From contig CAMYJD010000041.1 in NCBI GenBank assembly GCA_947258655.1, forward strand, positions 1 to 36,524: a DNA stretch of 36,524 nucleotides, in the 5' to 3' direction. Made by a program: the position numbers and the translations under genes. The DNA comes from an uncultured Gammaproteobacteria bacterium. GTDB taxonomy: Bacteria; Pseudomonadota; Gammaproteobacteria; JAADHQ01. This document shows positions 1 through 36,524 of the stretch, piece after piece. How positions within the stretch are numbered: the first letter of the stretch is position 1; each line of letters starts with the position of its first letter. Under the pieces are notes generated by a model. The model made no database searches. It saw only the letters and a list, made by a program, of their open reading frames with translations, and had not been told where the DNA came from.

Positions 1-1092
1 CTGTGACAGGTTGTTCTTCAGCAGATAAGCCATGAAACGTGCCATGCCATCTGCCAGTGCCGCACCGCCTTTCTGGCGAATGTGGTCAGCAATCCATTGT
101 TCGGCCTGACTCGCACTCATTTGTGCGGTCGAATCGAAAACTTCCATGCTATCGATATAACTATTCAGATCAATCTCGCCATTCGCGTCCGGCATATGAA
201 TGCGTATGGCATCTGTATCTGTGTCCATCCCGATTAGCAGACAGTCGATTGATGCGCCACAACAATATGTGTTCTGCACCGCCTGCTGAAAATCTTTCAG
301 TTTCGACAGACCACCGGCCGCTGCCTTTTCCGTGTCCGAACCGTGTGCTGCACAACCCTGGTGATCGGGATCCACCGAGCTGTGGTGATACACGACCGCT
401 TTCAAATAGCGCGTTGGCTCATCAGCGGTGTTCGGCACACCTTCGCGGAAACGTACCAGTTCGGTGCGTGTCCACTTATTAAGGCTATCGTCTATATCGA
501 ACATCGCACCTGCATAAGACCTGCGACGTACTGCCTTCGACGGCATCCTCAACACATACCTGATGACATGTGCCAGGCGACCATCCGCACATGGCGATAC
601 ATCCATCAGGTGAAAACCACAGTCTTCCAGTAACTTCTGGAAGGTTTCCTCATCGTTGTTCCCTAACGGATCCCTGGTAAACACGTCATCGCTAAAACGA
701 TGGTATGTTTCGAACAGCGACCATGCGAATAAACTACGCATGTCCAGCTGATCTACCCAGGCATCTTCCAGCAGTATCGTTGGCAACTCAAAACCCAGTT
801 GCGCAACAGCGATACGCTGCGCCTTAGTGACGAAATCTGCCTCATGTTGCAATGCTGAAATCTCTTTCAGCACGGGCACGATGCCGTCAAATGCTTCCTT
901 AACGCTGTTCTCATAATCAAACAGCCGGTCATTTTCCCTCACATTCGTTAACGGATGTGAGGCGGCCATGACTGACCGTCGAACATTCAGCTCAGTGCCA
1001 CTTCCAGGTGTAGCACCTCTAGCACCAGGTCGTCCCAACGGGGCTGCTGCCCTGACTGGAGTATGACTCTTACTTTTACGTGAGCCCAACAT
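1..1092 (-). CDS. csoSCA: Carboxysome shell-associated carbonic anhydrase CsoSCA (partial, 3' end beyond window)
   Basis: This gene encodes the zinc beta-type carbonic anhydrase of alpha-carboxysomes (also called CsoS3), which turns bicarbonate into CO2 for RuBisCO inside the shell. I translated 364 codons from an ATG at 1092 to the window edge; the family is about 500 residues, so the C-terminal part lies outside. Candidate zinc ligands are Cys168, His236 and Cys247, with the catalytic Asp170-Arg172 dyad in the motif SPCADGR; the spacing to the His and the motif DPDHQGCAAHGSD match the family. The N-terminal 45 residues are basic and rich in Gly, Ala and Pro, like the disordered RuBisCO-binding tail of the Halothiobacillus enzyme. 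It starts 55 bp after csoS2 in the same direction, the standard cso order. The first ATG is chosen because in-frame homology begins shortly after it. Confidence 0.95.
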   Translation of the reverse strand, partial: MLGSRKSKSHTPVRAAAPLGRPGARGATPGSGTELNVRRSVMAASHPLTNVRENDRLFDYENSVKEAFDGIVPVLKEISALQHEADFVTKAQRIAVAQLGFELPTILLEDAWVDQLDMRSLFAWSLFETYHRFSDDVFTRDPLGNNDEETFQKLLEDCGFHLMDVSPCADGRLAHVIRYVLRMPSKAVRRRSYAGAMFDIDDSLNKWTRTELVRFREGVPNTADEPTRYLKAVVYHHSSVDPDHQGCAAHGSDTEKAAAGGLSKLKDFQQAVQNTYCCGASIDCLLIGMDTDTDAIRIHMPDANGEIDLNSYIDSMEVFDSTAQMSASQAEQWIADHIRQKGGAALADGMARFMAYLLKNNLSQ

Positions 1093-1147
1093 GTCAAATC
1101 ATCCACTTAATCACTTAGAGCCCAAAACCCTAAGAATCGCTCACGCA

Positions 1148-3415
1148 TCAACCGCGCGCGCCACCCGAATAAGTAATCAACGAACCTTTTTCAGTGTTGC
1201 CACTGCCACCGGTAACCTTGCTATTCGGTACTGGCAATTCTTCGTTACGCTTCTCCTCAACCCTCATTGCATTTGCCATGCCTGTACGTATGGTTGGATT
1301 GCGCAGAACCGCAGAACGTCCCTCTGTTCCTGTAACAGACTGGTTTCGCTCCCAGTCATCACCAGTAATCTTGAGTCCGGCATCCTGACCTTCGCCAGTG
1401 ATACGTGACTTGACACGTCCTTCGACTTCTTCAGCAACTACCGGTCGGCTCTGTGTTTCTACCGGACCATTGCCAAAACGCGCTTCTTCGGTACCGGTGA
1501 CCTTACCAGTAGCCATACCAAACGGCCCGGTAATAGAACCCTGTTCATATTGGTTGCCGGTAACACCGGTCGAACCCAGGGCCTGTTGTGCACCACCAGA
1601 CGGTTGCTCGACGCTGAACTGCTGCCACGGTACCTGACCTGCCATAGCCTGCGGAAAGTCAGGGCTGGCCGTATCGGCCGGCGTTGCCGGGCACGCTTCG
1701 GCATACTGGTCCGCACCAACATATGGCGTACCTGTCAGCGGTTCGCAAACACCCTTAGTGGCGCCGGTCATAACGCCACCGACTCCAGGCTGGATACCAG
1801 TCATAGGCATAGCCGGTGTTGCACGTAATTGTTTAGTGCGCATTTTCGCCATCGCTGCGTCTTCAGCCTGGCAAAAATTTACCGTCGCGTCCTCGCTGGC
1901 ATAAGGTGTACCGGTTACAGTCTTGCAAGTACCTGGCTCATTACCCGTGACCTTGTTTTCACGGTCGGTCATGGTGCCGGTTACCGCCTTACCTTTAGCT
2001 GTTGATGAAACACCAACCTTGCGGTCCTGCGGTGATGGCGCCGTGTTGCAGAAACCGCTGTACTGTTCCTGTCCGACATAGTCATCGCCGGTGATGTTTC
2101 GGCAACTGCCCGGCTCATCGCCGGTCATGCGCTCACGTCGACCAACCATCGTACCGGTAACACTGCCACCGCGTAATGTGGCACTGACGCCTACTTTGGC
2201 CGGCGCGGCACCAATCTCTTCAGCCTGGGTATACTGGGTACCGGTAAGGGCACGGCTCATACCCGGCTCATCACCCGTTACATTTTCCGAGCGACCGACA
2301 TTGCTACCGGTCATCGCTTTACCCTTGTTCGTTTGCGCAACAGTCACCTTGCTGGGCGACTTGCTCATCAATTCGCCACAATACCCCTGTGACTGTTCAG
2401 CGCTGATGTATTCGTCGCCGGTAACCCTTTTACAGGTACCCGCTTCATCACCGGTAACACTGGCACTGCGTCCAACGCGTGTACCACTGACCGGATTACC
2501 GCCTGAAGTCGAGGTTACATTCACCTTGCGTGGCGTCGCCTTTGGATCGGCCTGACAGAAATCACGAAAGATATCTGCACCGAGGTATTCTGTGCCGGTA
2601 ATACCACGACATGTGCTGGGCTCGTCACCGGTGACACTGGTGCTGCGACCGACCATGGTTCCGGTAACCGTCTGGCCTTCAGCAGTTTCACTGGCACCGA
2701 CTTTCCACGGTGCGTCCTGAGCTGCTCCAGTGTCACCTGATGTTTTTGGGCGACGGCGACCACAGGGTTCGGATTTCTTCTGACCAGCACTACCCATCTT
2801 GCTGCGTTGTTCGCGCAGTGCTTTAGACAGATCACGACTATTCAGGTTTGGATTACCTGCACGTGCGGTCTGAGCTGCGGTCATACCATTCTTGCCAACA
2901 CCCGCTTTGCCACGATTAGACATCGCTTCACGACGTGCCAGTGAGGCAATGCGGCCAACCGAGCGATTGATCGATTGCTTCGCCTGATTAATGCTAGCTG
3001 CTGTTGCAGTCGGTGCCGTTGCCGCTTTCATGCTGGTTTTGCATTCGGTGCGTGTACCATCACAGCCACAACCGCAGCCTTTCTTTTCAGGTGCAGCCGT
3101 CGCCGAAGCCGCTGCCGCAGCTGTGCTGCTCCCGATCTCGTCTGCCGTACGAATACGATCCTTGCTCTGGATTCCCTTCTTGCCGCCACTGGACATCGCC
3201 AGACGACGAGCCAGGGAAGCAGCACGGCCTACGGAAGCCGACTTGCTTGCAGGCGCCGCATAAGATGCTGTCGCAGTAACAGGCGCCGATACCGCAGCCG
3301 ATCTTGCCTGTGCAGTTCTCTGAGCGGTATTTGACTGTAACGAAACCTTGCCTGATGTAGACATGGCTTTGCGTCTTGCCATTACCAGCTCGCGTGTGCT
3401 CTGTGCTTGTGCCAT
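1148..3415 (-). CDS. csoS2: Carboxysome assembly scaffold CsoS2
   Basis: CsoS2 is the disordered scaffold that links RuBisCO to the shell during alpha-carboxysome assembly. The 755-residue protein has the expected three parts. The N-terminal region has basic RuBisCO-binding repeats near residues 7-27, 63-83 and 153-173 (pattern ARRxAMSxxGK), and a more divergent one near 193-215. The middle region has about six repeats of V/I-T-G motifs starting near residues 238, 297, 356, 407, 466 and 535. The C-terminal region (about 600-755) has further TG motifs and ends in the conserved shell-binding type tail with LITYSGGARG. The third middle repeat lacks both cysteines found in its neighbours. A Cys-rich patch (GCGCGC, 113-118) lies between the N repeats. 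A possible -1 frameshift site at codons 512-514 would give a 517-residue short form. It lies between cbbS and csoSCA. Confidence 0.97.
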   Translation of the reverse strand: MAQAQSTRELVMARRKAMSTSGKVSLQSNTAQRTAQARSAAVSAPVTATASYAAPASKSASVGRAASLARRLAMSSGGKKGIQSKDRIRTADEIGSSTAAAAASATAAPEKKGCGCGCDGTRTECKTSMKAATAPTATAASINQAKQSINRSVGRIASLARREAMSNRGKAGVGKNGMTAAQTARAGNPNLNSRDLSKALREQRSKMGSAGQKKSEPCGRRRPKTSGDTGAAQDAPWKVGASETAEGQTVTGTMVGRSTSVTGDEPSTCRGITGTEYLGADIFRDFCQADPKATPRKVNVTSTSGGNPVSGTRVGRSASVTGDEAGTCKRVTGDEYISAEQSQGYCGELMSKSPSKVTVAQTNKGKAMTGSNVGRSENVTGDEPGMSRALTGTQYTQAEEIGAAPAKVGVSATLRGGSVTGTMVGRRERMTGDEPGSCRNITGDDYVGQEQYSGFCNTAPSPQDRKVGVSSTAKGKAVTGTMTDRENKVTGNEPGTCKTVTGTPYASEDATVNFCQAEDAAMAKMRTKQLRATPAMPMTGIQPGVGGVMTGATKGVCEPLTGTPYVGADQYAEACPATPADTASPDFPQAMAGQVPWQQFSVEQPSGGAQQALGSTGVTGNQYEQGSITGPFGMATGKVTGTEEARFGNGPVETQSRPVVAEEVEGRVKSRITGEGQDAGLKITGDDWERNQSVTGTEGRSAVLRNPTIRTGMANAMRVEEKRNEELPVPNSKVTGGSGNTEKGSLITYSGGARG
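1874..1880 (-). other. Candidate -1 ribosomal frameshift heptamer in csoS2
   Basis: On the minus strand the sequence reads A AAT TTT in phase with the csoS2 codons Val512-Asn513-Phe514, which fits the X XXY YYZ slippery pattern. A -1 slip reads Leu-Pro-Gly and then TGA, giving a 517-residue protein that lacks the last middle repeat and the C-terminal region. CsoS2 of Halothiobacillus neapolitanus is known to be made as short and long forms by -1 frameshifting. An 8-bp complement (CCAGGCTG with CAGCCTGG, loop about 71 nt) begins 2 nt downstream, but this spacing is shorter than usual, so the stimulating structure is uncertain. Confidence 0.55.
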
Positions 3416-3464
3416 CGTTAACCCCGTTGCGTCATAATTGTAACAATTACTGTTGTTCTACTAC

Positions 3465-3484
3465 GCCCGCCACAGTTGACGGGC
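3465..3484 (-). promoter_or_regulatory. Small stem-loop between cbbS and csoS2
   Basis: GCCCG and CGGGC arms (5 bp) flank a 10-nt loop in the 88-bp gap between cbbS and csoS2. There is no U-run after it on the transcribed strand, so a full terminator is unlikely. A partial attenuator or an RNA-processing or stability element would fit the need for far more RuBisCO than shell protein. Evidence is the inverted repeat only. Confidence 0.3.
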
Positions 3485-3503
3485 AACAGTATGTTCGTCC
3501 TTA

Positions 3504-3845
3504 TTAACGGCCTTCGTAAACTACGAAACATGAACCCTGTGACTGGGTGTAGCTGTCGTAGCCCAGCAGACGTACGTGATGATCAGGGAACGCACGGTGG
3601 CAAGCCTCAAGCTCGGCCAGTACGGTACCCATGTCAGTTTCGCCGAAAAACGGCAGCTTCCACATGGTCCAATAATGGTCCATCGAGTTGCTTGGGTGCT
3701 CATGCTCGATCGCAGGCGACCAACCGTTGGCAATAATGTATGCAACCTGCGCCTGGATATCACTTGCGTCCATTTTTGGCAGGAAGCCGAAAGTTTCGAG
3801 TGTTTGGGAAGTTTCGTAGTTACCCATATCAGTCGTCATTGGCAT
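3504..3845 (-). CDS. cbbS: RuBisCO small subunit, form IA
   Basis: This is the small subunit of the L8S8 ribulose-1,5-bisphosphate carboxylase/oxygenase, which caps the catalytic large-subunit core in the carboxysome lumen. The 113-residue length is normal for form IA. Recognisable family features are the N-terminal stretch ETFGFLPKM, the YIIANGWSPAIEHE segment, MWKLPFFGETD and the C-terminal HVRLLGYDSYTQSQG region. The ATG at 3845 is preceded by a purine-rich ribosome site (GAGGAAAAAG). It lies 54 bp downstream of cbbL and 88 bp upstream of csoS2, so it is co-transcribed in the cso operon. Confidence 0.98.
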   Translation of the reverse strand: MPMTTDMGNYETSQTLETFGFLPKMDASDIQAQVAYIIANGWSPAIEHEHPSNSMDHYWTMWKLPFFGETDMGTVLAELEACHRAFPDHHVRLLGYDSYTQSQGSCFVVYEGR

Positions 3846-3899
3846 GTCTTTTTCCTCGTATATGTTTATTCGATTTCAAGTTTGTCCACAGGACGGGGA

Positions 3900-5315
3900 T
3901 TAACCCACGTCCAGTTTGTCGACAGTTTCAAATTCGAAGACGATTTCTTTCCAGGTCTCCATCGCGATAGCCAGCTCAGGACTGGTACGTGCAGCTTCGG
4001 TCAGAATGTCACGAGCTTCTTTCTCGATCTGACGACCTTCGTTACGCGCTTTGACACTGGCTTCCAGTGCAACACGATTAGCAGCCGCACCCGCAGCATT
4101 ACCCCAAGGGTGACCCTGTGTACCACCACCGAACTGCAGTACTGAATCATCACCGAAGATAGTAACCAGTGCCGGCATGTGCCATACGTGGATACCACCG
4201 GAAGCAACGGCGAATACGCCTGGCATTGAGCCCCAGTCCTGGTCGAAGAACACACCACGTGAACGATCTTCCGGTACGAAAGATTCACGCAGCTGATCTA
4301 CAAAACCTAATGTAGAGTTACGATCACCTTCGAGTTTACCAACAACAGTACCGGTATGCAGGTGGTCACCGCCAGACAGACGCAGACACTTGGCCAGTAC
4401 GCGGAAGTGAATACCGTGTTTCGGATGACGGTCGATAACCGCATGCATCGCACGGTGAATATGTAACAACATACCATTGTCACGACACCAGTTAGCCAGA
4501 CCTGTATTCGCTGTAAAACCACCGGTCAGGAAGTCATGCATGATGATCGGGCAGCCAACTTCTTTAGCGAATTCAGCACGCTTGTACATTTCTTCAGGAG
4601 TAGAAGCCGTTACGTTCAGGTAATGACCCTTACGCTCACCAGTTTCGCGTTGTGCCTTGTCAATCGCTTCAGCTACGAACTCGAAACGGTCACGCCAGCG
4701 CATGAATGGCTGAGAGTTAACGTTCTCGTCATCCTTGGTCAGGTCCAGACCGCCGCGCAAACATTCGTATACTGCACGACCGTAGTTTTTGGCAGACAGA
4801 CCCAGTTTCGGCTTGATTGTCGCACCCAGCATTGGACGACCGTATTTGTTCAAGCGATCACGCTCGACCTGGATACCGGCAGGCGGTCCACCACAGGTCT
4901 TGATATACGCGATTGGGAAACGAATGTCTTCCAGACGCAGATGCTTCAGCGCCTTGAATCCGAATACGTTACCGACCAGCGATGTCAGAACGTTTACGAC
5001 AGAACCTTCTTCAAACAGGTCGATCGGGTAAGCAATGAATGCATAGAAAGACTCAGGGTCACCTGGCACATCTTCGATGCGATAGGAGCGACCCTTATAG
5101 AACTCAAGGTCAGTCAACAGCTCGGACCATACAGTAGACCAAGTACCTGTTGAACTTTCCGCAGCTACCGCAGCCGCAACTTCTTCACGGGGTACTTCTG
5201 GCTGGCCCGTACACTTGAAGCATGCAAGCAAATCGGTATCGAGCGGCACATAGTCCGGAGTCCAGTATTTATCGCGGTATTCCTTAACACCCGCTTTATA
5301 GGATTTTTCAGCCAT
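3900..5315 (-). CDS. cbbL: RuBisCO large subunit, form IA (carboxysomal)
   Basis: This is the catalytic large subunit of RuBisCO, fixing CO2 onto ribulose-1,5-bisphosphate in the Calvin cycle. At 471 residues it is full length. The carbamylated lysine is Lys194 in [10 protein letters not shown], with metal ligands Asp196 and Glu197. The loop-6 segment [13 protein letters not shown] and the motifs [11 protein letters not shown] and [12 protein letters not shown] are intact. The sequence near [18 protein letters not shown] is typical of form I enzymes, and its place directly before cbbS and csoS2 marks it as the carboxysomal form. The ATG at 5315 has a good AGGAG ribosome site a few bases upstream. 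The 391-bp gap upstream probably holds its own promoter. Confidence 0.99.
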
Positions 5316-5706
5316 AATCGTCTCCTGTTTCGTCGCGTAGAATTAGTTATTACAGTTTTTCAGTGTGTAGCGTAAAAAATAATTGCTGAAGCATAGGCAC
5401 TAATCACTCTATGTTCCAATCAATATTTTATTAATAATACATAAATAATTATCTATGGGTAAATTTGGCAATCAAAAACTTGATAATTCAGAGTGACCGG
5501 AGCATACACCATCGCTGTTCAAACTTCACCATTATTTGCTGCATTAATAGTTGTTAATGAACCTGACTTTTTTACTCTGAAATCATCACCGCAACAAACT
5601 AATTTTTTTAACAGTGCTGCGTCTACAATTGCTATAAAAAACCAAAAAATATTTATTCCTCATAATTAATATCAAAATTAAGCGCATGATTTTCCAAAAT
5701 TGTTTT
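5316..5706. promoter_or_regulatory. AT-rich cbbL upstream region
   Basis: This 391-bp gap has no convincing gene. It is strongly AT-rich and contains a possible cbbL promoter (5448-5475), a perfect palindrome TTATTAATAA at 5428-5437, and a small inverted repeat ATCAA-N4-TTGAT near 5471-5484. LysR-type CbbR proteins bind AT-rich dyads of this general kind, but no cbbR gene is in the window, so the regulator is unknown. Confidence 0.5.
5448..5475 (-). promoter_or_regulatory. Possible sigma-70 promoter for cbbL
   Basis: Read on the minus strand, TTGATT (5475-5470) and GATAAT (5453-5448) are separated by 16 bp, giving 4/6 and 5/6 matches to the -35 and -10 consensus. It would start transcription about 125 bp before the cbbL ATG. 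The region is so AT-rich that chance matches are common. Confidence 0.3.
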
Positions 5707-6282
5707 TCATGCTGTTCTGCTATGCGCATATATATTGCGCAACTGCCGGGTCTTTTCCAGCATCCGATAGGTCGAGCGGTTGTTGTTGTAACTTGTCACA
5801 TGCATCAAGCTGACCCAGATCACATCGTGTGACTCATCATTGCCAGGCACCGGCAGACGGTCGTCAATCTCGACAAGAAAACGGATATCGATGTGTTCGT
5901 GGCGAGGATCGCCGTGCATTGCCGGTATCGTATGGATATCCACATCAAAAATATCCGAGCCAAGCAAATGGATATGAGATGGATCGATACCGGTCTCTTC
6001 CGCCGTTTCACGTAATGCTACACGCACGATATCGGCATCACCGTCGGCATGCCCGCCCGGCTGAAACCACTGGTCGTGTTTCTTATGATGCATCATCAAA
6101 ATCTTACTACGGTCCGGGTTGACTACCCATGCCGAACCGGTCACATGGGCCGGCCACAGTTCTCGATAAAAAATGTCACTATGCGCCTCAACATAATTGA
6201 GCGCTCGCCTGATATAACCCGCCTCGTCCATATACCGGGTCTGATGTTGATATAATAATGTCAGCAGTTCCTGTCTATGCAT
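5707..6282 (-). CDS. NUDIX hydrolase
   Basis: This 191-residue protein belongs to the NUDIX superfamily, which cleaves nucleoside diphosphates linked to another group. The NUDIX box runs from about residue 76 to 100 (GGHADGD ... RETAEETGI). The metal-binding REXXEE core is intact, while the usual first Glu is Asp, as in the GGHADGD subfamily. The N-terminal 50 residues are helical and lack a signal peptide, so it should be cytosolic. Its ATG begins 2 bp after the csoS1D stop codon, a spacing that suggests translational coupling. It lies between a shell protein gene and cbbL. The substrate cannot be read from sequence; a role in clearing damaged nucleotides or sugar phosphates around the carboxysome is only a guess. 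Confidence 0.9.
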   Translation of the reverse strand: MHRQELLTLLYQHQTRYMDEAGYIRRALNYVEAHSDIFYRELWPAHVTGSAWVVNPDRSKILMMHHKKHDQWFQPGGHADGDADIVRVALRETAEETGIDPSHIHLLGSDIFDVDIHTIPAMHGDPRHEHIDIRFLVEIDDRLPVPGNDESHDVIWVSLMHVTSYNNNRSTYRMLEKTRQLRNIYAHSRTA

Positions 6283-6284
6283 GG

Positions 6285-6899
6285 TCAGGTACCTGAAGGA
6301 TTTTCCACCGCCCTGATCGCTGCAGCCGCAGCTTCTTCAACATCGGCTTCGCGACCGGACAGGGTCAAACGACCGTATGCCCCGACCGCACGCACGTCAA
6401 TCAGCGTAATATTGGCGGCTTTTTCGGCCTGATTGGCGGCATACACAATATAACCGGCCGGTTGGGTCTCGAGAATAAACATACTCTCCCCAGGCAACAT
6501 CATCGATCCACCGCGGTGCTGGCGATTGATCAGGACGGCATGGTCCGAGGTCATACCATAAATGATTTCCTGCCATTCGATATTGCAATGGTCACGGTCT
6601 TCGACGCGTGCGCCAATGCTGGACAACAGAACTTCGCCGGCCTCGATAACATCACTCTGGTCACGATGATGAATAACCATCGACCCAAAGGCGCGCTCGA
6701 CGACCTGCTGGGTCAACTTGACCTGGGTTGCCTTCAGGGCGATGTCGGTGACTTTATGCACGGCCATGCCCGGGGATACCTCGACCCACAAACAGGCGTC
6801 GCCAGGAACGGGTGGAAAACCCTGGGAAACAGAGGCCATATACTCGGCGAGCTGCGGCTGCAAGGAGTCTATATAGACATAGGTTCTGAGTTCTACCAT
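6285..6899 (-). CDS. csoS1D: Carboxysome tandem-BMC shell protein CsoS1D
   Basis: CsoS1D is a pseudohexameric (trimeric) shell protein made of two fused bacterial microcompartment domains. Trimers stack and form a large pore that opens and closes, thought to pass RuBP and 3-phosphoglycerate. The 204-residue sequence closely follows the cyanobacterial CsoS1D from its ELRTYV start, including LDSLQPQLA-like and [17 protein letters not shown] segments. The pore-gating pair equivalent to Glu120-Arg121 is Glu68-Arg69 in VVERAFGS. The second domain carries EPAGY-like and [11 protein letters not shown] segments. The roughly 50-residue N-terminal extension of the Prochlorococcus protein is absent: an in-frame TAA lies 13 codons upstream of this ATG. 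It is first in a csoS1D-NUDIX pair directly upstream of cbbL. Confidence 0.95.
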
Positions 6900-7140
6900 T
6901 CTGTATACTTCTTCGCTTTAACCGCCACGTTTCTGTTTATATTGAAATTTTATACCGAATGGTACCTGGAAAAACTCCCGATACGCTCGTCACAATTCCA
7001 TCCCGCCCCTGACTTGCCGGGACAGGATACTGAGTACTGCAAAAAAATCGAACAAACGCATTGCCCGAGATCTGACATTCAGGGCGAAAAGCTTATGGAA
7101 AGCAAGACTATTATGCAAATCAATATTAATAAGAGTTTTG

Positions 7141-7156
7141 ATAGACAATCGTCTAT
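7141..7156. promoter_or_regulatory. Inverted repeat, possible operator upstream of csoS1D
   Basis: ATAGAC-AATC-GTCTAT is a perfect 6-bp inverted repeat about 240 bp upstream of csoS1D and 550 bp upstream of sulP1. The ATAG/CTAT outer bases resemble a LysR-type dyad, but the spacing does not match the T-N11-A box exactly. The bound protein is unknown. Confidence 0.35.
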
Positions 7157-7199
7157 TATTGACCCGAATTTGATTTGCCCAATATATAAGGTGTGATAT

Positions 7200-7352
7200 T
7201 CAAATACACACCCCGACGCAAATTGATGCTTGCTCGCCGGCCCAGCTTTGCGCATCACCCACATAACCCCGCCCGCTGACGCGGAGGATGCGAGTATCGT
7301 CGATTTCATCCGCATCTTCAAGCAATCTTGTACAAACAACCCTATACCTGAG
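7200..7352 (-). pseudogene. Possible small gene remnant
   Basis: One minus-strand frame is open for 50 codons, bounded by stops, with no ATG. The central part reads like ordinary protein (LLEDADEIDDTRILRVSG) and its GC content is higher than its AT-rich surroundings. It overlaps a 112-codon open frame in another phase that looks unlike protein. I cannot name a family. It may be the tail of a decayed gene or chance. Confidence 0.15.
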
Positions 7353-7705
7353 TTATTCAGTTCAGTATTGATTTTTTTCATACACAAGCAACATTCACCT
7401 ATATAATGGCAAACCATTCAGTTTGTTGATTGTTATTGACTAATTGAGATGTGCAACGCCTCGCATGGCCGCGGCTATTTTTTTATATTGGATATCAAAG
7501 TAACTGACGTTTCCCATTGATCTACGCTAATATACTGATTTTTCCATATTCATTTGTTTTTATTAATGAGTCCTATATGTACATTTTATTTGTCATAGCA
7601 TCACGTAGCAGGCAAACTACGCCGCAATTTAATTTTATCTATCGGCAATCATTCCATAGGCCTTCATCACCTGGGATCGAGCTTCATCAAGAATAAGTAT
7701 TAACT

Positions 7706-9853
7706 ATGAATTTACTGCAAATTTTGCTGCCTTTCCTGCGCTGGTTCCCTATGTCGAAGAGCACACTACGTGCTGATTTAGTTGCTGGTGTGACAGTCGC
7801 CCTGATACTGGTACCACAGAGTATGGCCTATGCCCAACTGGCCGGGCTGCCAGTAGTTTATGGTTTATACGCTTCATTTATTCCGGTTATTGTCGCTTCG
7901 CTGTGGGGTTCGTCCAACCAGTTACACACCGGACCTGTTGCAATGCTATCCCTTATGTCTGCGGCAGCACTGATATCATTTGCCACGCCGGGCACCACGG
8001 ATTTTATCCAGTTATCTCTGATGTTGGCGTTAATGGTTGGTGTATTACGTCTCACATTAGGCGTGTTTCGTCTCGGTGCGATTGTCAATTTACTGTCCAG
8101 CCCGGTGATTGTCGGCTTCACTAACGCGGCCGCACTGATCATTGGTCTGTCACAACTCAGCAAGGTGATTGGTGTACCTTTCCCACGCTCTGAATCTTAC
8201 TTAGCTGACTTATGGCGCGTTATCGAGCAGATACCCCAACTACATTGGTGGACACTGGCCTTTGCTGCCGGCACATGGTTACTGATTTCCGGCATGCGGC
8301 GTGTCTCGCCATCCATTCCTGGAGTGCTGGTAGCGGTGGTAGCCGCCACACTGATCAGCGCCATAGCCGGCTATGAAGACAAGTCGACCATAAGCACACA
8401 GCAAATTCTCGACGCACAAGTAGTACAAAAGATAAACACCTATAGCAATACACAAAGTAGAATTGCCGAACTCACCGAACAGGTTGCCAATTACAGCCAA
8501 CAGGCACAAAAACTTGAGCAAGCAGGTGGCATCGACAATATTAAAGTAGCAAAAAACCTGCTTGCACAGGTCGGCGTTAATGAATACGAACTTGCACAAC
8601 TGAAACAGACCAGCAACCTGCTCAAAGTGGATTTACACAGCATCACACTGCATAGCAGCAAGAATGCGAATGGGAAAATGGTGCTGAATCGCGCTGATAA
8701 CACGGCCGTGGATACCAAAAATGATTATAAAACCTGGCGCATTAACCATATCAACAATGAAAAAGTAACACTTTCTGCAGGCGGTGCCGTGGTCGGCAAT
8801 ATTCCACAGGGCTTACCCAGCTTTCATGTACCAGTGATTCATTGGGATTTATTGCTTGCATTATTCCCGGCAGCATTAGTCATGGCCTTGATTGGTTTTA
8901 TGGAAGCAACATCAATATCCAAGGCAATTGCCACTTCAACTGGTGAACGTGTCAATACCGGTAAAGAACTTATTGGCCAAGGCCTGGCCAATATCGCCGG
9001 CAGCTTCTTCGGCTCTTATACAGTCAGCGGCTCATTCTCTCGCTCCGCAGTGGCTGCGCGAACCGGCGCCAAAACCGGTCTGTTTGCTATTATCAGCGCC
9101 CTTGCCGTGGTATCTGTCTTATTATTTTTCACGCCTTATTTATATCACCTGCCGCAAGCTGTTCTAGCGGTCATCGTCATGATGGCTGTCTTCAGCCTGA
9201 TTAGAATCAAGCCGTTGATACACGCCTGGAAGATCGACCGTGTTGGTGGAATCATCGGCATTACAACCTTTGTTGCTACCTTGTTAATGGCACCATCCAT
9301 TGCTAATGGCATCTTGCTTGGGATCGCTTTAACGATACTTCACTTTTTAATTCAAACAATGAAACCGCGCTCGGAAATCATCAGCCGCAAGGCAGATGGT
9401 ACACTGGGCGGAATCCGCGCACACCGTCTTGCACCCATTAGCGAACACTTTGTACCGGTACGCTTTGATGGCTCATTAACTTTTGTAACTGTCGCTTATT
9501 TTGAAGACATGATCCTTGAGGCACATACTGAATTCCCGCAAGCCGAGTTCATTCTGATTGTCGGTAGCGGCATCAATGAAATCGATGCATCCGGCGAAGA
9601 AAAGATTCGCGAGGTCGCAAAAAGGCTGGACGATGTCGGCGTCACCCTGGTATTCAGCAGCCTGAAACACCAAGTCAGGAAAATTTTGCAAAAAAGTGGC
9701 ATATGCGAAGACCTGGGGCACGACTCATTCTTCTCTGATAAGGAAACAGCCCTGGAAGTCTTGACGGCGCGCTTAAATGCCGCTGCAAATTCAACCGCCC
9801 ATGATGATTTGGATGGGGATGACACGCCTAATGCCAAAGCTGCCAACGGCTAG
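7706..9853 (+). CDS. SulP-family anion transporter with STAS domain and coiled-coil insertion (SulP1)
   Basis: This is an inner-membrane SulP/SLC26-type anion transporter of 715 residues. The N-terminal half has the family signature VPQSMAYAQLAGLPVVYGLY (about 36-55) and the PVAMLS segment. The second half has the GFMEATSISKAIA region. A cytoplasmic STAS domain occupies about 575-690. Members carry sulfate or bicarbonate (BicA-like); SulP genes near carboxysome loci in sulfur-oxidising autotrophs have been linked to inorganic carbon uptake, so bicarbonate is a reasonable but unproven substrate. Residues about 224-358 are an extra, charged, Gln-rich segment with predicted coiled coil between two membrane segments, probably periplasmic. 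The C-terminal tail is Ala/Asp-rich. It is followed after 224 bp by the CNNM/CBS gene. A paralogue lies at 11221-13287. Confidence 0.92.
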   Translation: MNLLQILLPFLRWFPMSKSTLRADLVAGVTVALILVPQSMAYAQLAGLPVVYGLYASFIPVIVASLWGSSNQLHTGPVAMLSLMSAAALISFATPGTTDFIQLSLMLALMVGVLRLTLGVFRLGAIVNLLSSPVIVGFTNAAALIIGLSQLSKVIGVPFPRSESYLADLWRVIEQIPQLHWWTLAFAAGTWLLISGMRRVSPSIPGVLVAVVAATLISAIAGYEDKSTISTQQILDAQVVQKINTYSNTQSRIAELTEQVANYSQQAQKLEQAGGIDNIKVAKNLLAQVGVNEYELAQLKQTSNLLKVDLHSITLHSSKNANGKMVLNRADNTAVDTKNDYKTWRINHINNEKVTLSAGGAVVGNIPQGLPSFHVPVIHWDLLLALFPAALVMALIGFMEATSISKAIATSTGERVNTGKELIGQGLANIAGSFFGSYTVSGSFSRSAVAARTGAKTGLFAIISALAVVSVLLFFTPYLYHLPQAVLAVIVMMAVFSLIRIKPLIHAWKIDRVGGIIGITTFVATLLMAPSIANGILLGIALTILHFLIQTMKPRSEIISRKADGTLGGIRAHRLAPISEHFVPVRFDGSLTFVTVAYFEDMILEAHTEFPQAEFILIVGSGINEIDASGEEKIREVAKRLDDVGVTLVFSSLKHQVRKILQKSGICEDLGHDSFFSDKETALEVLTARLNAAANSTAHDDLDGDDTPNAKAANG

Positions 9854-10077
9854 ACCTGCTACAAATCACCTACTGACGCGTTTGGCGTAAAACATTCTGC
9901 TAATCGCCTTCGTCTACTATTGCGCAGTCAGGATACCTACAGGCTTTTTACGCGCTAAGAACATAACAAGCGCCAACTAATCATCACTAAAAACAATGCA
10001 TTACACTACTACCATTGTGCTAATGCCTCATACTTGTTAAATTCAATGTTCAAATCGAATCAACTAGATAATTCACC

Positions 10078-11124
10078 ATGACACTACTGCTTTTTTACCT
10101 GGCCATCGCTATCGGCGTCTCATTTATGTGCTCCATTCTTGAAGCGGTCCTACTATCGATCACTCCCGGTTATGTTGAAAAAACCCTGATCACAAAACCG
10201 CATGCCGGCAAGCTACTGTCCTCGGTAAAAAAACAGATGGACGAATCGCTGTCGAGCATTCTGATCCTCAATACCTTTGCTCACACGATGGGTGCCGCCG
10301 GTGTCGGCTCACAAGCGCTTGTCATTTATGGTGAAAAATGGGAAACCCTGATCGCCGTATTACTGACATTGGCGATTTTATATTTTTCCGAGATCATTCC
10401 TAAAACACTCGGCGCAAGCCACTGGCAGAAACTTGCCGTACCGGCAGCTTTTATGATCAAGTGGCTGGTAAAACTGGTTTACCCACTGGTATGGGTTTCT
10501 ACGCGACTTACCAAACTGTTCAGCAAAAACAAGGGCACTGAAATCACGCGCGAGGAAATCATCGCACTCGCTTCACTGGGTCATAAAGACGGCATCCTGT
10601 TTCAGCATGAAAATGTATACCTGGAGAACATTTTACGTCTACGTGAGGTACGTACCGAACAAATCCTCACCCCGCGTACTGTAGTGCATATGTTCGAGCA
10701 ATCGACAAGCGTGACGGATGCACTGAATGATCCGAGGACGCGTGAATTTACCCGCATGCCCATCTATCAGGACACCCCCGAACATATTACCGGTAAAGTG
10801 ATCAAGTATGATCTGTTTGAAGCAGAGCGCAGCGGCAATGGTGACAAGCCTGTTAGTGACTACGCCAAGAAAATCTACCGTGTGTCAGAAAAGCTACCCG
10901 TACAACAGTTACTTGACCTGTTTATCAAGCATCGCGCTCACTTGCTCCTGGTTGAAGATGAGTTCGGACAGAGCTCCGGCATCGTCACGCTCGAAGACGC
11001 AATTGAAACCATACTGGGACGTGAGATTGTCGATGAAAGAGACATTACCGAAGACATGCAGGAACTGGCAAAGGAAAAATACCGCGAACGCCTGCGCAAG
11101 GATGATCAAACCCTTTCTGATTGA
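10078..11124 (+). CDS. CNNM/DUF21 transmembrane protein with CBS pair (HlyC/CorC family)
   Basis: This 348-residue membrane protein has an N-terminal CNNM (DUF21) domain at about 1-165 with three or four hydrophobic segments and the conserved EIIPKTLG motif. A CBS-pair follows at about 190-315, including the typical LLLVEDEFGQSSGIVTLEDAIE stretch in shortened form, which often binds adenine nucleotides. Family members move or regulate movement of Mg2+, Co2+ or Na+. The C-terminal CorC_HlyC domain of larger members is absent; the protein ends in a charged tail. It sits between two SulP genes, co-directional with sulP1 and convergent with sulP2. Since BicA-type carriers are Na+ symporters, a link to ion balance is possible, but this is inference. 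Confidence 0.88.
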   Translation: MTLLLFYLAIAIGVSFMCSILEAVLLSITPGYVEKTLITKPHAGKLLSSVKKQMDESLSSILILNTFAHTMGAAGVGSQALVIYGEKWETLIAVLLTLAILYFSEIIPKTLGASHWQKLAVPAAFMIKWLVKLVYPLVWVSTRLTKLFSKNKGTEITREEIIALASLGHKDGILFQHENVYLENILRLREVRTEQILTPRTVVHMFEQSTSVTDALNDPRTREFTRMPIYQDTPEHITGKVIKYDLFEAERSGNGDKPVSDYAKKIYRVSEKLPVQQLLDLFIKHRAHLLLVEDEFGQSSGIVTLEDAIETILGREIVDERDITEDMQELAKEKYRERLRKDDQTLSD

Positions 11125-11220
11125 TTCATACAGCGCAATCTGCAATTAGTACAGGCTACGATCAATTGAAAATAGCAGAATTTGTAGTCAGACCCTAATG
11201 GCAGCACTAATACTTAGTGT

Positions 11221-13287
11221 CTAGGATGTAGGATTCATGCGGCGATCAGGATAGCGTTGCTCCAGGACTCGTAGCGCAGTCTCCTTGCTGGAGAAAATGT
11301 TTTCCGGCCCGATCACCTGTTCGAGACCGGCACGTTCCAGTGCTTCGCGTACCTGTCGCTTCAGACTGGAAAGCATCAAGGTAATATCTGCAGCCTGCAG
11401 GTCACGTGTCAATGCACGCAATTTTTCCTCACCGGTGGCGTCGATTCGATTGATACCCTGACCAATGACCAGGATTGCACGCGCGTGTGGAAATTCACTC
11501 AGAGATTTGAGCACGGCCTGTTCGAAATGCGCGGCGCTGATAAACACCAGTGAATCGTCGAAACGCATGACTACATAGTTTTCACTGATCGGCGCGAGAT
11601 CATGAGCGGCCGCGCCGGCCAGTGAACCAGTGGCCGTACGACCCAGTACTTCGCTGCGTGGTTTCATCGTACCGGTCAAAAACAGCAATATAGTCAGCGT
11701 CACACCGACGAGCACACCATCGGCCAACGCTGGCGCCATCATCAGGGTAGTGATAAATGTCACCCAACCGACGATGCCATCGGCCCGGCGTACATTCCAC
11801 GCATGCACCATGGATTTGAAATCGATCAAACCAAACACAGCGCTCATGACAATGGCAGCGAGCACGGCCTTTGGCAAGTGGTAGAGATAATCGGTCAAAA
11901 ACAACATCACCAACAACACACCGAGCGCACTGATGATGGCATAGAATCCGGTTTTTGCGCCGACCCGGGCAGCAACGGCCGAACGCGAGAATGAACCACT
12001 GACAACATAGGACTGAAAAAAACTGCCGACAATATTGGCCAGGCCCTGGCCAATCAGTTCCTGATTGGGGTCGAGCTTTTCGCGAGTCTTGGCGGCCAAT
12101 GCACGCGAAATCGATGTCGCCTCCATGAAGCCGATCATCGCCATAATGAAGGCGACGGCGAACAGGTCCGAAAAAATACCCAGGTCAATCTGCGGCACAC
12201 TAAAACCAGGCACGCCGCTGGGTATGTTGCTGACCACTGCGCCACCACCGGCGAGCTTGAACTGGTCGCCGCTGTATCCTGACCAGCGCCAAAAGGTGAC
12301 GAACGGACCGGTGCTCGTGGCATTATTGTAAAGCAACTGCCCATCGGTCTGCACCTCCGGGATCAGCGCTAGCCGATGGGTCTCGACTCGTTGTCGGTAC
12401 AGACTGTGTTTGAGCGTATTTTCTTCGCCCTGCAGGCGCAATAATTCCGTTTGCAGCTTGTAGGCACGATCACTGTTGGCTGCAATCTGTTGCAGTTGTT
12501 CATTGATCGTCTGCCGTTCTGTCTTGATGTTGCGCAGCCTGGCCTCGTCATTCATCATTTTTTCAAACTGTGTACGCACCGTGGTATCGGCAATCTGTTG
12601 TGGTGCGACGGTGCGGATTTTTTCGAAACCCATCCCGGCACTGATCAACGTACCCAGAATGACGACGATCAACACCCCGGGAAGTTTGGGAAACTTTGCG
12701 CGTAACCAATAGAGGGCGGCCAAGGTCAGCAAACCAAACAGTAATGTCGGGCCATGCATCAACGGCACTTGCTCCACTACTTGCCAGAGATCGACAAGGA
12801 AGCTGTCGGAGCGTGGCATCGGCACACCGAGAAAACCGTTGAGTAGCGACAGGCCGATGATCAGCGCTGCAGCATTGGTGAAACCGAGGATGACCGGATG
12901 TGAGGCAAAATTTATCAGCACGCCCATTCTAAACAGGCCCAGCGCTAGACGTAGTACACCGACGAGCAATGCCAACACCAGCGAAAGCTGGATGAATTCT
13001 TCACTGCCGCGACTGGCCAATGGCTCGATCGCGGCCGCCGACATTAGCGACAACATGGCCACCGGTCCGGTATGCAAGAAACGTGATGCGCCCCACAACG
13101 AGGCCACGATCACCGGCAGGAAAGAGGCATACAGACCATACACAACAGGCAGGCCCGCCAGTGAAGCATAGGCCATACTCTGCGGAACCAGGATCATCGC
13201 AATCGTCACACCGGCGATCACGTCAGCGCGCAGGTTTTCACCCGTAGGCGGGAACCATCGCAGAAAAGGGAACAGTTTTGTCAGCAC
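11221..13287 (-). CDS. SulP-family anion transporter with STAS domain and coiled-coil insertion (SulP2)
   Basis: This is a second inner-membrane SulP transporter, 688 residues, clearly paralogous to SulP1 along its length. It has VPQSMAYASLAGLPVVYGLY near residues 34-53, GFMEATSISRALA in the second half, and a C-terminal STAS domain (about 560-675) with the IDATGEEKLR segment. Like SulP1 it has an inserted region (about 222-348) rich in Gln, Glu, Arg and Leu with heptad-like spacing, followed by the usual GxVVxNIPxGxP entry to the next membrane segment. The start codon is GTG at 13287. It lies 99 bp downstream of a small Usp-like gene in the same direction, behind a sigma-54 promoter motif, so expression is probably activator-dependent. 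Bicarbonate or sulfate are the likely substrates. Confidence 0.92.
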   Translation of the reverse strand: MLTKLFPFLRWFPPTGENLRADVIAGVTIAMILVPQSMAYASLAGLPVVYGLYASFLPVIVASLWGASRFLHTGPVAMLSLMSAAAIEPLASRGSEEFIQLSLVLALLVGVLRLALGLFRMGVLINFASHPVILGFTNAAALIIGLSLLNGFLGVPMPRSDSFLVDLWQVVEQVPLMHGPTLLFGLLTLAALYWLRAKFPKLPGVLIVVILGTLISAGMGFEKIRTVAPQQIADTTVRTQFEKMMNDEARLRNIKTERQTINEQLQQIAANSDRAYKLQTELLRLQGEENTLKHSLYRQRVETHRLALIPEVQTDGQLLYNNATSTGPFVTFWRWSGYSGDQFKLAGGGAVVSNIPSGVPGFSVPQIDLGIFSDLFAVAFIMAMIGFMEATSISRALAAKTREKLDPNQELIGQGLANIVGSFFQSYVVSGSFSRSAVAARVGAKTGFYAIISALGVLLVMLFLTDYLYHLPKAVLAAIVMSAVFGLIDFKSMVHAWNVRRADGIVGWVTFITTLMMAPALADGVLVGVTLTILLFLTGTMKPRSEVLGRTATGSLAGAAAHDLAPISENYVVMRFDDSLVFISAAHFEQAVLKSLSEFPHARAILVIGQGINRIDATGEEKLRALTRDLQAADITLMLSSLKRQVREALERAGLEQVIGPENIFSSKETALRVLEQRYPDRRMNPTS

Positions 13288-13326
13288 TGCAAATTCTTTA
13301 TCTCAATCTAGCGCCATAGGATTAAG

Positions 13327-13357
13327 GCACGCATCCGGGCCATTCAGGCCTGCGTGC
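13327..13357. promoter_or_regulatory. Hairpin between the Usp-like gene and sulP2
   Basis: Seven-base arms GCACGCA and TGCGTGC form a perfect stem, with an inner GGCC/GGCC pairing separated by a small bulge. On the transcribed (minus) strand no T-run follows, so it is more likely a processing, stability or attenuation structure in the sulP2 leader than a strong terminator. The plus-strand side is followed by TTTATTATA, but no plus-strand gene ends here. Confidence 0.4.
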
Positions 13358-13386
13358 TTTATTATAACAGTATCCCGGTTGTGCTG

Positions 13387-13875
13387 TCAGGCGACGCTTA
13401 TGCTGTCTGAATCTTGATCAAGGTAACCGGAATCCTTACAGGCCAGAAAGGCAATCTCCGAGTGGCCACGCAGGTAACGACTCAGGCCAGGCAGCGGTTC
13501 ACCCTTCAGGGTCACCAGTTGCATGTCGATTCCGGCTGCTTGCAGCGCTTGCTCATGAGGCTGCAACAGGGCCATACCGGCTTTTTCGGATCCGAAGTTC
13601 AGTACAGTCAGTTCGTGTTTTAGGCGCACACAGGTCTGGATGACATAATCCATGACCTCAGGCGGTAATTCACTGCCCAGATACAACGCAATCCGGCGCA
13701 TGTTGCTTGCCGCAGCAGCCTTTGCGCGGCCGGCAGTAACGGGCGTATCGGTGATTGCGTCTGGTGCCTTGCCCAGTATTCTGGACTTGTCACGCAATGT
13801 CATATGCTCACCGGCATCGGCATAGGCCATGGCATCCAGCATCTTTTTAACTGTCTTGGTTAATTTTTTCATCAT
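13387..13875 (-). CDS. Small cytosolic protein, possibly Usp-like
   Basis: I do not recognise this 162-residue protein with certainty. The C-terminal 100 residues (RRIALYLGSELPPEVMDYV ... ELTVLNFGSEKAG ... EIAFLACKDSGYLD) look like an alpha/beta nucleotide-binding fold of the universal stress protein type. The ATP-binding GxxG(9x)G(S/T) motif is not evident. The N-terminal 45 residues are basic and helical, with no signal peptide or membrane segment. An ATG at 13875 follows a good GGAG ribosome site. A near-perfect sigma-54 promoter ends about 35 bp upstream, and sulP2 follows 99 bp downstream. This context suggests a partner or regulator of SulP2, perhaps acting on its cytoplasmic STAS domain; that is inference from position only. 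Confidence 0.75.
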   Translation of the reverse strand: MMKKLTKTVKKMLDAMAYADAGEHMTLRDKSRILGKAPDAITDTPVTAGRAKAAAASNMRRIALYLGSELPPEVMDYVIQTCVRLKHELTVLNFGSEKAGMALLQPHEQALQAAGIDMQLVTLKGEPLPGLSRYLRGHSEIAFLACKDSGYLDQDSDSISVA

Positions 13876-13908
13876 AGACTCCAGAAGTTTATATCTACCC
13901 AGCTATAG

Positions 13909-13924
13909 AGCAAAACCCGTGCCA
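13909..13924 (-). promoter_or_regulatory. Sigma-54 (-24/-12) promoter for usp-like/sulP2
   Basis: The minus strand reads TGGCACGGGTTTTGCT, an exact match to the RpoN consensus TGGCAC-N5-TTGC(A/T) with the required GG and GC spacing. Transcription would start near 13898, leaving a leader of about 23 nt that contains the GGAG ribosome site of the Usp-like gene. A sigma-54 activator gene begins on the other side of this intergenic region, at the end of the divergent kinase/regulator operon. Confidence 0.85.
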
Positions 13925-13986
13925 AAATGCTAATCTTTTACAATCAATAACTTATGATTATGGGCCCGCTTCCCGTTGTTTCAACA

Positions 13987-14029
13987 TGTAACAGTTCACT
14001 AAAAAACGCTGTTCGCATGCTGTAACAGT
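13987..14029. promoter_or_regulatory. Direct repeat TGTAACAGT, candidate activator binding sites
   Basis: TGTAACAGT occurs at 13987-13995 and 14021-14029, 34 bp apart (about three helical turns), with an inverted CTGTT half-site between them. They lie about 63-105 bp upstream of the sigma-54 -24 element and 60-100 bp before the kinase ATG. This is the usual distance for upstream activating sites of NtrC-type proteins. Confidence 0.5.
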
Positions 14030-14088
14030 GTTGTATTATGAAACACCCAAAAAATATTATTATAATTACATAAGATATACATATAGTT

Positions 14089-15564
14089 ATGACGAGCCTG
14101 CGTAACAAGATCCTGACGTCCTATGGGCTATCGATAATCGCCCTGCTGGTGTTTGTCGCGGTAGTGATCGCCGACCTGCATTACCTGCAAACCCAGATCG
14201 TCGAAGGTGAATCGGTCAATACCTTTTATCAAGCCAGCCAGGAGATCCGCCGCCACGAGAAGAACCTGTTCCTCTATCACGACATCAACGATATGCAACA
14301 ATTGCAACGGCAAGTCGACGCGGCACAGAAAATCCTTAGCGACGGGCAACGTGTTTTTACCGAGATCGCCAGTGCAGCGGAGTTACGCCGGATTGATGCT
14401 GTGCTGCAGCAATACAGCACACAACTGAAACAATATGCCGCGCTGACCGATGCCACACGCAACAGCAAACAACAGGCGATCCGCGCGCTCGGCCATGAAC
14501 TGTCGAAGCTGACACAGGATTTCAATCAGCGCCAGCGCGCCATCCACGCACAGACGACACGCGTGGCCGTATGGACATTGATGGCTGCGTCTTTCACCGT
14601 GATCCTGATCGGTCTTGCCAGTGCAATGTTTATGGTGCGCCGTATCGTGCGCCCATTGGCGCTGCTGGAAAAACAACTCGACGAACTCGCAGAGGGCAAT
14701 GAAAAAACCCTGACACTGACATCCCAGGACAAGGAAATTCAGTCCTTTGTGCATCATTTCAATGCCATGCTTGAACGCCTGCGCGAGCAACAGAACCAGT
14801 TGCGCCACCACGAAAAAGCCGCTGCGCTCGGTGTGCTGGTGTCCGGCGTGGCCCATGAACTCAATAACCCGCTGTCCAATATTTCAACCTCGGTGCAGTT
14901 ACTGCTGGAGGATGATACGACCAGAGAGGACCTGCGCCGGCAATGGCTATCGCATGTCGATGGCGAATGTGAACGCGCACGACGTATTGTCAGACGCTTG
15001 CTCGATAGCGTACGCCAACCTACACATGAACTGGAGATCATCAGTGCCCCGCGCCTGGTACAGTTAGCTGTATTGCTCATTCATCGACAACTGCCGCCGA
15101 CGCTGCTGCTGCACATCGAAGATATCGACGAAGGCATGCTGCGCGTGGACCGCGAACGTATGCAGCAAGTTTTTATCAACCTGATCAAGAATGCCAACGA
15201 TGCCGGCGCCACTAATATCTGGATTATCGGCAGAGAAACGACCTGGGAAGCGTCCAGACCTGCCAATACCGATCATCTCGCCGGCGATACCATCGAGATC
15301 AGCCAGAGCGCACAGGTTATATTAATCCATATCGACGACGATGGACCAGGCATTTCACCGGACCATCTGGCCAAGGTCTTCGACCCGTTCTTCACCACCC
15401 AGTCAGGCGGCGAAGGCACCGGTCTGGGTCTATACCTGGTCGAAGAAATCATTAGTGAACATGGCGGTTGTATCGCAGTGGAAAACCGCGACGGCGGCGG
15501 CACCCGCTTCTCGATCTGGCTACCAATGGAGCAGCAGCATCTACCGGAACAGGAGGCATCATGA
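14089..15564 (+). CDS. Membrane sensor histidine kinase (HAMP, HisKA, HATPase)
   Basis: This is a 491-residue inner-membrane sensor kinase. Membrane segments are at about 10-30 and 160-183, enclosing a periplasmic domain of roughly 130 residues that is almost all helical (four-helix-bundle type, with QEIRRHEKNLFLYHD). A HAMP linker follows (184-235). The HisKA H-box is GVAHELNNPLSNI with phospho-acceptor His256. The ATPase domain has N box (INLIKNANDAGA), G1 (DDGPGI), F (DPFFTT) and G2 (GTGLGL) motifs. It is an NtrB/AtoS-like kinase and its stop codon overlaps the ATG of the sigma-54 response regulator, so the two are translationally coupled partners. It is transcribed away from the sigma-54-driven sulP2 unit. 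The signal sensed is unknown. Confidence 0.93.
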   Translation: MTSLRNKILTSYGLSIIALLVFVAVVIADLHYLQTQIVEGESVNTFYQASQEIRRHEKNLFLYHDINDMQQLQRQVDAAQKILSDGQRVFTEIASAAELRRIDAVLQQYSTQLKQYAALTDATRNSKQQAIRALGHELSKLTQDFNQRQRAIHAQTTRVAVWTLMAASFTVILIGLASAMFMVRRIVRPLALLEKQLDELAEGNEKTLTLTSQDKEIQSFVHHFNAMLERLREQQNQLRHHEKAAALGVLVSGVAHELNNPLSNISTSVQLLLEDDTTREDLRRQWLSHVDGECERARRIVRRLLDSVRQPTHELEIISAPRLVQLAVLLIHRQLPPTLLLHIEDIDEGMLRVDRERMQQVFINLIKNANDAGATNIWIIGRETTWEASRPANTDHLAGDTIEISQSAQVILIHIDDDGPGISPDHLAKVFDPFFTTQSGGEGTGLGLYLVEEIISEHGGCIAVENRDGGGTRFSIWLPMEQQHLPEQEAS

Positions 15565-16928
15565 ATGAAAAAACGCCACATGTCCTGCTCATCGACGACG
15601 AGGCCATCGCGCTTTCGAACCTGACCCATGTATTCGAACGCGAGGGCTATGAAGTCAGCGCCTGCAAGGACGGCGAAAGCGGGCTTGCGGCCATGCAGAA
15701 CACCGAATTCGACCTGGTACTCACCGATCTGCGCATGCCTGGCATTGACGGCATGGATGTATTGCGCCACGTCCGTGAGACCACACCCGATGTTCCAGTG
15801 ATCGTGATTACCGGTCATGCCTCGCTCGATTCAGCGGTCGATGCCATGAAGGCCGGTGCTTATCACTATATTTCCAAACCCTTCCGTCTCGATGAGGCGC
15901 GCGAGGTCGTGCGTTCGGCACTGGAGCTGCGGCGTATCAAGCGTGAAAACAAACAACTCAAACAACATATTGAACAACTGTCACATCACAGCTCCATCAT
16001 TACCCAGGACCTGGGAATGCAACGCCTGCTGGAGACCGCTCGCCAGATTGCCATATCGGACTGCAGCGTGGTCATCCAGGGCGAGTCCGGCACGGGTAAG
16101 GAACTGTTGGCACGCTTTATCCATCAAAACAGCCAGCGTGCAGACGGGCCGTTCGTCGCCTTCAATTGTGGCGCATTGCATGAAGAGATTGCCGCCAGCG
16201 AGTTATTCGGTCATGAGAAAGGCGCATTCACGGGCGCCAACGCAACCAAGATCGGCCTGTTCGAAGCCGCCGAGGGTGGCACACTGTTCCTCGATGAAGT
16301 CGCCGAAATGCCCTTGCTGATGCAGGTCAAACTGCTACGCGTATTACAGGAACGTGAGCTTATGCGGGTCGGTTCAACCCAACCTATCAATATCAATGTG
16401 CGCGTGGTCGCCGCCAGTAACCGCGACCTGAAGGCTGCCGTGGATGATGGGCAAATGCGTAATGACCTGTACTTCCGTCTCAATGTCGCCACCCTGCATC
16501 TGCCGCCATTGCGCGAACGACGTGAAGACATCCCATTGCTGGCTTATTATCTGTTGCGAAAATTTTCTACCATGATGGACCGCGACGTACAGGAAATCAG
16601 CACCGAAGCGATGCAGCGACTGGTCGAGTATGATTATCCCGGCAATATCCGCGAACTGTCCAATTTCATCGAACGTGGCGTGGCCTTAACCCAGAGCAAC
16701 ACGCTGGACATCGAACATCTGCCGCAAAGCCTCGGTGCACTGACTGTGCGTGTGTTCAAACCCGAAATGGCTGCCACGCCAACGACACTCGAAGAACAGG
16801 AAGCCGAACACATCCTGCATGTATTGAAAATGGCCGACGGCAACCGCACCCAGGCTGCCAAGATGCTTGGTATCGACCGGGTCTCGTTGTGGCGCAAACT
16901 TAAGAAACTGGGTATCGATTCCAACTAG
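15561..16928 (+). CDS. NtrC-family sigma-54-dependent response regulator
   Basis: This 455-residue activator has a receiver (1-120; phospho-acceptor Asp56 in DLVLTDLRMPG), an AAA+ domain (about 135-370) and a C-terminal Fis-type helix-turn-helix (NRTQAAKMLGIDRVSLWRKL, about 430-450). The AAA+ part has Walker A GESGTGKE and the sigma-54-contacting loop GAFTGA. The start is the ATG at 15561, in an ATGA overlap with the kinase stop and preceded by AGGAGG; an open frame extends 31 codons upstream but lies inside the kinase gene. The protein should use ATP to open RpoN holoenzyme promoters. The perfect sigma-54 promoter in front of usp-like/sulP2, reading divergently from this operon, is its most obvious target. 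Confidence 0.96.
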   Translation: MNEKTPHVLLIDDEAIALSNLTHVFEREGYEVSACKDGESGLAAMQNTEFDLVLTDLRMPGIDGMDVLRHVRETTPDVPVIVITGHASLDSAVDAMKAGAYHYISKPFRLDEAREVVRSALELRRIKRENKQLKQHIEQLSHHSSIITQDLGMQRLLETARQIAISDCSVVIQGESGTGKELLARFIHQNSQRADGPFVAFNCGALHEEIAASELFGHEKGAFTGANATKIGLFEAAEGGTLFLDEVAEMPLLMQVKLLRVLQERELMRVGSTQPININVRVVAASNRDLKAAVDDGQMRNDLYFRLNVATLHLPPLRERREDIPLLAYYLLRKFSTMMDRDVQEISTEAMQRLVEYDYPGNIRELSNFIERGVALTQSNTLDIEHLPQSLGALTVRVFKPEMAATPTTLEEQEAEHILHVLKMADGNRTQAAKMLGIDRVSLWRKLKKLGIDSN

Positions 16929-16943
16929 ATGAGAGCTTTATTT

Positions 16944-16979
16944 GCCCGCAACACAAACATATCCCGGCTTGAAGCGGGC
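16944..16979 (+). terminator. Weak hairpin after the sigma-54 regulator
   Basis: GCCCGC and GCGGGC arms (6 bp) begin 16 bp after the regulator's stop codon, with an alternative inner pairing CCCG/CGGG. The 24-nt loop is long and no clean U-run follows, so terminator function is uncertain. The rest of the 209-bp gap to the next gene shows no other strong feature except an ACAC/GTGT dyad near 17040-17055. Confidence 0.3.
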
Positions 16980-17137
16980 CTGATAATATTTGCCAGCAAG
17001 TCTCGCTGCCTTATTGCTTGAATCATCCACTTATAAATGACACTATCACTGTGTCGCTCAAGCAGTTACAACACAAATTTAACGCGATAACAAAGTAACA
17101 CCACACATTGATAAAGCCTGTAGGAAAAACAGAACTG

Positions 17138-17458
17138 ATGAAACGATCCAATTTGCCTAAAACCTACCCCGGACTAGAGAACGATATAAACGGCGGTATG
17201 ACGATGATCGGAAAAATAATACGCGATGCCTGGGTATTTGACATTTTACCCGAAACGGAGACCTGTGAAGGATGGGAAATATCCCGTATTGATGCAATAC
17301 ACCAGCAGGTCAATACCGAATGGGATAAATACGGCTGCATGGTGAGCGGCTTACCGGAAGATTTACGAGAGCGGCATAAACGCATCTATGACGAAGCCAT
17401 TGCGCAAGCCAAAATCAAAGGCTGGGATCCAGAAGCCGCAACTCGTGATGAAGATTAA
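17138..17458 (+). CDS. Small hypothetical protein
   Basis: I do not recognise a family for this protein of about 106 residues. The open frame begins with TTG at 17108, but the ATG at 17138, with AGGA 13 bases upstream, is the better start. It is soluble and acidic at the C terminus, with no signal peptide or cysteine motif except a few scattered Cys. Composition (many charged residues and Trp) and codon use look like a real gene. Segments such as MTMIGKIIRDAWVFDILPETETCEGWEISRIDAIHQ, quoted here only by their ends at about 22-58, look well folded. It lies between the sigma-54 regulator and a 170-bp inverted-repeat element, so it is probably a single-gene unit. Confidence 0.6.
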   Translation: MKRSNLPKTYPGLENDINGGMTMIGKIIRDAWVFDILPETETCEGWEISRIDAIHQQVNTEWDKYGCMVSGLPEDLRERHKRIYDEAIAQAKIKGWDPEAATRDED

Positions 17459-17486
17459 GGCGCCTCTGATTAATCCAAAATCCTGG

Positions 17487-17656
17487 GTCATTGCGAGCTT
17501 TGGCCAGGAAGGCATTATGACGCGAGGCACATGGATGTGTGAGAGCGGCGTAGCGTGGCAATCTTCTATATAAAATTACGTAGTTAGAGATTACTTCGTC
17601 GTTACTCTAGCGCTCATTGATATTTCAAATGAATGGCACTTTGTCCTTGCAATGAC
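17487..17656. repeat. 170-bp imperfect inverted-repeat element (MITE-like)
   Basis: The ends are GTCATTGC (17487) and GCAATGAC (17656), a perfect 8-bp terminal inverted repeat. Inner arms also pair imperfectly: GTAGCGTGGCAATCT against GAGATTACTTCGTCGTTAC. The sequence resembles the GTCATTGCGAG ... CTCGCAATGAC palindromic repeats scattered in many bacterial genomes. It has no coding capacity. It fills the gap between two convergent genes and may act as a two-way terminator. Confidence 0.6.
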
Positions 17657-17660
17657 TAAA

Positions 17661-19103
17661 TTAACCGGACGATTCCTGTTTAGACCATTTGGCACGCTTG
17701 CGATAGATCGTGGAATCACTGATACCGAGCTGCTTTGCCGCGTCGATGACATTGCCGTCACATAACGCAATCGCGCGCTCAATAATCTCCTTCTCCTCCA
17801 GCCACAATGGCCGGATTGTCCCGCTCGCAATATCATGCCCTTCAGGTTTGGCGCCGCTATCCTGTTGCTGAACATCTGTACCTTCATCGCCTGAAAACAT
17901 ATTAATGTCAACCGGCGGTAGCTGTATCTGCTCGGCATCGATGACTCCGCCATCCTGCATCACCACCAGTTTATGCAGTAAATTTTGCAGCTCGCGCACA
18001 TTACCCGGCCATGGATACGTCAACAGGGCGCGTTCAGCATCGGCCGAAAATCCATTAAAGCGCTTGTTTTCCTCTTGTGCATATCTGCGCAGGAAATGTT
18101 GTGCCAGCATGACAATATCATTACCACGCTGTCTTAGTGGCGGCAATGCTATTGGCAGTACATGCAGGCGATAGTACAGGTCTTCACGGAAACGTCCGGC
18201 CCGAATCTCGGTCATTGGATCACGGTTAGTGGCGCAAATGAAACGCACATCGGTTATCTCATCGCGGTCACTACCCACACGGCGAAAGTGCTTGCTCTGG
18301 ATAAATCGTAGCAATTTGGCCTGCAGATCGAGGTCCATATCGCAGATCTCGTCAAAAAACAGCGTACCGCCATTGGCAGCGGCTGCCGCCCCCTTGCGCT
18401 CACTGGTGGCACCGGTAAAAGCGCCTTTCGTATGACCAAACAATTCGCTTTCCAGCAGTTCGCGTGGAATGGCTGCACAATTGATCGACACCATTGGCCT
18501 CGCGTGCCGGCTGCTAAGCTGATGAATGGCATCGGCGCATAGTTCCTTACCGGTACCACTCTCACCACTGACAAACACACTCGCCTGACTGGCCGCAGCA
18601 CTTTCAATCATGCGGTAAACGGCTTGCATCGCCAGCGATTTACCAATAAAGCCCTGGAATTGATCGAGCGGTTGAAGCAGGTGGAACTGTTCCAGGCGCT
18701 GCTGCATTACCTGACGCTCGAGCGCATTGCACATGGTCGTAACCAGACGATTTTCATCTACCGGTTTTACCAGATAGTCAAAAGCCCCGGCATGCATGGC
18801 ATCGACAGCACTGGTCGCGCTGGTCTCGCTGGTCACAACGACAACAGTAACCGGGATATTCTGTTGCTGGATTTGCTCAAGCAATGCCTGCCCGTGCATG
18901 TCAGGTAACAGCAGATCCAGCAGCATGACCTGTGGAGGTGAGTGCTGTAACGCAAGCAGTGCCTCGTTACCGCTCACTACGTGCGTGGCACTGAAGCCCT
19001 CGTCCTGCAACAGCATACGAAATGCCTCGCCAATGAGGCGATCATCCTCTACGATCAGCACGCGAGGTTGACTGCTGGATGCATACAGTTCCTGACTCAA
19101 CAT
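17661..19103 (-). CDS. Sigma-54-dependent response regulator (second NtrC-type)
   Basis: This protein of about 480 residues has a receiver (about 12-125; phospho-acceptor in MLLDLLLPDMHG), an AAA+ domain (about 145-375) with Walker A GESGTGKE and the GAFTGA sigma-54 loop, and a Fis-type helix-turn-helix near the C terminus (NVIDAAKQLGISDSTIYRKR). The open frame can start with TTG at 19139, but the ATG at 19103 places two palindromes just upstream and starts close to the receiver, so it is preferred. No kinase is in the same operon. The divergent neighbour is a receiver/PAS/histidine kinase, which could be its partner. It is a different subtype from the regulator at 15561. Confidence 0.93.
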   Translation of the reverse strand: MLSQELYASSSQPRVLIVEDDRLIGEAFRMLLQDEGFSATHVVSGNEALLALQHSPPQVMLLDLLLPDMHGQALLEQIQQQNIPVTVVVVTSETSATSAVDAMHAGAFDYLVKPVDENRLVTTMCNALERQVMQQRLEQFHLLQPLDQFQGFIGKSLAMQAVYRMIESAAASQASVFVSGESGTGKELCADAIHQLSSRHARPMVSINCAAIPRELLESELFGHTKGAFTGATSERKGAAAAANGGTLFFDEICDMDLDLQAKLLRFIQSKHFRRVGSDRDEITDVRFICATNRDPMTEIRAGRFREDLYYRLHVLPIALPPLRQRGNDIVMLAQHFLRRYAQEENKRFNGFSADAERALLTYPWPGNVRELQNLLHKLVVMQDGGVIDAEQIQLPPVDINMFSGDEGTDVQQQDSGAKPEGHDIASGTIRPLWLEEKEIIERAIALCDGNVIDAAKQLGISDSTIYRKRAKWSKQESSG

Positions 19104-19116
19104 AGCATTCAATCTA

Positions 19117-19146
19117 CTGCAATATGCAGTGATCTGCAAATTGCAG
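19117..19146. promoter_or_regulatory. Tandem 13-bp palindromes upstream of sigma-54 regulator
   Basis: CTGCAATATGCAG (19117-19129) and CTGCAAATTGCAG (19134-19146) lie 17 bp apart, centre to centre, immediately upstream of the regulator ATG at 19103; a further TTGCAT half-site follows near 19154. Their position suggests autoregulation, or control by another DNA-binding protein. The rest of the 228-bp divergent gap shows no clear promoter. Confidence 0.5.
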
Positions 19147-19331
19147 TTTCATATTGCATGGGTTGATAATTTTTTCTATATTTTTCAAATACATAGATCG
19201 GGCATGGTACATGCATTATCTGCCACCATGAATAGTGTCACATACAACCGAGACCCAGCGGGGCGCCAGTATCTATATAGATATCATCATTGGCGATCCC
19301 GGCGGGCTCACCCACGTTTGCAGGATTGCCC

Positions 19332-22300
19332 ATGAACGCTAGTCCTCGTCAGCCAATACCCTTGCGCGTGCTTTTCATTGAGGACAGTGAGGATGACATG
19401 ATGCTGGTACTGGCACTACTGAAACAGACCGGCTACATCGTCGACACTCGCCGGGTTGAGGATACGCACGGCCTGCGCACAGCCCTGGAGGACTCATGGG
19501 ACCTGGTGCTGTCGGACTACAACCTGCCATCCTTTAATGGTCTGGACGCACTGCGAATCGTGCACGAGAAAGATCCCGATATGCCGTTCATATTGCTATC
19601 CGGCATTATCGGCGAGGAAACGGCTGTGAAGATAATGAGAGCCGGTGCGCACGATTTTATCCTCAAGGACAATATGACCCGGCTGCCCCCTGCCATAGAA
19701 CGTGAACTCAGGGAAGCACAACTGCGCAGAGAACACCGCAAATCCGTATCCGAACTTGCACAGAGCGAATTACGTCTGCGCACACTGCTGGATACAGCAG
19801 CAGATGCGATTATCATTATCAATCAACAGGGCATCATCGAGTCGGTCAATCCCGCCACGGAACACCTGTTTGCCTACTCGGCGCAGGAACTGCTAGGGCA
19901 AAACATCAAGGTTCTGATACCCGAACCTTATCGTAATCAGCACGATGACTATCTGCAGCGCCATGCAGAGGACAGTATACCTCGCATTTTCGGGATTGGC
20001 CGTGAATTGCAGGCACAATGCAAGGATGGCTCCATATTACCGGTCAATATCACCGTGACCAGGATGGAGATCGGTGGACAAACTATGTACACCGGCATCA
20101 TTCGTGACATCAGCTCGCAAAAACTCGCCGAGAAGAGATTGACCAGAGAACGTGATTATGCAAACAAGCTCCTCGATACCGCCCCTGTCCTGATCCTGTT
20201 ACTCGATCCCTCGGGAAAAATAATTCACGTCAATAAACGCTTTGAACAAATGACTGGCTACAAGCTGGATGAAATACGTGGCAAGGAATGGTTTTCCACA
20301 TTTCTGCCGCAACGCGACCAGGATCGAATCCGCAAGCTGTTCAGGACGTCTGTGGAAGGCGAAAGAATACGTGGCAATATTAATCCGATCGTTATCCGCA
20401 ACGGCACCGAGCTGCAGATCGAGTGGTATGACAATGTCCTGCTGGATGATGACGCTAAGCTCCAGGAATTACTGGTGATAGGGCAGGACGTTACCGAACG
20501 TAAGCACGCACAAGATGTGTTAATCAAAGACAAGATATTTATTAATGCCGTTCTCGACAGCATCGAGGATGGCATTGTCGCCTGCAACGAGCAAGGCGTA
20601 CTCACTTTCTTTAACAATGCAACCCGCGAATTTCATGGACTCCCGCAGGAGGAGATACCCGCTGAAAACTGGGCTGAACATTATGACCTTTATTTGGCAG
20701 ACGGTGTCACGCCGATGACAAGGGAAGATATTCCACTGTTCCGTGCATTGAAAGGAGAACGTGTCCATCAGTTGGAAATGGTGATCGCGCCAAAAGACGA
20801 CAGCAAACGCAGCCTGCAGGCCAGTGGTTGTGAGTTGCGCGACTTGCATGGCAACAAACTGGGTGCCGTCGTTTCCATGCACGATATCACCGAGTTAAAG
20901 CTCGCCGATGCTGAATTGCGCAAGAAGGAAGCGGAACTGGCCGAAGCACAGGCAATCGGGCATATGGGTAGCTGGATATGGGATATCAAGAAGGATTCCC
21001 TGCTCTGGTCCGACGAAATCTACCGCATCTTCGGAATGCATCCAGAGTCCTTTGAGGCGAGCCATGAGGGATTTATCAGACGCGTACACCCCGATGACCA
21101 TGAACTCGTACAGACGGCGATCGACAAATCGCTGAACGAGATGCAACCCTATTCGATTGATCACCGTATCCAGCTTCCCGATGGTTCCACCCGCTTCGTG
21201 CACGAACAGGGCCAGGTACGCTTTGACGAGTACGGAGAACCCCTGCGCATGATCGGCACAGTACAGGATATTACAGAACGCAAGCTCACCGAGCAGGCCC
21301 TGCGCAAGAGCGAAACCCGCTTCCGCGCCACGTTTGAACAGGCCGCAGTAGGTGTTGCCCATGTTGCACTCGATGGACAATGGTTGCGTGTCAACGACCG
21401 TCTGTGCGACATCTTTGGCTACAGCCGGCCGGAACTTCTCAAAACCAACTTTCAGAGGATAACCTACCCCGATGACCTGCAAACTGACCTCACTCTGGTG
21501 GCAGAACTTTTGGCAGACAAGCGCAAACATTACAGTTTGGAGAAACGCTATATACGCAAGGATGGTGATATTACATGGATCCAGCTGACAGTCGCGCTGG
21601 TACGGAATTCTGACAAGCAACCTGAATATTTTATTTCCGTGATCGAGGATATCAACGATCGCAAGGCCGCAGAGGCACGCATTCTTTCCACCCTGTCCGA
21701 AAAGAATACCGTATTGCGCGAGCTCAACCACCGCGTCAAGAACAATATGCAGGTTATCTCCAGTCTGCTGAGCCTGCAAGCACGCTACGCCGATCGCAAG
21801 AATCCGAAATTGGCACTGCAGGATAGTCGTGAACGCATACGTTCCATGGCGCTGATACACGAACGTCTGTATAGCACAACCGACTTTGACGCTGTAGATT
21901 TTCTCGATTATTTGCGTTATCTCGGTGAACGCCTGGAAAGGCTATATACCACGCCTGACGTGAAACCCAGAATACAGGTCAGTGGCGAGCCACTCGTTCT
22001 TACTGTCGACGTGGCCCTGCCCTGCGCACTGATCTGCAACGAACTAATGACCAATGCAATTCGGCATGCTTACCTGCCAGGACAACAGAAACAGCTAATT
22101 GAAATCCGCATCACCGATACTGACAGCGCGAGACCACAAATTGTAGTTCGTGACTATGGCCGCGGAATCGAAACCGACAAAATCACCAGTGAGCCGACGA
22201 CACTGGGACTGGTGATTATCCACGCACTGACACGTCAGTTGAATGGGGAAATTCAATTCGAATCGACCAATGGAACCAGTGTCAGCCTGAGCTTTCCACA

Positions 22301-22376
22301 CAATTCTGTAACAAACCAGGAATTTCAGCAAATTAGCGGCTCAGACAACAATATGAGGCAACACCATGAAAAATAA
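19332..22376 (+). CDS. REC-multiPAS histidine kinase with HisKA_2 domain
   Basis: This 1014-residue soluble sensor kinase begins with a receiver (about 10-130; acceptor in DLVLSDYNLPS), followed by about five PAS domains (about 150-270, 275-395, 400-520, 530-650, 655-780) with PAC ends such as IIRDISSQKLAEK and VIEDINDRKAAEA. The C terminus has a HisKA_2-type phosphoacceptor (ELNHRVKNNMQVISSLL) and an ATPase domain (NELMTNAIRHAY, DYGRGIE). No membrane segment is visible, so it senses cytosolic signals. The ATG at 19332 is preferred over an upstream ATG at 19290 because it lies just before the receiver. The first PAS resembles the FixL type, but the residue where I would expect the heme histidine appears to be Arg. 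It overlaps the next kinase gene by 11 bp. Confidence 0.93.
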   Translation: MNASPRQPIPLRVLFIEDSEDDMMLVLALLKQTGYIVDTRRVEDTHGLRTALEDSWDLVLSDYNLPSFNGLDALRIVHEKDPDMPFILLSGIIGEETAVKIMRAGAHDFILKDNMTRLPPAIERELREAQLRREHRKSVSELAQSELRLRTLLDTAADAIIIINQQGIIESVNPATEHLFAYSAQELLGQNIKVLIPEPYRNQHDDYLQRHAEDSIPRIFGIGRELQAQCKDGSILPVNITVTRMEIGGQTMYTGIIRDISSQKLAEKRLTRERDYANKLLDTAPVLILLLDPSGKIIHVNKRFEQMTGYKLDEIRGKEWFSTFLPQRDQDRIRKLFRTSVEGERIRGNINPIVIRNGTELQIEWYDNVLLDDDAKLQELLVIGQDVTERKHAQDVLIKDKIFINAVLDSIEDGIVACNEQGVLTFFNNATREFHGLPQEEIPAENWAEHYDLYLADGVTPMTREDIPLFRALKGERVHQLEMVIAPKDDSKRSLQASGCELRDLHGNKLGAVVSMHDITELKLADAELRKKEAELAEAQAIGHMGSWIWDIKKDSLLWSDEIYRIFGMHPESFEASHEGFIRRVHPDDHELVQTAIDKSLNEMQPYSIDHRIQLPDGSTRFVHEQGQVRFDEYGEPLRMIGTVQDITERKLTEQALRKSETRFRATFEQAAVGVAHVALDGQWLRVNDRLCDIFGYSRPELLKTNFQRITYPDDLQTDLTLVAELLADKRKHYSLEKRYIRKDGDITWIQLTVALVRNSDKQPEYFISVIEDINDRKAAEARILSTLSEKNTVLRELNHRVKNNMQVISSLLSLQARYADRKNPKLALQDSRERIRSMALIHERLYSTTDFDAVDFLDYLRYLGERLERLYTTPDVKPRIQVSGEPLVLTVDVALPCALICNELMTNAIRHAYLPGQQKQLIEIRITDTDSARPQIVVRDYGRGIETDKITSEPTTLGLVIIHALTRQLNGEIQFESTNGTSVSLSFPHNSVTNQEFQQISGSDNNMRQHHEK

Positions 22377-23958
22377 TAGCATCCTGATCGTCGAAGACGA
22401 GGCGCTGGTTGCTGAAGATCTGAAGGCCTGTATATCTGAAATGGGTTACAAGGTGAGCGCCATGATCGCACATGGGGAGGATGTATTGACGCTGTTGCAG
22501 GGGAGTCGTCCTGACCTGGTGCTGATGGATATTGTCCTCGCAGGTGATATTGACGGCATTGACGTAGCACAGAAAATCAAGGAGCAATACAACATCCCGG
22601 TTATCTATCTGACCGCGTATACCGACAAGGAGAAGCTGGAGCGTGCCCAGGCCACCGAGGCCTACGGTTACCTGGTTAAACCCTTCGACGAGCGCGAATT
22701 ACGCACAACCATCGGCATGGCCTTGTTTAAAGCCGATGCCGACCGGCGTTTGCGGGAAAGCCGCAACTGGTCCCAGGCCGTACTGACCTCGATAGCCGAT
22801 GCCGTCATCACTATCGATAATGATAACAGCATACGTTATATCAATGCTGCCGCCGAACAGATCACCGGCTGGTCCAATATTGCAGCAACAAAGCGGGATC
22901 TGCACGAAGTCCTGAAACTGAGTGACGAGCAGCCATTAAAACTCACAACCCTGATAACGAGCCTGGCAGATGAATCCGCTGATTCCGCACACAAGAATAC
23001 TCTAAGCGCACAACTGCAGCCACAGCAGGGTACGGCGATTGACGTTGACATTAGCATAGGCGCGATCAAGCATGACCATGGTGAACGGGATGGTATCGTC
23101 ATCGCCTTTCGCGATGTCACGCTGCAACGCCAGGCACGAGACATTCTCGAACAAACCAACAGGGAACTGGAACGCCGTGTCCTTGACAGGACACGGGAAT
23201 TACAGCAAACCAATCGTAAACTTGACGCCGCCAGGCTACGCAGCGATGCGGCCAGCGAGGCCAAGAGCCGTTTCCTCGCCAATATGAGTCACGAACTGCG
23301 TACGCCATTGAATATCATCATGGGCTACGCCGATTTGTGGAAAACGAACCAGCACTTGTCTGCCGGACATATTGAACAGGCCAACGATGTCTATGCGGCA
23401 GGCCATAACCTGCTTTCGATGATCAATGATATCCTCGAAATCGCCCAATCGGACACAGGCGATATTCAACTGACATCAGGCCCTATCGACCTGGTCAGAC
23501 TTGTCCATCATGCAGCAGCGGCATACAAGCCACACGCACAGAAAAAAAAAGGTCTGCAGTTTACCTGCAGCATCCCCGACAAGTTGCCACCCGTCGTCAT
23601 GGGTGATGCTGCCCGTATACAGACTGTATTGAACCGTTTACTGGATAACGCCATACGTTTCACGCGTGCGGGCAATGTTGAACTGATGCTTGAATATAGC
23701 GAAAACGCAAACGCTGAAATCCTAACCCGCTTCAATGTTATCGACACCGGCATAGGTGTAACGGATAAATCACGCATCTTTGAATCTCTGTCTCAACAGG
23801 ACGATGGCCTTGACCGTGGCATGAACGGCGCTGGTCTGGGTCTGACCATTTCCAGACGCCTGGTAGAACTGATGGGAGGACGCATCGATGTAGATGACAA
23901 TCCTGGCGGGGGCTCCCGATTCTGGTTCGAGTTGAATTTGCCTGTCGCCGATGACTAG
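22366..23958 (+). CDS. REC-PAS histidine kinase
   Basis: This 530-residue cytosolic kinase has a receiver at 1-125 (acceptor in DLVLMDIVLAGDIDG, with TAYTDKEKLERA and YLVKPFDERELR as in REC domains that precede PAS). A PAS domain follows (about 135-265), then a coiled-coil linker (270-300), HisKA with H-box [17 protein letters not shown], and an ATPase domain with G1 (DTGIGV) and G2 (GLGLTI). Its ATG lies within the last codons of the upstream kinase, so the two are translationally coupled. Having receivers at the N terminus of both suggests a relay in which each is also phosphorylated by something else. It is convergent with the cyclase gene, 41 bp away. Confidence 0.92.
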   Translation: MKNNSILIVEDEALVAEDLKACISEMGYKVSAMIAHGEDVLTLLQGSRPDLVLMDIVLAGDIDGIDVAQKIKEQYNIPVIYLTAYTDKEKLERAQATEAYGYLVKPFDERELRTTIGMALFKADADRRLRESRNWSQAVLTSIADAVITIDNDNSIRYINAAAEQITGWSNIAATKRDLHEVLKLSDEQPLKLTTLITSLADESADSAHKNTLSAQLQPQQGTAIDVDISIGAIKHDHGERDGIVIAFRDVTLQRQARDILEQTNRELERRVLDRTRELQQTNRKLDAARLRSDAASEAKSRFLANMSHELRTPLNIIMGYADLWKTNQHLSAGHIEQANDVYAAGHNLLSMINDILEIAQSDTGDIQLTSGPIDLVRLVHHAAAAYKPHAQKKKGLQFTCSIPDKLPPVVMGDAARIQTVLNRLLDNAIRFTRAGNVELMLEYSENANAEILTRFNVIDTGIGVTDKSRIFESLSQQDDGLDRGMNGAGLGLTISRRLVELMGGRIDVDDNPGGGSRFWFELNLPVADD

Positions 23959-23999
23959 TCAATCCTCGAACATACTAAAACACTTTACAGCACCTGCTT

Positions 24000-25637
24000 T
24001 TAATCATCACTATCCAGCTGCACCCGATTACGTCCACTGTGTTTGGCCTGATACAACGCACTATCGGCCGCCGCGATCAGGTCGTTCATCTCCACATGTG
24101 CAGGAAAGCTGGCGATACCGGCGCTAAAGGTCGAGTTAAAATCACCACTGTCATGGGCAAAGCTGATTTGGGCAAACTGCTGGCGCAGGTCATCGATCAA
24201 CCGGCGCGCTGCATCGGCCTCTGTATCCGGAAGTACCAGGGCGAACTCTTCGCCACCATATCGCGCTGCAATATCACCCTTGCGTAGGCGCTGTCCAAGC
24301 AAGCGGGCCAGACTCTTGATGACCCGGTCACCGACAGGGTGTCCATACGAGTCGTTCACGGATTTGAATTGATCGATGTCTAGCATTACAAAGCTTAACG
24401 ATGAATGGCGTCGCTGCGCCTGGGCAATTTCGCGCTCCAGCGCCTGTTTCAGATTAATATGGTTGAGCAATCCTGTCAGACTGTCCCTGTTCATCAATGC
24501 CGTCAGTTCACGAAAGCGGCGTGCACGAAAAAGTACTGCGGCAACCAGATGTGCATCACCGATAGGCTTTTGCAGAAAGTCATCCCCACCCACGCGTAAT
24601 GCAGCGAGCTGCTGGTCCAGCCCCTTTTCGGTAGACAGGTAGACGATCGGCAAATTGGTGTAGGCTGGATGCTGACGGATCACCTGGGCGGCTTCCACAC
24701 CGGTGCAATCTGGCATGTAGATATCCATCAGCACGAGGTCCGGATGAAATACCGGCATCACATCGAGTATTTTAACCGGATCATTGAGAATCTCGGTTTG
24801 CATGCCTGCATCCTGCAAAACATCTGCATAATGCTCTGCCAGTAATGGCGTATCATCAACAATCAGGATGCGGTATGGAGACACCTGCTCCTTCCCCAAT
24901 ACCGAATCCAGCTCGTCGAGTAGCAGACTAAAATTAACCGGTTTAGACAGATAAGCCTGGCCGCCGGCACGTACTGCGTTGAGGCGGTCCTGCCAGTCAT
25001 CGTGACCCGAGATAAAGATAACGGGAATATCCTGTGCAGCACCCTTGCGCAGTTTGGCAGCAACGCGTGGTCCCGCGTCCGCACCCTCGGGCAAATGGAT
25101 ATCGGCGAGCAACACATCCGGGACCTGTTGGGCTACTACCGTTTGCAGGGCATCAACATCGTTGAATGTCACCACCCGATAGTCAAAATGCTTGAGTTGT
25201 TCGGCCGTTTCTGTTGCCAGGTGCGCATCGTCCTCCAACAGGTAGATCAGGGCCTGTTTATTAGTGGCAGGGGGCGCTATTACTGTTTCTTTATGTACTT
25301 CTCGAACGGGGTTATCAGGTCCTTGTACTGCAATATCACGCAATTCGTGCACACGCTGCTCGATTGTCATATCTGTCACAGAAGCATCGGCTGATACGTA
25401 TCTTTGCTGGATCAATAATTCCAGTTCACGCGAGCGTTCGCCCAGGCGCGTGCAGCCAAAGGTACCTGCTGAACCTGCCAGACTGTGTACCAGACGATGC
25501 AACAAATCACTGCTTTCCGTTTGCTGACATGCCTGCCAGGCCTGATCGATGTCATCGAGTCGTGCCGGCAGTTCAGTAATGAAACGTTGCTGTAAAGCCT
25601 GTAATTTGGCAGCAATGCTCTTCTTTCTAGCCGTCAT
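24000..25637 (-). CDS. HPt-REC-REC-GGDEF diguanylate cyclase
   Basis: This 545-residue protein joins a histidine phosphotransfer domain to a cyclic-di-GMP synthase. HPt is at about 15-110 with the phospho-His in [12 protein letters not shown]. Receiver 1 is at about 128-245 (acceptor in [12 protein letters not shown]), receiver 2 at about 255-370 ([12 protein letters not shown]), and GGDEF at about 380-540. The catalytic motif is GGEEF, and the product-inhibition I-site RKGD sits five residues upstream, so an active, feedback-inhibited cyclase is expected. No membrane segment. Its ATG overlaps the end of the single-receiver gene by 11 bp. It is the last gene of the long signalling series and could collect phosphate from the hybrid kinases. 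Confidence 0.93.
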
Positions 25638-26013
25638 TTACGCGCTCCATAAGGGTGCGGATTTCTTCTGCCAGACCCATCGGATCAAAGGGCTTACTGA
25701 TTACACCGAGCGCTCCCAGTGAGCTATACATGGCCACCTCGTTCGGCTGTACCTTGGCGGTCATGAAAATGACTGGCGTGTCGGCCAGATGCGGCAATGC
25801 ACGCAATGCACGCATTGTCGTTGGTCCATCCATGCCGGGCATCATTACATCAAGCAGGATCAGGTCTGGTGCCAGTGTTGCCGCCCTGTCCAGGGCCTCC
25901 TGTCCCGAGGCACATGCTATCAGTTCGAAGCCTTCATCCTCGAGAGCTAATTCGGCAACGGCACGAATGTCCGCCTCGTCTTCGGCATACAATACAGTCA
26001 ACATTTCACTCAT
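25627..26013 (-). CDS. Single-domain response regulator (CheY/DivK-like)
   Basis: This 128-residue stand-alone receiver has the acidic pair in LYAEDEAD, phospho-acceptor in [14 protein letters not shown], conserved Thr (FMTAK) and Lys ([10 protein letters not shown]). With no output domain it should act as a phosphate shuttle or bind a partner. It starts 5 bp after the upstream hybrid kinase and overlaps the HPt-REC-REC-GGDEF gene by 11 bp. The natural reading is a hybrid kinase to receiver to HPt route into the cyclase, though the direction of flow is not shown by sequence. Confidence 0.93.
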
Positions 26014-26018
26014 CCTGT

Positions 26019-29000
26019 CTATACTCCCAGAATATTCTTGATGGTAGCCAGTAGTTGTTTATTAGTGGTCATGGATTTGGTCAATGCAGCGCTGACCTGG
26101 GCGCTGATTTCCTTGCTCGCCACCTGCGCCGAGAATATGACTACCGGACAGCGGCCTTTCAATTCTGACAGTAATTCAACACCGGAGCCGTCCGCAAGTC
26201 CCAGGTCGAGGATGACCAGGTCAAAATCCTCGTTTTCCAGTAGCTGACGGGCCTCACCCAGACTCGGAACATGGCTAAGGTCGGCCAGATCCTCGAACAG
26301 GGCCTTGGTTACCTGGACAATATCGGGATCATCCTCCACATGCAGGATGCGTGCGCGAGAATTGTTGCTCAACGCCTCGTGCAGGGCGCGTTCGAGGCGC
26401 TCCTGATCGATCGGCTTTTGCAGCCAGTCAACAACCGTTACCGCATCACCCTTGAAGGCCATACGCCCTTCCTCGGCACGTCCGGACACGACAATGACCG
26501 GCAGATCCGCTGTGACCGGTGAGGCACGTAATTCCTGCAGAAACTTCAGGCCATCCATATCGGGCAGATGCAGATCCAGCAGCAACAGGCGGTAAGCATG
26601 ATTTTTCAGCATTTCCCGTGCAGCCGTTACCGAGTTGGCGATATCACCGTGCAAACCACCGCTTTTCAGCATCTCGTGCAGGATCGTGGCCACATCGGCA
26701 TTATCCTCACATATCAAAACCCTGGGCTCAGCGCCCGTAGCAGCGCTTTCAGCGACCATAACACGCTGCTGTAAGGCCGGCAAATCAAAATAGAACACCG
26801 TACCCTTACCCATTTCCGACTCGTAGTCAATCCGGCCTTCATGGTACTCGACAATGGCCTTACTGATACTCAAGCCCAGTCCGGTACCGCCTTTCTCACG
26901 TGTATCCGAACTATCGGCTTGGGCAAAACGCTGGAATATACGCGCACGGAATTCAGCGGGGATACCTGCGCCATGGTCTTGCACCGAGACACGGTAGTTG
27001 CCATTGCGCTCAGTCATTGAAATTTCGACTTCGCCGTCCTCGGGCGAATATTTCACGGCATTCGATATCAGATTGGCGAATACCTGCAGCAGCCTGTGCT
27101 CATCGCCGCGAACCGTTGCCTCTGGCAAGGTCGTCGACAACGACAGTCTGACATGATGATTGTCGGCATAACCCTGATTGTCCTCGAGGGCGCGCCTGGT
27201 CAAGGCCACCAGATCGACGACAGTAAACTCGAACTCCATACGACCGGACTCGATCTTTTCAAGATCGAGGATATCGTTTATCAGTATGGTCAGGCGTTCA
27301 CTGTTTCGACTGGCCATCTCCAGCATGTTCCGCATCTTGTCCGGGATTTGTCCGGCGGCCTTGCCAAGCACCAGACCAAGCGCACCACGTATCGATGTCA
27401 AAGGTGTGCGCAGTTCGTGACTGACAGTGGAAATAAACTCGCTCTTCATACGATCGAGGCGCTTGCGTTCACTGATATCATGTACATTGGCCAGGAAGTA
27501 ACGCTCGTCGCCGACCCACATTTCGTTGACGGCAAACTCCAGCGGCATCTCTACTCCGTCCTTGCGTTGACCTGTGGTTTCTGTCCTCTGTCCGAGAATG
27601 GTCTTTTCACCTGTGCCCAGGTAAGTCTGCAACTTACTCATATATTTCGAACTTTCAGTGGGAGTTAACAGCTGTGCAAAGGACAGACCGATAAATTCTG
27701 CCTCCGTGTACCCGAATAGTTCGATCGCAGCACTGTTGACGGAATCGATAATACCCTTCATATCGAAGGTGATAACCCCATCCACCATCGTGTTCTGTAT
27801 TACCGCCAGGCGTGATGCATAATCCTGCAAGGCACGCTCGGCATTTTTACGTTCACTGATGTCACTCTCGATGGCGATAAAATTTATCAAGTGCCCGCTT
27901 GCATCGATAATCGGACGTACGCCGATCTGGACCCAGTACGGCGAACCGGCCTTGGTGTAATTGATGATTTCGATTTCAAATCCCTCGCCGCGCTGCAGAT
28001 GCTCATGCATCAACTTCACTGTTGCGTTATCGGTGTCAGGGCCTTGCAGGATACTGCCAGGTGTTTTGCCTTTCACCTCATCGAATGAATAGCCGGTGAT
28101 ACGCACAAATCCCTTATTGACCCATTCGATATAACCATCGGCATCGGTGATGACCACGGCGTTATCGGTATGCGCGGCCACCATCGCCAGCTTGCGTGCC
28201 TCGGTCTCGCTGTCACGCAGGGCCTGCTCGCCCTGCTTGCGCTCGGTGATATCGCGCACGATACCGGTAAACATCGTCTCGCCCTGGAACTTCATTTTAC
28301 TGACGGCCAGTTCCATCGGGAACACGCTGCCGTCCTTGCGCCGCCCTTCCACCTCGCGTCCGATACCGATGACCTTACGCTCGCCCGTGCGCAAATAGTT
28401 TTGCAAGTAACCGTCATGTTCATGACTATAGGGCTCCGGCATCAACATGTTGACATTGCGCCCGCTCACCTCGGCAGCCGTATATCCGAAGATCGTTTCC
28501 GCGGCCGGATTCATGGTTTGCACAGTGCCGTGCGCATCGATGGTGATAATACCGTCCACGACAGTATCCAGTATCGCACGGTTCTGTTTACGACTATCAT
28601 CCAGTTGATGGGTCTGCTCACGCACCTGGTGTTCGACGGTGACACGGCGATGTTTCATGTTATTGATATAGCCACTTACGAGCAATGAGAACAACAAGCC
28701 ACCCGCGAGTGCGATCCAGGGCTCTAATGCCTGTCCGACTGTATAATGACCCGGTATCGGCCTTAGTATCACACGCCAGCGGGAATCGGCAAAACGGACA
28801 TCAGTACTGACATGTCTACCCTGTTGCAGTTGTTGCAGTGGCAGCGATTCAACCGCCTCGGAGCGCGCACGTGACGCATGAAAATACAATAATTCCTGAT
28901 CGCGGCGTGGATCGATATCGACAATATAAACATCCAGGCCCCCGGTCTTGGGCACATAACGACGATAGGCCGACTCGACACTGTCGGCAACATCGATCAG

Positions 29001-29726
29001 CATGCCGAAGAAGCCAAGCAACTGTTTACTGTCGTTCGTTGCCGCTGAACTCGCCTGGCGTTGGCGATAAACAGGCATAAACAATTCGATTGATTTGCCG
29101 TTGTTACGCCTGATACTGTTCAGCTCCCGCATCGATACCAGACTTTTTCTTTCGATAGCCTGTTGCAGAATTTTTTCGTAGGCAGGCAGTGAAATCAGAT
29201 TAAGCCCGCGCGGGAACCATGCTTGCTGATCTCGATTGAAGGTATGGTAAACCACATAATTGGAAGCCCGGGGTGAAGCATGGATCAGTGTTGCGTCAGC
29301 ATCGAGTTCGCGCAGGCGCAAATCCTGATAACCATCGCCGGCTGCCTTCTGATAAAACTGTTGCAATCCGTCCTGTTTAACATATTCGATCCACACCGCC
29401 GAACGGATCTCGGTCTGGTGTGGGAATGCCGTGGTAAGATAAGTAGAAAATTCCGCTGTATCAACATGTGTCGATGCAGCATACAAGCCGGAAACACCAC
29501 GCATAATATCCACGAGTGATTCGGCTTCCACGGCCAGTGCAGCACTGCGCTCGTCTGCCACGGTCTGCAGCTCCAACAGAACCTCATCCTCTTCGATCTG
29601 CCAGACAAGAAAAAAGAGTAACAGGGATACCAGAACTCCCAGGACCATACTAAGTATGGAAACAGGATAAATATGTCGTATCTTTTTTGTGCCTACACGA
29701 CTACTGAAATTCAAATCACTCTCCAT
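26019..29726 (-). CDS. CHASE1-PAS hybrid histidine kinase with two receivers
   Basis: This membrane sensor kinase of about 1235 residues has a first membrane segment near 20-45, a periplasmic CHASE1-type domain (about 75-280, with [16 protein letters not shown]), a second membrane segment near 330-355, and three PAS domains (about 380-500, 505-630, 635-760). Its HisKA H-box is [16 protein letters not shown], followed by an ATPase domain (DHGAGIP, GTGLGLS) and two C-terminal receivers (acceptors in [13 protein letters not shown] and [14 protein letters not shown]). The ATG at 29726 is preferred to an in-frame TTG at 29738. The first PAS is FixL-like, but a heme ligand is not evident. It heads a three-gene group with the single receiver and the HPt cyclase, behind a 427-bp upstream region. 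Confidence 0.93.
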
Positions 29727-30153
29727 TTCAAATGACAATTGGACTGCTTGACCAATTCACTGAGCAAAAAAAAACATACTGCCTATGCAATGTTACCGAT
29801 AACACGCCAGAATGTTATCTGTGCCGGACTTACAGAAATTACGCACATACCTGTATGGATTCCAACGTAGATAACAGGTTTATTTGCACAATGGTTCGCA
29901 AGCATTGTATCGGTTAACGATAATAATTCTTCAGTAAATAATGACATAAGTTGTGAAGGAAGAAAACGCTTGAAATATTGACTTTACCGTTCCCTGACAC
30001 ACTTGATTACAGGCACATGCCAGGCACATAAATATGGTCTTCGGTACATGCCTGATTGTCACAGCCCCCGCATAAACCAGATTTATGCCAATGATATCGC
30101 CGCATACATATTCAACGATAATGCTGCACGAATGCAAATATCAATATACAGTA
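29727..30153. promoter_or_regulatory. Promoter region of the CHASE1 kinase group
   Basis: This AT-rich gap of 427 bp has no supportable gene. Near its kinase end it contains repeated TAACA/TGTTA half-sites: TGTTA-CCGA-TAACA at 29791-29804, GATAACA-N8-TGTTATC at 29798-29819, and another GATAACA at 29870-29876. A CAGGCA ... TGCCTG repeat lies near 30011-30056. No clear terminator for the HD-GYP gene was seen. Confidence 0.5.
29791..29819. promoter_or_regulatory. Clustered TGTTATC inverted repeats, possible operator
   Basis: Two overlapping perfect inverted repeats share the middle arm: TGTTA-N4-TAACA and GATAACA-N8-TGTTATC. They lie about 65-95 bp upstream of the CHASE1 kinase start, with a further half-site at 29870. 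The arrangement suggests a repeated binding site for an unknown regulator. Confidence 0.4.
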
Positions 30154-31209
30154 CTATGCGACACGTTCATCTGCGTGCAATTCACGCACACTGAGCACAT
30201 CCGGCAGTATTTCCTCGAAGACATCGACCAGGCCGGAATCAAAATGGCGATCACGTTGCTTGTTCATTTCGCACATCGCATCTTCGACGCTCCAGGCCTT
30301 CTTGTAGGGTCGTTCACTGGTAAGGGCATCGAATACGTCTGCCAGCGCAACAATCCTTGCTTCGATCGGAATATCTTTCCCCTTTAGTCCATAGGGGTAA
30401 CCGCTGCCATCCCATTTTTCGTGGTGAGATACGGCAATCATCTTTGCCGTTTCCATCAACTCACTGCTGTATTCGGCACTGAGAATATTATAACCAATGG
30501 TCGTGTGCGTTTTCATGATCTCCCACTCTTCTGCGTTCAGCTTGCCTGGCTTGAGCAAAATAGGATCGGGTATGCCTACCTTGCCAATATCGTGCATCGG
30601 ACTGGCGTGCAGAATCAATTCGGCGCGCTCATAGCCAAGACCTACTGCCTCGGCCATCAATTGACTGTATTTACTCATACGCACGATATGCATGCCGGTT
30701 TCATTGTCGCGAAATTCGGCTGCCCGGCCCAGGCTGCGCACGACCTCCAGACGCGTCTTCCATAATGCATCCGTACGCGCACGCACCTGCACCTCGAGCA
30801 ATTCATTATGATGCACAAGAAAATCGCTGTATTCTTTCAAACGCAACAGGTTGCGCAAGCGAATCGACAGTTCCATCGCATCGACGGGTTTATTGACGAA
30901 TTCCTCAGCACCGGCCTCGAGCCCTTTCAGGCGTGAGTCACGGTCAGCCAGTGCCGTAACCAGAATGATCGGGATATTTCGGGTTTTGTCATTGCTCTTG
31001 ATCCGACGGGTCAGCTCGAACCCATCCATTTGCGGCATCATCACATCCACCAGCATCAGGTCCGGATTATATTCCTGCGCAGCAACAAGTGCGGCAGCAC
31101 CGTCTTCGACACACTTGCAATCATAGCCTTCACGGGTGACCATCGCATGCATTAGTTTGAGATTACGCTCGTCATCATCAACTGCCAGGATACGCTGTTG
31201 TTTCGCCAT
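30154..31209 (-). CDS. REC-HD-GYP cyclic-di-GMP phosphodiesterase
   Basis: This 351-residue response regulator has an N-terminal receiver (1-120; acidic residues in AVDDDERN, acceptor in DLMLVDVMMPQMDG) and an HD-GYP domain (about 155-335). The HD pair is in SPMHDIGKVGIPD and the GYP part in HHEKWDGSGYP; the following basic stretch YGLKGKDIPIEARIVALAD is complete, quoted here as the region 268-286. HD-GYP enzymes break cyclic-di-GMP to GMP, opposing the two GGDEF proteins of this cluster. The ATG at 31209 has an AGGGAAAAAG ribosome site. It lies 55 bp after the MHYT kinase in the same direction. Confidence 0.94.
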   Translation of the reverse strand: MAKQQRILAVDDDERNLKLMHAMVTREGYDCKCVEDGAAALVAAQEYNPDLMLVDVMMPQMDGFELTRRIKSNDKTRNIPIILVTALADRDSRLKGLEAGAEEFVNKPVDAMELSIRLRNLLRLKEYSDFLVHHNELLEVQVRARTDALWKTRLEVVRSLGRAAEFRDNETGMHIVRMSKYSQLMAEAVGLGYERAELILHASPMHDIGKVGIPDPILLKPGKLNAEEWEIMKTHTTIGYNILSAEYSSELMETAKMIAVSHHEKWDGSGYPYGLKGKDIPIEARIVALADVFDALTSERPYKKAWSVEDAMCEMNKQRDRHFDSGLVDVFEEILPDVLSVRELHADERVA

Positions 31210-31264
31210 CTTTTTCCCTATACTATTACTTTTCTATATGCTCGATTCGCCTCGCCGGTCGCCA

Positions 31265-34252
31265 TCACCCGGCACGTTGGAGACTCGCATGAACCATTCC
31301 CAGAAAATCATTGGTGTCAAAATCCGTCTTGCCAATAATCTGTTGTGTGTGTCGTTGCAGAAACTCGCGTTCTGCCTCGGTCAGGTTCTTCGCCGACAGA
31401 ATAATGACTGGAATATGCGCCACTTCTTCATGGTGGTGCATGATCGTCAATACGTCGAAACCTGTGACCTCCGGCATCATCAGATCGAGAATGAGCAGAT
31501 CAGGCGGATCACTCTGTAACTGACCGATGGCATCCGCGCCACTGCCGGTACAATTGACCCTATAGCCATGATCTTCGAGTTGTACCCGCATCAGTTCCAA
31601 CGCCTGGGGATCATCATCCACGACCAGTACACGGGCATGCCTTGTATTGTCCTGCGTGTGTGTTGCACGCTCCACTACTTTCAGCAGGTGTTCACGGTTC
31701 ACCGGCTTTTCCAGTGTCTCCAGCGCACCCAATGTCATGCCTTTACCAGCATCGGCGACGATGGAAACGACCACAACCGGAATATCAGCAAACTCGGAAT
31801 CGGCTTTGAGTTGCTGTAATACCTGCCAGCCATCCATATCCGGTAACATGATATCCAGCAGTATCGAATCTGGACGTACCTGTTGCAGCAGTTCCAGGCC
31901 TTCTTCACCGGAACGTGCCCAGAGCGTGCGGTAGCCTGCATTTCTTAATTGCGCCATCATTGACGCAGCTGCCTGATCATTGTCTTCAATGACCAGGAGC
32001 ATTGGCGCCTGTAGATTGCCTTGATCTGCTTCCTGTTGCCGGGTTGTTGAAATATGTGTCGCTTCCGTACATTCCTGAACTTGTTTATAAGGCACTCTGA
32101 CTGTGAAGCGGCTACCTTCACCCGGCGCACTTTCGAGACGGATATCACCGCCATGCAGATTGGCAAAACGCCTGGCCAGTGATAGTCCCAGGCCGGTACC
32201 CTGATATTTCCGTGCTATACTGCCATCCGCCTGCACAAACGGCTGGAACAGTCGTATTTGATCATGGGCATTGATACCGATGCCGCTATCCCAGACAACA
32301 ACATCGAGCCACTCTTCCTTGCGTTGCGCGACCAGGCCGATACGACCACCATCCGGCGTAAACTTGACCGCATTGGAAAGCAGATTGTAGATAATCTGCT
32401 TGAACTTGCGCTCATCCAGCTCAATCTCCTCAAGCTCATCGACCAGTTCCAGTTCCAGCTTGATAGCGTGAGCGTGGGCTTTTTCCTTGATGATGGTCAG
32501 CGAGTTACGCAGTAAATAGCCGACGTCGACTTGAGACAATTCAAGTTCCATCTTGCCGGCCTCGACCTTGGACAGATCTAGGATATCGTTGATCAACGCC
32601 AGCAGGTGATGGGAACTGTCAAACACCTCGCTGATATAATCATGTTGTTCCGAATTCAGTTCTCCCACCAGTCGGTCTTTCAGCACTTCCGTAAAGCCGA
32701 TAATGGCATTCAGCGGTGTACGTAACTCGTGTGACATATTGGCCAGAAATTCACTCTTCATGCGATTGGCCTGTTCCGCGATCTCCTTGGCTCTGAGCAG
32801 GGACTGCTCATGTTCCTTACGCTCACTTATATCGCGTATCAGGATATTGTAGACCATACCCGATGCCAGGTGTAGTGGCGAGACACTGACTTCGACTGGC
32901 ACTTCCTGCCTATCACTACAGGTAGCGGTGAGTTCGAGGGTATGTCCGCCCGTTTCTATAGTGCTCTGGTCAAAACCAGGCCCTGGCAGCATTTGTTGGT
33001 CAGGATCACAACCGGGAAACAGCATTTCCGCAATCGGGCGACCAATCATCTCCATCCGCTCCCAGCCAAACAAGGCCTCGGCTGCACGGTTCCAGTCCAT
33101 GATACGACCCTTACTGTTCGTAGCCACAAAGGGATCCTGCAATTTCTCGAGGATGGCACGTACCCGTTGCTCGCTTTCTTCGTGCGCAGCAGTTCTAACG
33201 GCGACCATATCCTCGAGGTGATCACGTACTGCAACTACTTCGCGATTCAATGTTCTTGCGTGTGAGAATATACGATGACCGATTACGGCAAGCACAGCGG
33301 CTGTTAGTATGACCGCAGCCCGCATCCACAGCTCATTCGGATCATCCGTCATTAAATGAGAGAACATTCCCTGACCATGGGAAACTTTCTGCTCGAAGAC
33401 GTAGGCATGCAAGACCGCCTCAAACAGCAAGAACAACACGATGTACAGTGCTGCGCCTACCAATAACCAGTAACGGCCGATGAGGGTATCACTGGCCAGC
33501 AGCCGGGCGATGACATTCTTGTTCAATATGATAATCGACAGCGTAGTAACCAGCAGAATAAAACTGCCGATAATCACAGACACAGCCAGCTTGAGCGGAT
33601 CAATAACAGTTGACATGTTAGTCACGATGCCGGCCTGCGCCTCGAAAATCGTTGCCGCCATTCCTGTGTAGTGCATGCCGGCTATGGCCATGCCCATGAC
33701 CACGGCACTGCCCAGCTTCAACCACCATGCGCGTATCCCATGCGTTGCGCGCAGGCGAAAGGCCAGTTGCAAGGCCACCAGTGAGACGACAACAGCGACG
33801 ATAATGGAGATAACAAATAATAGCGGATCATAGCGCATGCTCGCAGCCATGCGCATTGCCATCATACCGGTATAGTGCATCGCAGCAATGCCCCCACCCA
33901 TGATCACGCCACCAGCGATCCATTGTAGATTATTCAGGGCATGGCGACTGACCAACTGCAATGCAAGTGCGGAAGCGAATATAGCAATCAATAACGACAG
34001 CAGTGTAAGTATCGGCTCGTATGCGACCGCCACTGGCAGGCGGAATGCCAGCATACCGATGAAATGCATAGCCCATATGCCCAGACCCATGGTCATCGCA
34101 CCGCCAGTCAACCACAAGCGACGCGCCATGCCGGCACTGTCAGTAACCTGGCGCGCCAGTTCCAGCGCGGTATAGGAAGCAATCATTGCGATCAGGATGG
34201 AGCATGCGACCAGCCCTGTATGGTAACTACCCGCCAGTACTGACACATCCAT
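31265..34252 (-). CDS. MHYT-PAS hybrid histidine kinase with two receivers
   Basis: This 995-residue kinase has an N-terminal MHYT sensor with about seven membrane segments (1-245). Three motifs are visible: AMHFIGM near 61-67, AMHYTGM near 124-130 and GMHYTGM near 191-197. MHYT domains are proposed to bind copper and sense O2, CO or NO. A further membrane segment lies near 310-330. A PAS domain follows (about 360-480), then HisKA ([16 protein letters not shown], about 505-525), an ATPase domain (DSGIGI, GTGLGLS) and two receivers (acceptors in SILLDIMLPDMDG and LLILDLMMPEVTG). The next gene downstream is the HD-GYP phosphodiesterase and the upstream one the PleD-like cyclase, placing this kinase between the enzymes that make and degrade cyclic-di-GMP. 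Confidence 0.94.
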   Translation of the reverse strand: MDVSVLAGSYHTGLVACSILIAMIASYTALELARQVTDSAGMARRLWLTGGAMTMGLGIWAMHFIGMLAFRLPVAVAYEPILTLLSLLIAIFASALALQLVSRHALNNLQWIAGGVIMGGGIAAMHYTGMMAMRMAASMRYDPLLFVISIIVAVVVSLVALQLAFRLRATHGIRAWWLKLGSAVVMGMAIAGMHYTGMAATIFEAQAGIVTNMSTVIDPLKLAVSVIIGSFILLVTTLSIIILNKNVIARLLASDTLIGRYWLLVGAALYIVLFLLFEAVLHAYVFEQKVSHGQGMFSHLMTDDPNELWMRAAVILTAAVLAVIGHRIFSHARTLNREVVAVRDHLEDMVAVRTAAHEESEQRVRAILEKLQDPFVATNSKGRIMDWNRAAEALFGWERMEMIGRPIAEMLFPGCDPDQQMLPGPGFDQSTIETGGHTLELTATCSDRQEVPVEVSVSPLHLASGMVYNILIRDISERKEHEQSLLRAKEIAEQANRMKSEFLANMSHELRTPLNAIIGFTEVLKDRLVGELNSEQHDYISEVFDSSHHLLALINDILDLSKVEAGKMELELSQVDVGYLLRNSLTIIKEKAHAHAIKLELELVDELEEIELDERKFKQIIYNLLSNAVKFTPDGGRIGLVAQRKEEWLDVVVWDSGIGINAHDQIRLFQPFVQADGSIARKYQGTGLGLSLARRFANLHGGDIRLESAPGEGSRFTVRVPYKQVQECTEATHISTTRQQEADQGNLQAPMLLVIEDNDQAAASMMAQLRNAGYRTLWARSGEEGLELLQQVRPDSILLDIMLPDMDGWQVLQQLKADSEFADIPVVVVSIVADAGKGMTLGALETLEKPVNREHLLKVVERATHTQDNTRHARVLVVDDDPQALELMRVQLEDHGYRVNCTGSGADAIGQLQSDPPDLLILDLMMPEVTGFDVLTIMHHHEEVAHIPVIILSAKNLTEAEREFLQRHTQQIIGKTDFDTNDFLGMVHASLQRAG

Positions 34253-34315
34253 ATCACATTCTCTCGTATCTCATGCAATAACGGCATCCTGGCAACATAT
34301 CGGGTTGCAGAACAA

Positions 34316-35710
34316 TCATATACTGTTGCTTCCGCTTTCGCCGCTGTCCGCAGTGCTTGTCAGACAGACCTGGTTACGGCCACCTTCTTTTGCCTTGTAC
34401 AGGGCCGCATCTGCGCGGGCCAGCAGGTCGGTTACAATGTTGTCAGAAGTAGAGAATGTCGCAACTCCGAGACTGACGGTGATATGTCCGTCACCGACAC
34501 CACTGAACGCGTGTTCATCTATGACTCGGCGAAGACGCTCGGCAACGCCCTGCGCGGTATCCAGTTCTGTTTCCGGCAACACAATGCAGAATTCCTCACC
34601 ACCAAAACGCGTGACAATATCCGCGGTACGTGCCGTTTCCTGTAACAGTTGCGCAACGCGGCGCAATACTGTATCGCCTATCATATGGCCGAATTGATCG
34701 TTAATCTGTTTGAAATGGTCAATATCCAGCATTATTGCGCTGAACATACGCTGCAGATCACGATGAGACTGGGCAAAGCGGTGTTCGAGGTCGGCATCCA
34801 GGTATTGGCGGTTACGTACACCGGTAAGTCGGTCGGTAACGGTATTATGTTTGAGATGCTCGATATCCTGCAGTAAGCGGCGTTGTGTCGAAGAGCGCCG
34901 CAGACCAGCGCGCACGCGCGCCAGTAATTCGTTGTTTTCGATCGGCTTAATCAGATAGTCGTCGGCACCGTGTTCGATGCCTTCGATCTTACGCTCGAGG
35001 TCATTGACAGCAGTAATGACAATCACCGGCAACGCTTTTAGCTGGTCATCCGCTTTCCACTCATCCAGCAGACTCAGGCCATCACGATCAGGTAGCAGTC
35101 GATCCAGTAAAATCAGGTCAGGCAAATGATGTGTCAACACCTCTTTCGCCATCGTTGCGCTGTCTGCCCTGACCGTGTGGTAATCGGCAGCACCTAATAT
35201 ATCGCTGAGCTGTTTACATAGACGCTCGTCGTCCTCGACAAGCAGTATTGATGCCTGATTTTTGCTATCAAAGTGGGGTTCATCCACTATCTTGCTGACA
35301 ATCTTCTTGCGATTTTGCAATTCATCCTGCATCTGTTTCATACGCTGCAGGGCGCGTACCCGTACCAGCAACTCGGCGCGGTTTACAGGTTTGGTCAGAA
35401 ATTCGTCGGCCCCGGCATCGAGACCCTTGACGCGGTTTCCACTACCGTCGAGAGAGGTCACTAGTACCACCGGTATGTGCCGTGTCATCGAGTCCGCCTT
35501 CAGACGACGGGTTACCTCGAAGCCGTCCATATCGGGCATCATGATATCCAGCAGAATGACATCCGGATTTTCGCTCGTGGCCAGTTGCAGAGCCTCGGTC
35601 CCGTTAAAGGCACCCATTGGTTCGAAACCGTCGCTACTGAGATGGGCAGACAGCAACTTGACATTGCGCGGCTCATCATCGACGACCAGTATGCGGGCAT
35701 CATTAGACAT
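34316..35710 (-). CDS. PleD-like REC-REC-GGDEF diguanylate cyclase
   Basis: This 464-residue response regulator has the PleD layout: receiver 1 (about 1-120; acceptor in DVILLDIMMPDMDG), receiver 2 (about 153-275; DLILLDRLLPDRDG) and a GGDEF cyclase (about 290-450). The active-site motif is GGEEF and the I-site RTAD is intact five residues before it, so cyclic-di-GMP synthesis with feedback control is expected. Phosphorylation of receiver 1 normally drives dimerisation and activity. Its ATG overlaps the end of the upstream single receiver by 8 bp. It is 63 bp before the MHYT kinase. Confidence 0.94.
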   Translation of the reverse strand: MSNDARILVVDDEPRNVKLLSAHLSSDGFEPMGAFNGTEALQLATSENPDVILLDIMMPDMDGFEVTRRLKADSMTRHIPVVLVTSLDGSGNRVKGLDAGADEFLTKPVNRAELLVRVRALQRMKQMQDELQNRKKIVSKIVDEPHFDSKNQASILLVEDDERLCKQLSDILGAADYHTVRADSATMAKEVLTHHLPDLILLDRLLPDRDGLSLLDEWKADDQLKALPVIVITAVNDLERKIEGIEHGADDYLIKPIENNELLARVRAGLRRSSTQRRLLQDIEHLKHNTVTDRLTGVRNRQYLDADLEHRFAQSHRDLQRMFSAIMLDIDHFKQINDQFGHMIGDTVLRRVAQLLQETARTADIVTRFGGEEFCIVLPETELDTAQGVAERLRRVIDEHAFSGVGDGHITVSLGVATFSTSDNIVTDLLARADAALYKAKEGGRNQVCLTSTADSGESGSNSI

Positions 35711-36080
35711 CGTTTACTCCATTGAGAATTTTATCGATCTGGAGTAATAGCTCCTTGTAGCGAATCGGCTTGGACGTATAGGCATCACAACCGGTCGCCA
35801 ATATCGTTTCGCGATCACCGTCCATGGCACGAGCAGTCACGGCAATGATCGGGATATGACGGGTTCTATCGTCTTTCTTCAACAGGCGGGTTGCCTGCAG
35901 GCCATCTGTCCCGGGTAAATGGATATCCATCAATACCAGGTCCGGCAGTTGTTCGCGGATCATCGGGATGCCGACATCGGCATCTTCTGCTATCAGTGTC
36001 TGGTAGCCTGCACGTTGCAACACACCGTCGATCAATTTCAGGTTAGAGGGATTGTCTTCAACAATGGCTATTGTGGTCAT
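35703..36080 (-). CDS. Single-domain response regulator (DivK-like)
   Basis: This 125-residue stand-alone receiver has the acidic pair in AIVEDNPSN, acceptor in DLVLMDIHLPGTDG, Thr in IAVTARAM and Lys in YTSKPIRYKEL. The last pattern is typical of DivK-type proteins. Its ATG overlaps the stop codon of the atypical receiver upstream (ATGA), and its end overlaps the PleD-like gene by 8 bp, so the three are tightly coupled. By analogy with the DivK/PleD pair it may control or compete with the PleD-like cyclase. Confidence 0.94.
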   Translation of the reverse strand: MTTIAIVEDNPSNLKLIDGVLQRAGYQTLIAEDADVGIPMIREQLPDLVLMDIHLPGTDGLQATRLLKKDDRTRHIPIIAVTARAMDGDRETILATGCDAYTSKPIRYKELLLQIDKILNGVNDV

Positions 36081-36466
36081 GGTTTCCGGTACCTCAACAG
36101 GATGCGTTCGATCTCGCCAGTGAGCAGCTCGCGGCTGGCATTACCCTTTTCGGCAATCGACGCAACCTGATGTTGCAGGCGCTGGCGTTCCTTCTGGCTC
36201 AAAATCTTGGCCGTCAATATAATGACCGGGATATTGCGGGTTTCAGAATCCTGCTTGAGTGCGGTCAGCACATCGAAACCGCTGACCTCTGGCATCATCA
36301 GATCAAGCACGATCAGATCGGGTTTCTCGGCCCTGGCCAGCTCGATGCCATCAGCACCACCAAAGGCTGACAGGATCTCGTATTGTTGTTCCGGCAGATA
36401 GGAGGTCACTATCTTGATGGCCTTGTGTGCAACCCGGACATAATTTACAAAATAAACCGGGCACAT
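36077..36466 (-). CDS. Atypical receiver domain with substituted acidic pocket
   Basis: This 129-residue protein is a receiver of normal length, but the acidic pair expected at the end of strand 1 is Asn8-Tyr9 (VYFVNYVRVAHK instead of a V-D-D pattern). The phospho-acceptor region DLIVLDLMMPEVSG, the Thr of VIILTAK and a Lys in AEKGN are present. Loss of the Asp pair should prevent normal Mg2+ binding, so phosphorylation may be poor or absent. Its second half resembles the last receiver of the MHYT kinase. The ATG at 36466 follows an in-frame stop two codons upstream, so no longer form is possible here; no ribosome site is clear. It overlaps the DivK-like gene by 4 bp. It may be a pseudo-receiver or an early decaying copy. 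Confidence 0.8.
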   Translation of the reverse strand: MCPVYFVNYVRVAHKAIKIVTSYLPEQQYEILSAFGGADGIELARAEKPDLIVLDLMMPEVSGFDVLTALKQDSETRNIPVIILTAKILSQKERQRLQHQVASIAEKGNASRELLTGEIERILLRYRKP

Positions 36467-36524
36467 GGTTTACACATTTTATCTTTTATTATGCCAGCCT
36501 TTAACAGGTATAAGCTTTTTACTG

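Follow-up and report, generated by a model that had tools for sequence, protein, structure and literature searches.

The csoS2 gene of the window, by which we mean the whole stretch of 36,524 nucleotides analyzed here, very probably carries a programmed -1 ribosomal frameshift signal made up of the slippery heptamer A_AAT_TTT and a stem-loop. A first-pass annotation of this DNA had taken the heptamer to predict 2 forms of CsoS2, and that prediction is supported by the conservation of the heptamer, by fixed third bases in the codons around it, by the stop in the -1 frame, by the stem-loop, and by a peak of synonymous conservation limited to one clade. The gene is flanked by cbbL-cbbS and csoSCA, identifying it by the Pfam domains of the locus as the CsoS2 gene of a cso operon, and a genome search finds it in single copy. 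No overlapping gene is present at the slip site, where csoS2 is the sole open reading frame of at least 80 amino acids covering the stretch. The features are collected in Table 1. The locus also has an adjacent NUDIX-domain gene and BMC-domain shell gene, the latter possibly csoS1D, close to Rubisco (5707-6282 and 6285-6899, both on the minus strand).

Table 1. Features of the csoS2 locus and of the predicted frameshift site, in window coordinates
Feature	Position	Strand	Basis
csoSCA, carboxysome carbonic anhydrase, truncated by the contig end	1..1092	-	PF20686, PF20687
csoS2, full-length CsoS2B-type product, 755 aa	1148..3415	-	ORF and translation; PF12288 CsoS2_M, E = 7.8e-167
Predicted stem-loop UGCCA-G-GCUG-AAGACG-CAGC-GA-UGGCG, 9 pairs	1847..1873	-	Folding and 12-sequence comparison, RNAalifold consensus
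Nine-codon run of invariant third bases (512-520), core of the conserved RNA element	1856..1882	-	12 genes
Remaining -1 frame tail and UGA (Leu-Pro-Gly-stop)	1863..1873	-	UGA at 1865-1863; LPG-stop in 12/12 members
Predicted 517-aa short form resembling CsoS2A, with the N-terminal region and five M repeats	1863..3415	-	Translation with -1 shift
Fifth M repeat, residues 466-515, with the heptamer in its last codons	1871..2020	-	Repeat pattern read from the translation
Slippery heptamer A_AAT_TTT, codons N513 and F514	1874..1880	-	Sequence; identical and in phase in 12/12 clade members
cbbS, Rubisco small subunit	3504..3845	-	PF00101
cbbL, Rubisco large subunit	3900..5315	-	PF00016, PF02788

Because csoS2 is on the minus strand, the heptamer reads from 1880 down to 1874. 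The zero frame around it is GTA AAT TTT TGC, encoding V512, N513, F514, and C515. The annotation had A AAT TTT correctly phased at codons 512-514 and at the end of the fifth middle repeat; the phase is confirmed, with the heptamer lying over N513-F514, and the repeat pattern agrees on the position. There are 6 M repeats in the protein, and the Pfam CsoS2_M region takes in the heptamer. In the -1 frame the next codons are TTG CCA GGC TGA, the first of which overlaps the heptamer at base 1874, so that residues 1-514 followed by LPG make 517 residues. The annotated TGA after 3 codons, and a 517-residue product without the C-terminal region, are thus reproduced by the -1 translation as a prediction, and the predicted form has neither the sixth repeat nor the C-terminal domain, long-form residues 518-755 being absent. 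Its predicted C-terminal peptide is TVTGTPYASEDATVNFLPG, or the homologue of this in relatives.

In the csoS2 of the window alone, the heptamer is not above chance. The window holds 10 copies of AAATTTT where about 5 would be expected. The heptamer groups most efficient in E. coli include H_HH.U_UU.Y and V_VV.A_AA.R (PMC4066793), of which A_AAU_UUU belongs to the first and C_CCA_AAR to the second. When the synonymous codons of csoS2 are shuffled with the protein and the codon make-up kept, 70% of the shuffles have at least one in-phase heptamer of the classes efficient in E. coli, in 30% such a heptamer is followed within 5 codons by a stop in the -1 frame, and 10% have AAATTTT at exactly the site of codons 513-514. 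Neither the count nor the shuffles give a clear excess, so the case rests on conservation across 12 genes. Another heptamer of the gene, C_CCA_AAA, is in phase at codons 223-224 (2744-2750, minus strand), within the N region, and its -1 frame meets a stop after 3 codons. This CCCAAAA at codon 223 is also found in L003 and L019 and is absent from the other members; being in so few of them it is probably incidental, and it could serve as a decoy control.

For the comparison, 109 distinct csoS2 frames were gathered from bacterial genomes. Alignment of the site across CsoS2 genes, the check that the first-pass annotation had proposed, finds the heptamer shared at the same site by 12 of the 109, and in every one of these it is in phase with LPG-stop in the -1 frame. 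The proteins of this clade, in which the window is included, are 60-93% identical with a mean of 69%. Order-level searches around 2 positive genomes add a single genome match (G760, L136), which is possibly the same as L006. The other repeats of the same genes are without the heptamer, their ends being coded by non-slippery sequence, for example GAT TTC TGC.

Over the 12 genes, the third base is invariant in 31 of 733 codon columns. Codons 512-520 make up the longest unbroken series of these, with nine columns, and the second longest has 2. The amino acids in or just after the nine-codon run do vary, with Glu, Val, Gly, or Ala at 512, Gln, Arg, or Pro at 516, Asp or Val at 519, Ala or Val at 520, and Met, Leu, or Val at 522. 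A chance heptamer, carried along by ordinary protein conservation or by local gene conversion, would suit a heptamer that is not rare in a single gene and a peptide, NFCQAED, that is conserved as protein. Third bases that stay fixed while the residues change at all 5 of these positions contradict this account, and we consider it extremely improbable, as neither protein constraint nor recent copying explains the run. Codon 517 gives a further indication, since its GCT supplies the T of the -1 UGA; all 12 genes use GCT for this alanine versus 266 of 1,122 alanine codons gene-wide.

Codon 512 is GAA, GTA, GGA, or GCA, ending in A in 12 of 12 genes, where A-ending codons across these genes account for 12% of Gly, 24% of Val, and 35% of Ala. 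This constant A before AAT, kept across 4 amino acids, is left unexplained by transcriptional slippage, in which RNA polymerase would add a base on the U5 run to give mRNAs that read into LPG-stop. All 12 genes do have the T5 run (TTT TGC), and an added U would lead to the identical product. Such slippage also leaves the exact X_XXZ_ZZN phase unexplained, and a run of 5 is short for slippage by the polymerase, so that we hold this route to be very improbable.

A scan for synonymous conservation, in line with a ribosomal frameshift, has its largest excess of 681 windows at the slip site, with z about 5 over the 12 genes, and the 9-pair stem-loop and the -1 UGA lie within the peak. No synonymous peak is seen at the site when the scan is run on the sister group that lacks the heptamer (L007, L008, L010-L012, L041). 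As a positive control, the Halothiobacillus-type genes described below have their strongest windows at, and immediately downstream of, the slip site that they carry.

The stem-loop, or a close variant of it, can be formed right after the heptamer in every clade member. In the pairing table for the 12 sequences, 97% of cells are paired, 6 of the 9 pairs are invariant, and 3 cells are unpaired; the only changes are G-C to G-U and A-U to G-U, with no double-sided changes. The folding energy in the window is -12.1 kcal/mol with z of -1.9, only moderately better than shuffles. The predicted structure is plausible, and too invariant for covariation support. A stimulator is usually found 5-9 nt from the heptamer (PMC5009743). 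The outer stem of the structure has a spacer of 0 nt, and the inner 4-bp stem taken by itself is at 6 nt, which may be where the ribosome entry channel would meet the stem-loop. Other stimulators were considered. A search for pseudoknots and long-range helices over +140 nt left only the local stem-loop as plausible and kept in nearly all sequences; one perfect match found in the window, CCAGGCTG/CAGCCTGG, is lost in relatives, as judged by eye. GGAG or GGAT at about -12 resembles a Shine-Dalgarno stimulator in several members, not in all, and no such stimulator is consistent over the clade.

Conservation that extends beyond the heptamer into the stem-loop might also be expected of some other RNA element, such as an internal start at codon 522 or a protein-binding or stability element, with the heptamer incidental to it. 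Codon 522 is ATG, TTG, or GTG, each a possible start codon. There is no strong ribosome-binding site in the sequence upstream of it, and its first base is variable and unpaired and is followed by the UGGC of the stem, so that the NTG is explained without initiation. The first heptamer base is moreover the exact point where the conservation starts, the -1 stop is taken in as well, and the Halothiobacillus-type genes have the same arrangement at a different heptamer of their own, making an element unrelated to slippage quite improbable.

By the mechanism we favor, programmed -1 frameshifting, a ribosome would pause at the stem-loop while AAU is occupied by tRNA-Asn and UUU by tRNA-Phe, and in a fraction of passages both tRNAs would slip one base back to AAA and UUU, with Phe re-pairing perfectly. 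Leu-Pro-Gly would then be read in the -1 frame before UGA ends the chain at 517 residues, and ribosomes that do not slip would make the 755-residue form. The short form would keep the Rubisco-binding N-terminal region and 5 M repeats, and would lose the sixth repeat and, with the C-terminal domain, its anchor to the shell. From the sequences we infer that slippage would occur and that both forms would enter the carboxysome.

Programmed -1 frameshifting is already known in the csoS2 of Halothiobacillus neapolitanus, where CsoS2A has 570 residues including 3 from the -1 frame, shifting is about 50%, and there is a 3' stem-loop (PMC5009743). The slip site there is in the sixth of 7 repeats, and the short CsoS2 is dispensable for carboxysome formation, yet roughly equal in amount (PMC11365436). 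The H. neapolitanus CsoS2 sequence in PDB ID: 9ly8 has A565-P566-K567, and since 567 residues plus 3 give the 570-residue short form, the slip site read from this protein sequence would be C_CCA_AAR at P566-K567. Among the gathered frames, relatives of this gene have C_CCA_AAR at that place across many families, in L086, L087-L090, L093-L097, L101, and L120 (with L122-L130 of the same genus). In the C_CCA_AAR genes, the -1 frame reaches UGA at its fourth codon, and a 7-bp stem that hardly varies, GGUGACG/CGUCACC, starts exactly 6 nt downstream.

The resemblance noted in the first-pass annotation, between this gene and the short and long forms of Halothiobacillus, holds for the gene, the -1 direction, the 3 residues from the -1 frame, a short form, predicted for the window, without the C-terminal domain, and a 3' stem-loop, which for the window is likewise predicted. 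It holds also for the geometry, in which, counted from the start of the heptamer, UGA is at +15 to +17 and a stem starts at +13, and for the use of the penultimate M repeat, the sixth of 7 there and the fifth of 6 in the window. The advice to treat the site as an independent case is equally borne out, because the heptamer is different and so is its place in the repeat. In the Halothiobacillus type, C_CCA_AAR is in the first half of the repeat and precedes 'xTGDE', whereas A_AAT_TTT of the window is at the very end. The penultimate repeat of the window csoS2 has no C_CCA_AAR heptamer at the P-K before xTGD, and that heptamer is found in a separate 12 genes.

In a csoS2 protein tree, built quickly and having some long branches, the 12 A_AAT_TTT genes are apart from the 12 C_CCA_AAR genes. 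Each set falls in a supported part of its own, and many genes lacking a heptamer come between the two. The simplest reading of this is 2 origins, and it is likely that frameshifting gave rise to a two-form CsoS2 in alpha-carboxysome bacteria on at least 2 occasions, the heptamer and its point in the repeat differing and the geometry being the same. The alternative would be an ancestral single slip site that was later lost and relocated. A survey by Chaijarasphong et al. (2016, J Mol Biol 428:153) reportedly described -1 frameshifting in csoS2 with 79 predicted frameshifters. Every titled record in the A_AAT_TTT clade is a metagenome-assembled genome, so this type was probably outside that survey.

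A second slip site, separately placed and strongly conserved, is comparative evidence of selection for making the short form. If 2 origins are true, this would imply that selection favors a set proportion of scaffold with and without a shell anchor, as opposed to the retention of one inherited ancestral site. The clades with either site, along with their close relatives having none, make up a contrast set for the effect of the short form on carboxysome size and Rubisco packing.

Other genes also make 2 products. In E. coli dnaX, the heptamer is A_AAA_AAG with an upstream Shine-Dalgarno stimulator. As would be the case for csoS2, a heptamer with a stem-loop leads to a shorter product that ends soon after the shift; the heptamer itself and the Shine-Dalgarno stimulator are the differences, no such stimulator being consistent in the A_AAT_TTT csoS2 genes. 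The beta-carboxysome protein CcmM also has long and short forms, for which a comparison has been made (PMC4499774). It is a different protein with the likeness that one gene gives 2 scaffold forms, one of them without a shell-side domain. The short form of CcmM is not known to be produced by frameshifting.

A few of the gathered genes are of interest in themselves. L099 and L100, from one family nested in the A_AAT_TTT clade, are without the heptamer and have fewer recognizable repeats, which could be a secondary loss of the short form. L041 (JABDRC010000140.1) is titled 'Halobacteria archaeon' and has a typical gammaproteobacterial csoS2 locus with 68% identity to the window, so the record is probably mislabeled or a mixed bin. 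L023 and L024 are 2 full csoS2 genes on 2 contigs (C7 and C206 of G343) of one assembly, MAG MO_133.B26, possibly representing either 2 carboxysome operons or a mixed bin.
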